From the IMG/VR virus record IMGVR_UViG_3300031673_000076, positions 1-50,122 of that record: a stretch of DNA of 50,122 bases; one strand, 5' to 3'. Origin of the DNA: a virus. A program made the translations under genes and the position numbers. This document shows positions 1 through 50,122 of this stretch, piece by piece. The notes under the pieces are model-generated. The model did not search any database. It saw only the letters and a program-made list of their open reading frames with translations, and was not told the DNA's origin. How positions within the stretch are numbered: position 1 is the first letter of the stretch; the number at the start of each line of letters is the position of its first letter.

Positions 1-136
1 GTCAATATAGCATCTGATATGCCCGAAACATCCACAGGTGGAGGAGGTGCAGTATAGGTTATTGACAGATAAGGTTCATTGCCAGCGGTTTCGGAGGAAT
101 TAAATGCGCAATATTCATCATACGTTGGTACGGAAT
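1..136. repeat. Terminal direct repeat, left copy
   Basis: These 136 bases recur at 49987-50122 with one difference (G at 127, A at 50113). The repeat lies inside a tail gene whose frame continues across the join, so it marks an overlap of a circular or circularly permuted molecule rather than a biological repeat inside the gene. The single mismatch may be a population variant or a sequencing error. Confidence 0.95.
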
Positions 137-626
137 TGTCATAGTCCTCTTTTGATATTAATACTATCTTTAATGTACTGTTCTTGGCAGCAAGAACGGC
201 AGAAAGCCCAGCGGCATTGAATACTATTTCGTTCCATCCCGCCGAATAGTCTACGGAATTCCATGCATTATTTAGAATCGTGCCATTATATGCCCCGCTT
301 GCCTGATGCCCATCGAATAAATCAAAATCCTCTTTAACAAGTGGATCGCTGTAAGTTGATAAGTGAATATAAATATCAAAATCAGTAGTTGAAAAATCAG
401 CTGCACCGTTCAAAAATAAAGAAGCAGCGGTCAACGAAACCATGTCGGGAATTTGGAATGAAGCAAATGGTCTACGGATACCATAAATCGGGGTAACCAA
501 TTGTCCTATATATAATATAATAGTTATTGCTTGATTTCCTGCAATCGCATTTCTTGCAGTATCATAATTAGCGTTTGCACTGGTTATATAACCATCATTT
601 GAAGCTTTTACATCAGTGATAGGCAT
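1..626 (-). CDS. Tail appendage protein, N-terminal part (continues at 49986 after circularisation)
   Basis: The frame starts at ATG 626 (MPITDVKAS) and is open to base 1. Joined to 49986 it runs to the stop at 49740, giving about 290 residues. A variable-looking beta domain begins near residue 40 (IYGIRRPFASFQIPD) and ends in a 'NEPYLSITY' strand. That ending is typical of DNRLRE/CBM-like domains of secreted and tail proteins (family resemblance by eye). A PPPP linker then leads into about three copies of the 20-residue LS-x-S-x-L repeat also present in the gene at 934-1743. The start lies just downstream of the 629-937 gene in the tail operon. Probably a virion surface or adsorption protein; the function is inferred from position. 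Confidence 0.8.
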   Translation of the reverse strand, partial: MPITDVKASNDGYITSANANYDTARNAIAGNQAITIILYIGQLVTPIYGIRRPFASFQIPDMVSLTAASLFLNGAADFSTTDFDIYIHLSTYSDPLVKEDFDLFDGHQASGAYNGTILNNAWNSVDYSAGWNEIVFNAAGLSAVLAAKNSTLKIVLISKEDYDNSVPTYDEYCAFNSSETAGNEPYLSITYTAPPPPVDVSGISDAIL

Positions 627-628
627 AC

Positions 629-937
629 TTAAACCCCCATCAATCCCTCGGCAAAGACTAACTGCTCCACCGCATCTCCGTAACCCTCACGCCCATCGGC
701 AAACTGAATATAACTCCAGAATGTCCAGAGACCGGGCTGATCCAATGCGATTACAGCAGATGTCGTCAAATCATAGTAGATGATGCCTATTGTGGCATTT
801 GACACCAATGCCGTGAAATTTACCAGTGTTCCGTCTGGTTTTCTCGCCCTAATCTCTTTAGTAAGCGCCCCTGATATATCCTGATTGCATGTCAGTTTAA
901 TCTTGAGTGCCGTTTGCCCTTCAAATATATTGCTCAT
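629..937 (-). CDS. Small tail protein with Ig-like beta domain
   Basis: 102 residues. The sequence 'KEIRARKPDGTLVNF' followed by 'GLWTFWSYIQFADGREG' resembles a family of ~100-residue beta-rich phage tail or baseplate proteins that carry a 'RKPDGT' motif and an aromatic core. The start overlaps the stop of the upstream gene (ATGA-type overlap at 934-937), so translation is probably coupled. Its place between two repeat-containing tail proteins suggests an adaptor or spacer on the tail tip or fibre. No enzymatic motif is seen. Confidence 0.7.
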   Translation of the reverse strand: MSNIFEGQTALKIKLTCNQDISGALTKEIRARKPDGTLVNFTALVSNATIGIIYYDLTTSAVIALDQPGLWTFWSYIQFADGREGYGDAVEQLVFAEGLMGV

Positions 938-1743
938 ATCGTTGACTCCTTATCCAGCAAAACAGTGATAAGTGAATATTTATTCAATAGTTTATTAATA
1001 TCTGATTGATGGTCTACCATTTTTGTGATTGCCGAAAGCAGGGATAAAACCTCGACATTGACTAATCCGCCTGTAATATTGAGAATTGCCATCAATACTG
1101 AATCCGATAATCCGGAAACATTGACACCCGCCGGTATCGTCAGTGATAATAGAGTATCAAGAACCGAATCGGATAACCCGGAAACGCCGAATCCTGCCTT
1201 GAGAAATAGAGCCGTCAACAATTCCGATTCAGATAGCGCCGAAACATCATATCCGGACTTCAAGGCAAGTAATGATAACAACTCAGAATTGGAAACCGTA
1301 GAGACAAAAAAACCTTGCCTTAGTGCCAGTGCCGAAACCAAAACTGCATTCAGTAATCCGGAAACATCGGCACTTGATTTCAATTCCAATAGTGAATCCA
1401 GAACCGAATCGGAAAGTCCTGATAATCCAGCGCCGGATTTCAGTTCTAATAAAGTATCAAAAACCGATTCCGATATGCTTGATAAGTCGGAACTTGACTT
1501 TAAAGCAAGTAATGAAGCCAATACCGAGCCAGATAAACTTGAAACGTTATACCCTGATTTCAGGGCAAGCAGTGCGTCTAATAAAACATTTGATATAGCG
1601 GATACATCAATGCCGCCGGCGGGGACTGTATACTCATGGATTAACCACGATTGTCCATAGCTCCATTGAGGGTTAGTCGTTGTTCCACTTGAACTAATGA
1701 GCTTGGACTGTCCCATGCTCCATGTCGGTTCATTCACTGCCAT
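934..1743 (-). CDS. Tail fibre protein built from 20-residue helical repeats
   Basis: 269 residues. The N-terminus holds two copies of a 'W-S-x-G-Q-S' segment (PTWSMGQSKL and PQWSYGQSWL). About nine tandem repeats of 20 residues follow, with the pattern V-S-x-[LI]-S-[DE]-S-x-L-x-x-L-L-x-L-K-x-G, from about residue 45 to 225. The C-terminal ~40 residues are a predicted helix. The periodicity of Leu and Ser suggests stacked amphipathic helices. I do not recognise a named family. The same repeat occurs in the downstream gene that crosses the window ends. The repetitive DNA also opens a long reading frame on the opposite strand, which is judged a shadow. Confidence 0.75.
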   Translation of the reverse strand: MAVNEPTWSMGQSKLISSSGTTTNPQWSYGQSWLIHEYTVPAGGIDVSAISNVLLDALLALKSGYNVSSLSGSVLASLLALKSSSDLSSISESVFDTLLELKSGAGLSGLSDSVLDSLLELKSSADVSGLLNAVLVSALALRQGFFVSTVSNSELLSLLALKSGYDVSALSESELLTALFLKAGFGVSGLSDSVLDTLLSLTIPAGVNVSGLSDSVLMAILNITGGLVNVEVLSLLSAITKMVDHQSDINKLLNKYSLITVLLDKESTI

Positions 1744-1915
1744 TATTTAGTCCAGTCTTCACGGTATCGATCAATTCCTGTCGCAATACTTCAAGTTCCT
1801 TTTTCTCCTTTGAATGGCTTGAAGTATAACCATCAGCATTAACTTCTGTATACATGATCTCATAGTCAATTTTCTTGTCAATATATACAAGCAATTTTTC
1901 TATGACTGTTTTCAT
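1730..1915 (-). CDS. Small charged hypothetical tail-operon protein
   Basis: 61 residues, mostly helical and highly charged ('HSKEKKELEVLRQELIDTVKTG'-type helix at the C-terminus). It overlaps the next gene by 14 bp and begins directly after the beta-helix tail protein. Possibly a chaperone or minor tail component; no family is recognised. Confidence 0.6.
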   Translation of the reverse strand: MKTVIEKLLVYIDKKIDYEIMYTEVNADGYTSSHSKEKKELEVLRQELIDTVKTGLNNGSE

Positions 1916-3718
1916 TTAGCTTATCACCACCATCGGGTCAATGTAGATTTTATCTCCGCTGTCATACCAGCTCACCTTGCATCGTATTCTTACCTTGCTC
2001 GCTGTTGCTGCGTTCATCGTAATCTCAAGATACTCTCCCCAGTCATCCGCATCGGCACGGGCAGGCATGGGATTGTGGGCACTTACAGACCGCACAGGCA
2101 GATGACCATCCGCATGTCGTCCCATAACGTATTCACTGGTATCATCATATGTTTCAATAAACTCGCCCTCAAGCCAAATATCAGCGGCATCCTTTGCATC
2201 AGAAGCGTTTATCTCTGCTGTGTTCTGAACATAATACCGATAGGTTTTGCTTCCTGCCGTCTGTTCAAATTCATGCTCGAATACAGTCTCAGCCCAATCA
2301 TCTATCGCCGCATTGGCAGCACTTCCACCATTACAGTCAATTTCAATAACTGAGTTTGCGCCACCACTTCTCTGGTTCGGGTCAACACTACAATCATTAC
2401 TCAGGATTTTGCCATTATTGAACCATGTACAGTGAGCACCAAGTATTTTTCCATAGTTTTCAATTGAGACTTTATTGAGAATTGTTAATGATAGGTAAAC
2501 TGACCCATTTATGCCACCAAACTTAACATCTTTTCCTGTTAACATAAGACCAGTCAAGTATATATCATGATCTCCGTTATTGAGTGCTATACCTATATTT
2601 ACATTATTTAAAATACATAGAGTGCCCGCAGAATAAAGACCATTGTCTCCCATATTGTATATAGCACAATCGGACAGAGATAATATTTTACCATCCTCTT
2701 CAGAGAAGAAACCACGTTGGGAACTCCCGGCATTATTCCCACAAATAATACAATATTTCAAATTAAGATATGAAGCACCGAAACTTCCACGTATAAGGGG
2801 TACATTCTGATTATTCACAAAAAGACATCCAATAAGGGACAAATTTTGCACTCGGTTTATTCTAACAGTGCCATAAGAATCAACAGAGTTCCTTAAATCA
2901 AAGCACTTATAAACATTATTATTTGCATCACTAATAATTAATTGATAATCATTAGCTCCAAAATCAATCACTGGCAAATCATGAGCATCCGCATCCCATG
3001 TAGTTCTCAATAAACCAATATCGGGTCGGTCATCATAATCCTCATCTTCTTTTATCTCGAAGTTTGCTCCTGGAGCAGTTGTTCCCGCATATTCTCTATC
3101 GAGCAGGAAGCCGTCATATATTCCCCCGGCCGCCTGATTAACGTCAGCCGTGACTGCACCACAACTTATCTGTTCATCTGGTGTGAATAAAGCAGGTAGT
3201 CCAGTCGCAGGATCATATGTAACCAAGTACAATGTTGAACCATTGATGTAATGTATCTTACCTTTTATTCCACTTGTTCCGCCTGTTATCACATTGCCGA
3301 CTGCGAAAGTACCACCTTGTAAATTATCATAAGGAAGTTTCACAATGAGAGCTTCGATAAAGTACCAACCGTCATCGGCATCGTTGTTCTTGATGAGCCG
3401 TGCCATATGTCTGCCACGGACACCAGCAACGGATGTGCCAATAAGAGCAGATTCGCCATTCATAAATGTGATTGTGCCGGCTATAGACGCACGAGGCCAT
3501 GCTATATGTCTGATTGGACTCGATAGTGTACCATCGGCAGTAGGAGCAATGTCGCTCGTAGGATTGGCAAAACTCGATAACCGCCTGTGCCAGATTTTAT
3601 CGCCTGCGGAGTTGGCAGCTTCCATCGCTTTCTCAATGGAAAGCCAGGGATTGGTGTCCCAGTCTGCCCCTGTATCACCACCGCCAACGAATGTTGTATC
3701 GCAGAACTTATTTGCCAT
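1916..3718 (-). CDS. Tailspike/appendage protein with parallel beta-helix-like core
   Basis: 600 residues. It starts 'MANKFCDTTFVGGGDTG', followed by 'PWLSIEKAMEAANSAGD', a layout common to phage and secreted right-handed beta-helix proteins, where a helix caps the first turns. The middle (about residues 250-440) is Asn/Ile/Leu/Gly rich with short strands typical of beta-helix rungs. It is encoded by visibly AT-richer DNA (about 2430-2980) than its flanks. The C-terminal ~130 residues ('YRYYVQNTAEIN', 'KVRIRCKVSWYD') form a beta-rich cap. Likely receptor-binding or depolymerase-like; no catalytic residues can be assigned. Confidence 0.7.
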   Translation of the reverse strand: MANKFCDTTFVGGGDTGADWDTNPWLSIEKAMEAANSAGDKIWHRRLSSFANPTSDIAPTADGTLSSPIRHIAWPRASIAGTITFMNGESALIGTSVAGVRGRHMARLIKNNDADDGWYFIEALIVKLPYDNLQGGTFAVGNVITGGTSGIKGKIHYINGSTLYLVTYDPATGLPALFTPDEQISCGAVTADVNQAAGGIYDGFLLDREYAGTTAPGANFEIKEDEDYDDRPDIGLLRTTWDADAHDLPVIDFGANDYQLIISDANNNVYKCFDLRNSVDSYGTVRINRVQNLSLIGCLFVNNQNVPLIRGSFGASYLNLKYCIICGNNAGSSQRGFFSEEDGKILSLSDCAIYNMGDNGLYSAGTLCILNNVNIGIALNNGDHDIYLTGLMLTGKDVKFGGINGSVYLSLTILNKVSIENYGKILGAHCTWFNNGKILSNDCSVDPNQRSGGANSVIEIDCNGGSAANAAIDDWAETVFEHEFEQTAGSKTYRYYVQNTAEINASDAKDAADIWLEGEFIETYDDTSEYVMGRHADGHLPVRSVSAHNPMPARADADDWGEYLEITMNAATASKVRIRCKVSWYDSGDKIYIDPMVVIS

Positions 3719-3965
3719 CGGTCACCGCCTTTATGGCATCAGCCACAATCTTGTCAACCTCCACTTGAGTATAAATCTTCTCAGGAGTGACGGGGTGCTC
3801 AATATCATACTGCACTTTCTGAGCCAGTTCCGCCATCTTTGCAGCGTCTGGTTTGCCCGATACTTCTCTCGTATGTACGAGGGTTTTTCCATCGTAAAAC
3901 TCAAGGAAAGTGTCCCACCCCCAGGGACGCTGAGTTTGCGAAAGGATTTTAACTGTTAATGCCAT
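3708..3965 (-). CDS. Small tail-operon protein
   Basis: 85 residues. The N-terminal half is beta ('WDTFLEFYDGKTLVHTREV'). The C-terminal half is helical with a 'YTQVEVDKIVADAIKAV' segment that resembles the attachment helix of small tail proteins. It overlaps the start of the beta-helix protein by 11 bp, so the two are translationally coupled. Function unknown, probably structural. Confidence 0.6.
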   Translation of the reverse strand: MALTVKILSQTQRPWGWDTFLEFYDGKTLVHTREVSGKPDAAKMAELAQKVQYDIEHPVTPEKIYTQVEVDKIVADAIKAVTDGK

Positions 3966-3977
3966 GGTTTACCTCAA

Positions 3978-4781
3978 TCAATCGAGCGTGATCGACAATG
4001 CACCGGCGGGGAAAGAAACAGTATCGCCATTCCCAACCACCCGTGCTGTTGTCAATGTTCCATAAAATAGAACCTGTCCGGTTGCCAAGGTATCGCACAA
4101 AGCGAAGTGCGTAATCGTTCCCCAAGCACCTGAAGCCTCAGCGAATGTAATTACACTGGTATTAAACGATACTCCAGCTACCGATATTTTCCAAGTATCA
4201 TATGGAATTCTCGCATAGCCGCCAGCCGCTGGCTCATGAATAGTTGAACCCGTGTCGGCATCCACTATCGTCACCGTTGCAAAAGCAACGTTCAGGTGTG
4301 TCGGTGCTGTATAGGATGTTCCTTTCAGGCAGTGGTCGAGCAATTTGTCAGCGAGATAATCACTCATTGCCCCGACCTGCCATGAGACGTCAAGATCGCC
4401 GACTGCAATTGATATGTTCATACCGGCAGTGACTGACTTGTTCGGTGTGACCTCACCGTAGCATAAAACATTCCCGGCGCCACTTGCTGAATCCACAATT
4501 GCAAAGTGAGTGATTGTTCCCCAGGCACCAGTAGCTATTGCGAAAGTAACAATCCCCGAATTCGAGGTTGCCCGTGCTGCTGCCGCCGCCCAATCCGCAT
4601 CAATCGCCACCCTTGCATATCCGTTTCCAGCCGGCTCCGTCAGGGTTGCCCCAGTGGCGGTTTCACCGGGATCCGCCGTGCAGAGTGCAACGTACAAGTT
4701 TGCCGGTCTTGACCATGCGCCAACTTTTAATACGTGGTCGATTAATTCATTTTCCAAATAATTCGTTAATTTCCCAGCCAT
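3978..4781 (-). CDS. Tail fibre protein with tandemly duplicated domain
   Basis: 267 residues made of two homologous ~130-residue halves. Each opens with 'L-x-x-L-x-D-H-x-L-K' (LENELIDHVLK and LADKLLDHCLK), has 'L-x-V-A-[LF]', 'E-P-A-[GA]-x-G-Y-A-R' and 'G-A-W-G-T-I-T-H-F-A', and ends in a sodium-pump-like beta strand 'G-x-L-x-[VI]-x-x-x'. The single-domain form is a recurrent phage tail-fibre family. Here it is duplicated head to tail with moderate divergence. Probably forms part of the adhesion apparatus. Confidence 0.8.
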   Translation of the reverse strand: MAGKLTNYLENELIDHVLKVGAWSRPANLYVALCTADPGETATGATLTEPAGNGYARVAIDADWAAAAARATSNSGIVTFAIATGAWGTITHFAIVDSASGAGNVLCYGEVTPNKSVTAGMNISIAVGDLDVSWQVGAMSDYLADKLLDHCLKGTSYTAPTHLNVAFATVTIVDADTGSTIHEPAAGGYARIPYDTWKISVAGVSFNTSVITFAEASGAWGTITHFALCDTLATGQVLFYGTLTTARVVGNGDTVSFPAGALSITLD

Positions 4782-4790
4782 AATTTCCTC

Positions 4791-5213
4791 CTATGTAGCC
4801 CGTGCAGGTACGGGTTCTCGTAAAATTAATGTGAATTTACCAACATAAATATTTGAAGCCCACGGCGTTATCATTGAGAAATTACCGCCGTCCTTCACGT
4901 ACACTGAATAAGTCTTGCTGTCATAGGGAAGTTTTAGGGTATGGAGTCCCGAACTTTCCACAACCGCCTTGAAAGCGTTAAAATTAGTGAGTAAAGTAGT
5001 TGTGCTGGTTGCCCTGATATAGCATTCCAAAACTATATCACGGGGTTCGAAGTATATATCAGAGACGTCAGTATAATGTTCCTCACCATCCTCATCCAGC
5101 CAGTTATGCCCGGTCTCACCCTTTCTCTTGAGGAAGTCATGTACGCCAAAGACCTTCATAACCTTTATTCCGTACGTAGCGTATAAATCAACACCGTCAA
5201 ATAAGTATATCAT
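4791..5213 (-). CDS. Distal tail-like protein
   Basis: 140 residues immediately downstream of the tape measure gene, the place normally held by the distal tail protein. The N-terminus (YLFDGVDLYATYGIKV), a middle 'RDIVLECYIRA' strand and the ending 'GKFTLILREP' fit a beta-sandwich ring protein such as Dit/gp19.1. It is shorter than classical Dit proteins (200+ residues), so only the ring domain would be present. Assigned from position and fold impression, not clear homology. Confidence 0.55.
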   Translation of the reverse strand: MIYLFDGVDLYATYGIKVMKVFGVHDFLKRKGETGHNWLDEDGEEHYTDVSDIYFEPRDIVLECYIRATSTTTLLTNFNAFKAVVESSGLHTLKLPYDSKTYSVYVKDGGNFSMITPWASNIYVGKFTLILREPVPARAT

Positions 5214-5214
5214 A

Positions 5215-8001
5215 TCATGCGCCTCCTGTTACTCTCAAGAATCCCTGAGACCGTTCAATCGAAGCCAATTGTGCAGAGATAGTCCGCAAGAAAGCTGTAT
5301 TTTCTGCGATTCTCATTGAATATGATACAAGGGTGTTTATGCCGTAAGTATTATCCCGTATTTCTTGTGAAGCATTCAAGATACCGTTAAGGTTCCCATC
5401 TTTAATTCTGCCAAGTTCTTTATATATGTCGGGTAGATACCAAGAATTACCGCTTATCTCTTTTTGACGGTTAAAAATCCATTCAAGGTTAGTGGTATTC
5501 TGGTATATATCGTCGAGATAATAAGCCAGGTCACGGATTTCAAGGGTAGCATTAAATATCCCTTCGAGTTTGCCAGCATTTATATTCCCAAGTTCAGCCA
5601 ATGACAACTTTGAAATATTCAGCATCTCGACCGTATTCATGCGCATTGCATTGAACTGACCGGCAAGCAATCCTGCCGTCCCTTCGCTTACACCTTTGAT
5701 GGCACCTGAGATACCTGTTTCTTTTGTCTTAGATATCCCCGTTAAATCAAAACCCATACTCTCAGTAAATAATTTCAAATCTTTCCATTTTGCTTCCATC
5801 CCCAATTGAATAGTTTCCCACATTGTTTTTAAATCTTCAATCTCCCAACGCTCAAGACCACCCTCACCATAAATAGCAAACATCTCATAAAAAGCAGAAA
5901 GATACCTTGTCATAATATCACGTTTAAATGCTTCCATGAGAGCATTCTTCATCAAATCCTCAAAGGTATCTGCAAAGACCTGAACGAAATCGAGTCCCTG
6001 AGATAATCCTGCGGCTATCGAATCGGCTATACTTTCGGTCATGGTCGCTGTCAAAATACGGTCTATTTCTTCCTGAATTCTAATCAATTCAGTACTTAAT
6101 TCTTTTGTCTGGTCTCTCCGCTCAAGCATGAATATTGCGAGTCTGTCTTTGTGTGCCTTGGTTATCTGAGCTTCTATTTTAGCCTGTTCCTCAAGAAGTG
6201 ATTGAATCTTCCTGAGTTGTTCTATTCGCTCATTCCCGTAGGTTACATCTAACAATCCTTGTTGTTTTTCAAGTTCTGTAGTTATGGTTTTTAGTTTATT
6301 TCCAAGCTTGGAATACGGTTCTGAAGCCATTATACTGTCCATTATGGTAGAAATCATAGTGTATGCCGTTTCTATAATTGATAGAATCCCGCTTATCTTG
6401 CCCCAACCTGTAGTAGACGGTTCTTTTATCTGAGTCAAAGCCTTTGTTATCTCTGATACATCGCTCACTATCTTGCCGAGTTTAGTATCAAATAGACCAA
6501 TAAGAGAGCCGAGTGATCTGAAAGCATTTCCAAGTTCCCATATACTTTGTAAACGTTTACGATTTGATTTCTCAATAGCTTCTTCTATCTTTTTATTATG
6601 TTCTTCTTCAGCTTTTAAATTATCTTCGTGTTCCTGCTCTTTCAGTTCCTGAGATTTGATTTGCCACTCTTCCTGTTCCTTAAATAGTTCCTCTTCAAAT
6701 TCCTGATTATCGGCAAGTTCCTGTTCTCTATATTCTTGTGACTTTATTCTCCATTCTTCCTGACCTTTCAGTAGTTCATCTTCAAGTGACTTTTGATCTT
6801 CCAGTCGTTTTTGATTAGCATCGGCAATCGCATCCGCTGTTTTCGCCGCTTCCGTTGCCTGCAATTTGAGAGTCTCAATAGCATCTTTTAAAGCCTGTGC
6901 CCGTACTTTGGCTTCTGGTGTCTTCTCATACATTATTTCATCTACTCTTGCTGCCAAATCCTCAAGAGCTTTCAAACCCGCTAAGTACCTGTTCTCAAAT
7001 TCAACATTCGCTATCGCCATGTTTTCGGCGGTTTCTTTGGTGAATCCCGGCAAGATTCGCATTCCTGGAAACGCTGCCATAATACCTGTGAATGCCGTAA
7101 ATGAACCACCAATCTTATCAATGAGCATAGCCATTCGTATCAACTCAGCTTCAATCGCTATCACGACAAGCCTGAATCCAGTTCCCCAGTCATCAATCAC
7201 ATCTTTGTTATTCTCAAGAGAAGTTTTCAGATCGGTTACGCCCTTCATAATATCGTCAACTATATCGGCAAGAGCGGGTGTGAAAGCCTGTCCGAGTAGT
7301 ACTTTTACATCCTCAATCGGTCGTTTTAGAGACAGAAGTTTCTTCCCAACTGTTCCATAAGCCGCTTCATAAGTACCAGCGATATTTTTCCCCGCTTCCA
7401 AGACAGCGTTCATTCTGATTTGAGCCTGTTCAACGGCGCTCAATTCATCTGCATTTCTTCCAAGTGTCTTCGCCGCCTTATTGTAAGCATCCTCAAAATT
7501 GACCATAATACCGATATTTCTCAATATCAGAGTATGACCTGACTGAATTCCATGAATCATAGTCTCAAATGTTCGAGATGAATCCATATTGGCTATTACT
7601 GCGGCATCCTGAGCTACACGGGCAAGTTCAGTCGCTTTGGTAAGGTCGAGTTCTGATTGCAACATACGGATAAGATTGACTCTTGACTCAATCATGGTGA
7701 TGCCAGTCTTTTCAAGACCTTTTTGAAATTCGAGCATCTGTTCATTCGAGTAACCGGCAGTATTCCCAACAGTTTGCATCACCACACCAAGCGTCTCAAA
7801 CCGGGCAGCCAACTTTATAGACTCCTCCATTATTTTCTTGAAATGGTAAATAGCGCCTGCAGAAAGAACGGCAAAGATGTCCATCGCTGAAATATTTCGT
7901 ACAAACCCCGCAAGGATACCCTTTGCCTGAGTAGTACCAGCCTGTAGACCTTTATTATCTATCCCAGTTTTCCAATAGAGTGAATCACCAACGTTAAGCA
8001 T
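5215..8001 (-). CDS. Tail tape measure protein
   Basis: 928 residues from ATG 8001 (MLNVGDSLYWKTG), preceded by AGGTGA at good spacing; an in-frame GTG at 8013 is a less likely start. The N-terminal half is a classic tape-measure region: long alpha-helical, with a hydrophobic stretch near 'ISAMDIFAVLSAGAIYHF' and a 'SRTFETMIHGIQSG' segment. Residues about 395-480 are a highly charged coiled coil with an imperfect internal duplication around 'QEEW[RQ]IKSQE'. It sets tail length; by the usual ~1.5 A per residue rule the tail would be near 140 nm. The upstream HNH gene overlaps its start by 8 bp. Confidence 0.9.
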   Translation of the reverse strand: MLNVGDSLYWKTGIDNKGLQAGTTQAKGILAGFVRNISAMDIFAVLSAGAIYHFKKIMEESIKLAARFETLGVVMQTVGNTAGYSNEQMLEFQKGLEKTGITMIESRVNLIRMLQSELDLTKATELARVAQDAAVIANMDSSRTFETMIHGIQSGHTLILRNIGIMVNFEDAYNKAAKTLGRNADELSAVEQAQIRMNAVLEAGKNIAGTYEAAYGTVGKKLLSLKRPIEDVKVLLGQAFTPALADIVDDIMKGVTDLKTSLENNKDVIDDWGTGFRLVVIAIEAELIRMAMLIDKIGGSFTAFTGIMAAFPGMRILPGFTKETAENMAIANVEFENRYLAGLKALEDLAARVDEIMYEKTPEAKVRAQALKDAIETLKLQATEAAKTADAIADANQKRLEDQKSLEDELLKGQEEWRIKSQEYREQELADNQEFEEELFKEQEEWQIKSQELKEQEHEDNLKAEEEHNKKIEEAIEKSNRKRLQSIWELGNAFRSLGSLIGLFDTKLGKIVSDVSEITKALTQIKEPSTTGWGKISGILSIIETAYTMISTIMDSIMASEPYSKLGNKLKTITTELEKQQGLLDVTYGNERIEQLRKIQSLLEEQAKIEAQITKAHKDRLAIFMLERRDQTKELSTELIRIQEEIDRILTATMTESIADSIAAGLSQGLDFVQVFADTFEDLMKNALMEAFKRDIMTRYLSAFYEMFAIYGEGGLERWEIEDLKTMWETIQLGMEAKWKDLKLFTESMGFDLTGISKTKETGISGAIKGVSEGTAGLLAGQFNAMRMNTVEMLNISKLSLAELGNINAGKLEGIFNATLEIRDLAYYLDDIYQNTTNLEWIFNRQKEISGNSWYLPDIYKELGRIKDGNLNGILNASQEIRDNTYGINTLVSYSMRIAENTAFLRTISAQLASIERSQGFLRVTGGA

Positions 8002-8785
8002 ACTTATGTTCACCTATTTTATGTTGTTGTAAATCACTAAAATATACTTTCCAGTAATTTCTTTTATAATTTGTTTTCATATGGCACTTTTTACATAGAC
8101 TAATTAAATTATCAGGCAAACTATTCATTTTATCATAATCTATATGATGTATGTTAAGTGTATCATTATTATCACCTTCGGATATGCCACATAATTGACA
8201 TTTATATTCATCTCTTAATCTTATTAATTCTTTCAATTGTCTATTAAAGTCAGTACTATATGGTGCAAAAGATATTCCACCCATCCAATTGACACTTTTT
8301 TCCCCCAGTTTCCCATATTGATAATTCTTTTCACCTTTTTTTGATTCTCCCATATTTTTTCTATGTTCATCTGAAAACTTTATGCCTTTTCGATTTTCAC
8401 TCATTTTTTGTTTATATTCTGGATTTTCCCATAATTTTTTATTTGCCTCGCTCATTTTTATTCTTGTATTTTCTGATATTTTTTTACCCTTATTTGCCTC
8501 GCTCATTTTCTTTAGCGATGCCCGTGTATGTGTTTTCCCATAAAAAGGATTATTTATACCTTGTTTTTTCCCTATTTTATTTATGCTTATTTTCCTTTTG
8601 GTATCCTCGGTATGATGTTTGCCAAGCATTGGTGGTATTCGTAGTTTAGCAACCTCTCTCATTATTTTTAATGTCTCTTCTGAATAAATACCAGTTTTAC
8701 CTTTATTCCAGGGTATATTCCCTTTATGTGCCTCACTATTTTTTCTTTTTGATTCTTCTGTCGGTTTATATCCTTTGTGCGGCAT
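7994..8785 (-). CDS. NUMOD3/HNH homing-type endonuclease
   Basis: 263 residues from ATG 8785 (MPHKGYKPTEES), with AAGGAA upstream. The N-terminal two thirds carry about five NUMOD3-like DNA-binding repeats ('SEAHKGNIPWNKGK', 'NNPFYGKTHT', 'MSEANKGKKIS', 'MSENRKGIKFSDEHRKNMG'). The C-terminus is an HNH nuclease: 'CQLCG', then 'IHHIDYDKMN', then 'CKKCH', with paired Cys ligands. The gene is strikingly AT-rich relative to its neighbours, as is usual for mobile endonuclease genes. It is free-standing (no intron or intein seen) and its last codons overlap the tape-measure start. Confidence 0.9.
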   Translation of the reverse strand: MPHKGYKPTEESKRKNSEAHKGNIPWNKGKTGIYSEETLKIMREVAKLRIPPMLGKHHTEDTKRKISINKIGKKQGINNPFYGKTHTRASLKKMSEANKGKKISENTRIKMSEANKKLWENPEYKQKMSENRKGIKFSDEHRKNMGESKKGEKNYQYGKLGEKSVNWMGGISFAPYSTDFNRQLKELIRLRDEYKCQLCGISEGDNNDTLNIHHIDYDKMNSLPDNLISLCKKCHMKTNYKRNYWKVYFSDLQQHKIGEHKYA

Positions 8786-8795
8786 TATCATTTCC

Positions 8796-10010
8796 TTAAT
8801 TATCACGTTTACGCTTGATTGCGTATTTCTTTAAATTTGATTGACAATGCACGTCATTCCACACGTCCCAGCGGAGAGGGAGCCGGTTTTCATTGAGCCT
8901 AATCCCATTATTGAGATGCTCGCCCGCTTTCTCATAGTTCCCATCTTCAAATTCAAGCAAACTCAAAAAATTCAGAATTTCAGGGATCACTATTCCAGCA
9001 TTTGTTGTGCATAACTTGTCATAGGGCGACCCGGGTTGTCCGTATAAGTATAAGGCTTCCTCAAAAAGCTCCTTTGCCTTTTCCTTCTTTTTTATCTTTA
9101 GATAATACTGACCCATCAAAAGGTATATACTTATGACCTTATTAGAATATTTCAGCGATTCTTTTCGCACTCGTTCAGCACTTTTTAAATCATTCATTTC
9201 AAGATAGGCGCTGATGCAGTTTACAAAGACTTCCAAATATGAGAACCAACCCTCGTTAAAATCAACTTTCCTTATCAGTTCAATCCACTTTTCACTGAGT
9301 TCCACCGTCTTGGGGAAATCATTCACGGCATAATATGTTTTTACCAAATGTGTGAGTATATGCAAATCTTCTGGGTTCTTAGCATACTCCGCCTCCAGCA
9401 TCGGCAGACTCCGCTCTTTCTTTTTCTCAAATAGTTCTACCTTTTGAAAAACATATCCGTAGTGATTGAATATGACATTGTCAAGAAATAGATATGGCGG
9501 GTCAACACGTGGCTTATTATGAATGCAGAACTGATATAATGGTTTGCCGTTATTCATAAATATTCGGGGCTGAAAGACTTCGGCATACTGGTTCTTGTCA
9601 ACTGTGTAGAAATTCCGAAGTTTAATGAAAATGGTAGGTTCGGTAGTCTGTGGATTCAGTACGGCATCTTCAAGAAAATAAAGGGAATTCTGAGTCAGTT
9701 CCTCGTCAGCATCCACTATCATGAGTCGTTCACCGGTGGCATATTGTATTCCGTAATTCCGGGCAGCCGAGAAGTCCCAGGGGATGAATTTTTTCTGATA
9801 TATTTTGTCAGTGAATTTCTTGGCAATTTTCAGTGTTTTATCAGTGGAGCCAGTATCAACTATGATTAATTCAGCAAGTGGCACCAGTGTATCATCGTCT
9901 TTCATTTGAATGATTGGCAAGAATGAGTCGAGGCATCGTTGTAGGTTGCTCTCCTCGTTTTTGACGATTAAACAGATTGAAAGTTTTGGTTTTCCCTTTA
10001 TTCTATTCAT
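8796..10010 (-). CDS. Family 2 glycosyltransferase with TPR tail
   Basis: 404 residues. The N-terminal GT-A domain carries 'LSICLIVKNEE' (residues 10-20), 'IIVDTGSTDKT' (49-59) and the metal-binding 'DADEE' (100-104). The C-terminal ~200 residues have several TPR-like helical repeats ('KAKELFEEALYLYG', 'EKAGEHLNNGIRLNE'). This GT2-TPR architecture is common in bacterial glycan biosynthesis. The ATGA overlap with the tail chaperone T frame, and the tail genes on both sides, suggest that it glycosylates virion or host surface components. The substrate is unknown. Confidence 0.85.
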   Translation of the reverse strand: MNRIKGKPKLSICLIVKNEESNLQRCLDSFLPIIQMKDDDTLVPLAELIIVDTGSTDKTLKIAKKFTDKIYQKKFIPWDFSAARNYGIQYATGERLMIVDADEELTQNSLYFLEDAVLNPQTTEPTIFIKLRNFYTVDKNQYAEVFQPRIFMNNGKPLYQFCIHNKPRVDPPYLFLDNVIFNHYGYVFQKVELFEKKKERSLPMLEAEYAKNPEDLHILTHLVKTYYAVNDFPKTVELSEKWIELIRKVDFNEGWFSYLEVFVNCISAYLEMNDLKSAERVRKESLKYSNKVISIYLLMGQYYLKIKKKEKAKELFEEALYLYGQPGSPYDKLCTTNAGIVIPEILNFLSLLEFEDGNYEKAGEHLNNGIRLNENRLPLRWDVWNDVHCQSNLKKYAIKRKRDN

Positions 10011-10243
10011 GTTATTAACTCCGATAGGTCTTTCACTTCATACTCCGAGTTATCCTTTGAATCATATTGAGGTACCGACCGTGCCAGCATCATTAAATTA
10101 ACCCATGAGTATTTCCACATAATATCTTCCCATGTGAACCCAAAATAATTGATCAGGCTCCCGATGATTTGCCAGAGGTTGGATGGTTTTTCATCGTCCC
10201 GATCAGGTTTATTTGGTTGATCGAGACGATAGATGCCAAAAAA
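10007..10243 (-). CDS. Tail assembly chaperone T extension (read by -1 frameshift)
   Basis: This open frame has no good start of its own. It overlaps the end of the upstream 194-residue gene in the -1 frame and runs from the slippery heptamer at 10237-10243 to TGA at 10007-10009. The encoded tail includes 'FFGIYRLDQPNKPDRDDEKP' and later 'INYFGFTWEDIMWKYSWVN' and 'SVPQYD', matching the G-T pattern of tail assembly chaperones: a conserved aromatic, helical T domain made only as a G-T fusion. It sits between tail tube and tape measure, the canonical position. Confidence 0.8.
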   Translation of the reverse strand, partial: FFGIYRLDQPNKPDRDDEKPSNLWQIIGSLINYFGFTWEDIMWKYSWVNLMMLARSVPQYDSKDNSEYEVKDLSELIT

Positions 10244-10737
10244 CTTTTTACCCCCATCATGGTCGTAACCAGTATGATAAGTTTCAAAAGTTCATCAGCA
10301 TTCAGGTTATTATTTAAAAATCTTTCAAGTTGACATCTTCTTAACTTATTCCATAGAGTCAATTTCCTGTTAATGATCGCATAGGATATTATTCTGAGTA
10401 TACTGTCCTTATATTTTACAATGTAATCCAAACCCAATTGAAATAATTGTCCGTCATCTTCAATCGTCTTGATGTCCATCTCCATCAGAATCTTAGATAT
10501 ATTAAGTAATGGGTTCAGGTGAATCCGATATATGCGAAACTTTCTGCTGGGTTTCAATATCTTCAGTTTATGGAGAATATTCTTGGTTTTATAAGTAACC
10601 TCGAAATCCACCCCCTCGTCAAGTATCGTACTTAATGCCTTGAGTTCAATATTCTCTTTGCCAGTGTTTACTTCCCCTTCAAGTACTCGCATTCTATTTT
10701 CTAATTCAATCTGTTCTCTGGTTTTTTCCCCTTCCAT
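10153..10737 (-). CDS. Tail assembly chaperone G
   Basis: 194 residues, helical and charged at the N-terminus (MEGEKTREQIELENR), located between the tail tube gene and the tape measure. It would bind the tape measure protein during tail assembly. The product ends 'SGKSSGA' when no frameshift occurs. A T TTT TTG slippery site near the 3' end allows fusion to the overlapping T frame. I do not see strong similarity to a named G protein; the call rests on position, size and the frameshift architecture. Confidence 0.75.
   Translation of the reverse strand: MEGEKTREQIELENRMRVLEGEVNTGKENIELKALSTILDEGVDFEVTYKTKNILHKLKILKPSRKFRIYRIHLNPLLNISKILMEMDIKTIEDDGQLFQLGLDYIVKYKDSILRIISYAIINRKLTLWNKLRRCQLERFLNNNLNADELLKLIILVTTMMGVKSFLASIVSINQINLIGTMKNHPTSGKSSGA
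10237..10243 (-). promoter_or_regulatory. Predicted -1 ribosomal frameshift site (T TTT TTG)
   Basis: On the minus strand the codons are AGT TTT TTG, so the heptamer T TTT TTG is in exact X XXY YYZ phase and re-pairs well after a -1 slip (TTT TTT). The 0 frame stops at 10153. The -1 frame is open from about 40 bases upstream of the heptamer to 10007. Dual-frame tail chaperones with such sites are conserved across long-tailed phages. Confidence 0.75.
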
Positions 10738-10756
10738 TATTCCCCTCGATTATTTT

Positions 10757-10785
10757 ATGAGGAGTCTTTTTCAGGGACTCCCCAT
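10757..10785 (-). terminator. Hairpin between tail tube and chaperone genes (possible weak terminator or processing site)
   Basis: A 10-bp stem (10757-10766 with 10776-10785, one G-U) has a 9-base A-rich loop. The sequence that follows on the minus strand (TCATAAAATAATC) is AT-rich but lacks a proper T-run. It probably stabilises or partly terminates the abundant tail tube message. Confidence 0.45.
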
Positions 10786-10791
10786 ATTAAG

Positions 10792-11322
10792 TTAAACTTG
10801 GATGATTCGGCATGGTGTTTTGTATGCTGCCACTGAAGTATCAGGGCAGAGAGCCTCCACCTTGAAATTAAGTTGCCCGGTATCATTCCTTGCAAATTTC
10901 AAATCTGCGCCAACAGTCAATGATCCTCTGGCTATCTGGATTTTGATTTTCTTGAGGTTTACCGTATCAGAAATAGCCTCAAAAGCAAATTCTCGTATAG
11001 CTAAGGATGTTGCCGGCATCTTGTAACATGTCGTACCGCTCACCGATCCACCGAATGCAAGAATCAACATACTCGTTCCCAAATCCCGTGAAGCGAACTC
11101 AAGATATTGAGATGCATCCGTACTTATTGATACATCGGGTGTTGATTTATCTTCGACCATTATATTGGTCACAGTGGGAGGTTCTTTTACATAATGGGCA
11201 CTACCGGGAACCAGATTCCCTAAAGTGATTAATGCGGCAGGTATTGTCCCAATGGTTGTAATTACACCATACCGCAATTGTGAAAACCCCACGATGCGTG
11301 TGCCTGTTTTTATACTTCCCAT
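10792..11322 (-). CDS. Major tail (tube) protein
   Basis: 176 residues, beta-rich with a Gly/Thr/Val composition ('RIVGFSQLRYGVITTIGTIP', 'TDASQYLEFASRDLGTS', 'LKKIKIQIARGSLTVGADL'). It follows the tail completion genes and precedes the G/GT chaperones, the standard slot for the tube subunit. Size fits the family (about 150-250 residues). A strong downstream hairpin is consistent with high expression. Confidence 0.7.
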   Translation of the reverse strand: MGSIKTGTRIVGFSQLRYGVITTIGTIPAALITLGNLVPGSAHYVKEPPTVTNIMVEDKSTPDVSISTDASQYLEFASRDLGTSMLILAFGGSVSGTTCYKMPATSLAIREFAFEAISDTVNLKKIKIQIARGSLTVGADLKFARNDTGQLNFKVEALCPDTSVAAYKTPCRIIQV

Positions 11323-11334
11323 AACATTATCTCC

Positions 11335-11742
11335 TTATGGTAAAAACTGAATTGTACAATTTACCCGTATCGAAACGTAAGACATGCCAGGTTGGTCATA
11401 ATCAGAAATCAATAACTGACTGTTAATTTCAGCATTGAAATATGACGACCCGACCGTGTATGCCTCGATAGCGGTTATTACTTTCGTTGCGATTGCCCGC
11501 AACTTAACATTATCAGGTATTCCGGGAGCGATGTCCGGACAATGACAATTTATTATAGCCGTGCAGTTCTGCAGGTCTATGTCCTGTCCGCCGGTGATTG
11601 GCAGTGAAAGAATTACTATATCCCGTTTTATCGAGTCAACTGGTTTCCTGTCACGGTACACTCTTCCGTCAAGAAGTGCCGTTATCGCCACTACGTTAAT
11701 GAGCGGGTACAGGGTATCAATCACATCAAATGTGGTTTTCAT
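11335..11742 (-). CDS. Tail terminator/completion protein-like
   Basis: 135 residues of alpha-beta composition ('DVIDTLYPLINVVAITALLDG', 'RKPVDSIKRDIVILSLP'). The order connector, head closure, HK97 gp10-like, this gene, tail tube is that of lambda gpU/HK97-type tail terminators. The start overlaps the upstream stop by one base at 11742. The assignment is positional. Confidence 0.6.
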   Translation of the reverse strand: MKTTFDVIDTLYPLINVVAITALLDGRVYRDRKPVDSIKRDIVILSLPITGGQDIDLQNCTAIINCHCPDIAPGIPDNVKLRAIATKVITAIEAYTVGSSYFNAEINSQLLISDYDQPGMSYVSIRVNCTIQFLP

Positions 11743-12194
11743 TATGACGCCCCCAACATCTTCTTAATCTGCTTACAAAGTTTTTCGCCCATCTGGGCAC
11801 CCCCCGTGATAACATCATAACCTTTCGACTCAACGGCAGCGGCATATTCCATTCCGGCGGTTACAACGAGAACGAAACCGTCCGGGAATGTCTCTGCTAA
11901 TTCCGTCATTAATGCCTCACCAGCACTGATACCTTCTGCACCCTGTTTTACCTGTTCGAGTTGTTTCTCTTTGATTATACCGTCTTTAATGACGGCATAA
12001 CCTATTGAACTGCGCAAATTACCTGTGCGGTCATGAAAACTGCCGCCTGCGGGTGTTTTTTTCCTTGCGTAATTCGAGACCTTGATTCCGATAAAAGAAA
12101 GTACTTCAAAAGCTCTTCGCTCCTTATCATTGGCAAACTTATCAATGTACCGGTTTATGTCGGATTGTGTGAACTCTGGTATCAATCCTGGCAT
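11742..12194 (-). CDS. HK97 gp10-like head-tail/tail completion protein
   Basis: 150 residues. 'DRTGNLRSSIGYAVIKDG' and 'VTAGMEYAAAVESKGYDVI' are the hallmark segments of the HK97-gp10-like family: a T-G-x-L-R-x-S turn, then A-x-x-Y-A-x-x-V-E. The protein joins the tail terminator to the connector during assembly. It overlaps the upstream gene by 13 bp. Confidence 0.85.
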   Translation of the reverse strand: MPGLIPEFTQSDINRYIDKFANDKERRAFEVLSFIGIKVSNYARKKTPAGGSFHDRTGNLRSSIGYAVIKDGIIKEKQLEQVKQGAEGISAGEALMTELAETFPDGFVLVVTAGMEYAAAVESKGYDVITGGAQMGEKLCKQIKKMLGAS

Positions 12195-12499
12195 TTTATC
12201 TCCACATGCTTCTGATAAGCAAATAACTGAACTATGATATGGTCAGCATTAAAAAATGTGAGCTTCGCATCCTTTGGAATTGTACTCACACCAGTAAATA
12301 GAGGGGTAAATACCTCCCATTCGTAATTCAGAACAGCCCCGCCGGCGCCAGTAATAAATCGAGAGACGGCTGAATGTGGCTGTATATCACATAACACTCC
12401 GATAGTATGGACTGTGCCGGGAGTCCATGTTCCAACGGTATTGTAAGTCCCGGCAGAAGCCCATGAGAACACGGCGGTATGTGGGTATTTGCTTACCAT
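12182..12499 (-). CDS. Head closure protein (head-tail joining)
   Basis: 105 residues, small beta-barrel-like sequence ('HTAVFSWASAGTYNTVGTWTPG', 'IPKDAKLTFFNADHIIVQLFAYQKHVEIKC'). In this position (after the connector, before gp10-like) phages encode the SPP1 gp16/HK97 stopper. It overlaps both neighbours by a few bases, indicating coupled translation. Confidence 0.6.
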   Translation of the reverse strand: MVSKYPHTAVFSWASAGTYNTVGTWTPGTVHTIGVLCDIQPHSAVSRFITGAGGAVLNYEWEVFTPLFTGVSTIPKDAKLTFFNADHIIVQLFAYQKHVEIKCQD

Positions 12500-12795
12500 A
12501 TCTGCGTACCGTCAACGGTTGCTATTACAGGCTCAATAACCCACTTTTTTAGAATCTCCCGTCTCATTGACATTAAAGTCCCTTTTGAATAGTCAATATA
12601 CCGAGAGCCTTCTTTCAGAATGGGATGCCCGCACATCCACAAATAAATATCTGCGGCAGCCAACTCAACTACCTGCTGATTAGCTGCCGTATAAGTTGCC
12701 TTCGGATTAGTAACGCCCCTGTCTATGAGAGTTTTATTTAAAAGGTTGTCATTCTCATATTCCAGAAGGCTCTGAAGTGCCTCTTTGATCGTCAT
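12493..12795 (-). CDS. Head-tail connector protein
   Basis: 100 residues, mostly helical ('IKEALQSLLEYENDNLLNKTL', 'NQQVVELAAADIYLWMCGHP'), immediately downstream of the major capsid gene. This fits the gp6/gp15-like adaptor that docks on the portal. Identity rests on size, predicted helicity and gene order. Confidence 0.6.
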   Translation of the reverse strand: MTIKEALQSLLEYENDNLLNKTLIDRGVTNPKATYTAANQQVVELAAADIYLWMCGHPILKEGSRYIDYSKGTLMSMRREILKKWVIEPVIATVDGTQIW

Positions 12796-12816
12796 CTTAT
12801 TACTCAGTTAAATTGT

Positions 12817-13896
12817 TTATGCCCATGTAGTTGCATGGAGTGTGTAAAGGTTTATACAATCATTAACAGAAGGCCATGAGGGAAAAGCATTCGCTTCCCC
12901 AACCGTCCATTCACAGACGGGATTTGTTTCTGAATACTTTTGTATCAGGATATTTTCCTGTTTAGCCAAAGTTGCCTGTTTGGGCGGATTCATTTCCGTT
13001 GCTATCGGGCCGAAATACATATCACCGACAGCCAACTCAGGAATGAATAATACATGACCAGTTACCCATGGTGTAACTGTGCTCTGCGTATTATCTTGAT
13101 TTTCCAGAATAAGAGTCTGGTCAACTAAAATAATTTGTGGCAGACCCATACCTTCAAGCATGGTATTGGCGATTGCAAGTGTAGGTGCCAATCTTACTTT
13201 TGTTCCGCCATAAAGGTATCCGAAACAGTAATTCTGCACTTGTGTCGATGCCTGGAAATATCCCCAGTCAGTATAGTCCATGAGTGCATATTTCAGCTTA
13301 ATACCCCATCCTCTGGCTTCAGTTTGAGCAGTTATAAAGTCAGTGATTGGCGTTGTAGTGCCAACCGCGGCAGTCCATACAACCGCAGCGCAATTTTTGT
13401 TTGCGGATGCCATCTGAGAATCTATATTTGATGTGGTTATAATACCCGCATTGGACGTTGCCGAAAGTCCGATATAACTCTGTGATAATAGACGAAGTGC
13501 AAGAAATTCGAGTCTTGCTTTCACGCCCTCAAAACAGAATTTAACATCGTCAAATACCAGTTTCATGATAGTTTTCTGCTCGGTATTTGCCATCGCTTTC
13601 AAAATGCTGTATTTATTCAAATCGGTCTCACGCATCGGCCTGCTGATCCTAATGGCTGGTATATCTCCTTTCAACGTAGTCACTATCGGACGCCGTTTAA
13701 TTGGAGCACTTGAATTATATGCAACAACATCAGCCATTACTGGCTTGCCTTCCGATCCTACAAGCGTTTCATAATCAAGAAACGGCGTTATTTGTGGAGG
13801 AAAGAAATCAGGCCAGAAATACTGTTTAATACCTCTGTTTGACAAATAGGCTGTCAAATTTTTCTTATTTATCTCACTTAACAATGAGTATTCCAT
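12817..13896 (-). CDS. Major capsid protein (lambda E-like fold)
   Basis: 359 residues. 'KPVMADVVAYNSSAPIKRRP', followed by 'DIPAIRISRPMRETDLNKY', is characteristic of the phage major capsid protein E family. An HK97 fold is expected, with an E-loop in this region. Scaffold and a second head protein lie directly upstream and the connectors directly downstream. A strong ribosome binding site (GGAGGTGAAATC) precedes the ATG. No protease gene is visible, in keeping with a separate scaffold instead of a fused delta domain. Confidence 0.85.
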   Translation of the reverse strand: MEYSLLSEINKKNLTAYLSNRGIKQYFWPDFFPPQITPFLDYETLVGSEGKPVMADVVAYNSSAPIKRRPIVTTLKGDIPAIRISRPMRETDLNKYSILKAMANTEQKTIMKLVFDDVKFCFEGVKARLEFLALRLLSQSYIGLSATSNAGIITTSNIDSQMASANKNCAAVVWTAAVGTTTPITDFITAQTEARGWGIKLKYALMDYTDWGYFQASTQVQNYCFGYLYGGTKVRLAPTLAIANTMLEGMGLPQIILVDQTLILENQDNTQSTVTPWVTGHVLFIPELAVGDMYFGPIATEMNPPKQATLAKQENILIQKYSETNPVCEWTVGEANAFPSWPSVNDCINLYTLHATTWA

Positions 13897-13910
13897 TAGA
13901 TTTCACCTCC

Positions 13911-14573
13911 TTACACGAATCTTATGCGATCGGTTAATGGTGTTTTAACAGCTTCAGTAGGTGCGCTAAATGGCATACGTGATTCATTAACTTCACCACG
14001 TGTCACTGCACCAGCTGTTATGTTAGTAAGAGTCGTTCCATCATCCTTACGGACACGAATCGAATCAAGAAGCAAACAGTCCGCCTTATATAATGGAGCT
14101 GCTCCCGTTGCGAGTCCACCAGCTAAGGCTTGCTGAAGTTTTGTACCGGTAATTGCGGTACAATGAAGTCCACCACTTCCGGCTGTCAGAAGGATAATAT
14201 CTGTGCCGACGCCGTTCGTTTTCGTACCGATAGTAATAGCTGCGATTGTCACGGCTGTTCCACGGTTGTCCACCATGATGTATTCACCAACCTTAAAATT
14301 CTGGCCGGGTACACCTGGAATATTGGCGCTGTACACATAAATGCAGACACATGCTGCTGTGCCAAGTGTGCGTTTCAATGTTGCTGTTTTGACAGGATTA
14401 TATAATCCCGCCGTTGAAGCATTTTTGTGCAGTGGCGTTCCTGCGAATAGTTCAAGTGTTGAGGTTGGTATGTTGGTTGTAGCTATTGTCACACCGCCCT
14501 TTATATCACTTAAAATATCCAGAAATACAGGATAATACTGCTTTTCTGATTCTGCTGTAATTGCTAAAGACAT
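13911..14573 (-). CDS. Head decoration or minor head protein
   Basis: 220 residues, Gly/Ala/Thr/Val rich and almost entirely beta, with long low-charge segments ('TVTIAAITIGTKTNGVGTD', 'LQQALAGGLATGAAPLYKAD'). The order scaffold, this gene, major capsid matches decoration proteins (lambda D position) and head fibres, although it is larger than typical D (about 110). Function inferred. Confidence 0.6.
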   Translation of the reverse strand: MSLAITAESEKQYYPVFLDILSDIKGGVTIATTNIPTSTLELFAGTPLHKNASTAGLYNPVKTATLKRTLGTAACVCIYVYSANIPGVPGQNFKVGEYIMVDNRGTAVTIAAITIGTKTNGVGTDIILLTAGSGGLHCTAITGTKLQQALAGGLATGAAPLYKADCLLLDSIRVRKDDGTTLTNITAGAVTRGEVNESRMPFSAPTEAVKTPLTDRIRFV

Positions 14574-14589
14574 ATTTTATTCACCTCTC

Positions 14590-15321
14590 TCATTTCTTTT
14601 GTGAATTTACTTGTTCAGCGGCGAGTCCTCCGGTATTTGCAGTTGCAGTTTCGCTTTTTGCAAAATCAATTATAGCGCTTTCTCCAACAGTCATTCCGGC
14701 TAAGCCCTTCTTAACCGGGCTTAAATCTCCGCTCTCAATTTTCTTGTCTATTACTGATTGCTCACGGGTAAGTATCTTGTCTCCAAAATCCTTCACCGCT
14801 GCCTTGACGCCCTCAAGATTGTCAACCTTGATATAAGAGGCAAAATCTTCTGTCAATCCTGCCGTCTTAAGTTCCTGTTTCACCGCAGCCGTGATTCTTT
14901 CAGATGTGGTAACCGTTGAGAAATTCTGTATCAATTCTTTAAGGGTTTTGACTTCATCTCTCAGGGTCGCCATCTCTTTTTGCTCCGGTGTGAGGTCTTT
15001 GGTCTTGAGTTCATCATCTTTCTTCTTTTTATCCTCATCGGCAGTCTTTTTCAGCTTTTCTTCTTGAGTCTTCGTGTATTGGGTAATCCTGCGGTCAGTC
15101 TCGCTCTGGATGTACCGTGTCAATGAATCCTCAAGCCCTGCATTTTTAACCGCTGCGAGAAATTTATCTTGTGTCAGATTTTTCAAACTGTCCATGTCCG
15201 TTTTCAGTTGCGTTACTGCCCCTGCAATCTCGTCCACCGTTTTGACTGTAATCTGATCAAACAGTTCTTCGGCAAGACCTGCCTTTTTCAGTGCTTGCTT
15301 AATCTCCTGCTCATATAACAT
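14590..15321 (-). CDS. Capsid scaffolding protein
   Basis: 243 residues, highly charged and alpha-helical. The central coiled coil (about residues 75-130) carries runs such as 'KKTADEDKKKKDDELKTKD'. A helical C-terminus precedes the decoration and capsid genes. Short 'KQ[AE]LK[KT]AGL' segments occur twice (near residues 8 and 155), suggesting an internal duplication. The composition and position are typical of phage scaffolds. An intrinsic terminator lies just upstream, so this gene may start a separately tuned transcript. Confidence 0.75.
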   Translation of the reverse strand: MLYEQEIKQALKKAGLAEELFDQITVKTVDEIAGAVTQLKTDMDSLKNLTQDKFLAAVKNAGLEDSLTRYIQSETDRRITQYTKTQEEKLKKTADEDKKKKDDELKTKDLTPEQKEMATLRDEVKTLKELIQNFSTVTTSERITAAVKQELKTAGLTEDFASYIKVDNLEGVKAAVKDFGDKILTREQSVIDKKIESGDLSPVKKGLAGMTVGESAIIDFAKSETATANTGGLAAEQVNSQKK

Positions 15322-15349
15322 TTGAATATGCTCCTTTATTTGATGTTAA

Positions 15350-15380
15350 TAAAAAAGGCTGATGCATAAAGCACCAGCCT
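15350..15380 (-). terminator. Intrinsic terminator/attenuator upstream of the scaffold gene
   Basis: The stem is formed by 15356-15365 and 15371-15380: 10 bp with one G-T (G-U in RNA) pair and a 5-base loop. On the minus strand it is followed by TTTTTTATT. It would end or attenuate transcription coming from the accessory island before the scaffold and capsid genes. Confidence 0.8.
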
Positions 15381-15448
15381 GGTTGTTCCATAACCGATAT
15401 TATTAATTCAATAAATTATTTAATATTTTATTTTATAAACCCATTATT

Positions 15449-15640
15449 TCACTTCCTTGTTTCGTGAATTATAAAAGTCGTAAATTCGCCATCTTCAAAA
15501 CATGGTGATATATGACCATAATAGGGCAATCCTGTGCTTGATAAAATCGTTTTATCTTTCACTAATGTATCAATTTCGTTTATTAATGTATTTATGTCAA
15601 GAGTTTTTTTTGATTGCTCTGTTTTGAGAAAGGCTGCCAT
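15449..15640 (-). CDS. Small hypothetical protein
   Basis: 63 residues (MAAFLKTEQSKKTLDINTL). The N-terminal half is helical; the C-terminal half contains 'GLPYYGHISPCFEDGEFTTF'. It is the last gene of the accessory island before the terminator at 15350-15380. No family is recognised. Confidence 0.55.
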   Translation of the reverse strand: MAAFLKTEQSKKTLDINTLINEIDTLVKDKTILSSTGLPYYGHISPCFEDGEFTTFIIHETRK

Positions 15641-15645
15641 CCTAT

Positions 15646-15888
15646 CTATTCCTTACAGTATTTTTCATAAAGAGCGGATGCCTTCAACCCGATACTTGCA
15701 TGTCCTGAAGTATTCGCTCGTGCAATACATGCCCTCAGTGCGGGACACGAAATTTTACCCTTATCATTTCCGCTCCATACCTTGTAAGGAAACTTCTTAC
15801 CAGCCATCAAGAAAAAACTCTGCGGAAGTTCCTCACGTTCCTTATCGGATGGCGCTGTCCACGTCCCACTTTTTACCACATTAGCCAT
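15646..15888 (-). CDS. Hypothetical phage head-module protein
   Basis: 80 residues. The sequence 'FFLMAGKKFPYK', then 'ISCPALRACIARANTSGH' and 'ASALYEKYCKE', resembles a short family found beside phage head morphogenesis genes, in which an RKFPYK-like strand precedes two helices. The role is unknown; possibly an assembly cofactor. Confidence 0.6.
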   Translation of the reverse strand: MANVVKSGTWTAPSDKEREELPQSFFLMAGKKFPYKVWSGNDKGKISCPALRACIARANTSGHASIGLKASALYEKYCKE

Positions 15889-15892
15889 TTTA

Positions 15893-16189
15893 TTACCTCC
15901 GTTTTAATGCATTTTTAAGTTTCTGAGTCGCCATCTCTACATCCGCAGGAATGGCAGGCTCAAATAGAATGCCATTATGTGATTTACAATGTGCCCTCGC
16001 TTCTCCTTCAGTCCACGTAGTTATGGGATAGCGGTATGCCTGTTCCACTGATCCCGATGTTGTGCCATGTTTCAGCACACCAAAAAGTATCCGATATGAT
16101 TTGCCGTTATGTTCCCGCTCACGTGAGCCAAGTATGGTCATGGTTTCGGGATTGCGAAGTCGGCAGGAATGTTCAGCATGGTACGGCAT
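15893..16189 (-). CDS. Hypothetical protein of the head-module 'MPYHAEHSCRLRNP' type
   Basis: 98 residues. It starts MPYHAEHSCRLRNPE and contains 'TWTEGEARAHCKSHNG' followed by 'FEPA'. Proteins with this opening and a W-[TS]-x-x-x-A-[RK]-x-[WH] helix are common near prohead protease and capsid genes of environmental phages, sometimes fused to them. No protease triad is seen here. Function unknown. Confidence 0.65.
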   Translation of the reverse strand: MPYHAEHSCRLRNPETMTILGSREREHNGKSYRILFGVLKHGTTSGSVEQAYRYPITTWTEGEARAHCKSHNGILFEPAIPADVEMATQKLKNALKRR

Positions 16190-16192
16190 GGT

Positions 16193-16954
16193 TTATCCCT
16201 TCATTTTCCTCACAAAGTCCATGTGGATTCGCTTCAACTCTTCAAATCTCATGAATATGATGTCGGTATACTGGTATCTTGTATCGAGTCCGTACATCTC
16301 GATATTCACCGCCTCAAATCCGATATGTTTAAAATTGCCGAGAATATCCTCAAGTGGAATCACCTCATCAACTATCTGTTGCATCCCGCTGAGTTCCTGT
16401 TTCATGACCACCTGGAATCGTGCATCGGGAATGTTCAGGTAGACGGTTGTGTGATCATGTGAATGTGCCTCCACCGTAGACAAGAATGATATTACTTTAT
16501 CAGGTGGAATATGCTCAAGAACATCAGCCATGACAATAACATCAAACTTCTTACCCAATATAATATCACAATTATCGGCAATCATATAGGTTATGTTTTT
16601 ATGAGCCGAATGCTCTTTCGCAAACTCAATCAACTTAGGGGATATGTCCACCGCCGTAACGACTGCTCCCAAGCGTGCCATGAATACCGATGTGATTCCA
16701 GTACCACAACCCAAATCCAGCACGGTATTCTTGTAACTAATAATCGAACCGAGCTTCTGTTTTATGTGCAAATGTCGGGGATTATCCCGCTTGTGATCAA
16801 CTTTCAGGTGATCCAGGAAGTTATCATAAAATTCTACAATCGGATCATTTGTTACTGGTAGACTTTCTATAGTTCCCCCTTTATTGACTGTTTTTGAACT
16901 GGCTTTGGCTGTTATCTTTCTGTTATATGCTCTTTTTGGTTTTACCGGTGTCAT
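16193..16954 (-). CDS. SAM-dependent methyltransferase (class I)
   Basis: 253 residues. A basic ~25-residue N-terminal extension (KPKRAYNRKITAKASSK) precedes a class I Rossmann methyltransferase: motif I 'VLDLGCGTG' (78-86), acidic motif II 'VTAVDISPKLIEFA', and 'KFDVIVMADVLEHIPPD' (motif IV region). The family resembles UbiG/Methyltransf_11-type enzymes acting on small molecules or sugars. It is clustered with a GT4-like glycosyltransferase in the island between the MuF and scaffold genes, so a role in modifying a glycan on virion or cell surface is plausible but inferred. Confidence 0.85.
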   Translation of the reverse strand: MTPVKPKRAYNRKITAKASSKTVNKGGTIESLPVTNDPIVEFYDNFLDHLKVDHKRDNPRHLHIKQKLGSIISYKNTVLDLGCGTGITSVFMARLGAVVTAVDISPKLIEFAKEHSAHKNITYMIADNCDIILGKKFDVIVMADVLEHIPPDKVISFLSTVEAHSHDHTTVYLNIPDARFQVVMKQELSGMQQIVDEVIPLEDILGNFKHIGFEAVNIEMYGLDTRYQYTDIIFMRFEELKRIHMDFVRKMKG

Positions 16955-16987
16955 ATTTTTTACCTCTCCAATTTCATAACAAGTAAG

Positions 16988-17275
16988 TTATATTAATTTT
17001 ACCATATTACCATTGTTGTCATATAATCTACCCGTTATACTCCAATAGAATTTTCCAGATACCATTCCAATACATGCACTACAGCGTATAGTTTGTTGTC
17101 TTGTTAAATTGTATCTCTCAAGTATTATTTTAAATAAATGACATTTTGGTTCCATGAGTAATTGTGGGCCTGTTTTATCGTAATATGCCTGTTCTAAAAA
17201 TTGACAACCTATCCCGCAATCTTTCCCGTTAAAATCAATTTCTGCTTCTGAAGGAAATTTTATTGTAGTTTTCAT
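16988..17275 (-). CDS. Small Cys-rich protein, family A
   Basis: 95 residues from ATG 17275 (MKTTIKFPSEAEI), with AGGAAAG upstream; an upstream in-frame ATG at 17332 lacks a good RBS. It shows C-G-x-x-C-x-F-L ('CGIGCQFLEQ'), a later 'KCHLFK' and 'RCSACI'. The same Cys layout occurs in the protein at 18505-18738, so the two are paralogs flanking the glycosyltransferase. Four to five Cys suggest a zinc- or metal-binding module. Function unknown. Confidence 0.65.
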   Translation of the reverse strand: MKTTIKFPSEAEIDFNGKDCGIGCQFLEQAYYDKTGPQLLMEPKCHLFKIILERYNLTRQQTIRCSACIGMVSGKFYWSITGRLYDNNGNMVKLI

Positions 17276-17291
17276 TTCTTTCCTCCTAAGT

Positions 17292-17519
17292 TTAAAATTG
17301 CAAGTATATTTCAACTCGCTCATACTTTTCAATGATATTAATTAATTCCTGTGCTCCTTCAATATCAGCGCAAACCAATCCCATTAAGAAAGGTATAAAT
17401 TGTTCATCAACAATTCTCGATATTGAAGATACCTCCTCTCCTTTTTGTAATGCCATACACAATCCCTTGGCTAATGATTCACTTTTACTTATTGGTCTCC
17501 ACATTAAAGATGCACTCAT
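17292..17519 (-). CDS. Small hypothetical protein
   Basis: 75 residues (MSASLMWRPISKSESLAKG), helical, with a hydrophobic helix 'FIPFLMGLVCADIEGAQELI' that looks like a soluble packing helix rather than a membrane segment. It overlaps the glycosyltransferase stop (ATGA overlap at 17516-17519), so it is co-translated with it. No family is recognised. Confidence 0.6.
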   Translation of the reverse strand: MSASLMWRPISKSESLAKGLCMALQKGEEVSSISRIVDEQFIPFLMGLVCADIEGAQELINIIEKYERVEIYLQF

Positions 17520-18508
17520 TTCTTTCCCCCCAACCTATCAATAAGTTTTATCAGTTGTTCCATTTGATTCTCCCGTGTCCAGCCCCGCTTTATGATGTAA
17601 TCACGGGTATCATTATTCTCTGATCTCAGAGCTAACACCGTGCCATTCCCCAATACTTTCACATCATAATAGAATAGCCGTTCAGCTTCCTCGATTGAAT
17701 TAAATACCCATCCTGCAGGATACAATTCCTTTGCCCCGTAAAAGTTATGAATAATAGGTTGCAACCCATGTGCAGCCCCCTCCATGATGTTGTACGGATG
17801 CCCCTCGTGGATGCTGGTGCTGAGGATAAACCGCTTGTGCTCGTAGAAAGTGTTCATGTCCTTGACGAATCCATAGAACAGCACATTATCTTCAATGCCA
17901 AGTTCCTTTATGATGTACTTCAGGTAGATTTCAAACCGCTTGTCCTGAAAGGCACCGGCTACGTGAAGTTTCCATTGCTTATCTCTATTAACCAGTCGGC
18001 TCATTATCTGTATAGCCAGTGCCGGCTCTTTCTTGTGATTGATGTTCGCCACGTATGCGATGTTGAATTCATCACCCTTAACCAACTCCACTGATTTTAT
18101 GCTGTCGAGATCGATGCCGTTATACACTATCTTTGTGCATACCTTTTTCTCAAGGTCAGGGATTTGCTCCTTTACTATTGCCCGGATATGGGGTGCCACG
18201 AATACCAAGTAATCGACTACCGACCAGTCCACCTGCTTCGGCATATCTGATAAGGCTTCATAACTGTGCAACCGGATTATGATCTTCTTTTTCTTAGCCT
18301 CATACATCCGGGAAACGATCATAGCGACCTCGTTTGCCCATTCAATCCAGATGATGTCAGCCCATGCAACGGCGCTCTTGATTTCCTGATTCGTTGCCAC
18401 ATAGTACCTTAATATTCTATATTTATCTAATCCCTCAAACTTCTGTATTAAAGGTTCTATAAACGAATCCAATCCACGAGCACAGATAAATGCGAGCTTC
18501 TTCTTCAT
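17516..18508 (-). CDS. GT4-like (group 1) glycosyltransferase
   Basis: 330 residues with GT-B architecture. The N-domain contains 'IIIRLHSYEALSD' and 'DYLVFVAPHIRAIV', then 'KIVYNGIDLDSIK', the usual linker to the nucleotide-sugar domain. The C-domain has 'LHVAGAF', 'VLFYGFVKDMNTFY' and the E-x7-E motif 'EGHPYNIMEG' (Glu235 and Glu243). This is the typical retaining GT4 signature. It lies in one operon with the methyltransferase and small Cys-rich proteins. It may decorate virion proteins or alter host surface glycans; the substrate is unknown. Confidence 0.85.
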   Translation of the reverse strand: MKKKLAFICARGLDSFIEPLIQKFEGLDKYRILRYYVATNQEIKSAVAWADIIWIEWANEVAMIVSRMYEAKKKKIIIRLHSYEALSDMPKQVDWSVVDYLVFVAPHIRAIVKEQIPDLEKKVCTKIVYNGIDLDSIKSVELVKGDEFNIAYVANINHKKEPALAIQIMSRLVNRDKQWKLHVAGAFQDKRFEIYLKYIIKELGIEDNVLFYGFVKDMNTFYEHKRFILSTSIHEGHPYNIMEGAAHGLQPIIHNFYGAKELYPAGWVFNSIEEAERLFYYDVKVLGNGTVLALRSENNDTRDYIIKRGWTRENQMEQLIKLIDRLGGKK

Positions 18509-18738
18509 TTCTTTCCATCTTTCTGAATATCAATACATTCTTGACAGCGTTCATAATGAGCAACAAATTTATATATTTTATATTCTGAGTAATTCTCTAT
18601 TATATTTTGATATAAACAACAGAAATCTTCGCTTCCTCCGATTGAATGAATTAAATATTTACAATCTTTTCCACAATATTCTTCATTTTCTTCTTCAATT
18701 TCAATCTCAACTTCAACATGAATTTTAAGTTTCTTCAT
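18505..18738 (-). CDS. Small Cys-rich protein, family A (paralog)
   Basis: 77 residues. The acidic N-terminus ('HVEVEIEIEEENEEYCGKD') is followed by C-G-x-x-C-x-Y-L, 'CCLYQNI' and 'RCQECI'. The spacing mirrors the protein at 16988-17275. It overlaps both neighbours by 4 bp (ATGA), so it is part of a tightly coupled operon. Likely a metal-binding small protein; role unknown. Confidence 0.65.
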   Translation of the reverse strand: MKKLKIHVEVEIEIEEENEEYCGKDCKYLIHSIGGSEDFCCLYQNIIENYSEYKIYKFVAHYERCQECIDIQKDGKK

Positions 18739-18926
18739 ACTCCGCTCTCCAATTTGTTATAAAGTGCTTCCCTGAATCCCTCTTTATTTCCAAACTCACG
18801 CCAGAACCCTCTACGTCTCTGCCGTGTATATCCCGCCGATAACATCCAATTATCAACTGCTCTGAGCATATTCAAGGCACGTTTCACCCGCCAGAGATAG
18901 TACTTCTCTTTGAGACTTTTAAGCAT
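18735..18926 (-). CDS. Small basic hypothetical protein
   Basis: 63 residues, strongly basic and aromatic ('YYLWRVKRALNMLRAVDNW', 'GYTRQRRRGFWREFG'). It could bind nucleic acid, but no motif supports this. The start touches the stop of the preceding gene (18926) and the end overlaps the next start by 4 bp. Confidence 0.6.
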   Translation of the reverse strand: MLKSLKEKYYLWRVKRALNMLRAVDNWMLSAGYTRQRRRGFWREFGNKEGFREALYNKLESGV

Positions 18927-19426
18927 TATGGTTCTATTCCCTCTTTTTTATTGATAGTTTTTTTGATTGTTCTGCCACAAAATGGGCAAATATTCTTAAG
19001 AGTGTCGGCACAAAAAGATTCATAATATCCGCATTCACACTCCACATATCCGCCACATCCGCAGGCATTTTCTTCTATTTTTCTCTGCCATGCACGGCAC
19101 CCCGAATCATTGTCATGTACTTTCTTTCTCATATCTTCAGACATGCCATAAGGATATGTGATATATCTTGTCGGTATCCTTGGTTTGCTATTATCCCAAC
19201 CATCATTAATTTTAGCAAGAGCCTTTTCGCATTTTGAACATATTGCGTTTTCATCAGATAGCCCTAATAGACAGTTAAATTCCTTGTGGGTTAAGTCATA
19301 TTGAGCGATAGACTTTACGATTTCACGCAATCTCTTTATTTCTGATTCATGTTCTCCTATTATCCGCCAAATATTATCCTCAATATGCTTTATATTCTTA
19401 ATTTCATGCTTTTCATTTACTTTCAT
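18926..19426 (-). CDS. Zinc-ribbon protein, family B
   Basis: 166 residues. The N-terminal ~60 residues are helical ('EHESEIKRLREIVKSIAQYD'). Then come Cys pairs: 'ICSKCEK' near residue 62, 'CGCGGYVECECGYYESFC' and the terminal 'CPFCGRT'. The protein at 21458-21967 has the same order of elements, including 'ACGCGG', 'C-x-CGY-x-S-x-FC' and 'CPFCGR', so they are paralogs on either side of the MuF gene. A structural zinc-binding role is likely; function unknown. Confidence 0.7.
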   Translation of the reverse strand: MKVNEKHEIKNIKHIEDNIWRIIGEHESEIKRLREIVKSIAQYDLTHKEFNCLLGLSDENAICSKCEKALAKINDGWDNSKPRIPTRYITYPYGMSEDMRKKVHDNDSGCRAWQRKIEENACGCGGYVECECGYYESFCADTLKNICPFCGRTIKKTINKKEGIEP

Positions 19427-19436
19427 GGTTTCCTCT

Positions 19437-19703
19437 TCACGGTGTTGTCCTGATTTCTTTCAAAGGATTACACTCGGTCAGTTTAGGATTAGTTTTTATA
19501 ACATCAATTTTCAGATGAGCAGAAGTAACATATGCTTTTATTTCATTAGAATCCCATTGCATGCGTTCTTCAATAGTCGGCTCAAATTCTATTGAACCTT
19601 CAAAAATATCATCTGCATTGCCATCAATGAATGAAGTCATTATATGTTTTATTACTTCTCGTTGCTCTTTATATAATATATTGCTCAAATATATTTTGCT
19701 CAT
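19437..19703 (-). CDS. Hypothetical protein
   Basis: 88 residues (MSKIYLSNILYKEQREVIK). It is acidic in the middle ('DGNADDIFEGSIEFEPTIEER') and carries a beta strand 'EIKAYVTSAHLKIDVIK'. It is the first gene of the accessory island after the non-coding stretch at 19704-19883. No family is recognised. Confidence 0.6.
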   Translation of the reverse strand: MSKIYLSNILYKEQREVIKHIMTSFIDGNADDIFEGSIEFEPTIEERMQWDSNEIKAYVTSAHLKIDVIKTNPKLTECNPLKEIRTTP

Positions 19704-19761
19704 GGTTTCCCCTTCTCTATTGGTTCAAATTTTATCCCGTGATCGCCCTTGTAAATTTCTC

Positions 19762-19790
19762 TTGACAAATTTCTTTCCCTAATTTATATT
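19762..19790 (+). promoter_or_regulatory. Near-consensus sigma70-type promoter on the plus strand
   Basis: TTGACA at 19762-19767, a 17-bp spacer and TATATT at 19785-19790. This is the best-matching promoter in the window and it points rightward, against every neighbouring gene. A structured transcript and a terminator follow within 95 bp. Confidence 0.75.
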
Positions 19791-19796
19791 CTCTTT

Positions 19797-19882
19797 CGTG
19801 TGCTTTGCGCACCCCTTGACTTGGTTACAAGTCTTGGTAAACGGCGACCCCGCCAGTTTATTCTGGTGTTTCGCCGTTTTTT
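19797..19882 (+). ncRNA. Candidate small structured RNA (~86 nt)
   Basis: With a start expected near 19797, the transcript would contain three consecutive hairpins: GTGTGC-TTT-GCGCAC (19798-19812), GACTTG-GTTA-CAAGTC (19818-19833) and a terminator stem AAACGGCGA / TCGCCGTTT (19839-19847 with 19871-19879), which also encloses CCAG/CTGG, ending in a T-run. There is no open reading frame of note. It matches no RNA family that I recognise. It lies antisense to the gap between the MuF gene and the accessory island. Confidence 0.65.
19839..19882 (+). terminator. Intrinsic terminator (strong on plus strand, possibly bidirectional)
   Basis: A 9-bp perfect stem (19839-19847 / 19871-19879) with an inner CCAG/CTGG helix is followed by TTTTTT on the plus strand. 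On the minus strand it sits directly after the MuF stop codon and is trailed by TTTACC, so it may also weaken late read-through. Confidence 0.75.
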
Positions 19883-19883
19883 A

Positions 19884-21461
19884 TTATTCTTTCCAATACC
19901 ATTTGCCTTTTCCCTTGACTAATAAATGCTCAATACCTTTATTTTTTGCCTCCCTCAATATTTGATTTATTCTGTCTTTATCCCAATCATCATAATTTAA
20001 TAATATATTTTTTGCTCTTCTTACTGTTCGTTCTTTATAGATACTATAGTTTTCTTTAAGTTTATATTCTGGCAAGTTAAGTTGCCATTCAATATGATCC
20101 TTTGTCATTGCTAATGCTTTTTGTTGCAATTCAGCTTTTTCTATTGCCAGTTTTGCCTCTTTGGCTGGTATTCCAAGTCTATTTCTTAAAACTTCTAACC
20201 ATTCTTTTCTTTTATTCATGGGAATTATCAGCCCCTCTGGGACTTCATACATTTGTAACCAACGGTATCTGCCTTTTGTATCTATGTAATGATGTCTAAC
20301 AAATGAAGGCACGGCGTCTATATTAGAAGGCAATAATGTCTTAGGCAATCTTTCCGAATCTATATCTAAAACATCACTCACAAGATTATTTGAACACCCA
20401 TAAAAATCATTCCAGCCCTGACCTAACCCGCCTTCATTAACATCAATACTACCAACCATATTTGAAATATTCTTTTTTGTAATATTATCTACAGGTGGTA
20501 TTTGAACTATGGCTGGCATCAACTCATTTTGTATTAATTTTAATTCATCAGAGAAATTACCCCTTATCCAATAGGGGGGGGTGGTATAACCAAGCAACTT
20601 CTCCCCGTGCTTCTTGAGGAAGTTTACCATATTCGCTGGCAGTGCCGTTGTAAACTGCCTTTGGTCTATGTTCCCCGTCTTGAGATAATCCACGAAGTCC
20701 TCAGTACTCAAGGTTTCCCAAGTAGCAAAACACAAACAGCAAGGATGCCATCCAACAAATTCAAATCCTTTGGGGTATGTCCCTTTCAAATCATCACAAA
20801 TATCTTCTTGTGGATGACTTGCTGATAACTGGACAGTTACCCCCGTTACAAATGGCAGTTGACTATTCTGAGTATAATCGGACATCCGGAACGCCATATT
20901 AGTCTCGGTTGCCGCAAGTCTTACTGACTGATACTCAATGTTCTTGCCCTTAAGAAGAGTCCCCTTGTACTGGATTGGCTTCCCCGCAAGATACCGTGTC
21001 ATCTCTTTCGACAGTACCACCGCCGACTTGCCCTCAGCGATCCCCGTTGCAAGGAATGTCTCTACTTCGCCCTTTGCCCCGTTTCCAAGCGCCCATACAC
21101 GCTCACTCAGGTTCATGCCGTTCTCGGTGCGGTTAAGGAAGGAATTGAGCGCCGGTATATTCGGACTCCGGAAACTCTGATATAAATCATTTGATATTTT
21201 GACATTCTGGAAGTACCCGCTGATTGCTTTGTTGTTCATTTCATTCGCAAGCATCCAATGGCGCCGGATCCCCTGCTCGATGTTGGCTTTCAATCCTTCA
21301 CGCAGGTTCTCTATATTTCCCTCAAGAACCGAAGCAAACCGCTTGCCCTTGACGGTGGTGAACCGTTTGGCAATATCCTTACTGGCATTGTCAAGTATCC
21401 TGCCAACCTGCTTATTGCGCTTGGCTATGTCGATTATGTTCTGTTTCTCAAATGAATTCAT
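19884..21461 (-). CDS. MuF/SPP1 gp7-like minor head protein with C-terminal extension
   Basis: 525 residues. Residues 1-180 are helical (KGKRFASVLEGNIENLREG). Residues ~190-290 carry the head-morphogenesis core: 'AATETNMAFRMSDY', then 'QEDICDDLKGTYP', 'WHPCCLCFATW'. Known proteins of this type bind the portal and are injected or retained in the head. The C-terminal ~220 residues ('VRHHYIDTKGRYRWLQMYEVP', 'RVRRAKNIL'-like helices) are not part of the core. They are encoded by clearly AT-richer DNA (19884 to about 20570), as if added later. MuF proteins often carry toxin or nuclease tails; no such domain can be assigned here. Confidence 0.8.
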   Translation of the reverse strand: MNSFEKQNIIDIAKRNKQVGRILDNASKDIAKRFTTVKGKRFASVLEGNIENLREGLKANIEQGIRRHWMLANEMNNKAISGYFQNVKISNDLYQSFRSPNIPALNSFLNRTENGMNLSERVWALGNGAKGEVETFLATGIAEGKSAVVLSKEMTRYLAGKPIQYKGTLLKGKNIEYQSVRLAATETNMAFRMSDYTQNSQLPFVTGVTVQLSASHPQEDICDDLKGTYPKGFEFVGWHPCCLCFATWETLSTEDFVDYLKTGNIDQRQFTTALPANMVNFLKKHGEKLLGYTTPPYWIRGNFSDELKLIQNELMPAIVQIPPVDNITKKNISNMVGSIDVNEGGLGQGWNDFYGCSNNLVSDVLDIDSERLPKTLLPSNIDAVPSFVRHHYIDTKGRYRWLQMYEVPEGLIIPMNKRKEWLEVLRNRLGIPAKEAKLAIEKAELQQKALAMTKDHIEWQLNLPEYKLKENYSIYKERTVRRAKNILLNYDDWDKDRINQILREAKNKGIEHLLVKGKGKWYWKE

Positions 21462-21967
21462 TCAAGATTTACCTTAAGTAACATATTTCCAAGGTTAATA
21501 GATTCAAATAGATTTGGATATAATTTCACCGTTGTTATTCTACCGCAGAAAGGACATGCTTTTGGTTGTTCTCTGATGCAAAATGTTGATACGTAACCAC
21601 AAATACAGGTGTGTTCACCTCCACATCCGCAAGCATTAGTTATGATTTTCTTTTGCCATTCCTTGCAATAACGACCCTTGACATCAATAAAATCTACTTC
21701 TTGTGTTTCCTGATTCGGGAAAGTAACAGATATTACATTTTTGCAATCATGAATTTCAGGCAGAACTTTATCACACTCTGAACAAACGGCATCTTTATTT
21801 GCCTTCCCTTCAGGACATTTGAATTTATTTTCACCGCTTTTCAATTCATAATACAGATTGTTTGCCTGACTTATTAACTTTGTAAGCCGATCTCTTTCCT
21901 TTTCCCATATTGCTTTGTGTTTTTCGATTACTTTAATATCATCTTCATACATGATATTCCCCTTCAC
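21458..21967 (-). CDS. Zinc-ribbon protein, family B (paralog)
   Basis: 169 residues. The helical N-terminus ('EKHKAIWEKERDRLTKLIS') is followed by 'VCSECDK', 'CKEWQKKIITNACGCGG', 'CICGYVSTFC' and 'CPFCGRI'. It shares the full Cys arrangement with 18926-19426, and its stop overlaps the MuF start by 4 bp. Multiple zinc ribbons between portal and MuF genes are unusual. Possibly an assembly or DNA-binding accessory factor; function unknown. Confidence 0.7.
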   Translation of the reverse strand: MKGNIMYEDDIKVIEKHKAIWEKERDRLTKLISQANNLYYELKSGENKFKCPEGKANKDAVCSECDKVLPEIHDCKNVISVTFPNQETQEVDFIDVKGRYCKEWQKKIITNACGCGGEHTCICGYVSTFCIREQPKACPFCGRITTVKLYPNLFESINLGNMLLKVNLE

Positions 21968-21976
21968 ATGTTAATT

Positions 21977-22246
21977 TCAAACAAATTCATCAGGATCCCC
22001 GTATATCAAATCAAGCAATCTATTCATCTTCTCATTCCCTTGAAACATCGCCCTGAACGGCAGACTTGCCCTATGGATTTCAATTAATTTTACAGCCAGA
22101 TCGTTCAGGCTCTGCACATTGACTATATACTTGCCTTCTTCTGTCTTTATGGCAGAAATGGAACCCGTATCACAGCATTTTTGAATAAAAACAGGGTTCA
22201 GTCTTGTCAATTCTGAGGCTTCATCAATGTTCAAAAACGGTTTCAT
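21977..22246 (-). CDS. Small excisionase-like HTH protein in head module
   Basis: 89 residues. The N-terminus 'FLNIDEASELTRLNPVFIQKCCDTGSISAIKTEEGKYIVN' has the order of a MerR/excisionase-type winged helix: helix-turn-helix, then a beta wing with the 'I-x-x-x-x-[GN]' pattern. The C-terminus is helical and acidic. It overlaps the portal stop by 4 bp. A DNA-binding role is plausible but not demonstrated. Confidence 0.6.
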   Translation of the reverse strand: MKPFLNIDEASELTRLNPVFIQKCCDTGSISAIKTEEGKYIVNVQSLNDLAVKLIEIHRASLPFRAMFQGNEKMNRLLDLIYGDPDEFV

Positions 22247-23628
22247 ATATTTACCGACTCCGCAAACGACTTCAAAGCTCCTGATTCCTTTTCTAACTCT
22301 TCCAATTCTTTAGTGGCATCCTGAATCAGCGGATTACTATCAACTGCCGATTTCTGACTCATTATCGGTTCACCTCCCCGTGCCAATGACAGGCTGCGAA
22401 TAAGAGCCTCCAAATCCTCCGGAAGCACATCATTAAATACCACATCAATATCGGCTTCATCGAGTGATTTCGCTTGCCCCTTATCTATAACTCCGAGCAC
22501 GGACTTCATCACGCTTATTCTGCGCTCCATGCCCTCGCCGAATATCTCCTGCTTATCTTTCGCCTTGAACAGAGCATCTGAGAACATCAATCGCAAGGCT
22601 ATCCCGGATACTGCCGACATGCCTTTCACATTAGAGAATGACAGGTCAGGCGTGTTGGTCATGCCGTAGATAATATCTTTCAGAGTCTCGATTTCAAGTT
22701 TGATCGATTCCGGCGCCTGATCCCATGATACATATCTGACACCGCCCGGATATGTAACTTCACCTGTAATGGAGTTCTCTTCTTTTTTAACCCTGACTAC
22801 CTTGCCCACATCCTCTTTTTTTGGCATATTGTCGACTTCGCCCTTAATTTCAGTAATCGGCGATCCATTGTAATCATTTGCGTCACCGAAATTGCTGATT
22901 AGATATTCAAGCCTGTTTATCTCCGTTTTCACATCCTCCCATTCCGGATCATCCTGTTCATAATAAACAACTGGTATTTTCCCGAATAAATTGGGTGTTG
23001 TTTTCTGTGTCCAGCCAGCCGTACCTTTTATTGCAGTGATTATTTGGGAGGCTGTGTAGATATTTGCATGGTCAACGGGTTTTCCCTTCTCATCAGTCAG
23101 CTTGTATGTAACGGTGAAAGCATCCATATCACCGTATTCATCATAATGCGGGTAAAACAGATACGATTCCCGCTTGCTCAGTAATGTTACACGTGCTTTC
23201 GCTACACCGTCCACAGCTTTAACGACTGACCATAATTCAGCAGCTTTCGTTTCCACAAACAGGTCACGGGCAAGACGTTTATCGAAGTAGTACAACTTGC
23301 ACTTTTTCCATAAATCCTGGATCAATTTAAAAACTTCCTCTTTGTCATTATTCAATACCAGCGACACAGGCTCACCGAATAAGAACGTGACCGCCGAATT
23401 CACGATACGTTTCTGGAATGGAATGGTCTCGGAGGTATGCTTAACAACTCTTGCGTTCTTTCCAGTCCCCACAGTTTTGGGCAACCGTGCTGTATCGTGT
23501 AGAATTTCATGATCGCCCATGTATGCTTTGCGATTATCGTCAATGGCTTTGTCTTTTTCCAGTGGATCAAGACATAATGCTGCCAATACTTTGTTAAAAT
23601 CCTTCTCTGCTAAAATATCATTAATCAT
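22243..23628 (-). CDS. Portal protein (SPP1 gp6-like)
   Basis: 461 residues. 'KHTSETIPFQKRIVNSAVTFLFGEPVSLVL' followed by the clip/wing segments and 'RYVSWDQAPESIKLEIETLK' match the Phage_prot_Gp6/SPP1 portal family. The C-terminal helices include 'GMSAVSGIALRLMFSDALFKAKDK'. The ring at the capsid vertex works with the terminase genes directly upstream. RBS AAAGGAGATTGAC precedes ATG 23628. Length is typical (430-500 residues). Confidence 0.9.
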   Translation of the reverse strand: MINDILAEKDFNKVLAALCLDPLEKDKAIDDNRKAYMGDHEILHDTARLPKTVGTGKNARVVKHTSETIPFQKRIVNSAVTFLFGEPVSLVLNNDKEEVFKLIQDLWKKCKLYYFDKRLARDLFVETKAAELWSVVKAVDGVAKARVTLLSKRESYLFYPHYDEYGDMDAFTVTYKLTDEKGKPVDHANIYTASQIITAIKGTAGWTQKTTPNLFGKIPVVYYEQDDPEWEDVKTEINRLEYLISNFGDANDYNGSPITEIKGEVDNMPKKEDVGKVVRVKKEENSITGEVTYPGGVRYVSWDQAPESIKLEIETLKDIIYGMTNTPDLSFSNVKGMSAVSGIALRLMFSDALFKAKDKQEIFGEGMERRISVMKSVLGVIDKGQAKSLDEADIDVVFNDVLPEDLEALIRSLSLARGGEPIMSQKSAVDSNPLIQDATKELEELEKESGALKSFAESVNI

Positions 23629-23646
23629 TTGTCAATCTCCTTTATA

Positions 23647-23712
23647 GTGAACATATTAAACCTTGCCATGAGTCACCGCCATGGGTGATGACGAGCCTTT
23701 TGTGAACATATT
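23647..23712. repeat. 11-bp direct repeats flanking a hairpin upstream of portal
   Basis: GTGAACATATT occurs at 23647-23657 and 23702-23712 (start-to-start distance 55 bp). Between them lies a hairpin TCACC/GGTGA. On the minus strand the interval also reads as a 17-codon open frame (MFTKGSSSPMAVTHGKV) without a clear RBS. This is the only sizeable gap between terminase and portal and may be a control site. Confidence 0.5.
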
Positions 23713-23723
23713 GGAATATAAAA

Positions 23724-23918
23724 TTAGTTTTTCACATTCATTCCTATCAGTTCCAACCTGCCGACTATACCTTCCTCTTGGTTACAATAGTGATTTGACG
23801 GGTTGTTATTAGTTAAAATGTCCTGTTTGGTATCACTCAAGATATGAACCCTTTCGTATGCTGGTATCTTGATTACATTCCCACACCGCATACAACGGTA
23901 AACATGCTCTATTTCCAT
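23724..23918 (-). CDS. Small zinc-finger protein between terminase and portal
   Basis: 64 residues from ATG 23918, preceded by AGAAAGGGAAAGG. 'VYRCMRCGNVIKIPAYERVH' gives a C-x2-C pair; a single further Cys lies in 'SNHYCNQEEG'. The frame is open upstream into the terminase end, but the RBS favours this start. Possibly a packaging accessory; function unknown. Confidence 0.6.
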   Translation of the reverse strand: MEIEHVYRCMRCGNVIKIPAYERVHILSDTKQDILTNNNPSNHYCNQEEGIVGRLELIGMNVKN

Positions 23919-23934
23919 AGCCTTTCCCTTTCTG

Positions 23935-25191
23935 TTACACTGGCAATCCCAGTGCATTCCAATCAAATTTACTTTCCTCTGATTCGGGTCTAAACGATAT
24001 GCCGCTCAAAGCATACCTTAACTGGTCTATATAATGGTTATTCCTGTCAACCGGTGTGTTCATAACCTCGCCCTGCTTATTCTTTTGCCACTGATATAAC
24101 TGGAACTCATTGATGGCATTCTGGCAATCCCGGTGAATGATGACCTCATACTGTAAAATGAATTGTATCCCGTGATTTACCGACCCCTTGCCTGCCCATG
24201 CTGCCATAGAATTCAATCCATATCCTCTGAGTTCCTGTATATCTTTCGGCGCTGAGGGATCACAGCGAATCGGTTCGTTTCCGATAACCGGTTTGATCCG
24301 TTCCGCAATCACATCATTTGTCAACCCGTATTCATACATTTCGTGAGTGATATACAGTTTCTTCTCCTTTATTGCGCACCTCCCAAATGCTGTCGGATCG
24401 TTCGTAAAGCCAAAATCCAGCCCGTTATAATAAGTACCGAAGGCATCCCGCAATCCCGTGAGGTTCTCCACCCTCCAGTTCGTGAATATGAGATGTCCGA
24501 GAACCCCCCAGTTGCCGAGAGTATAGACGTTGTAATAGTATTCATTCTTTTCTGATTCAAGAAAGTACGAGTCTTCAGGAGCCAGGAATCGATTGTCTTT
24601 GTATGTAGTTTTGAGGATCGTGAGTTCGGGGTCTCTGTATTCCATATCCGTATCGTGGAAAGATTTGAAAAATTCTTTGTGTATCCAGTGAGTACGCATG
24701 ATAGGGTTGAATGAGAATGAAATACGTTTCGGAACTTTTGACTGTCCCCTGAGCCGTTTAGTGAGTTGCCGGTAGTCATCTTCACTGGTCTCAGTCGCTT
24801 CCTCAATCCAGATGTCGGTAATGACATCTTTGTTGGCTGGCTTAATGCCTTTGATTTTTTGTACATCGTCAAGTCCCGCAAATAAAGCCTGTCGGTTGTT
24901 TGCCCGTGGGCAGGTTATCGTCATTTCCGATTTGTTCACTTTGAAGTAATCCCATAGTTCCCATTCACTGATTACTGAGTTCATTTCATTAAATGTCGTG
25001 GTTCGGTGCGTATTCGCTGTGTTCCTTATTATCAGATAATTACGCTCACCTTGCAGTAAATCGGATATGGCACGTTGTGCAAGGAAATGACTCTTGCCCG
25101 AAGATGCACCACCAAAGAATATCTGGGTTCGGGTCTGATCTTCAACATAGGGTTTGAACGCATCATTTATCCGCCACTGCTTTATTATCAT
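23935..25191 (-). CDS. terL: Terminase large subunit
   Basis: 418 residues. The ATPase domain has Walker A 'GGASSGKS' (27-34) and Walker B 'DIWIEEA' (126-132). The RNase H-like nuclease has 'GLDFGFTNDP' (257-266, Asp259) and a C-terminal 'NNHYIDQLRYAL' with Asp389. This layout is of the Terminase_3/XtmB type. It packages DNA into the prohead through the portal. The start overlaps the small subunit by 29 bp. Length is normal. Confidence 0.95.
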   Translation of the reverse strand: MIIKQWRINDAFKPYVEDQTRTQIFFGGASSGKSHFLAQRAISDLLQGERNYLIIRNTANTHRTTTFNEMNSVISEWELWDYFKVNKSEMTITCPRANNRQALFAGLDDVQKIKGIKPANKDVITDIWIEEATETSEDDYRQLTKRLRGQSKVPKRISFSFNPIMRTHWIHKEFFKSFHDTDMEYRDPELTILKTTYKDNRFLAPEDSYFLESEKNEYYYNVYTLGNWGVLGHLIFTNWRVENLTGLRDAFGTYYNGLDFGFTNDPTAFGRCAIKEKKLYITHEMYEYGLTNDVIAERIKPVIGNEPIRCDPSAPKDIQELRGYGLNSMAAWAGKGSVNHGIQFILQYEVIIHRDCQNAINEFQLYQWQKNKQGEVMNTPVDRNNHYIDQLRYALSGISFRPESEESKFDWNALGLPV

Positions 25192-25684
25192 TCGTGCTGT
25201 CCACCAGTTCTAATTTCAGGTGCATATCACCTGTATGGTTCACATTCTCAATAAACATGACAAGGTGTTTCCCAATAAGTTCAAGTGCCTTCAGTTTATC
25301 ATAAAGTTTTACCTTGATAGTTCCGCCATCTTTTGTTTTTGTTTCCGATACTTCAGCTATTACGGAACATTGTTCCCTTGTTAAGAGCTTACTTTTTTTA
25401 ATATTAATCCCGGTTGTGCTCCATTCAAAGTAATCGCTCGCATTGGCAAAACCAATAAGTGCAAGTTCATTTAATACTTTATCAACTGTTATTTGTGTTC
25501 TTTCGGAGCGTTTATCGAAGGCTTTCTGGATAGCAGTCTGAATTTCAGGTTTTCTCAAGTTTTCATTTCCGATAGAATATGACGTTTTCTCACAATACCC
25601 CGCCCTTATAGCTGCTTGAGTAGCATTTAAGTCTTTCAGATATTCCTCAATGAATTGCTTCTGTTTGTTTGTGAGTTTTGCCAT
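25163..25684 (-). CDS. terS: Terminase small subunit
   Basis: 173 residues. 'LTNKQKQFIEEYLKDLNATQAAIRAGY' is the diagnostic N-terminal HTH of the Terminase_2 family; 'RKPEIQTAIQKAFDKRSER' and a C-terminal helix/oligomerisation region follow. It recognises the packaging site and loads the large subunit. First gene of the late module, preceded by a 121-bp AT-rich gap that may contain its promoter. Confidence 0.95.
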   Translation of the reverse strand: MAKLTNKQKQFIEEYLKDLNATQAAIRAGYCEKTSYSIGNENLRKPEIQTAIQKAFDKRSERTQITVDKVLNELALIGFANASDYFEWSTTGINIKKSKLLTREQCSVIAEVSETKTKDGGTIKVKLYDKLKALELIGKHLVMFIENVNHTGDMHLKLELVDSTNDNKAVADK

Positions 25685-25734
25685 GATCGCTTATTCAGGT
25701 ATAAAGGTTTAGTGTAACAAATTATAATTAATTA

Positions 25735-25765
25735 ATAATATTGATTGCATTTTCTCAAAAGTCAA
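25735..25765 (-). promoter_or_regulatory. Possible late promoter upstream of terminase
   Basis: In the 121-bp AT-rich gap 25685-25805, the minus strand shows TTGACT (25760-25765) and TATTAT (25735-25740) with a 19-bp spacer, longer than ideal. It lies about 50 bp before the small terminase start. Late genes may instead depend on an activator; none is identified. Confidence 0.35.
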
Positions 25766-25805
25766 GTGAAAACCGTGATTTTAATCCCAAGGGCGTATTT
25801 CAATC

Positions 25806-26168
25806 TCAAATCTTTTTTGATAAATCCAGAGTTATTCTACAGCTTCCATCCACTTTGTACAATCTGTAATATCCCAGTATATCTTCTAACTTTAGAGTAA
25901 ATTTCTCATTAATGATAAGTGCGGTATTTCTTAGACGGAATGTACTTTGTATCTTGTAAGCATTTTCGTCTTGATCTTTAGGTCTCAACGGCTCAATGTC
26001 AACAAGTTGGTTCTTGGGATCATACCAGATATGAGCATAGTACCCCGGTTTCAATTCAAATACCTTCATAGTTGATGTATTAAAATTAAAATATTGTTTG
26101 CTGATTAAACATACAGGATAATTGAATGAACTATGAGCAATCGGTTTCTTGCAAAGGATATATGGCAT
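25806..26168 (-). CDS. Hypothetical protein, last gene of early module
   Basis: 120 residues from ATG 26168, with AAGGAG upstream. Beta-rich: 'KPGYYAHIWYDPKNQLVDIEP', 'STFRLRNTALIINEKFTLKL', and a C-terminal 'YYRLYKVDGSCRITLDLSK'. No known domain is recognised. It ends the early operon immediately before the terminase promoter gap. Confidence 0.6.
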   Translation of the reverse strand: MPYILCKKPIAHSSFNYPVCLISKQYFNFNTSTMKVFELKPGYYAHIWYDPKNQLVDIEPLRPKDQDENAYKIQSTFRLRNTALIINEKFTLKLEDILGYYRLYKVDGSCRITLDLSKKI

Positions 26169-26223
26169 AATATTTTACTCCTTATAAAGCTAAACCCAGA
26201 TGATAAGTTTAAAATCAAGTATT

Positions 26224-26424
26224 TTATTTTATATCCTTCATTGTAATATCTCCCGGAATCTCTTCCATGATGATGTGTTTACATGGAGTATAGGGGAAAT
26301 AATCATCAGTTAATTTATCATTAGCTAAATAAAATTCGCCAGATTTTGGTTTCCTTATTTCACCAGTTGCCCGATACCGTTTCCCGCCTTGTTCAACTTC
26401 CAATTCAAGTTTTAGGATTTTCAT
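26224..26424 (-). CDS. Small hypothetical protein
   Basis: 66 residues, beta-rich ('LKLELEVEQGGKRYRATGEIRKPKSGE'). The ending is acidic. It overlaps the RusA stop by 4 bp (ATGA), so it is translated together with the resolvase. The N-terminal beta strands resemble small phage proteins of unknown function. Confidence 0.6.
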   Translation of the reverse strand: MKILKLELEVEQGGKRYRATGEIRKPKSGEFYLANDKLTDDYFPYTPCKHIIMEEIPGDITMKDIK

Positions 26425-26900
26425 TTAAAGTTCTCCATTATTTCAAGATGCTCTTTCTTGAGTTTTAACCATTTCTCACGTGTGATGTTTTCATTAACCA
26501 CTATTAATACTTCCCATCTGGGCTTTGCGCTGTATGCCTTAAATGTTATCCCATAGTATATTTGGCTATCATTTTTGATAAACTGTAATTTCTCAAGTGC
26601 ATCGGCAAGTTGCTTACGGCAGTTATCATCATCAGGTTTCTTGTCATAGTGGATATAACCGGCAAGTGCTGCTGCCTTCCACCAGGCAGACTTTGATTGA
26701 GGCACGGGGAAGTACAACCTTAAATGCACTTGTATAGGGTCAGTAATAGGTTCAGGGGGTCTAAAAGGTAGCATTTCGGTCATTAACGCATTCTCTGTAT
26801 ATTTCTGCTCTTTAGTCTGATAGGTTATACCTGACCGTGTATGATGAACGGTTGCCTTTCCAGTGGGTTCCTGATAAATCGTGAAACGTATTTCATTCAT
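26421..26900 (-). CDS. rusA: RusA-like Holliday junction resolvase
   Basis: 159 residues. 'KKPDDDNCRKQLADALE' (Asp90-92, Asp100) and 'FIKNDSQI' (Asp111) are the conserved acidic catalytic segment of RusA. The N-terminus 'FTIYQEPTGKATVHH' matches the entry strand and loop of the family (here T-G-K-A instead of P-K-x-R). It would resolve branched recombination or replication intermediates before packaging. It fits with the RecT/YqaJ pair in the same operon. Confidence 0.9.
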   Translation of the reverse strand: MNEIRFTIYQEPTGKATVHHTRSGITYQTKEQKYTENALMTEMLPFRPPEPITDPIQVHLRLYFPVPQSKSAWWKAAALAGYIHYDKKPDDDNCRKQLADALEKLQFIKNDSQIYYGITFKAYSAKPRWEVLIVVNENITREKWLKLKKEHLEIMENFK

Positions 26901-26904
26901 GATT

Positions 26905-27084
26905 TTATTTCCTTGCCATATCTGCGAAGTTTTTAACGATTATACCTATCCAGACTTTAATAATTGTGTCCCGGACATCTGCATCTATGCTTTCCCATAC
27001 GTTTCTCAAGTCTTTTCTGATTGTTAAATATTCAATTATTTCATTAACGGAATCTTTTGCTCTATCGTGAATTGTACGTATCAT
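26905..27084 (-). CDS. Small helical protein (59 residues)
   Basis: ATG 27084 is preceded by a perfect AGGAGG at 7-base spacing, which supports a gene too short to be found by length alone. MIRTIHDRAKDSVNEIIEYL, then a 'VRDTIIKVWIGIIVKNF' amphipathic helix. No family is recognised. Confidence 0.6.
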   Translation of the reverse strand: MIRTIHDRAKDSVNEIIEYLTIRKDLRNVWESIDADVRDTIIKVWIGIIVKNFADMARK

Positions 27085-27142
27085 AACAACCTCCTATATA
27101 TTCCTTATCCTGTATGATAGAAGTATAAGAAACCCCATGCGT

Positions 27143-27340
27143 TTAACCGCTATGAGAAACATCAATGTCTGCCTCTATAATATTATCTCTAATCCATTTA
27201 GCCAAGAATTTAGCCCATCTCCAACCATCAAAACCAGATTGTGATTGGGCAAATCCTTCCATTTCCTCATCTGTTAATTGGTCAAATTCAATATTCTCCC
27301 ATTTCCCGTCTCTTTGAATTCTTACATAAGCACCCGTCAT
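27143..27340 (-). CDS. Small conserved-looking phage protein
   Basis: 65 residues. 'YVRIQRDGKWENIEFDQLTDEE' is followed by 'GFDGWRWAKFLAKWIRDNI'. Short proteins with an R-x-G-K-W-x-N-[IV]-E opening and a W-x-[KR]-x-L-x-K-W-I ending are widespread in phage early regions. Function unknown. Confidence 0.65.
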   Translation of the reverse strand: MTGAYVRIQRDGKWENIEFDQLTDEEMEGFAQSQSGFDGWRWAKFLAKWIRDNIIEADIDVSHSG

Positions 27341-27358
27341 TTTATATTCCTTTCTATT

Positions 27359-27517
27359 TTAATGTGCATCCTGATAGTATTTGCTTGGTTCAATGTTCTG
27401 CAATGGTTTCATGGCATACCACGCCGTGATGCCGTATACTATGCTAAGTATCAAAATGATTAGAATGCAGAACAACCTTGCATGCTTGTAAAAATATTTG
27501 TTACATCTTTGGAACAT
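27359..27517 (-). CDS. Small single-span membrane protein (52 residues)
   Basis: ATG 27517 follows GAAGGAGTTTGACG, which contains the stop of the upstream gene. Sequence MFQRCNKYFYKHAR, then a ~20-residue hydrophobic helix ('LFCILIILILSIVYGI'), then a short polar tail. Positive-inside charge suggests a cytoplasmic N-terminus. Role unknown; membrane-targeted early phage proteins often affect superinfection or host physiology. Confidence 0.6.
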   Translation of the reverse strand: MFQRCNKYFYKHARLFCILIILILSIVYGITAWYAMKPLQNIEPSKYYQDAH

Positions 27518-27519
27518 CG

Positions 27520-28308
27520 TCAAACTCCTTCGGGAAACTGATTCCAGATTTGCCCGTCCAATTCTGGCATCTTGACTATTTTTCCATTCACAATACCCTG
27601 TTTAAAAAAATATGGGACTCCAGCCTCAACACATTGGTCTTTCAATGACCGTGCCCAATTCATATCAAATGGACGGCGGTTTTGACCTGATTCACAACCG
27701 CATATCACCCAATCTAATACACCTGTTTCCCAATATCTGCCTTTATCTATATAGGTGGAACTTAATGAAATACCTTCCAGTAAAGGTTCAAAACTTACAA
27801 ACCGTTTGACCACTAGTATCTTCAAAAGCTCTTCAACACGCCACATATTATCTTGGTTTTCCACTGAAACTCCGAGCCAAATGTTCTTGGGTAGTATATA
27901 TTCTTTTCTGTATCCCCATAAATATTCAGTTTCTGCTTTTCTCTCTGCCATAATTGCAGCCATACCCATAGGACGCTTAGTTAAAAGTAGAAAGGTGTGT
28001 AGCGGAAGTGCTTCAATAACGTCCAGAACTGACATTATATAGGCTGTTTGTATATCACCGTGAAACAAATCTCCCATGAACGAAACACCGATCCGTGATG
28101 GTTTCTTGATATGAAAAGGTTCATCGAGCTTTTCTGGGCAAAATACAACCTTAAATGGATCGTCTTTTGAATAACCACGTGCTCCCATTCCTGCCAACCT
28201 TTTTGACATTATTCGTGCCCAACAATTTTTACATCCCTCACTGACGGGTGAGCATCCATGTGTGGGCGACCATGTCCAATCCAAGTACTCAATTTTTGTC
28301 TTTGCCAT
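27520..28308 (-). CDS. Phage Gp37/Gp68 (DUF5131) family protein, putative radical-SAM-like
   Basis: 262 residues from ATG 28308 with AAGGAG at 7 bases. The upstream in-frame start at 28329 has no RBS. Cys19, Cys26 and Cys29 ('HGCSPVSEGCKNC') form the conserved N-terminal cluster. 'GVSFMGDLFHGD', 'FLLLTKRP', 'WLGVSVENQ', 'FVSFEPLLEGI', 'WVICGCESG' and 'VPYFFKQG' are the ordered motifs of the family. The fold is TIM-barrel-like and related to radical SAM enzymes; the reaction is not established. Possibly DNA or nucleotide modification. Confidence 0.85.
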   Translation of the reverse strand: MAKTKIEYLDWTWSPTHGCSPVSEGCKNCWARIMSKRLAGMGARGYSKDDPFKVVFCPEKLDEPFHIKKPSRIGVSFMGDLFHGDIQTAYIMSVLDVIEALPLHTFLLLTKRPMGMAAIMAERKAETEYLWGYRKEYILPKNIWLGVSVENQDNMWRVEELLKILVVKRFVSFEPLLEGISLSSTYIDKGRYWETGVLDWVICGCESGQNRRPFDMNWARSLKDQCVEAGVPYFFKQGIVNGKIVKMPELDGQIWNQFPEGV

Positions 28309-28744
28309 CGTCAAACTCCTTATTATCATGGATGTTGCCGATCTTCCGGGCGTAATGATTTCCGTAAATATTTATGTCATATGTAGAATGATTCCCCTTA
28401 AATCCCCATCTATAATCTTCAAAAACGAGTATTGTTATTACATCACCATCATTAAAACTAAGAACAAACCTATCCCCCTCAAAACACCATTCGCCATTGA
28501 CTTTGATACCGGATTCAATAGCTTCCGGCTTGAGAATATTAATAGTACCCACCGGCATCCATCTTTTACTGTCTTTGTTTTCCGCATACATTGAAATCAA
28601 TGTGTTTTTGTAGTTACTTTCGGGATATAGGTATTCATCGGCGGCAGTGAAATATTGTTTTGCCTGCTCATAGGATATTATCCAAACATAACCGTCAATC
28701 TTATTGTCTTTTATCAGCCTAAGCATCATTTCAATCTGTGCCAT
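28289..28744 (-). CDS. Hypothetical protein
   Basis: 151 residues from ATG 28744 with AAGGAG upstream; a TTG two codons earlier is less likely. 'MLRLIKDNKIDGYVWIISYEQ' opens with a helix and strand. The C-terminal half is beta-rich ('GDRFVLSFNDGDVITILVFEDYRW'). Its end overlaps the DUF5131 start by 20 bp and supplies that gene's ribosome binding site. No domain is recognised. Confidence 0.6.
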   Translation of the reverse strand: MAQIEMMLRLIKDNKIDGYVWIISYEQAKQYFTAADEYLYPESNYKNTLISMYAENKDSKRWMPVGTINILKPEAIESGIKVNGEWCFEGDRFVLSFNDGDVITILVFEDYRWGFKGNHSTYDINIYGNHYARKIGNIHDNKEFDDGKDKN

Positions 28745-28771
28745 CTTCAAGCTCCTTCGGTATCTCGCAGG

Positions 28772-29149
28772 TTAGTTCATTGCCTGATGTGTTTCCATGT
28801 ATTCAGTTGTCAGATTCTCACAGTAATGTTCCATTGCCCGTTCTCTTAAGCGTATTCTATGTTCCCTTTCCCTGCTTTCATTATATAATCTCATCGCCCA
28901 TTCCCGTTTTTCTTTGATAGTTACAGGGTCGTGTTTCTTACAATACCATTTACCATCACGATTAATAGTAGCATTGAAGATACAGGGATGATAATGAGGC
29001 CACCTTCCCGATTCCCGTACTTTTTCTTCACACTGATGTTTCTCTTTCATCCTTTTTATCCATTCCCATCTTTTTCCTTTATTTTTTTCATGTGTATCTA
29101 CCTTGCCTACTTTAGCACACATTTGACATATAACTTTCAGGATTGCCAT
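28772..29149 (-). CDS. Cys/His-rich hypothetical protein
   Basis: 125 residues. 'VICQMCAKVGKVD' and 'KHQCEE' are followed by 'HYHPCIFNATI' and 'KWYCKKHDP', enough ligands for one or two zinc sites. The C-terminal ~45 residues are a charged helix ('KEKREWAMRLYNESRERE'). The role is not known; a nucleic-acid or protein adaptor is possible. Confidence 0.6.
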   Translation of the reverse strand: MAILKVICQMCAKVGKVDTHEKNKGKRWEWIKRMKEKHQCEEKVRESGRWPHYHPCIFNATINRDGKWYCKKHDPVTIKEKREWAMRLYNESREREHRIRLRERAMEHYCENLTTEYMETHQAMN

Positions 29150-29171
29150 TTTACTTCCCCCTTTTTTATGG

Positions 29172-29459
29172 TTATCTAATCTTCATTTTGTTTGCCAATG
29201 ACATAATCGCTTGTTGAAATACTTCAGGTAATGCCTCTAATTGTTTTCCACCTTCTATTATTCTATCCTCTTCTTTTACAACATTTACATATTTTTTAAT
29301 ATCGGATTGTTTCTGCTTTGGTACATTATCAATCCAAGCTTTAATCCATTGTATCATATTTGACTGTTCTTCTTGAGTCATATATGACTTATTTTCATAT
29401 TTTATATTTGTTGGTATAGTTATATTCTGATTTAGTTTTTGTTTTTCTTTGGTTATCAT
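29172..29459 (-). CDS. Hypothetical protein coupled to replication gene
   Basis: 95 residues from ATG 29459, whose ATGA overlaps the stop of the replication organiser. An upstream start at 29519 would lie inside that gene. It is helical and charged ('EEQSNMIQWIKAWIDNVPKQK', 'LPEVFQQAIMSLANKMKIR'). By position it may help initiator or helicase loading, but no helicase-loader motif is visible. Confidence 0.6.
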   Translation of the reverse strand: MITKEKQKLNQNITIPTNIKYENKSYMTQEEQSNMIQWIKAWIDNVPKQKQSDIKKYVNVVKEEDRIIEGGKQLEALPEVFQQAIMSLANKMKIR

Positions 29460-30157
29460 TTCTTCTCCAAAGGGTCTAAATATCGTTTCTGATGTAACCA
29501 CGTTGAAGCATGTGGACAAAATTTATTATTCTCTCTTAAACTGATCATTCCCAATTCAACCTGTTTCTTAAAAGCAATAATTAAGTTCTTGGTATCTTGT
29601 TCATCAGGGTCAATTTTTATAAATTCTTTTTTAGCTTCTTCCTTTCCTACTTTTTTTGGGTATGCTTCCCAAAACTTTTCAAAACACACAGAGAGTACTT
29701 TACTATCCTTTACTTTACTATCCTTTACTTTACTTTGTGTATTTTCTGTTACAGAAATTATAGGTAACCCATATTTCTGTAACAGATATTCAGGTCTTTG
29801 AGGTATTTCTGCACCACGTTTACGATACACATCTTCAATATTATTAATAAATTTTTGACACCATATAACTTTTACCTTCCAAAATTCAGCATCAATAGCA
29901 TCAAGACTCACTAATGTATTTAGTATTTCTGTAGCAGAAATGTCATCAAGTAGGGTTTTTGATAACAGAAATTCCCAATTAAAAGAATTATTGCAATCGT
30001 AATAATGATTTTCTGTACTCCCAAGTATTTCAAGTAAAGTCCACCAAAATGCTTTCCCATTATTGCCATATTTAGTTGACAATATCTGAATTGTTTTACC
30101 ATGATTAACATAATGGGGAAAGTAATCGACTGTATTCTTTTTAGGTCTACCTGCCAT
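29456..30157 (-). CDS. Phage replication initiation/organiser protein (DUF4373-like N-domain)
   Basis: 233 residues. The N-terminal 120 residues are a winged-helix type domain: 'VDYFPHYVNHGKTIQILSTKYG', 'GKAFWWTLLEILG', 'FLLSKTLL'. A linker 'SKVKDSKVKDSKV' encoded by tandem 15-bp repeats follows. The C-terminus 'FEKFWEAYPKKVGKEEAKKEF' plus 'FCPHASTWLHQKRYLD' is the common tail of phage replication initiators. It probably binds the origin, which may lie within this gene: several TTTCTGTNRCAGAAA palindromes occur between 29743 and 29971. GAGGTG precedes ATG 30157. Confidence 0.8.
   Translation of the reverse strand: MAGRPKKNTVDYFPHYVNHGKTIQILSTKYGNNGKAFWWTLLEILGSTENHYYDCNNSFNWEFLLSKTLLDDISATEILNTLVSLDAIDAEFWKVKVIWCQKFINNIEDVYRKRGAEIPQRPEYLLQKYGLPIISVTENTQSKVKDSKVKDSKVLSVCFEKFWEAYPKKVGKEEAKKEFIKIDPDEQDTKNLIIAFKKQVELGMISLRENNKFCPHASTWLHQKRYLDPLEKK
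29696..29738. repeat. 15-bp tandem repeats in linker of replication gene
   Basis: The plus-strand unit TACTTTACTATCCTT repeats about 2.7 times. It encodes the SKVKD units of the linker and lies directly beside the palindromic iteron-like sites, a typical arrangement for an AT-rich unwinding element. Confidence 0.7.
29743..29971. repeat. Iteron-like palindromes, candidate replication origin
   Basis: TTTCTGTTACAGAAA (29743-29757), TTTCTGTAACAGATA (29774-29788), TTTCTGTAGCAGAAA (29926-29940) and a weaker TTTTTGATAACAGAAA (29956-29971) share a dyad TTTCTGT-N-ACAGAAA. They are read in different codon phases: as S-V-T-E, as L-L-Q-K and as S-A-T-E. This argues for selection on the DNA. Position inside the initiator gene parallels lambda ori in O. 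Confidence 0.6.
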
Positions 30158-30164
30158 TTACACC

Positions 30165-30671
30165 TCACACCCGTACCGTTTCTGATTCCCTTGTCCCCAC
30201 CATATCAAACATATCGAGTTGCTTTCTATCCCTTTCCCCGTCTATGTATGCCTGTGCTACCCTGAGAAGATTTGAAAGGTCTTGGATTGCATTGACCGGA
30301 AGTACATTTGAATCATCGCCACTCTCAGAATATGCCGTCTCCGGTTTGTGAGGTGTGTTGATGACAAGTGGTGCATTTGAATGATTAAGTTTAATAAGTG
30401 CGGTTATTGTAGCCCCCATGATGTCATCAGTCCATGAGAACGAAACGCCGATAACCCGTATCCTATCCAAAAAGTATGCGGGTAATTCGCAGATTTCTAT
30501 GACTGAAGATTTTAACAATTCGAGATGCTGGTAAAATTCAGCTTTTGCCCTATCAAAGCTTTCCAGTGTGAATTTGTCTTTATCTTCACGGTCATCTCTT
30601 GACTGTTCGTAATGGATGGTGATCTTCTCGTCCTTGCACTTGATCTTTGTGATAGTAATTTTATCTGACAT
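30165..30671 (-). CDS. Hypothetical early protein
   Basis: 168 residues. It opens with beta strands ('KITITKIKCKDEKITIHYEQS'). A central segment 'FLDRIRVIGVSFSWTDDIMGATITALIKL' and a C-terminal helix with 'LSNLLRVAQAYIDGERDRKQ' follow. The layout resembles a phage early family of unknown function that detects or binds DNA substrates, but I cannot name it. RBS AAAGGA precedes ATG 30671. Confidence 0.6.
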   Translation of the reverse strand: MSDKITITKIKCKDEKITIHYEQSRDDREDKDKFTLESFDRAKAEFYQHLELLKSSVIEICELPAYFLDRIRVIGVSFSWTDDIMGATITALIKLNHSNAPLVINTPHKPETAYSESGDDSNVLPVNAIQDLSNLLRVAQAYIDGERDRKQLDMFDMVGTRESETVRV

Positions 30672-30708
30672 ATTACCGATTCCTTTCTTTAAATGGTGCT
30701 TTGCTCAT

Positions 30709-30843
30709 TTATTCTCTTTCTTTCAATTCATCTAATGTGGCGATAAGAATAAGACATATCGCTACTCCTAAACAGTCGTAGTCTTTAAAATAAATCGCAG
30801 AAACAGTAATAAATCCAAACATTACCGCCAATATAGTTTTCAT
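30709..30843 (-). CDS. Small membrane protein (44 residues)
   Basis: ATG 30843 follows AAGAGG. MKTILAVMFGFITVSAIYF and 'CLGVAICLILIATL' form one or two hydrophobic helices; the tail is charged (DELKERE). The start overlaps the stop of the previous small gene as ATGA, strong support for coupled translation despite the small size. Confidence 0.6.
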   Translation of the reverse strand: MKTILAVMFGFITVSAIYFKDYDCLGVAICLILIATLDELKERE

Positions 30844-31007
30844 CTTTTAACCTCTTTTTCAATCAACTTGAAGTTTGCACATGCTTTTGAGGGCTGTGAA
30901 TGTTGACTTTGAGGATATAAACCTTTAAAATTTATACATGCAAAACAACTATTTCCCCAACATAATGGATATTTTTTCCAGTTTTTGCATTGCTCTACAG
31001 TAACCAT
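30840..31007 (-). CDS. Small Cys-rich protein (55 residues)
   Basis: ATG 31007 follows GAGGTGATT. Five Cys in the pattern C-x8-C-x4-C-x2-C then C ('CKNWKKYPLCWGNSCFACIN', then 'KACANF') suggest metal binding. ATGA overlap with the membrane protein downstream. It resembles short Cys-rich proteins with a 'CxNWxxxPxCxxNxC' look; function unknown. Confidence 0.6.
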   Translation of the reverse strand: MVTVEQCKNWKKYPLCWGNSCFACINFKGLYPQSQHSQPSKACANFKLIEKEVKR

Positions 31008-31018
31008 AATCACCTCTA

Positions 31019-31195
31019 TTATTCACGTTGTATTATGTAAAGTATATCTTCAAGATCAACAGCAATTCTGTCCAATATATCCCATGCACGATCCGTCTTT
31101 TCTTCACCGATTGATTTATCAATTATGAAATCCCGAATATCGGTTATAACATCCTGAAAGGAAACGACTTTTCTTCTTAATTCATGACCTCTCAT
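31019..31195 (-). CDS. Small acidic helical protein (58 residues)
   Basis: ATG 31195 follows GAGGTATTAA. MRGHELRRKVVSFQDVITDI opens it; the rest is helical and acidic ('TDRAWDILDRIAVDLEDILY'). No family is recognised. Upstream lies the tRNA-like element. Confidence 0.55.
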   Translation of the reverse strand: MRGHELRRKVVSFQDVITDIRDFIIDKSIGEEKTDRAWDILDRIAVDLEDILYIIQRE

Positions 31196-31227
31196 TTAAT
31201 ACCTCAAATTAAATTGCTAATTTCTAA

Positions 31228-31382
31228 GCAGGCGAGCAGGATTCGAACCTGCAATAGGACTTTTTAAGTGAACCTTTTTAGTACCTCAGCTTTGTACTTC
31301 AGCTTCTTGGTATCCTTGCGTGGGATCACGACCACGTTAATTCAAACTTTCGTTAGCGTCTACCAGTTTCGCCACCGCCTGC
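31228..31382 (-). tRNA. tRNA-Leu-like gene with ~70-nt extra sequence (intron-containing, decayed or novel)
   Basis: Minus-strand features: a 5' acceptor GCAGGCG paired with 3' CGCCTGC; a D-arm 'TGGCGAAACTGGTAGACGC' with the canonical GG and class II leucine look; a perfect T-arm GCAGG-TTCGAAT-CCTGC. Total length is 155 nt instead of about 85-90. The extra segment contains a CGTGG/CCACG hairpin, a 13-base near-direct repeat (AGCTGAAGTAC / AGCTGAGGTAC) and a CTTAAAA string that would be a Leu(UAA) anticodon loop, but no clean anticodon stem. CCA is not encoded. Confidence 0.6.
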
Positions 31383-31387
31383 ATTAG

Positions 31388-31660
31388 TTATAACAAATGG
31401 GATATTGCTCTTTGTGCTGCTCCCGCCCCATTGTCACGATCATATAATCTTTCATCGAACTCATCATCTCTCGAAAGATCAATTTTTATAACACGACCTT
31501 TTAAATAATCGAAATATGTGTATTTTTTAAGATATCCCTTAGCTTCCTCTATATCCATATCGCCTGGAACCATTTGTATAAAGCCAAGTCCTTGAACTTT
31601 TGCCCTATCATAAAGAGCTTTTAATACTTCTTCTTTTTTTAATCCGAGAATGCTAATCAT
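31388..31660 (-). CDS. Conserved-looking phage hypothetical protein
   Basis: 90 residues. 'ILGLKKEEVLKALYDRAKVQGLGF' and 'YFDYLKGRVIKIDLS', then 'LYDRDNGAGAAQRAI', are the ordered motifs of a frequent phage early-region family of about 80-100 residues with unknown function. The complete pattern is present. Flanked on both sides by tRNA-like elements. Confidence 0.75.
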   Translation of the reverse strand: MISILGLKKEEVLKALYDRAKVQGLGFIQMVPGDMDIEEAKGYLKKYTYFDYLKGRVIKIDLSRDDEFDERLYDRDNGAGAAQRAISHLL

Positions 31661-31680
31661 TGTTCTTTCCTTTCTGTTTA

Positions 31681-31768
31681 GCAGGCGGGCAAGGATTGGT
31701 GCGCTCGATTTGATATAATATCCTGCTATTATCTACTATCTCCGTAGTTCAAGATCGCCACCGCCTGC
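31681..31768 (-). pseudogene. Decayed tRNA-like element
   Basis: 88 nt, the normal length for a class II tRNA. It has the same acceptor halves as the element at 31228-31382, and its first 18 bases plus flank (TAATGCAGGCGGTGGCGA) are identical to it. The 3' end AATCCTTGCCCGCCTGC looks like a T-arm 3' half, but the 5' half no longer pairs, the TTCGA loop is lost and no anticodon arm forms. Probably a degenerate copy. Confidence 0.55.
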
Positions 31769-31773
31769 ATTAT

Positions 31774-31995
31774 TCACGTATTCAATATCTTGCCACTTTC
31801 AAGGATAGTATATTTATGATCACTTCTTTCCCAACACGGATAACAATGTCTTTCACCATTCCACACGAACCAATCTGAAAAAGGTAATCCACATTGAGAG
31901 CAGGTAGGTCTCCCCGTAGAAAATCCCCATACTTTAAAAGCATGTTCTCTTTCTTTCATCTTTGCGAAACGAATTATTCTTTTTAATATATTCAT
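31774..31995 (-). CDS. Zinc-ribbon/B-box-like small protein
   Basis: 73 residues. 'RPTCSQCGLPFSDWFVWNGE' and 'CYPCWER' give C-x2-C...C-x2-C, one zinc site. The N-terminal helix is basic ('LKRIIRFAKMKEREHAFK'). GGAAGGAG precedes ATG 31995. Lies between two tRNA-derived elements. Nucleic-acid binding is possible. Confidence 0.65.
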   Translation of the reverse strand: MNILKRIIRFAKMKEREHAFKVWGFSTGRPTCSQCGLPFSDWFVWNGERHCYPCWERSDHKYTILESGKILNT

Positions 31996-32011
31996 TCTCC
32001 TTCCTTTCTTA

Positions 32012-32022
32012 AGCAGGCGGGC
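32012..32022. repeat. Third short copy of tRNA-like 3' end motif
   Basis: AGCAGGCGGGC (plus strand) matches the 3' acceptor side of the elements at 31228 and 31681. On the minus strand it reads GCCCGCCTGCTTAAG just before the RBS of the 31995 gene. No other tRNA part is recognisable here. Confidence 0.5.
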
Positions 32023-32037
32023 GAAGAGGTTGTAAGG

Positions 32038-32391
32038 TCAATCATCATTTTGTATCACCAGCAACTTATCTACCCATTCCTCAACATTAACAGACTTGAC
32101 AATATCAAGGACGACTTGAGCGTTTTCCGAAGTTGAATAATGACGCCATTTGACAAATTCTTTGATACATCTCCAGAAATATTCTTCACCAGATGGTTTT
32201 GATATTGGGCATACTGGACAAGGATTTTTCCCAATACCTTTTAAAGCAGAAAAATATGTATCCCTAAATTCACAATACCCACATTTCTCGTGATTCGTAT
32301 CACCGGTGGCTACAATATTTTCCCATTTCTTGATTGACTGGTCTTTAGCCTTTGTCAAATCTTCAATAAGTTGTTCTCTTGTCGGTATCAT
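32038..32391 (-). CDS. Cys-rich hypothetical protein
   Basis: 117 residues. 'EKCGYCEFRDTYF' and 'NPCPVCPIS' supply paired Cys for a zinc site, bracketed by helices ('TREQLIEDLTKAKDQSIKKWE' at the start). It overlaps the RecT-like gene stop by 4 bp and is therefore part of the recombination operon. Function unknown. Confidence 0.65.
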   Translation of the reverse strand: MIPTREQLIEDLTKAKDQSIKKWENIVATGDTNHEKCGYCEFRDTYFSALKGIGKNPCPVCPISKPSGEEYFWRCIKEFVKWRHYSTSENAQVVLDIVKSVNVEEWVDKLLVIQNDD

Positions 32392-33131
32392 AATGGCAAT
32401 TCCCCCGTGAATTCAGTTTCGGGTTCCGGCTTCGGTTGCACGTCTGTTTCTGTTTTGGTTTCTGGTTCTTTCAGCCCAGCATCAATACATTTCTGGTTCA
32501 TCTTGTCATCGAGACTCTTGTTGACAACCTCGTATTCGGGATCCCTGTAATCTTCGACCTCTTCTCGGAAACTTAGACCTTGCAAAACATCTGCAAAGTT
32601 ATCTCTGAGATTGAAAGCACGGGCACGGTGGAAAAGCATACGTTTAGGGTATTTCCCCCAAGTATCTGCTTTTGAAGGATTTCCCCAAAGTCCAGCCCGT
32701 TTCGCATCGGCAACCGTGAATCTTGTAATGACAGGGTTGTCATCGTCTTTGCGTTTGCTTTCGATTTCATACCCGAAGTTATCTTCGAATTCTGCACCGC
32801 CGATAATTTTGGATTTGAAGTATTCCATTTTCCCGCTTTGCCGTACCATCCCCATAATCAGATCACCCCAGAAAGAAGGGCGCCCGTTCACAACCATGGT
32901 ATTCTGCAATGCCGTTATCGGTGCAAGACCGTGTTCCATACCGTATGCTATGGCAATTGCAATTTCGGCAGGTTTTCCCCTGAATTGCTTTGGGCAGAAA
33001 TCGGTTTGTGCTATCGTGCTGGCATAGCGAACCAGGTCATCATAACTGGTAAGTTCTATACCCTTTCCATTAATAGTAATTTTAGCTTTTTTTAGATTTG
33101 GCAGGGTTGTCATTTCATTATCTTTTTCCAT
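32388..33131 (-). CDS. recT: RecT-family single-strand annealing protein
   Basis: 247 residues. 'AEIAIAIAYGMEHGLAPITALQNTMVVNGRPSFWGD' (residues ~55-90), then 'FTVADAKRAGLWG' and 'WGKYPKRMLFHRARAFNLRDNFADVLQGL', is the full motif series of the RecT-like recombinases of environmental phages. The C-terminus is acidic and Pro/Glu rich ('KPEPETEFTGELPL'). It would anneal single strands made by the YqaJ exonuclease encoded just upstream. Confidence 0.85.
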   Translation of the reverse strand: MEKDNEMTTLPNLKKAKITINGKGIELTSYDDLVRYASTIAQTDFCPKQFRGKPAEIAIAIAYGMEHGLAPITALQNTMVVNGRPSFWGDLIMGMVRQSGKMEYFKSKIIGGAEFEDNFGYEIESKRKDDDNPVITRFTVADAKRAGLWGNPSKADTWGKYPKRMLFHRARAFNLRDNFADVLQGLSFREEVEDYRDPEYEVVNKSLDDKMNQKCIDAGLKEPETKTETDVQPKPEPETEFTGELPL

Positions 33132-33143
33132 TTAATTACCTTC

Positions 33144-33926
33144 TTATATCAAATTAAGTTGATTTTCTGGAAGTAGACTGAATGTTCTATGGCAAAAAGG
33201 ACATTCAATCAGATTCTCTAATTGTTCCCTTAATAATTCTTTTTCTTTCCGTTCGGCTTCGGCTTTCTCCTCAAGTGCCTTCCGTTCAGCCTCAGCCTTC
33301 GCTTTCTGTTCGGCAAGAATCTTTTCCTGTTTCTTGCGTTCAGTCTCACGTTCTTGTTTTGCCTTTTCCTCAATAGCACGTTTCTCGGCTTCGGCTTTGG
33401 CTCGTTCAGCCAATATCTGTTTTTCTTTTGCCACTGCTTCATCTTTGAGCCTTATATTCTCAAGACGGATTCTTTCACGTTCCTCGGCTTCGGCTTTCTC
33501 TTTTGCAATCCGCTCCTCTTCCATCCTGCGCTCAACTTCACGCCGTCTTTCGTCCTCCTCTTCCTTCTGTTTGATCTCGACATAATGTTCCTGTTGGTCG
33601 AGATACTCCTCGATGGGAATGATAAGAGCTTTTAGTACATTGGCAATGCCGTCAATGGCTTTGCCCTCACGTAACGATTGTTCTTTAAGTTCTTTACGAG
33701 CTTTCTCAATATCAGTTCTCTTGTGTTGCAGAAAGAGTCGACCCGTTCTCGCCATTTCCATTTCGGCTTTCTGTGAAGCATTAGTTACAATTATTACCTT
33801 TGCTTTCTGCGCCCAGTCATCGGCGATCAAAAAGTAGTCTTGAAACTTCTCAAGGATAAAATTTGCTTTGGTTTGTTCGAGACCGCTTTCCTTTACGATT
33901 ACCATTAACTTGTTGTCAGCATCCAT
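33144..33926 (-). CDS. Coiled-coil protein with C-terminal zinc finger (recombination accessory)
   Basis: 260 residues from ATG 33926 (MDADNKLMVIV). The N-terminal ~110 residues ('ILEKFQDYFLIADDWAQKA', 'RLFLQHKRTDIEKARKELK') are followed by ~120 residues of continuous Glu/Lys/Arg/Ala coiled coil. The end carries 'ECPFCHRTF'. The frame upstream of 33926 is open, but the RBS GAGG and the one-base spacing to the YqaJ stop favour this start. Always seen next to YqaJ/RecT in such operons; likely a bridging or regulatory subunit. Confidence 0.7.
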   Translation of the reverse strand: MDADNKLMVIVKESGLEQTKANFILEKFQDYFLIADDWAQKAKVIIVTNASQKAEMEMARTGRLFLQHKRTDIEKARKELKEQSLREGKAIDGIANVLKALIIPIEEYLDQQEHYVEIKQKEEEDERRREVERRMEEERIAKEKAEAEERERIRLENIRLKDEAVAKEKQILAERAKAEAEKRAIEEKAKQERETERKKQEKILAEQKAKAEAERKALEEKAEAERKEKELLREQLENLIECPFCHRTFSLLPENQLNLI

Positions 33927-33927
33927 T

Positions 33928-34824
33928 TCAAATTCCTCTTCTTTCAATTTTGAGTTTCCGATAACTTGATTCTTTAACCGTGAATCCACATCGTGTTATT
34001 TTATCATACCTAACTACGATTCCTTCCCCGATATTGCCTGCCGTATTATCACCCAAATATGAAATCAATGCCCGTTCCCAGGCATCCAATTCCTTTTCTA
34101 AAGGCTTCATAACTTCTTTCTGTTCATCATATTCCCGTTTTACGTCAACGTATTTCAAATAGACTTGAGTCGCTTCCGGCGGCAGGGCAACGATGTTCTC
34201 ATTGCGTTTGATTGACTTGAGCGTTTCTATGGAGGGCAACGGTGAATCAGGTGGTTTGATTTTAGGAATAACATACTTATTCCACCAAAAAGAACCAAAT
34301 TTTTCAATCTTCTGAATTATTGGCACGTTGCGCAGAATCTTATAATGTCGTCTCTCGATGGGATTTGATTCGATATAAACGCCAACCAGAACGTATTCGA
34401 TTTCTGGACGGCACAATAATTGAGTTTGTACTTGCAAATAAAATGCTTCCGGAATCTCAATACTTCCCTGATGCCCCCAGTCTTTGAAAGAATGCGTGAA
34501 TTTGGCTTCGATATGAGTCGGCAGGTCAAGTGCAAGAGCGTCAACATGGCACATGAAGATATTGTTATGAGGGCAAATGAATTGTAAACGTTCAGGTGTT
34601 AAATCTATTCCAGTATCATAACATGCACCGACCCATTTACATATATCCTCCTCATTATCTATACCTTTTTGCATTGCTTCTGTTATTTTCTTATTGATCA
34701 CATCGTAAACTTTAGAATAGTAGATGTCTAACTCGTTGTGAAATGAATCAATTCCGAATATTGCACTAATGTCAGAACCACCCAAGTGCCGTTTTCTTTC
34801 GAGTCTCTGAGCTTCAGTCAGCAT
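33928..34824 (-). CDS. YqaJ-like viral exonuclease
   Basis: 298 residues. 'LGGSDISAIFGI' (14-25), 'MQKGIDNEEDI' with Glu58, 'CHVDALALDLPTHIEAKFT' (Asp95, Glu106, Lys108) and 'LQVQTQLL' form the PD-(D/E)XK nuclease core of the YqaJ/lambda-exonuclease family. It resects double-stranded ends for the RecT-like protein. The C-terminal ~80 residues are helical and charged. Its start is overlapped by 11 bp by a small upstream gene. Confidence 0.9.
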   Translation of the reverse strand: MLTEAQRLERKRHLGGSDISAIFGIDSFHNELDIYYSKVYDVINKKITEAMQKGIDNEEDICKWVGACYDTGIDLTPERLQFICPHNNIFMCHVDALALDLPTHIEAKFTHSFKDWGHQGSIEIPEAFYLQVQTQLLCRPEIEYVLVGVYIESNPIERRHYKILRNVPIIQKIEKFGSFWWNKYVIPKIKPPDSPLPSIETLKSIKRNENIVALPPEATQVYLKYVDVKREYDEQKEVMKPLEKELDAWERALISYLGDNTAGNIGEGIVVRYDKITRCGFTVKESSYRKLKIERRGI

Positions 34825-34984
34825 GTCCCTTAAATCCTTCTAATTTCTGAGGTTCACATGAAACAATCTTATTGGAAACTAAATTCTTATATTTAACCAT
34901 TCCTTTTGACCGTGAACAATTTCTTTGAATGATTTGTATTTTTTCATTCCCTCTGAATAAAATCATACCCGCTCTTAATTTCAT
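34814..34984 (-). CDS. Small basic protein (56 residues)
   Basis: ATG 34984 overlaps the upstream stop (TAATG), and the gene ends 11 bp inside the exonuclease gene. The composition is basic and beta-like ('KLRAGMILFRGNEKIQIIQ', 'KGMVKYKNLVSNKIVSCEP'). The tight overlaps at both ends are the main support. No family is recognised. Confidence 0.55.
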   Translation of the reverse strand: MKLRAGMILFRGNEKIQIIQRNCSRSKGMVKYKNLVSNKIVSCEPQKLEGFKGHAD

Positions 34985-35187
34985 TATTCCACCACGACTT
35001 TCAATGTTTTGACAATTTTTAACAGGGGACGGCGTTTAATCAAAGTATAAAGAACTCCCTCTTCAAAAAGTTCGGGTTGTTTCGTCATATGTGATTTAAG
35101 TTCTTTCATTGATTCATATGTCCCGTTACCAGTTACTATCAAAAACATTTCATCTCCGTCAACATCTTGTAATCTACATAGTTCCAT
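34984..35187 (-). CDS. Small hypothetical protein
   Basis: 67 residues. 'MELCRLQDVDGDEMFLIVTG' (beta) and 'LYTLIKRRPLLKIVKTLKVVV' (amphipathic, basic). GGAGAATCCGATGG precedes the start. The stop overlaps the next start. No known domain. Confidence 0.6.
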   Translation of the reverse strand: MELCRLQDVDGDEMFLIVTGNGTYESMKELKSHMTKQPELFEEGVLYTLIKRRPLLKIVKTLKVVVE

Positions 35188-35199
35188 CGGATTCTCCTT

Positions 35200-35451
35200 T
35201 CAGTCATTTTCTATTAAATCCCAGTAGTTCATGGCGTTTTCCTTACCGATTATATCCAGTAGCATTTCCATGTTAAGCCGGTCAAGGATGCAGGATTCGG
35301 GAATTGATTCAATGATTAAAAGCAACCTAAAATCTCCTTTGGTCGGTCTTATTTCACATTTTCTGCATTTCAAATCAATGTCAAGCGTTTTGGTTATTTC
35401 CATTAATACTTTAACGGGTTTATCGACCGCTTCCTCTGTCTTTGTTTCCAT
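35200..35451 (-). CDS. Small hypothetical protein with C-x2-C
   Basis: 83 residues. 'IDLKCRKCEIRPTKGDFRLLL' contains a single C-x2-C. The C-terminal 'MLLDIIGKENAMNYWDLIEND' is helical. RBS AAGGAGATTG. Function unknown; the fold may be a small zinc-binding or ferredoxin-like domain. Confidence 0.6.
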   Translation of the reverse strand: METKTEEAVDKPVKVLMEITKTLDIDLKCRKCEIRPTKGDFRLLLIIESIPESCILDRLNMEMLLDIIGKENAMNYWDLIEND

Positions 35452-35464
35452 TGAATCAATCTCC

Positions 35465-35980
35465 TTAATTTTCTTTCAAATTAATATATTTTGCTTTTAC
35501 ATTCACGCCTTCGGGTATAGCAGTCAGGCTACCCAGATAGAGACCGCCGCCAGCACTGAGGTTCACGCCTTCGGGTATGGATGTCAGACTACTCAGATAG
35601 AGACCGCCGCCAGCACTTAGAGTTACGCCTTCTGGTATGCTGGTCAGGCTGCCGAGATTGAGAGAACCTTTAAATATTAATATTTTGCCATCCCAACGGT
35701 CTCTCCATGCTTGATATAATTGTTTAATAGCTTCCCCCGTCATTTCATCCGTCCACCAGTTAGGTCTTTCATCATCAAACTTGAATTTCATACCTGCAAC
35801 TTCAAATAGACTCGTCACAGGGATTAATTCAACCGGTGTTTGATAAAAAGATGCCGGGGAATTATTATCTTTGATTTTATACTTATCCCTGATTTTTTCA
35901 TGTGAATCTTCGTGCCGTAGAGTATATATCTTGACGGTTTCGCCTGTTTTAACTGCTATGCCCGATATTGCCTGGCACAT
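35465..35980 (-). CDS. Protein with C-terminal 20-residue leucine-rich-like repeats
   Basis: 171 residues. The N-terminal ~105 residues include 'ETVKIYTLRHEDSHEKIRDKYK' and 'NWWTDEMTGEAIKQLYQAWR'. The C-terminus has about three tandem 20-residue repeats, L-T-[SA]-I-P-E-G-V-x-L-S-A-G-G-G-L-Y-L-x-S, encoded by a 60-bp tandem repeat (phases at 35505, 35565 and 35625). The repeats form a beta-ladder like a miniature leucine-rich or pentapeptide-type solenoid seen in other phage early proteins. A binding role is likely; the target is unknown. Confidence 0.7.
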   Translation of the reverse strand: MCQAISGIAVKTGETVKIYTLRHEDSHEKIRDKYKIKDNNSPASFYQTPVELIPVTSLFEVAGMKFKFDDERPNWWTDEMTGEAIKQLYQAWRDRWDGKILIFKGSLNLGSLTSIPEGVTLSAGGGLYLSSLTSIPEGVNLSAGGGLYLGSLTAIPEGVNVKAKYINLKEN

Positions 35981-36126
35981 TTTCTTTTCCTTTCTTTTAG
36001 TATTTTCCTTAATTCTTCAGGTTTCATATCTTCCAGCGTATCAATAATCATGAATACGCACATATACATACCCATCAAAGAATACCATAATGCCAATTCA
36101 AGCACTATTTCTAACGTAGTGAACAT
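35956..36126 (-). CDS. Small single-span membrane protein (56 residues)
   Basis: ATG 36126, which overlaps the upstream gene by 16 bp; ends 25 bp inside the downstream gene. 'IVLELALWYSLMGMYMCVFMII' is one transmembrane helix. The C-terminus is strongly basic ('ELRKILKERKRKCARQYRA'), hence cytoplasmic. The overlap pattern and RBS suggest a real gene. Function unknown. Confidence 0.5.
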   Translation of the reverse strand: MFTTLEIVLELALWYSLMGMYMCVFMIIDTLEDMKPEELRKILKERKRKCARQYRA

Positions 36127-36308
36127 ATTATTTTCCCGTTTAAATCTTTGACAACGGCGGTCATGATATTTTTAACACCACCGCACAGATTCTTTGCTTC
36201 AGTTATCCCTTCTCCAAACATTCCTTCACTGGACGTTTTCTCAATTGGGATAACCGAACACTGTGAATTACCCTGGCGATCAATACAATCCACTATTATT
36301 CTTGTCAT
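36111..36308 (-). CDS. Small hypothetical protein
   Basis: 65 residues, beta-rich ('MTRIIVDCIDRQGNSQCSVIP', 'IMTAVVKDLNGKIICSL'). It overlaps the methyltransferase stop by 4 bp (ATGA), so it is translated with it. No domain is recognised. Confidence 0.6.
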   Translation of the reverse strand: MTRIIVDCIDRQGNSQCSVIPIEKTSSEGMFGEGITEAKNLCGGVKNIMTAVVKDLNGKIICSLR

Positions 36309-36883
36309 TTTTTCATACTCATAGTTAGTCGTGAATTTTCGTAGACCTTCGTGCCCGTTTCATTAATTATTTCATTTCCCCAAGCATCCCAGCCTTCTGT
36401 TTTCTGACGAGCAAAGAGTTCTATGCATGGACATAACCCAGTATTTTCAATTATTTTTCTTACTTCTTCTGGTTTTTCAGAATGCCTCAAAGCCTTTGTC
36501 TGAATGAAATTTGGTATCTGCATTCTAAATGCCTTTATATTTCCTTTTATACCGAACCAGCATTCTTCTACCTGCCCTCTGAACCAGAAACCCATACCAA
36601 GAGACATTATCTTTCGCCAGTATATTTTAGTCTTATAACGATATCCCCATGATTCCATTACGAGCATACCTTCTTTTTGCATAGGGCAAGTTACCCAAAG
36701 AAATAATACAGAATCTTTACATGATATCTCTTGCACTGGCAAATTGCTTATATCTTTAACAGTCATTGTTGAATATTTTGATTCAGCTCCGCTTTTAAGA
36801 GAACCTCCAGTTCTTTTGTTCTTATATTTCCACGGTGGATCAGCATAGATTATCTGGTATTTCTTGTTTGGAAATGGTATCAT
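36305..36883 (-). CDS. MT-A70-family DNA adenine N6-methyltransferase
   Basis: 192 residues. 'YQIIYADPPWKYK' (DPPW 15-18) is the catalytic motif IV; 'DSVLFLWVTCP' and 'WGYRYKTKIYWRK' follow; 'SEKPEEVRKIIENTG' and 'CIELFARQK' are the family's C-terminal motifs. It probably methylates phage DNA, protecting it from host restriction. The cognate nuclease is absent, as is usual in phages. ATGA overlaps on both sides. Confidence 0.9.
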   Translation of the reverse strand: MIPFPNKKYQIIYADPPWKYKNKRTGGSLKSGAESKYSTMTVKDISNLPVQEISCKDSVLFLWVTCPMQKEGMLVMESWGYRYKTKIYWRKIMSLGMGFWFRGQVEECWFGIKGNIKAFRMQIPNFIQTKALRHSEKPEEVRKIIENTGLCPCIELFARQKTEGWDAWGNEIINETGTKVYENSRLTMSMKK

Positions 36884-37248
36884 ATGTCCTTAACCTTCGT
36901 TCCCGTCTCATTTTGACAGAATTCAAACATGTACCGTGTTATCAAACTCTGTAGTTCAATCAGGAAGTCAACGTTATTAGCATTATCAAGTATGACAAGT
37001 CCGAGGGCGGGATCACATTTTGTGACAAGCCATCTCAGGGCTTCAATAGGTTTTCCTGATGCACAGTAAAATTGCGGTAATTCTTTAACCTTGAGAGGTC
37101 GTTCACCTTCAAGTATCTTGTAAACCTTGATAGCCGAACATCCCATAGCATCCGCAATCTGCTCAGGTGTCGGAGTATTATTGCCATGCCTCAGTATGAC
37201 ATGATTGTAAAGTAAACGGCTGAATTCGGAGGGTGAATCTTCGGGCAT
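36880..37248 (-). CDS. CII-like phage regulatory protein
   Basis: 122 residues from ATG 37248, with GGGGATTTGATA upstream. The frame extends to 37320, but that would overlap the preceding gene. 'NHVILRHGNNTPTPEQIADAMGCSAIKVYKILEGERPL' is an HTH of the Phage_CP76/regulatory-CII type, then 'LRWLVTKCDPALG' and 'IELQSLITRYM'. A transcription regulator of the early or lysogeny decision is likely. Confidence 0.7.
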   Translation of the reverse strand: MPEDSPSEFSRLLYNHVILRHGNNTPTPEQIADAMGCSAIKVYKILEGERPLKVKELPQFYCASGKPIEALRWLVTKCDPALGLVILDNANNVDFLIELQSLITRYMFEFCQNETGTKVKDI

Positions 37249-37303
37249 TATCAAATCCCCAATTTTAATTGTGAAACCGTTTCTCAAAAGGTATATGTTT
37301 TGC

Positions 37304-38257
37304 TTAGAATATTTTATCAATAATGCTTATGAGATATGGAACATGAATATGAAAATCTGGTTCTTTTTGTTGCCGTTCACGAAGGTAATCAATGACTTGC
37401 AAGAAATATGCAGTGTCCACACCAGTAAGTTGATCTTCAAGTACATTGACATCACACAAATCGAGTTCACTTAATTGCAGACATATCTTCAACATCTGTC
37501 CTGCATTAATATGCCAACCATGCTTGATGAATTTACGGACACGTATAAATGAACATACTGGATATAAAGAACCGACATATCGGAGTTCTTTTGCGAGAAT
37601 ACTTTCTAAAGCTTCGGGTCGAAGCGTAAGTTTTCCTCCATCTGATTCCCAATAATTTGTACAATGCACAAAATCATAGTTCTTGTGAATTTCATCTGCA
37701 TTGCCACAGAAACGAACAATAAGTTGAATTTGGTTTGATAAAGTGATAGCGTTGGACGTCATAAATACTGGACGATATTTCTCTTTTTCAATTTTATCCA
37801 GTTCCTCACCATCGAGTCCATCGGCATCTGTAAGAATATCTTGCATAATGCCAGCCACATAATCCTCACCTTCCTCAAGAGGTCTGCCTTCAAAAAAACG
37901 GTATTGACTCTCAGGTGTTTTTTCCCCGGCTATACCAACCGAATTTATTTGTATACGTACTCTATTACCATCTGATTGAATAAATGGATTGATATTACGT
38001 CCACACTGGCTACCTTCTATACTATGCAGTTTCTTGAATTCATTTACATAATATTCTGCTACCAGTTTTAATGTCTCAAAATTAGTGAAATAAATATCAA
38101 AGTCATTTACCTTTTCATTCATGAGCAATGAGACAATAGCCCCTCCCGTAATAATGGTATTCTTTCTTACTGCCTCTTGAAGAGCAGTATCATGGATTGA
38201 GTTTACCCATTCATTAAATTTCTTTGATAGTACAGCTTTAACAATTCGACGATTCAT
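37304..38257 (-). CDS. Nucleotidyltransferase-like phage protein
   Basis: 317 residues. 'TIITGGAIVSLLMNEKVNDFDIYF' carries the pol-beta-type signature G-G (38-39) followed by D-x-D (Asp52, Asp54). Further conserved stretches are 'FMTSNAITLSNQIQLIVRFCG' and 'FDFVHCTNYW'-like (here 'YDFVHCTNYWES'). This resembles a family common in large and small phages, annotated as nucleotidyltransferase; the nucleotide donor and target are not established. Could act on tRNA or protein. Confidence 0.75.
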   Translation of the reverse strand: MNRRIVKAVLSKKFNEWVNSIHDTALQEAVRKNTIITGGAIVSLLMNEKVNDFDIYFTNFETLKLVAEYYVNEFKKLHSIEGSQCGRNINPFIQSDGNRVRIQINSVGIAGEKTPESQYRFFEGRPLEEGEDYVAGIMQDILTDADGLDGEELDKIEKEKYRPVFMTSNAITLSNQIQLIVRFCGNADEIHKNYDFVHCTNYWESDGGKLTLRPEALESILAKELRYVGSLYPVCSFIRVRKFIKHGWHINAGQMLKICLQLSELDLCDVNVLEDQLTGVDTAYFLQVIDYLRERQQKEPDFHIHVPYLISIIDKIF

Positions 38258-38321
38258 GTTAATACCTTTCTTTTTTGTTAATTTCCAACATGTATAAAAT
38301 TGCCCCTTTTTTATACTGACA

Positions 38322-38579
38322 TCAGTTTCTGTTTAGTTTAAATTTAACACCATGAATCTCAAGAATCGGCTTGACTACAAGAACGGAAAGGAAGCTATGC
38401 CCGAACTTCGAACACTGTGCACGGGCTTCAACGATCCCCTGATTAAACGGCTGGTCGAATTCGTATCCATTGTAAGCGAATATCCGGCTCTGGACATGCC
38501 CGTTTGCAGTCGTGTAGACAACACGGTAAAGGTCGCCGTGATACGGATTTGGGAATAGACTTTTGATTGAGGATGTCAT
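38322..38579 (-). CDS. Small hypothetical protein
   Basis: 85 residues from ATG 38579 (MTSSIKSLFPNPYHG), with GTGAGG at 6 bases. A GTG four codons upstream overlaps the neighbour. It contains 'YRVVYTTANGHVQSRIFAYNG' and a C-terminal strand 'VLVVKPILEIHGVKFKLN'. No family is recognised. It follows the HTH gene in the same operon. Confidence 0.6.
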   Translation of the reverse strand: MTSSIKSLFPNPYHGDLYRVVYTTANGHVQSRIFAYNGYEFDQPFNQGIVEARAQCSKFGHSFLSVLVVKPILEIHGVKFKLNRN

Positions 38580-38587
38580 TTCATGCC

Positions 38588-38845
38588 TCACAGTCGATTG
38601 AAGATTTCCATGCTCTCGGAAAGCGATTTAGGAATAAATGGAACATTTGGTTTTGATACAATTTTCTGAGATTGAAGGAAACGAGAATTTACGGGAATCC
38701 TCCATAATGCCCGTCCATTTGAACCGAAGTTCTTTGCGCCGTCAATCTCACCATAACGGCACTTTTTACGAATCGTCTGTTGAGTTAATTGAACAAGCCG
38801 GGCAACTTGACCAACTGCCAAAAATTGTGGAGAATCATTGTTCAT
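38588..38845 (-). CDS. xis: Excisionase-like HTH protein
   Basis: 85 residues. 'FLAVGQVARLVQLTQQTIRKKCRYGEIDGAKNFGSNGRALWRIP' has the MerR/Xis winged-helix layout: HTH, then R-x-G-x-[IL]-x-[AG], then a beta wing ending in W-R-I-P. The basic C-terminus ('SQKIVSKPNVPFIPK') would contact DNA. Xis-type architecture in an early operon opposite the integrase makes excision control the likely role, though it could also be a general regulator. Confidence 0.65.
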   Translation of the reverse strand: MNNDSPQFLAVGQVARLVQLTQQTIRKKCRYGEIDGAKNFGSNGRALWRIPVNSRFLQSQKIVSKPNVPFIPKSLSESMEIFNRL

Positions 38846-38904
38846 TGTTATGTGCCCTTGAAATTGTTAAGAAGGCATCTACAATGCGTCAGGTTGAACA
38901 ATCT

Positions 38905-39117
38905 CTATTGAAGTGGTACATTATTATCATTACCATTATCCTCAATGGATTCAGCAGCCTGGTCAAAGAAATCACTAACCTTGCCCTTGAAAACTATTTG
39001 ATTAAGTATCGGATTGGATTTGACAACAATTTCAGTCAATGTTTTATTTGCTTTCTCATTGTCTTTATTTGTCTTACAGATGGGACAGTCTACGTGATAA
39101 CCAAAATGATGAGGCAT
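38905..39117 (-). CDS. Small zinc-knuckle protein
   Basis: 70 residues. 'HFGYHVDCPICKTNKDNEKAN' gives C-x2-C plus two nearby His. The rest is acidic and helical ('DFFDQAAESIEDNGNDNN'). AAGGAG precedes ATG 39117, which overlaps the upstream stop (TGACATG). Function unknown. Confidence 0.6.
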   Translation of the reverse strand: MPHHFGYHVDCPICKTNKDNEKANKTLTEIVVKSNPILNQIVFKGKVSDFFDQAAESIEDNGNDNNVPLQ

Positions 39118-39118
39118 G

Positions 39119-39334
39119 TCATATCTCCTTATTATTGTCAGAGGGGAGCACCCGACCAGTATGCTCCCCTCCTATATCCAGCCGGAGATGGGAATGAAAC
39201 GCACTGTGTGATACGTCTTTTGCACCAACGGCGGATAATGCCATGTCCAGATTGAATTGGCAGATTCTCAGATTTTCATTGATTATTTTTGCTTTCTCAA
39301 TACATTTGTCAAGTTCGGAGAGGTGGTCGGTCAT
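39119..39334 (-). CDS. Small helical protein
   Basis: 71 residues, helical ('LSELDKCIEKAKIINENLRI'), with a C-terminal 'FHSHLRLDIGGEHTG' stretch. Part of the string of tiny genes after the early promoter. No family is recognised. Confidence 0.55.
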   Translation of the reverse strand: MTDHLSELDKCIEKAKIINENLRICQFNLDMALSAVGAKDVSHSAFHSHLRLDIGGEHTGRVLPSDNNKEI

Positions 39335-39342
39335 GTGGTACC

Positions 39343-39654
39343 TTATTTTGCGATGGGTTCTGAAGATATAAGGGCGATTTTTTGTGAATGTAATCTGTCA
39401 AGTAAATATTGAGGATCATTACTTAAGTATCTGATTTCCTCTAAATTTGTAGTTTCCTTGTTTTTAAAAAACCATTGATTCTCATGAATGATTTGTTTGG
39501 ACGGACTGTCAAATTTAGTACTGTTAAAAATACAGGTGAATATGGCAGCGAGATTGGAATTTGAATTAAAATCAATTAGAACAGTACATCCATGATAGGG
39601 ACGGTAGTATTCAATTTGTTTCAGTCGGAGTTCGGCCTTGTTATCTTTGCACAT
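39343..39654 (-). CDS. Hypothetical early protein
   Basis: 103 residues of mixed alpha/beta: 'RLKQIEYYRPYHGCTVLIDFN', 'NLAAIFTCIFNS', 'YLLDRLHSQKIALISSEP'. No motif is recognised. Second gene after the early leftward promoter, a position often used for host-takeover or immunity-modulating proteins. Confidence 0.55.
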   Translation of the reverse strand: MCKDNKAELRLKQIEYYRPYHGCTVLIDFNSNSNLAAIFTCIFNSTKFDSPSKQIIHENQWFFKNKETTNLEEIRYLSNDPQYLLDRLHSQKIALISSEPIAK

Positions 39655-39665
39655 GATTGAGCACC

Positions 39666-39902
39666 TTATGAGGTTACGAGTTCTTTTCCTGTTATTTTGG
39701 CAACTATTTCATATTTGTGTTTATTGAACCAGTCATCAATTATTCGTTGGGAAAGTTTGTTTGGGGTGCTTTTACCCATGACGATCTTGTGAAGTGTTTT
39801 CCAAGACATACCAGTTTCTTCAAAGAAACGTGTTCCAAATTCATCCCACGTTTCACGGAGAGCAACCCTATATTCATCAATTATAAAGTATTTATTTTGC
39901 AT
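39666..39902 (-). CDS. Cro-like or early regulatory HTH protein
   Basis: 78 residues from ATG 39902 with AAAGG upstream; a GTG three codons earlier overlaps the RBS. 'FFEETGMSWKTLHKIVMGKSTPNKLSQRIIDDWF' looks like an HTH (E-x-G-x-S-W-x-T-[IL]-x-K, then P-x-x-L). It is the first leftward gene opposite the CI-type repressor, the exact position of Cro. Its DNA target would be the operators at 39937-40018. Confidence 0.6.
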   Translation of the reverse strand: MQNKYFIIDEYRVALRETWDEFGTRFFEETGMSWKTLHKIVMGKSTPNKLSQRIIDDWFNKHKYEIVAKITGKELVTS

Positions 39903-39933
39903 TAATTTCACCTTTCATTGAAGTGTTAAATAT

Positions 39934-39962
39934 AAAATATACCATTAGGATTAGTTTGTCAA
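39934..39962 (-). promoter_or_regulatory. Early leftward promoter
   Basis: Minus strand TTGACA (39957-39962), 17-bp spacer, TATTTT (39934-39939). It fires toward the Cro-like gene. The operator ATATACCATTAGGATTAG covers its spacer and -10, so bound repressor would block RNA polymerase. Confidence 0.75.
39937..39954. promoter_or_regulatory. Operator half-pair 1 (ATATACCATTAGGATTAG)
   Basis: Inverted relative to the site at 40001-40018 (consensus ATATACCA-W-TAGGAT-W-A). Centres are about 64 bp apart, roughly six helical turns, as expected for cooperative repressor binding. It overlaps the early promoter. Confidence 0.65.
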
Positions 39963-40000
39963 GGGAAAAATGAGAATTTATTGAATTATTTTTAATAATA

Positions 40001-40018
40001 ATTATCCTATTGGTATAT
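40001..40018. promoter_or_regulatory. Operator half-pair 2 (ATTATCCTATTGGTATAT)
   Basis: Reverse-complement partner of the 39937-39954 operator, located 50 bp upstream of the repressor start. It would allow autoregulation of the repressor. No plus-strand promoter could be assigned with confidence in the AT-rich 39963-40067 interval (TTGACT at 40034 lacks a well-spaced -10). Confidence 0.6.
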
Positions 40019-40067
40019 TTATAAGTATTTACTTGACTTATAAAATTTTATATATGAAATTACTGTT

Positions 40068-40823
40068 ATGAATAATCGTGAAATAATAGATAGTTGGATT
40101 GAATTGATTAGAGCAAAAACAGGGCTAAATAAATATGGCTATAAGAATTTAGCTGTAGATTCTGATATATCGCCTACATATTTGTCTGGAATTGTTAATG
40201 ATATAAAGAATATCGGGAAAAAAACGGAAAGAAATCTTGCCAGAGGTATAAATAAAAGAACGAATTTTGATGTACATCACAGTGATATTTGTAGAGGTGC
40301 TGGATATTATGAGAATAGAAAACGTGTAGAAGAAACTTATAGATTTGCCACAGAAAATAGTGTCAGTGAAGCCATTGAAAAACTTAAAACTCCACCAATC
40401 GACTCAAATGTCAGTTTTATTGAAATTGATTTGACCGATACCATACCATTATTAGTAAAGTGTAGGGTAGGTGCTGGTACTTATTGGGTGGACTCATACC
40501 CTGTGGGTGAAGGTATCGGCGAAGTTCCCCGTTATGGCGTAAAAGGCAAAAGGGTTTTCGCAGTCGAAGTTGACGGGGAATCTATGTTGCCCGATCTTCA
40601 AAATGGTGATATATTGATAATTGATTCTGATAAGATTTTTACAGATGTCAAGGGCGGGATCGCAGTTATTAGGCACGGTGATGACAGGATATTGATTCGG
40701 AAAGTTTTTATTAGAGGTGATTATTATTTACTTGAACCATCTAACAAGGAATATGAACCTGACCTTATACCATGCAAAGAAGTGCAGTTATATAAAATCG
40801 TAAAATCAGTGAGGTCTTGGTAA
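40068..40823 (+). CDS. CI/LexA-type prophage repressor (S24 peptidase)
   Basis: 251 residues. The N-terminal ~80 residues carry an atypical DNA-binding region ('NKYGYKNLAVDSDISPTYLSGIVN'); the C-terminal domain is an S24 peptidase with Ser172 in 'DGESMLPDLQNGD' and Lys212 in 'RILIRKVF'. The Ala136-Gly137 pair in 'RVGAGTYW' is the expected RecA-stimulated self-cleavage site. It maintains lysogeny and is inactivated by DNA damage. The N-terminal half is visibly AT-richer, hinting at module exchange of the DNA-binding part. Confidence 0.9.
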   Translation: MNNREIIDSWIELIRAKTGLNKYGYKNLAVDSDISPTYLSGIVNDIKNIGKKTERNLARGINKRTNFDVHHSDICRGAGYYENRKRVEETYRFATENSVSEAIEKLKTPPIDSNVSFIEIDLTDTIPLLVKCRVGAGTYWVDSYPVGEGIGEVPRYGVKGKRVFAVEVDGESMLPDLQNGDILIIDSDKIFTDVKGGIAVIRHGDDRILIRKVFIRGDYYLLEPSNKEYEPDLIPCKEVQLYKIVKSVRSW

Positions 40824-40824
40824 A

Positions 40825-41178
40825 ATGGAAACAACAATATTATTATGGTTGTTATTCGGTTTTATCTCCGCCATTGTGGGTGCAAAAAAAGGCGAAGGTT
40901 GTCTGGGATTTATATTCGGTGTTCTTCTGGGGCCAATCGGATTATTGATTGTGATTGCATCTTCTGGAAACCGAAAGATATGTCCTTATTGCAAATCGAA
41001 AGTTCACAAAGATGCTTTGGTATGTCCGCACTGCCAAAGGGATTTAAAGTCAAATATCTCAGTCATTGGTATATCCAATATTCCAGAATATAAGGAATCA
41101 ACAAGTCATAGTTGGTTTTGGAGCTTACTGGGGAAAGAATATGGTAGATTGCAAGTATATCTAAGGAAAAAAGAATGA
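40825..41178 (+). CDS. Membrane protein with zinc ribbon (lysogenic accessory gene)
   Basis: 117 residues. Hydrophobic segments at 4-20 ('TILLWLLFGFISAIVGA') and 27-46 ('GFIFGVLLGPIGLLIVIAS') span the membrane. A C-x2-C...C-x2-C ribbon follows ('ICPYCKSKVHKDALVCPHC'), then a soluble tail. It is separated by one base from the repressor, so it is expressed in the lysogen. Such genes often confer superinfection exclusion; that role is inferred. Confidence 0.65.
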   Translation: METTILLWLLFGFISAIVGAKKGEGCLGFIFGVLLGPIGLLIVIASSGNRKICPYCKSKVHKDALVCPHCQRDLKSNISVIGISNIPEYKESTSHSWFWSLLGKEYGRLQVYLRKKE

Positions 41179-41414
41179 TGCAAAGATGGCTTGCCATGAT
41201 AAACAACGGGTTCGGTCGCTGTCAGGAATGTCTGAAACCATTCTACTATTCATGGTGGCTGACAACCAGGTTCCCTCTTAAATGTCGATTCTGCGGGAAG
41301 GATGCCGTCCTTCGTGTGGAGCGTGGCGAGCTTTCTCCTGACGATCAGATCATTATCTACAATGAAATTAAACGCCTCGAAGATGCGCATATTAAAGATT
41401 TCTCAATACAATGA
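41175..41414 (+). CDS. Small zinc-ribbon protein
   Basis: 79 residues. 'GRCQECLKPFYYSWWLTTRFPLKCRFCGK' contains C-x2-C...C-x2-C, followed by an acidic helix ('SPDDQIIIYNEIKRLEDAH'). It overlaps both neighbours by 4 bp (ATGA at 41175 and 41411), so it is translated together with the integrase. Function unknown; possibly a directionality or regulatory factor. Confidence 0.65.
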   Translation: MMQRWLAMINNGFGRCQECLKPFYYSWWLTTRFPLKCRFCGKDAVLRVERGELSPDDQIIIYNEIKRLEDAHIKDFSIQ

Positions 41415-42496
41415 ACCCTCTGAATAAACCGACTCTCTATAAACGCAAGGACTCGAACTGGTGGTGGTCATCTTGGTATACTGATGGCAAGCAAAAACGT
41501 AAATCCCTAAAAAAACTTAACCTCTCAATAGACAGGTATTCCAAAGAGGAAGCCGAAGATATACTTAATGGTCATCTCGGTATTATCCCGCCAGTTCCTG
41601 ATCGTGGAGATGAAACTCTTGCTTGGCTCAGGGATAAGTTCTTGCTCACAATCGAAAGAGAAGGCGTGAGAGAAACCACGGTCATAGTATATCGTGCAGC
41701 CGTTAATCATCTTATATCTCTTCTCGGTGAGGACTTTCCAGTATCGGAAGTGTCAAAAATACCTCACGTCAAAAAATATCAGAACTATCTATTTGATAAA
41801 GGTCAGAGGTCCACATCTATAAATTCTAAATGCAGGAGTCTAAGAGCCATATTTCAAAGGCTTTTAGACAATAATATCATAACTGACAACCCATTTAAGC
41901 GGTTCAAGTCATTACGTGAAGTTAATTTATATAAAAACAATAACTTTCTTACAATAGAGCAGATTAATAAATTCTTTGAAGAGGTCCACAGGGCAAGAAA
42001 TCAGGAGAATGTAAGGTTATTCAGGATTCTTCTTTTTACCGGCAGGCGGGTAACTGAGATACTCGAACTTGGGCGGGAAGATATTGACACTGACAATAAA
42101 AGATTCCAGCCCATGAACATAAAAGACAAAAATAAAGTAAAACGGTGGAAGGCGATGCCGGGTGAAGTCATTGAGGATTTTCAATTTTTCATTAACCAAT
42201 ACCCTTTCAGTAAATTCCCTTTACAGATATGCCGGCGTGATACATTGACGAAAACGTTCAGGCGGTGGCGTATAAGAGCAGGATTGCCGTCAAATATCCA
42301 CTTACATTCCCTCAGACATAGTTTCGTAACCCATGCCCTGGATCATGGCGAGCCAGTTTGGAAAATCAAAGACTACCTTGACCACTCTACGGTACTTGTC
42401 ACCGAAGGCTATGCTCACACCCATGTAACCGAAACGGTTGAAACGGGGATAAAAATGCCTGTGACAAGTGCACAAAGGGGAATTAGAAAACGGTAA
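41411..42496 (+). CDS. int: Tyrosine recombinase (integrase)
   Basis: 361 residues. N-terminal arm-type binding segment (residues ~8-58, with 'WWWSSWYTDGKQKRKSLKK'), SAM-like core-binding domain (65-170), and a catalytic domain with Arg213 ('FTGRRVTEIL'), His299-x2-Arg302 ('HSLRHSF'), His325 ('DHS') and nucleophile Tyr334 ('TEGYAH'). It recombines attP with a host attB, here a tRNA-Leu gene. The last gene of the lysogeny operon, it ends at the edge of attP. Its N-terminal segment is duplicated in the HNH gene at 42732-43406. Confidence 0.95.
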   Translation: MNPLNKPTLYKRKDSNWWWSSWYTDGKQKRKSLKKLNLSIDRYSKEEAEDILNGHLGIIPPVPDRGDETLAWLRDKFLLTIEREGVRETTVIVYRAAVNHLISLLGEDFPVSEVSKIPHVKKYQNYLFDKGQRSTSINSKCRSLRAIFQRLLDNNIITDNPFKRFKSLREVNLYKNNNFLTIEQINKFFEEVHRARNQENVRLFRILLFTGRRVTEILELGREDIDTDNKRFQPMNIKDKNKVKRWKAMPGEVIEDFQFFINQYPFSKFPLQICRRDTLTKTFRRWRIRAGLPSNIHLHSLRHSFVTHALDHGEPVWKIKDYLDHSTVLVTEGYAHTHVTETVETGIKMPVTSAQRGIRKR

Positions 42497-42499
42497 AAT

Positions 42500-42725
42500 G
42501 TGATTAGTGCCGTGATTACTGCCCCTGCAATTCCAATAATATCATAGACTGTCAGTAAGACTTAAAATCTCGGGGGCTTTATGCCTGTACGGGTTCGATT
42601 CCCGTTCCCGGTACAATAAGCAAGGCACATCGGAGGGTTTGACTCTTCAGTGCCTTTTCTTTACAATCACGATTTAAGGTGATTTATGATGCTTATCTGT
42701 CAATCATAAATAAGGATTTAATCAC
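42500..42725. promoter_or_regulatory. attP: attP region with integrase arm sites and tRNA-Leu(UAA) 3' core
   Basis: The core 42557-42615 reproduces the 3' part of a tRNA-Leu: anticodon loop ACTTAAAAT, variable arm, T-arm CGGGTTCGATTCCCG and acceptor end CCCGGTA. Integration would restore the host tRNA. Left arm: tandem 12-bp sites GTGATTAGTGCC and GTGATTACTGCC (42500-42523). Right arm: AATCAC (42665), GTGATTTA (42679-42686) and TTAATCAC (42718-42725). The host attB was not available for comparison. Confidence 0.8.
42622..42660 (+). terminator. Intrinsic terminator after the integrase/attP
   Basis: AAGGCAC (42622-42628) pairs with GTGCCTT (42650-42656) over a 21-base loop, followed by TTCTTT on the plus strand. 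It would close the lysogeny transcript, and may be derived from the host tRNA 3' flank. Confidence 0.55.
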
Positions 42726-42731
42726 GTTTTG

Positions 42732-43406
42732 TTACAGTTTTAAACTTGGCTGAAAGGCTATTTTTAATTTGTAACCTTTTATCCTATTTTCTGTTCCCCA
42801 CATTGGTTGTAAATTACTTAATGCCCAACATCTCTTGAAATCAAGATGTTCAGGTGAATCAAAATTAAATGCAGATATTGGAATTTTATGATCGATTTCC
42901 CATTCACCGTAATTATCCCAACTCATGCCTTTTGTAAATTGTTTCTCAAGATGTCTTTTGAGTTTATTCAAAGTATAACCTACGAGATTTTCCCAATGAC
43001 ATCCTTTTTTATTACCATTTAATGAAAAGCTTATTGCACTTGATATATTACCATTGAGTCTATATTTTATATTGGTTTTTCTTTTCTCTTTGAGATATTT
43101 AGAAAAATATATATTTCTTTTATTGCACAAATAATCTATTTCTTGAGCTGGTGTTAATATTATTTTATTTGATAAATCAAGTAAAGATTTTTCTAAATCT
43201 ATAGAATCGATAAGACCCAAATAATTATTTAATATTCCTATTGCTTCCTCTTTAGTATGTTTATCAATTAATAATCCTATCTTTTTGCAGGACTTTCTTT
43301 TTTGTTTGCCTTCGATATACCATGAATACCACCACCATCTTGAATCTGGGCGTTTATATAAGTTGGGTTTATTATATTCATTTTCTGATATTCGGGTTTC
43401 TTTCAT
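42732..43406 (-). CDS. HNH endonuclease with integrase-derived N-terminal DNA-binding domain
   Basis: 224 residues. Residues ~14-65 ('NLYKRPDSRWWWYSWYIEGK' and 'KRKSCKKIGLLIDKHTKEEA') align directly with the integrase N-terminus ('TLYKRKDSNWWWSSWYTDGK'), also at DNA level. The C-terminal half is an HNH nuclease: 'WEIDHKIPISAFNFDSPEHL' followed by 'SNLQPMWGTENRIKG'. The fusion lies beside attP, convergent with the integrase, and is AT-rich. GAGGAGCG precedes ATG 43406. Likely a mobile endonuclease that captured an integrase arm-binding module, or vice versa; its target may be an integrase or att locus. Confidence 0.85.
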   Translation of the reverse strand: MKETRISENEYNKPNLYKRPDSRWWWYSWYIEGKQKRKSCKKIGLLIDKHTKEEAIGILNNYLGLIDSIDLEKSLLDLSNKIILTPAQEIDYLCNKRNIYFSKYLKEKRKTNIKYRLNGNISSAISFSLNGNKKGCHWENLVGYTLNKLKRHLEKQFTKGMSWDNYGEWEIDHKIPISAFNFDSPEHLDFKRCWALSNLQPMWGTENRIKGYKLKIAFQPSLKL

Positions 43407-43412
43407 CGCTCC

Positions 43413-43589
43413 TCACTTTCTTTTAGTCCAATATCTCACAAAAGAATCATTACAAAACCTCACATAATTCGATCTTACATTAAGAGGATAATAACCTCTT
43501 CTTTCGCAATAATCCTTTACTTGTTTCCATGTTGCGCCAGTTGTTTGACGTAACCTTCTAACTACAAAAATCCAATTAGCTATTTCCAT
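43413..43589 (-). CDS. Small basic hypothetical protein
   Basis: 58 residues from ATG 43589 after GTGAGGAGTGAA; basic and aromatic ('IANWIFVVRRLRQTTGATWKQVK', 'NYVRFCNDSFVRYWTKRK'). The leader GTGAGGAGYGA is shared with the HNH gene, suggesting local duplication of leaders. No family. Confidence 0.55.
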   Translation of the reverse strand: MEIANWIFVVRRLRQTTGATWKQVKDYCERRGYYPLNVRSNYVRFCNDSFVRYWTKRK

Positions 43590-43606
43590 TTCACTCCTCA
43601 CTTTCT

Positions 43607-43789
43607 TTATTCCGTTGCAATAAGTTCATTGTTAAGATAAACTTTCGATATATTTACTTCATCAGTTTTCCAACCAATATCACTGTTTCTCCATCTTCTG
43701 AAAAATTCAAGTTCGGCAAGTTTTTGATCATGAGCATTCACTACTACCGAACCAACGACAATTGCATCCCACTCAAATTTGAATTTCAT
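43607..43789 (-). CDS. Small hypothetical protein
   Basis: 60 residues from ATG 43789 (MKFKFEWDAIVVGSVVVNAHD) with GAGGTG upstream; the longer reading frame to 43855 overlaps the neighbour. It ends 'VNISKVYLNNELIATE'. No domain is recognised. Confidence 0.55.
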   Translation of the reverse strand: MKFKFEWDAIVVGSVVVNAHDQKLAELEFFRRWRNSDIGWKTDEVNISKVYLNNELIATE

Positions 43790-43790
43790 T

Positions 43791-44126
43791 TCACACCTCG
43801 CTTTTTGGCTTCCTGCCAAGTTCACTTTCGCTTCTCGGAATCTGCCATTTGGCACTTCCGCATTTAGGGCACTGACCGGGAACTGGTGTACGTTTATACC
43901 AAAAGTTATGGCATCTCAGGCAATGACATAATGCAGGATCATTCAATTTTTCAAAGCAAAATACACAAACGTAGCGTTTGCCTTTCGGAGTATCAACCGT
44001 GTAATCGTCATTTGCTTTGATTGGACGGTTACAGAATTCGCAAGCAAGTTGCATGTGGAATATTGGCTGACCGTTTTCATCAACTACAATTGATTCATCA
44101 GCGATTATTTTCTTTTCGTTTTTCAT
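43791..44126 (-). CDS. Zinc-binding protein (double ribbon)
   Basis: 111 residues from ATG 44126 with GAGGAATGAA upstream. 'LACEFCNRPIKANDDYTVDT', 'YVCVFCFEKLND', 'CHCLRCHNFWYKR' and 'GQCPKCGSAKW' give four C-x2-C knuckles, enough for two zinc ribbons. Likely nucleic-acid or protein interaction. Role unknown. Confidence 0.65.
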   Translation of the reverse strand: MKNEKKIIADESIVVDENGQPIFHMQLACEFCNRPIKANDDYTVDTPKGKRYVCVFCFEKLNDPALCHCLRCHNFWYKRTPVPGQCPKCGSAKWQIPRSESELGRKPKSEV

Positions 44127-44127
44127 T

Positions 44128-44439
44128 TCATTCCTCTTCATTAAAATATTTCTCTTCAAATTCATCACATATCATCAAGGCATCCCATACACCTTCATTC
44201 AATACCTTTTTACCTTCCTCTTTGTGTGACATATTAAAGAGTTCACGTTTTAACTGATTAAATTCAGATTCTGCATGAATCAAGTAATCAATTTCTTCAC
44301 CGTCAATCTGGCGAGCAAGATAACCAGTTATGCCAGTCAGTTTGACATCCGCATCCATATTGATTACATGGCTTGTTTTGTTGATAATGATGCTCTCGAT
44401 TTCTTTGAGTCTTTTTTCTGTTAATTCTGTCGGTTTCAT
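44128..44439 (-). CDS. Hypothetical acidic protein
   Basis: 103 residues, helical and acidic ('MKPTELTEKRLKEIESIIINK', 'WDALMICDEFEEKYFNEEE'). First gene after the leftward promoter at 44465-44493. No family is recognised. Confidence 0.6.
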   Translation of the reverse strand: MKPTELTEKRLKEIESIIINKTSHVINMDADVKLTGITGYLARQIDGEEIDYLIHAESEFNQLKRELFNMSHKEEGKKVLNEGVWDALMICDEFEEKYFNEEE

Positions 44440-44464
44440 TGTTTTTTCCTTCTTTCTGAAATAT

Positions 44465-44493
44465 AAAATAGCATATATTCAGGAATATGTCAA
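44465..44493 (-). promoter_or_regulatory. Leftward promoter of the accessory operon with palindromic operator
   Basis: TTGACA (44488-44493), 17 bp, TATTTT (44465-44470), the same hexamers and spacing as the early promoter. The spacer holds the near-palindrome ATATTC-AG-GAATAT (44475-44488), a plausible binding site. It drives 44439 down to 42732. Confidence 0.75.
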
Positions 44494-44559
44494 GGGGAAT
44501 CGTATAATCATTAAAAGATTTTCAGAATTATTTATACGTGTGAAAGGAATTACACGAAT

Positions 44560-44601
44560 AAAAAACCCTGCAAGGTGAAGAGGAAAAAACCTTACAGGGT
44601 T
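44560..44601 (-). terminator. Terminator of the late operon
   Basis: Stem AACCCTG-x-AAGGT (44564-44576 with 44589-44601, one bulge pair) with a loop of ~12 bases. On the minus strand it is followed by TTTTTTATT. It lies after the last lysis-region gene (stop at 44645) and before the next leftward promoter. A second smaller hairpin GACAC/GTGTC (44605-44626) precedes it. Confidence 0.85.
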
Positions 44602-44644
44602 GCTGACACACCGAGTGGGGAGTGTCGTTAAATTATACCAGATT

Positions 44645-45013
44645 TTAAGCAGGAACTTTGCCTCCAAACACTTCAATAATTGAACCTGCAAATTCCTGAA
44701 CGTCTTTCCAAATTGCAGCTTTCTCTTCATCTGTTATATCTTTGCCACCGGGACTATTAGGGCGGCGGGCGTTTCGTGCTGTCTGGTAAATATCAATAGC
44801 TTTTTGAACTGGTATTTTGCTTTTTAATATTCTTTTACCCCAGACGGATCCGCCCCAGAAACCAGCAATAAACATAAATACTAAACCTATAATAGATTGT
44901 AGCGCATTATCTACGATCCATCCCTTCGTAGAACTTAAAACACCTGCGGATGCCAGACCCGCAATCAGAAATAACAATGCGAAAATAAACATGATGTTCA
45001 GTAATCTTTTCAT
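44645..45013 (-). CDS. Membrane protein (two-span), possible holin
   Basis: 122 residues from ATG 45013 (MKRLLNIMFIFALLFLIAG) with AGGGAG upstream; ATG 45022 overlaps the RBS. Two hydrophobic helices: the first ends in a signal-like 'AGLASAG', the second is 'SIIGLVFMFIAGFWGGSVWG'. A charged cytoplasmic-type tail follows ('KAIDIYQTARNARRPNSPGG'). Size and position in the lysis region make holin a candidate, but not certain. Confidence 0.55.
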   Translation of the reverse strand: MKRLLNIMFIFALLFLIAGLASAGVLSSTKGWIVDNALQSIIGLVFMFIAGFWGGSVWGKRILKSKIPVQKAIDIYQTARNARRPNSPGGKDITDEEKAAIWKDVQEFAGSIIEVFGGKVPA

Positions 45014-45030
45014 AATAATCATCTCCCTGT

Positions 45031-45321
45031 TTAAATTATGTTATCCCATTCCCAAAAATCAATATGTCGCAGAAACCGATACGTTACTTCCCATATAATA
45101 CATGCAGAGACCGTCAAGATTGACATAGGAACGATTTTAAGCTGCCCGGTGATATAAAGTATGTACCCGAATGGTAAAGCATAACTGCACCATTTCAAGG
45201 CGTGCCATAATAGATTTAATTTCTCAGCCCCCTTTCCGTGATCAATGGCGTCCATACAGGCGTTTAAAAACCATGAAAAAAGAATTATGAATATTGCTAT
45301 TTTCACTTTACACTTCTCCAT
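45031..45321 (-). CDS. Small membrane protein (lysis region)
   Basis: 96 residues with three hydrophobic stretches: 'IAIFIILFSWFLNACMDAI', 'WCSYALPFGYILYIT' and 'MSILTVSACIIWEVTYRF'. The start overlaps the endolysin gene by 19 bp. May be a holin or a lysis modulator; the order endolysin then membrane proteins is typical of a lysis cassette. Confidence 0.55.
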   Translation of the reverse strand: MEKCKVKIAIFIILFSWFLNACMDAIDHGKGAEKLNLLWHALKWCSYALPFGYILYITGQLKIVPMSILTVSACIIWEVTYRFLRHIDFWEWDNII

Positions 45322-45704
45322 AGTATTGGTCTTGTGTCAAGATGAATGAATGTCGAATGTTTCTCGATACCCCCAAATATAAGTTCTAAAGCCATCCCGT
45401 GCATCGCCCCCAACCGCCTAATGAACTCATCGTCGTCCACGCCGCCACTCCATCCCGGTCTCGCATCAGTGGCGAAATCCATGTGCCACGACCCCTTCGA
45501 CCCTCCTATCGCCTTATTATGTTCCAAACACCTGTACCCGGAATTGATCACGATGGCGAACCCTAACCGTTGACGTGCCGTCTCCAGCTTCTCCATGTGG
45601 CGAAACAGGATGTCCCCAATGCGTATTCGCTGGCAGCACGGGCACCGGCACTCCCTCAGCGTGAAATGGTCGGTTATGCTTTCATTGGCGGTTATTGCCA
45701 TCAT
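45303..45704 (-). CDS. Peptidase M15-type endolysin (D-Ala-D-Ala carboxypeptidase-like)
   Basis: 133 residues. 'VINSGYRCLEHNKAIGGSKGSWH' with His74, then Asp80 in 'ATDARP' and His121 in 'FIHLDTRP' form the zinc-binding triad H-x6-D...H of the M15_3 family. A Cys cluster 'ECRCPCC' (19-24) precedes the domain. It cleaves peptidoglycan stems to release progeny. The gene overlaps the coiled-coil membrane gene by 4 bp. Confidence 0.85.
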   Translation of the reverse strand: MMAITANESITDHFTLRECRCPCCQRIRIGDILFRHMEKLETARQRLGFAIVINSGYRCLEHNKAIGGSKGSWHMDFATDARPGWSGGVDDDEFIRRLGAMHGMALELIFGGIEKHSTFIHLDTRPILWRSVK

Positions 45705-45925
45705 TCCCTCTTTAATAAATCCTTTACATCATTTTTTATCTCTGTAATATCCGACTTCATGGAGTTCAGTTGAGCCAGAATACCCGAATGCTCCGAACAG
45801 AATGGGGGTGGATCACACTTCTCAGGTGGATCGGCTTTACCGTTTCTTTTGATAAGAGCGACAACAATGACTGCGGAAGCTCCTATGATTCCAGAGGTTA
45901 TGACGGCTGCAAGTTCGGGACTCAT
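45701..45925 (-). CDS. Holin/spanin-like small membrane protein
   Basis: 74 residues: one N-terminal transmembrane helix ('AAVITSGIIGASAVIVVALI') followed by polar sequence with two Cys ('PEKCDPPPFCSEH') and a C-terminal coiled coil ('LNSMKSDITEIKNDVKDLLK'). An N-terminal anchor plus periplasm-like coiled coil just upstream of the endolysin fits a holin-associated or spanin-like role; topology is not certain. Confidence 0.55.
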   Translation of the reverse strand: MSPELAAVITSGIIGASAVIVVALIKRNGKADPPEKCDPPPFCSEHSGILAQLNSMKSDITEIKNDVKDLLKRE

Positions 45926-46113
45926 TTTTCACTCTCTTCTTCGGGTTTTATGGGTGTAACGGTCTCATTCTGTATTGTTCCCAGTAACTCTTTCAAGGCA
46001 AGATGCTTATTGGATAGTGCCATATCCCGTTGCTGTAAAGCATAGATATTCGCCTTGGTTTGCATGAGTTCGGTTTCAATGGCGATCATTTGTTTCAAGA
46101 TAAGGTCTGTCAT
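45922..46113 (-). CDS. Small coiled-coil protein (lysis region)
   Basis: 63 residues, helical ('MTDLILKQMIAIETELMQTKANIYALQQRDMAL'-type heptads), with an acidic tail ('KPEEESEK'). It overlaps the next start by 4 bp. Possibly a tail- or lysis-associated chaperone; no family is recognised. Confidence 0.5.
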   Translation of the reverse strand: MTDLILKQMIAIETELMQTKANIYALQQRDMALSNKHLALKELLGTIQNETVTPIKPEEESEK

Positions 46114-46260
46114 AATTCCCCCTCTAAGTTATAATCCACCCATTCAGTTCCATCATACCAGATATAACCAACTTCTACATGAGGATCATCCCCATCATAT
46201 TCCCAACCATTACATTGAGCGTACTGCATCATAATTATAAATAATAAATATTTCCACATT
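46110..46260 (-). pseudogene. Possible frameshifted small secreted protein
   Basis: ATG 46260 (RBS AGGTGGG) opens a signal-like peptide 'MWKYLLFIIMMQYAQCNGWE' that stops after 21 codons. One base later, in the +1 frame, sense sequence continues ('YDGDDPHVEVGYIWYDGTEW') to the TGA at 46110-46112, which overlaps the next gene's start (ATGA). A single A in GGGAAATAT accounts for the break. Real frameshift, sequencing error or two small ORFs cannot be told apart here. Confidence 0.45.
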
Positions 46261-46272
46261 TATCCCACCTTT

Positions 46273-49200
46273 CTAAGTTGCAATCAATCCATGTGTACGG
46301 CAGGCAGCGAGTAAATCATTGAGCCTCAATATCACTGAGGTAGCATCGGTAGCATTGGCGATTGCCGCCCCCTGTGCACCGACAACCTTATTGGCACCGA
46401 CGTAGTAACTTGGCGTTAATATTCCATCATGACGTATTATGGTTGTATATGTACCATCAAAAAGAAATACGCAACCTCCTATACCAGTGGTCATTGCTAC
46501 TAATCCTGGCGGATTTCCTGCTGGACACGCATCCACTAAACCACACAATTCATTATCACTTGCATCAATTATGCCGATTGCATCATTAACCGTATCCATG
46601 ACGGCTCTCGTATTCCCGGCTGGGGAAGTTTGTATTCGCCTTCCTGTCAACGTCCCTGCCGTAATATCATCAGCTGTCAATGCACCCCGTACCGTAAGCG
46701 TTGTCCCATTCCACGAAACATAATTGTTTGCATCACCGGTGAAATAAAACTTACCATCAGAACCGATATACGATTGCCATGCCGCCCCACTGTGATAACC
46801 GAGATGTGTGGCATCACAGTATAATCCTGCACCTGATGGTGTTGCTGGCAAGTATTGAATTTGATAAGCGGTATTGGCACTTGTCTGGTCGGCATTCGGA
46901 TCAGTACACTTCGCCTCAGTACGGGCTACAACAATTGTCCCTGTAGTGATGAATCCACCATTAATCGTAGTCTGACCATAGGTGAATGAAATTGCACGTA
47001 TCGTGCCGACAACGGAATGAAGCACCCCAACCAAGAAATAGTAATACGTGGGATCGGCGTCCACCTGTCTGGCAATCGAGTCCAGCACAATCATGTTATT
47101 GACATTCGTGTAGTCTGTCTTGTGGCATTTCGCATAAATGTAATAGACAGTCGTATCGGTCAATGTAGTATAATCATTGACAAACAGTGTCCATGTCAGG
47201 ATTCCTGCGGGGTCAATCGTGAAATGAGACAGGTATCCGGCGCTTGCGTGGAACTTCGCCTTGCTACCGAGATAATTCGGCTCCACGATAACATTCTTGA
47301 GATAGAACTGCCCGGACTTGTTTCCCACCGAGAGCATACTGGTTTCTATTGACAGAGGTCGTATATTCCCTGTATCAAAGTAATCGTCGGGGTCGAATAT
47401 GACGCTCCGCAGTTCCTCAGTAGTGCACCAGTTACGGCGGTGAGTCAGTATATCACCAACTTTGTCAAGTTCAATCTTCCGAACTACGTTAAGGTTATCG
47501 GCATAAAGTCGCTGAATAAGTTGAACCTCATAATTATCGGAGAGTTCAACCGTGTATTTGTAAGGATTCATTAATTGCTGGGTCAGATAGACGATTCTTG
47601 TCAGAACATTAGTTCCCAAGTCAGTATCAACAACCCTGATAAAATCGCCTATCTTGAGTGAGATACTGTTTGTCTTGAGGTATTTCCAGTCCAGAGCGAG
47701 AGTGTAATTGACACGGGGACTGGAGTTCTCATCCAGATATGCCAGCGCCTTTGTTTTCAGTTCATCTTCGGCTGCCGTGATATATGCCGCCGGCATCTTA
47801 ATATCGAGCAATTTATAGGTATCATTGACAGCGGGTTTCAATGTGGCATTTGGTATTTCAAAGTCTTGCCGGTCTTTTGATACTTTAATGGTGAAATCAC
47901 CGCCGGGATTGTTCCACACAAATGAAACGACCTCACATTCATATCCCGCACAATCCCCTGTCTGGAAATGAATCTTTGGAGCAACCCCGTCAAGCCAATA
48001 GGTGTTCAAGTCAAAATCAATCACATTATCAGTGAATTTCTTTATATCTGCACCATCAACGGCTGAAATCGTTCCTGTCCGAGTCGGGAATATCTCTTCA
48101 AAGATTTTAGTGAATTCAATTATACCATAGTTTGTAACATTTTTCTCAAGATAGCTCACCAATCCATCTATATAAGGAGTCATTACATCCCGTCTTTCAA
48201 TCTGCACGGCATCCCAGTAACATTCGCCGACTCCTCCGAGATAGACTGTTAATGATGTTTGCCCTGGCGCCGTTGTAATTGTCAAAGACAACCGTTCCCA
48301 TCTGCTCAAACTTTCTGCGGTTATTGACGGATATGAACCATTTATCTGAGTCATCATTCGTATTGACGTATAAGCAACTGAATACATATAACAGGAAAGG
48401 ACATAGGTGGTATTAGCCTCACATGCGATTGCCTGAGATGAACCATCATTAGTTCCACTTCCAATATGGTGATAAACATATGTTCCGAGGGGCACTGGCG
48501 TCCCGTCTGGCATAGTCGAAGGAAACGAAATCTCTTTTATTGAAACATCATCAATATAAAATGTAATAGAATTAGCACTATTTACCCAAATGGTTAATAA
48601 ATCACTTGTACCAGTATATTCATAAGTAGTTTCCACTATTACCCATGAACCTACTGTATTCTGGTTGGAAAGAGTAACATTATCGAACTGAATCCTTACC
48701 GAACCAGATACCAGACTTGATATATACATCCATAAAGTAATTTTATAAGTTTTCCCTACAATAAGTCCCGATATGTTTTGACCGACTCCATCGTATAAGG
48801 CAGTTCCCGTCTTCCAACTATATGTACCACTATGAGCTTGCTCATTACTTTGTTCACATATTACCGGAACGTTTTTTGGATCCCAATCACTATCGGCTTC
48901 CATAGTTCCATTTATAACGAGTTCTTTATCCCATTCCACAATTTCACGTGTGTCAGGCGTTCCCCATTGATCCCAGTTTGTGAAATCACCTGTTTCAAAG
49001 CCGGGATTGCCTAACAGGTTCTTGGTCGGTGTCGGCATCAGTCTCTTGCATATACAGTTTGGAACGCCCTCGATAGTTTTCGTATAGGTTGTGTCCAGAT
49101 TCTTTTCCGAACCGAAGGCGTACAGTCGTGTAACAATATTCTTATCACTGACAATATTCCGTGTGAAATTGAAAAGCCCTGTCCGATACTGTACGGTGAT

Positions 49201-49740
49201 CCCCATGTCAGAGCCGACCTTATCGGTGAATCGGATTTCCTTTCCCACAAAATAGAACTCGGCATTGAATTCATTGCTGAGCCGAACCAGAACCTCCGCA
49301 CAATTCTCACCGCTGAAATGCAGGAGTTTATAGCTCACATCAGTCTGGTCGCATGTTCCCTTTGTCCAGCCGGTGCCGACACGGTTCAGGTTTGTAACCA
49401 CGAGTGCAATAAAATCCTCGGCATCACCCACAAGGTCGAATTCGCTCATATTGTCCAGCATCATCTGTACTTTGGCGATGTCATAGTACTGGCTCTCAAA
49501 TGTCATTGTATATTCGTAGTTATTACTTGAGTTTTTGGTGACTATCGGGAGGGTATTCACATAGTATCGGATACCGTTATAGACGATGTAATCTCCAATG
49601 GCTATGTTGAGGATTTGACGGGATTCGCAGGCAGAATGAATGACGTTCTCTCCAAACAACCGTTGCTGCAAAATTGTCCGCTCATCAATATGGAATGAGC
49701 AGGTGACACCGCCGCTTCCTCTATAGATATTCAATTCCAT
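46273..49740 (-). CDS. Tail hub/central fibre protein with carbohydrate-binding-like domains
   Basis: 1155 residues. The N-terminal ~215 residues ('MELNIYRGSGGVTCSFHIDE', 'YEYTMTFESQYYDIAKVQMM', 'VRLSNEFNAEFYF') resemble the Prophage_tail/gp27-like hub that caps the tube. Two jelly-roll inserts follow, one starting near 'NLLGNPGFETGDFTNW' and 'VINGTMEADSDWDP', another ending 'CYWDAVQIERR'; both have the look of CBM_4_9 domains. After 'EIDKVGDILTHRR'-like helix the C-terminus is a trimeric fibre type ('LTADDITAGTLTG', 'NATDATSVILRLNDLLAACR'). Likely adsorption and baseplate function. Confidence 0.75.
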   Translation of the reverse strand: MELNIYRGSGGVTCSFHIDERTILQQRLFGENVIHSACESRQILNIAIGDYIVYNGIRYYVNTLPIVTKNSSNNYEYTMTFESQYYDIAKVQMMLDNMSEFDLVGDAEDFIALVVTNLNRVGTGWTKGTCDQTDVSYKLLHFSGENCAEVLVRLSNEFNAEFYFVGKEIRFTDKVGSDMGITVQYRTGLFNFTRNIVSDKNIVTRLYAFGSEKNLDTTYTKTIEGVPNCICKRLMPTPTKNLLGNPGFETGDFTNWDQWGTPDTREIVEWDKELVINGTMEADSDWDPKNVPVICEQSNEQAHSGTYSWKTGTALYDGVGQNISGLIVGKTYKITLWMYISSLVSGSVRIQFDNVTLSNQNTVGSWVIVETTYEYTGTSDLLTIWVNSANSITFYIDDVSIKEISFPSTMPDGTPVPLGTYVYHHIGSGTNDGSSQAIACEANTTYVLSCYMYSVAYTSIRMMTQINGSYPSITAESLSRWERLSLTITTAPGQTSLTVYLGGVGECYWDAVQIERRDVMTPYIDGLVSYLEKNVTNYGIIEFTKIFEEIFPTRTGTISAVDGADIKKFTDNVIDFDLNTYWLDGVAPKIHFQTGDCAGYECEVVSFVWNNPGGDFTIKVSKDRQDFEIPNATLKPAVNDTYKLLDIKMPAAYITAAEDELKTKALAYLDENSSPRVNYTLALDWKYLKTNSISLKIGDFIRVVDTDLGTNVLTRIVYLTQQLMNPYKYTVELSDNYEVQLIQRLYADNLNVVRKIELDKVGDILTHRRNWCTTEELRSVIFDPDDYFDTGNIRPLSIETSMLSVGNKSGQFYLKNVIVEPNYLGSKAKFHASAGYLSHFTIDPAGILTWTLFVNDYTTLTDTTVYYIYAKCHKTDYTNVNNMIVLDSIARQVDADPTYYYFLVGVLHSVVGTIRAISFTYGQTTINGGFITTGTIVVARTEAKCTDPNADQTSANTAYQIQYLPATPSGAGLYCDATHLGYHSGAAWQSYIGSDGKFYFTGDANNYVSWNGTTLTVRGALTADDITAGTLTGRRIQTSPAGNTRAVMDTVNDAIGIIDASDNELCGLVDACPAGNPPGLVAMTTGIGGCVFLFDGTYTTIIRHDGILTPSYYVGANKVVGAQGAAIANATDATSVILRLNDLLAACRTHGLIAT

Positions 49741-50122
49741 TAATAACCCCTTATAATCCCGTGTGTTATTTCCTCACCGGCGACCGTGAGATGATTACGG
49801 GTATACAATTTTATCAGTTCCGAACCAGATACGTAAAAGATACTTGGGAAAAATAAACCTGAATTCAAAACTGAATTAGATAAACCACTCAATTGTACAT
49901 CTCTTGAAATCAATAAATCTGATAATAATTCAGAATTGGAGACAGATGAAACACCAATCTTAGCTGTTGTCAGTGATAACAAAGATGTCAATATAGCATC
50001 TGATATGCCCGAAACATCCACAGGTGGAGGAGGTGCAGTATAGGTTATTGACAGATAAGGTTCATTGCCAGCGGTTTCGGAGGAATTAAATGCGCAATAT
50101 TCATCATACGTTAGTACGGAAT
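49740..50122 (-). CDS. Tail appendage protein, C-terminal part (continues from 1-626)
   Basis: This is the C-terminal end of the gene that starts at 626. The frame is open to the right end of the window and matches the frame at 1-626 across the 136-bp overlap. After the PPPP linker it encodes the 20-residue repeat units 'VSGISDAILTSLLSLTTAKIG', 'VSSVSNSELLSDLL' and 'LSGLSNSVLNSGLF', then a short C-terminal cap ('TVAGEEITHGIIRGY'). The GTG at 50021 is internal, not a start. The stop touches the start of the hub gene at 49740. Confidence 0.8.
   Translation of the reverse strand, partial: SVLTYDEYCAFNSSETAGNEPYLSITYTAPPPPVDVSGISDAILTSLLSLTTAKIGVSSVSNSELLSDLLISRDVQLSGLSNSVLNSGLFFPSIFYVSGSELIKLYTRNHLTVAGEEITHGIIRGY
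49987..50122. repeat. Terminal direct repeat, right copy
   Basis: Matches bases 1-136 except for A at 50113 (G at 127). See left copy for the interpretation as circular overlap. Confidence 0.95.

Follow-up and report, generated by a model that had tools for sequence, protein, structure and literature searches.

A candidate small RNA gene antisense to the late head operon of a temperate siphovirus-like phage

Introduction

Can a temperate phage carry, within its late operon, a small RNA gene that points against the head genes, and what might such an RNA do? The question is raised by a 50,122-base IMG/VR record (the window) from a temperate siphovirus-like phage. In the 180-nt gap between its muf gene and the following 88-aa open reading frame (ORF) (19704-19883), a promoter had been predicted to drive a structured RNA of ~86 nt that ends at its own terminator. 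Here we ask whether this arrangement exceeds chance, which strand it serves, whether it has relatives, and which known systems it resembles.

Results

A promoter, three hairpins and a terminator opposite the head genes

The predicted RNA fills much of the gap, and its promoter opposes all flanking genes, as originally predicted, with the neighbours all on the minus strand (Table 1). The 3' end of the RNA abuts the muf stop codon, which is the most that the two can share, and its start lies 94 nt from the start codon of the 88-aa ORF. Since it ends where muf ends, the RNA would converge with that gene and lie antisense to the late mRNA.

Table 1 Features of the candidate RNA locus and its surroundings
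Feature	Position	Strand	Remarks
AAATTT-8-AAATTT repeat over the -35 box	19753..19772		Palindrome scan; possible operator (weak)
Sigma-70-type promoter, TTGACA-17-TATATT	19762..19790	+	11/12 matches
TTGACA hexamer	19762-19767	+	Followed by 17-bp spacer
TATATT hexamer	19785-19790	+
Predicted small RNA, ~83-87 nt	19798..~19882-19884	+	No Rfam family
Hairpin 1, GUGUGC-UUU-GCGCAC	19798..19812	+	-6.2 kcal/mol, z -2.6
Hairpin 2, CC-UU-GACUUG-GUUA-CAAGUC-UU-GG	19814..19837	+	-10.9 kcal/mol, z -3.9
Hairpin 3, outer stem 9 bp, inner stem 6 bp, loop UUUAUU	19839..19879	+	-22.2 kcal/mol, z -6.6; intrinsic terminator stem
T6 run of intrinsic terminator	19877..19882	+	Sequence; terminator-like site also in scan
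88-aa ORF downstream of muf	19437..19703	-
muf / SPP1 gp7-like head morphogenesis gene, 525 aa	19884..21461	-	PHROG 1657, 7625, 115
Capsid protein	12817-13896	-
SPP1-type portal	22243-23628	-
Terminase	23935-25191	-
LexA-like repressor and integrase		+

The sigma-70-type promoter has the coordinates and elements first proposed for it and is the top site in a scan of 10-30 kb. It had also been called the best in the window, which holds for that scan; across the whole window two further sites tie with it at 11/12, with poorer spacing or hexamers. First-order simulated windows contain ~1.9 sites of 11/12 each, compared with three in the real window, and the promoter taken alone is no better than chance. 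The likely transcription start, G19798, seven bases past TATATT, already belongs to hairpin 1 as its first base, which would leave hardly any 5' single strand. The repeat over the -35 box is a weak operator candidate that could have arisen by chance in such AT-rich DNA, and a search for a repressor operator common to this area and the repressor region found none.

Three hairpins and a T-run follow at the +1 distance, just as had been predicted, and the expected length is now ~83-87 nt. The unit 19798..19884 folds at -40.5 kcal/mol with 58 of its 87 bases paired, and every hairpin beats its own shuffles (Table 1). The loops are short (3, 4 and 6 nt) and AU-rich. The longest internal unpaired stretch is the UUUAUU loop, composed of A and U only; this loop and the tail are the longest unpaired stretches of the predicted RNA. 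The claim that the RNA holds no ORF stands for stop-terminated frames of at least 20 aa, none of which lies inside it, but not for two frames that begin with GTG, at 19798 and 19800, and run stop-free through the terminator. A coding role was considered and rejected, as no ribosome site was found upstream of either frame.

The arrangement exceeds chance and favours the plus strand

On the plus strand, the segment 19790-19885 folds at -40.8 kcal/mol (z = -7.55), a value reached by none of 200 shuffles. It contains the most stable 90-nt stretch among ~20,000 windows on both strands, and remains so after correction for GC content (-5.2 SD). In 400 simulated windows no fold below -32.8 kcal/mol occurred behind a promoter of at least 10/12, and the pairing of a promoter with a strong terminator was seen in 0.75% of them. 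Taken together, promoter spacing, three hairpins and T-run exceed chance.

That promoter and terminator alone matter, by transcriptional interference from an antisense promoter or as a transcription insulator, with an inert RNA, is improbable in our judgement. Both elements are strong matches, and antisense promoters in noncontiguous operons serve lysis-lysogeny switching in Staphylococcus aureus prophages (PMC11087260), but such a role leaves unexplained the two extra, shuffle-significant hairpins ahead of the terminator.

The structure could instead serve the late mRNA on the minus strand, as a processing or stabilizing element between muf and the 88-aa gene, with the plus-strand signals incidental. 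The minus strand of the RNA region does fold well (-35.4 kcal/mol, z -6.9), but less well than the plus strand. Of the stem pairs, two are non-Watson–Crick, one of them in hairpin 1; each reads G-U on the plus strand but would be C-A if the minus strand folded, and the hairpin with its T-run forms a terminator on the plus strand only. Together with a strong promoter at the exact +1 distance, these features make a minus-strand element quite unlikely.

A non-coding RNA of ~83-87 nt is therefore the reading that best fits the locus, which has the general make-up of an intrinsically terminated small RNA gene: a promoter at the +1 distance, a stable fold, and a hairpin with a T-run. The G-U pairs, T-run, +1 spacing, stability and shuffles all support the original prediction that a small RNA gene with a promoter and terminator of its own lies on the plus strand.

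The RNA is an orphan among the phages sampled

The absence of a known RNA family, also part of that prediction, is borne out by Rfam, which gave no real match at gathering or relaxed thresholds. We found no phage DNA similar to the RNA, and the one plasmid match, 34 bases long in Agrobacterium, is at chance level. An exact-seed scan of IMG/VR with four seeds from the RNA matched 6 loci for hairpin 1, 20 for hairpin 2, at least 119 for part of hairpin 3 and 4 for the hairpin-3 apex. None of the contexts examined (all loci of three seeds and, among the part-hairpin-3 matches listed, those with a T-run nearby) continued into the RNA.

Terminase searches yielded 84 related loci, the nearest of which (L002, L004, L030 and L003) have terminase, portal and MuF proteins at 48-72% identity. 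Neither blastn nor a covariance model built from the single sequence detected the RNA in these 84 loci, behind muf or elsewhere in the fetched DNA, and the model had no match in 16 whole records. Across 398 genomes of one arbitrarily chosen phylum, the model gave two matches (E 0.01-0.02 per genome). We judge these to be chance, because ~8 would be expected and the alignments break the structure or cover only the terminator hairpin. As it derives from one sequence, the model may miss distant homologues.

The RNA is thus, on sequence comparison, an orphan specific to this phage among those sampled. Its lack of conservation in the 84 loci, and a promoter no better than chance by itself, are compatible with a chance alignment or decaying, functionless debris, but we regard this as very unlikely, given that promoter spacing, three hairpins and T-run in combination lie far outside shuffles. 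As a candidate, the small RNA gene is well supported; its general kind is known, and in the data searched it is confined to this phage.

Among the relatives, what lies between muf and the scaffold gene is variable cargo. Locus L104 has another promoter–terminator unit on the terminase strand (7480-7567), in which TTGACA-17-TATACT is followed 74 nt on by a strong terminator, with TAGTATAGTATAGTATA repeats.

A variable MuF extension adjoins the RNA

The 3' part of muf (19884-20537, minus strand) encodes a C-terminal extension of 215 aa (residues ~310-525) that, by alignment, is absent in the closest relatives, whose MuF proteins have ~320 residues. A search for relatives of the extension found none, and its Pfam matches are sub-threshold (CdiA_C, E 0.07). 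The AlphaFold model of the MuF protein (pLDDT 38) is too poor for a structure search. The 88-aa protein has no family and no homologue above noise.

MuF proteins of the polymorphic toxin family have variable C-terminal domains, and in many cases a small ORF that follows muf is a putative immunity gene (PMC5576092). The locus shares this layout: muf follows the portal gene, the C-terminal domain of its product varies, and a small ORF lies downstream. The extension is a toxin candidate only, and from its position the 88-aa ORF might be its immunity gene. The RNA could then belong to a MuF toxin module, in which it would restrain or neutralize the toxin-like domain or control the putative immunity gene. 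Extension, RNA and ORF adjoin one another and all lack counterparts in relatives. However, the toxin nature of the extension depends on sub-threshold Pfam matches and finds no help in the unusable model, and the MuF modules described so far have no RNA element. We give this reading very little credence; if true, an RNA that silences or neutralizes a head-borne, phage-delivered toxin, or governs immunity in the lysogen, would be the first RNA element for MuF toxins.

MuF C termini also differ among other related loci. By motif reading, the muf gene ends of L032, L033, L035, L036, L038-L040, L042, L043, L045 and L047 encode differing C termini, most with a JAB-like motif (THNHPSGSSFSGDDL) and that of L047 with a metalloprotease-like HEYGH. 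The MuF gene of L029 contains an in-frame, intein-like insert of ~340 residues (16271-17295) that begins YDSQTDVYTNEGWKRF.

Other features of the window

The head-gene cluster includes genes for a methyltransferase (16193-16954) and a glycosyltransferase (17516-18508), both on the minus strand and common to several related phages. A tRNA-like sequence at 31227-31382 (minus strand) has an acceptor, D-arm and T-arm with ~80 extra bases mid-sequence; ARAGORN reports it only if introns are permitted (81 nt, Phe-aaa), and we found no similar DNA in phages. An interrupted tRNA, a tRNA-like structure and an attachment-site remnant are candidate readings. Two successive hairpins with T-runs at 44513-44620 (minus strand) are terminator-like, with no upstream promoter match found. 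The second most stable 90-nt fold in the window (39113-39202, minus strand, -37.7 kcal/mol) lies at the 3' end of an ORF (39119-39334), and the fetched relatives contain nothing like it beyond chance.

Discussion

The sequence establishes the promoter, fold, terminator, strand and convergent position of the candidate gene, and its perfect complementarity, by position, to the spacer of the late mRNA. The computed RNA:mRNA duplex is strongly favoured (-175 kcal/mol), and elsewhere in the phage the RNA has only chance-level complementary matches. Our favoured reading, held tentatively, is that of an independent small RNA gene antisense within the late (head) operon, acting in cis in the manner of lambda OOP and of STnc6030 of prophage BTP1. 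We favour it because these two RNAs are the nearest precedents.

Lambda OOP runs from its own promoter to a hairpin terminator and overlaps the last 52 bases of cII, with proposed cleavage sites outside cII (PMC5869508). Like OOP (pO-oop-tO), the candidate is a short phage RNA with a promoter and intrinsic terminator of its own that converges on the 3' end of an opposite-operon gene and is complementary to an intergenic stretch. OOP, however, lies in the early control region and has a LexA site, whereas the present RNA lies in the late head operon, is unrelated in sequence, and overlaps neither a leader nor more coding sequence than the muf stop codon. STnc6030, encoded by the Salmonella prophage BTP1, is antisense to structural genes and excludes superinfecting phage (PMC7067206). 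Both RNAs face late structural genes of a temperate phage, but STnc6030 is 786 nt long, covers coding sequence and is no compact hairpin RNA. Superinfection exclusion has been demonstrated for STnc6030, whereas our RNA is a prediction from sequence.

FinP and the antisense RNAs that control plasmid copy number are all-hairpin RNAs of ~80 nt, transcribed from their own promoters on the strand opposite their targets, with larger loops tuned for kissing and, as target, the leader of a start site. The candidate RNA matches them in size, all-hairpin form and own promoter opposite the target (any sequence relation was checked via Rfam only), but its loops are smaller and its target is a spacer. Such small, AU-rich loops seem poorly suited to kissing with an equally structured target, a point that is not decisive.

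We infer transcription, its timing, pairing, RNase III cleavage and a biological benefit as follows. As the promoter is sigma-70-like and shows no evident late control, it should fire in lysogens or early in infection. While the late operon is silent, host sigma-70 polymerase would make a compact, nuclease-resistant RNA of 83-87 nt, and strong convergent late transcription would later shut it down. The RNA would pair with the late-mRNA spacer between muf and the 88-aa gene, and at this point RNase III would cleave the late mRNA, leaving the muf message with an exposed 3' end and disconnecting the genes downstream. Late transcripts, whether leaky or incoming, might thereby be blunted in a lysogen. 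Of the roles first proposed, as a regulator, an RNA decoy or an antisense control of head-gene expression, the last is partly supported: the geometry fits, yet the RNA covers the spacer and no head-gene frame. Against cis-antisense action stand the failure to find homologues, and hence covariation, the relatives that do without the RNA, and the restriction of its coverage to a spacer that contains no start site.

A close rival, somewhat less likely in our view, is a trans-acting moron RNA, expressed in the lysogen as cargo that acts on host RNA or protein and placed convergently so that late transcription is undisturbed. Such an RNA might be an anti-sRNA, a protein decoy or a ligand of ProQ/FinO or Hfq. 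E. coli O157 prophages provide a precedent: between their moron coding sequences and phage genes lie convergent sRNA genes, some of which encode anti-sRNAs such as AgvB (Tree et al. 2014, PMC4104026). ProQ favours structured RNAs, and among the sRNAs associated with it some come from prophages (PMC5391140). The candidate is a self-contained unit that is absent from relatives, as morons should be, and it sits in the variable muf–scaffold region. Like AgvB, AsxR and the EcOnc RNAs, it is a small gene convergent with late transcription and beside accessory genes. Those RNAs, however, have single-stranded seeds, bind Hfq and lie behind PR', whereas the present RNA, encoded in the head operon, is paired over nearly its whole length and offers no accessible seed of ~7 nt or more such as an AgvB-like sRNA would use. 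Near-complete pairing thus speaks against seed pairing in trans, though not decisively. A further RNA type of note, the RNA anti-CRISPR (Racr), is a mimic of a host CRISPR repeat (PMC10651486).

Overall, the RNA would probably be a regulator, antisense or expressed in the lysogen, of a general kind that is already known. To our knowledge, few small RNAs inside phage structural operons have been described, and the present one is a plausible addition to that general kind, its function being suggested by position and structure. Its site is the junction of a head protein that bears a toxin-like extension with a putative immunity gene. If the RNA is not transcribed, the locus would illustrate how an RNA gene that looks strong can be confined to a single phage; if it is transcribed, it would be a compact case of antisense late-gene control or of prophage RNA cargo.
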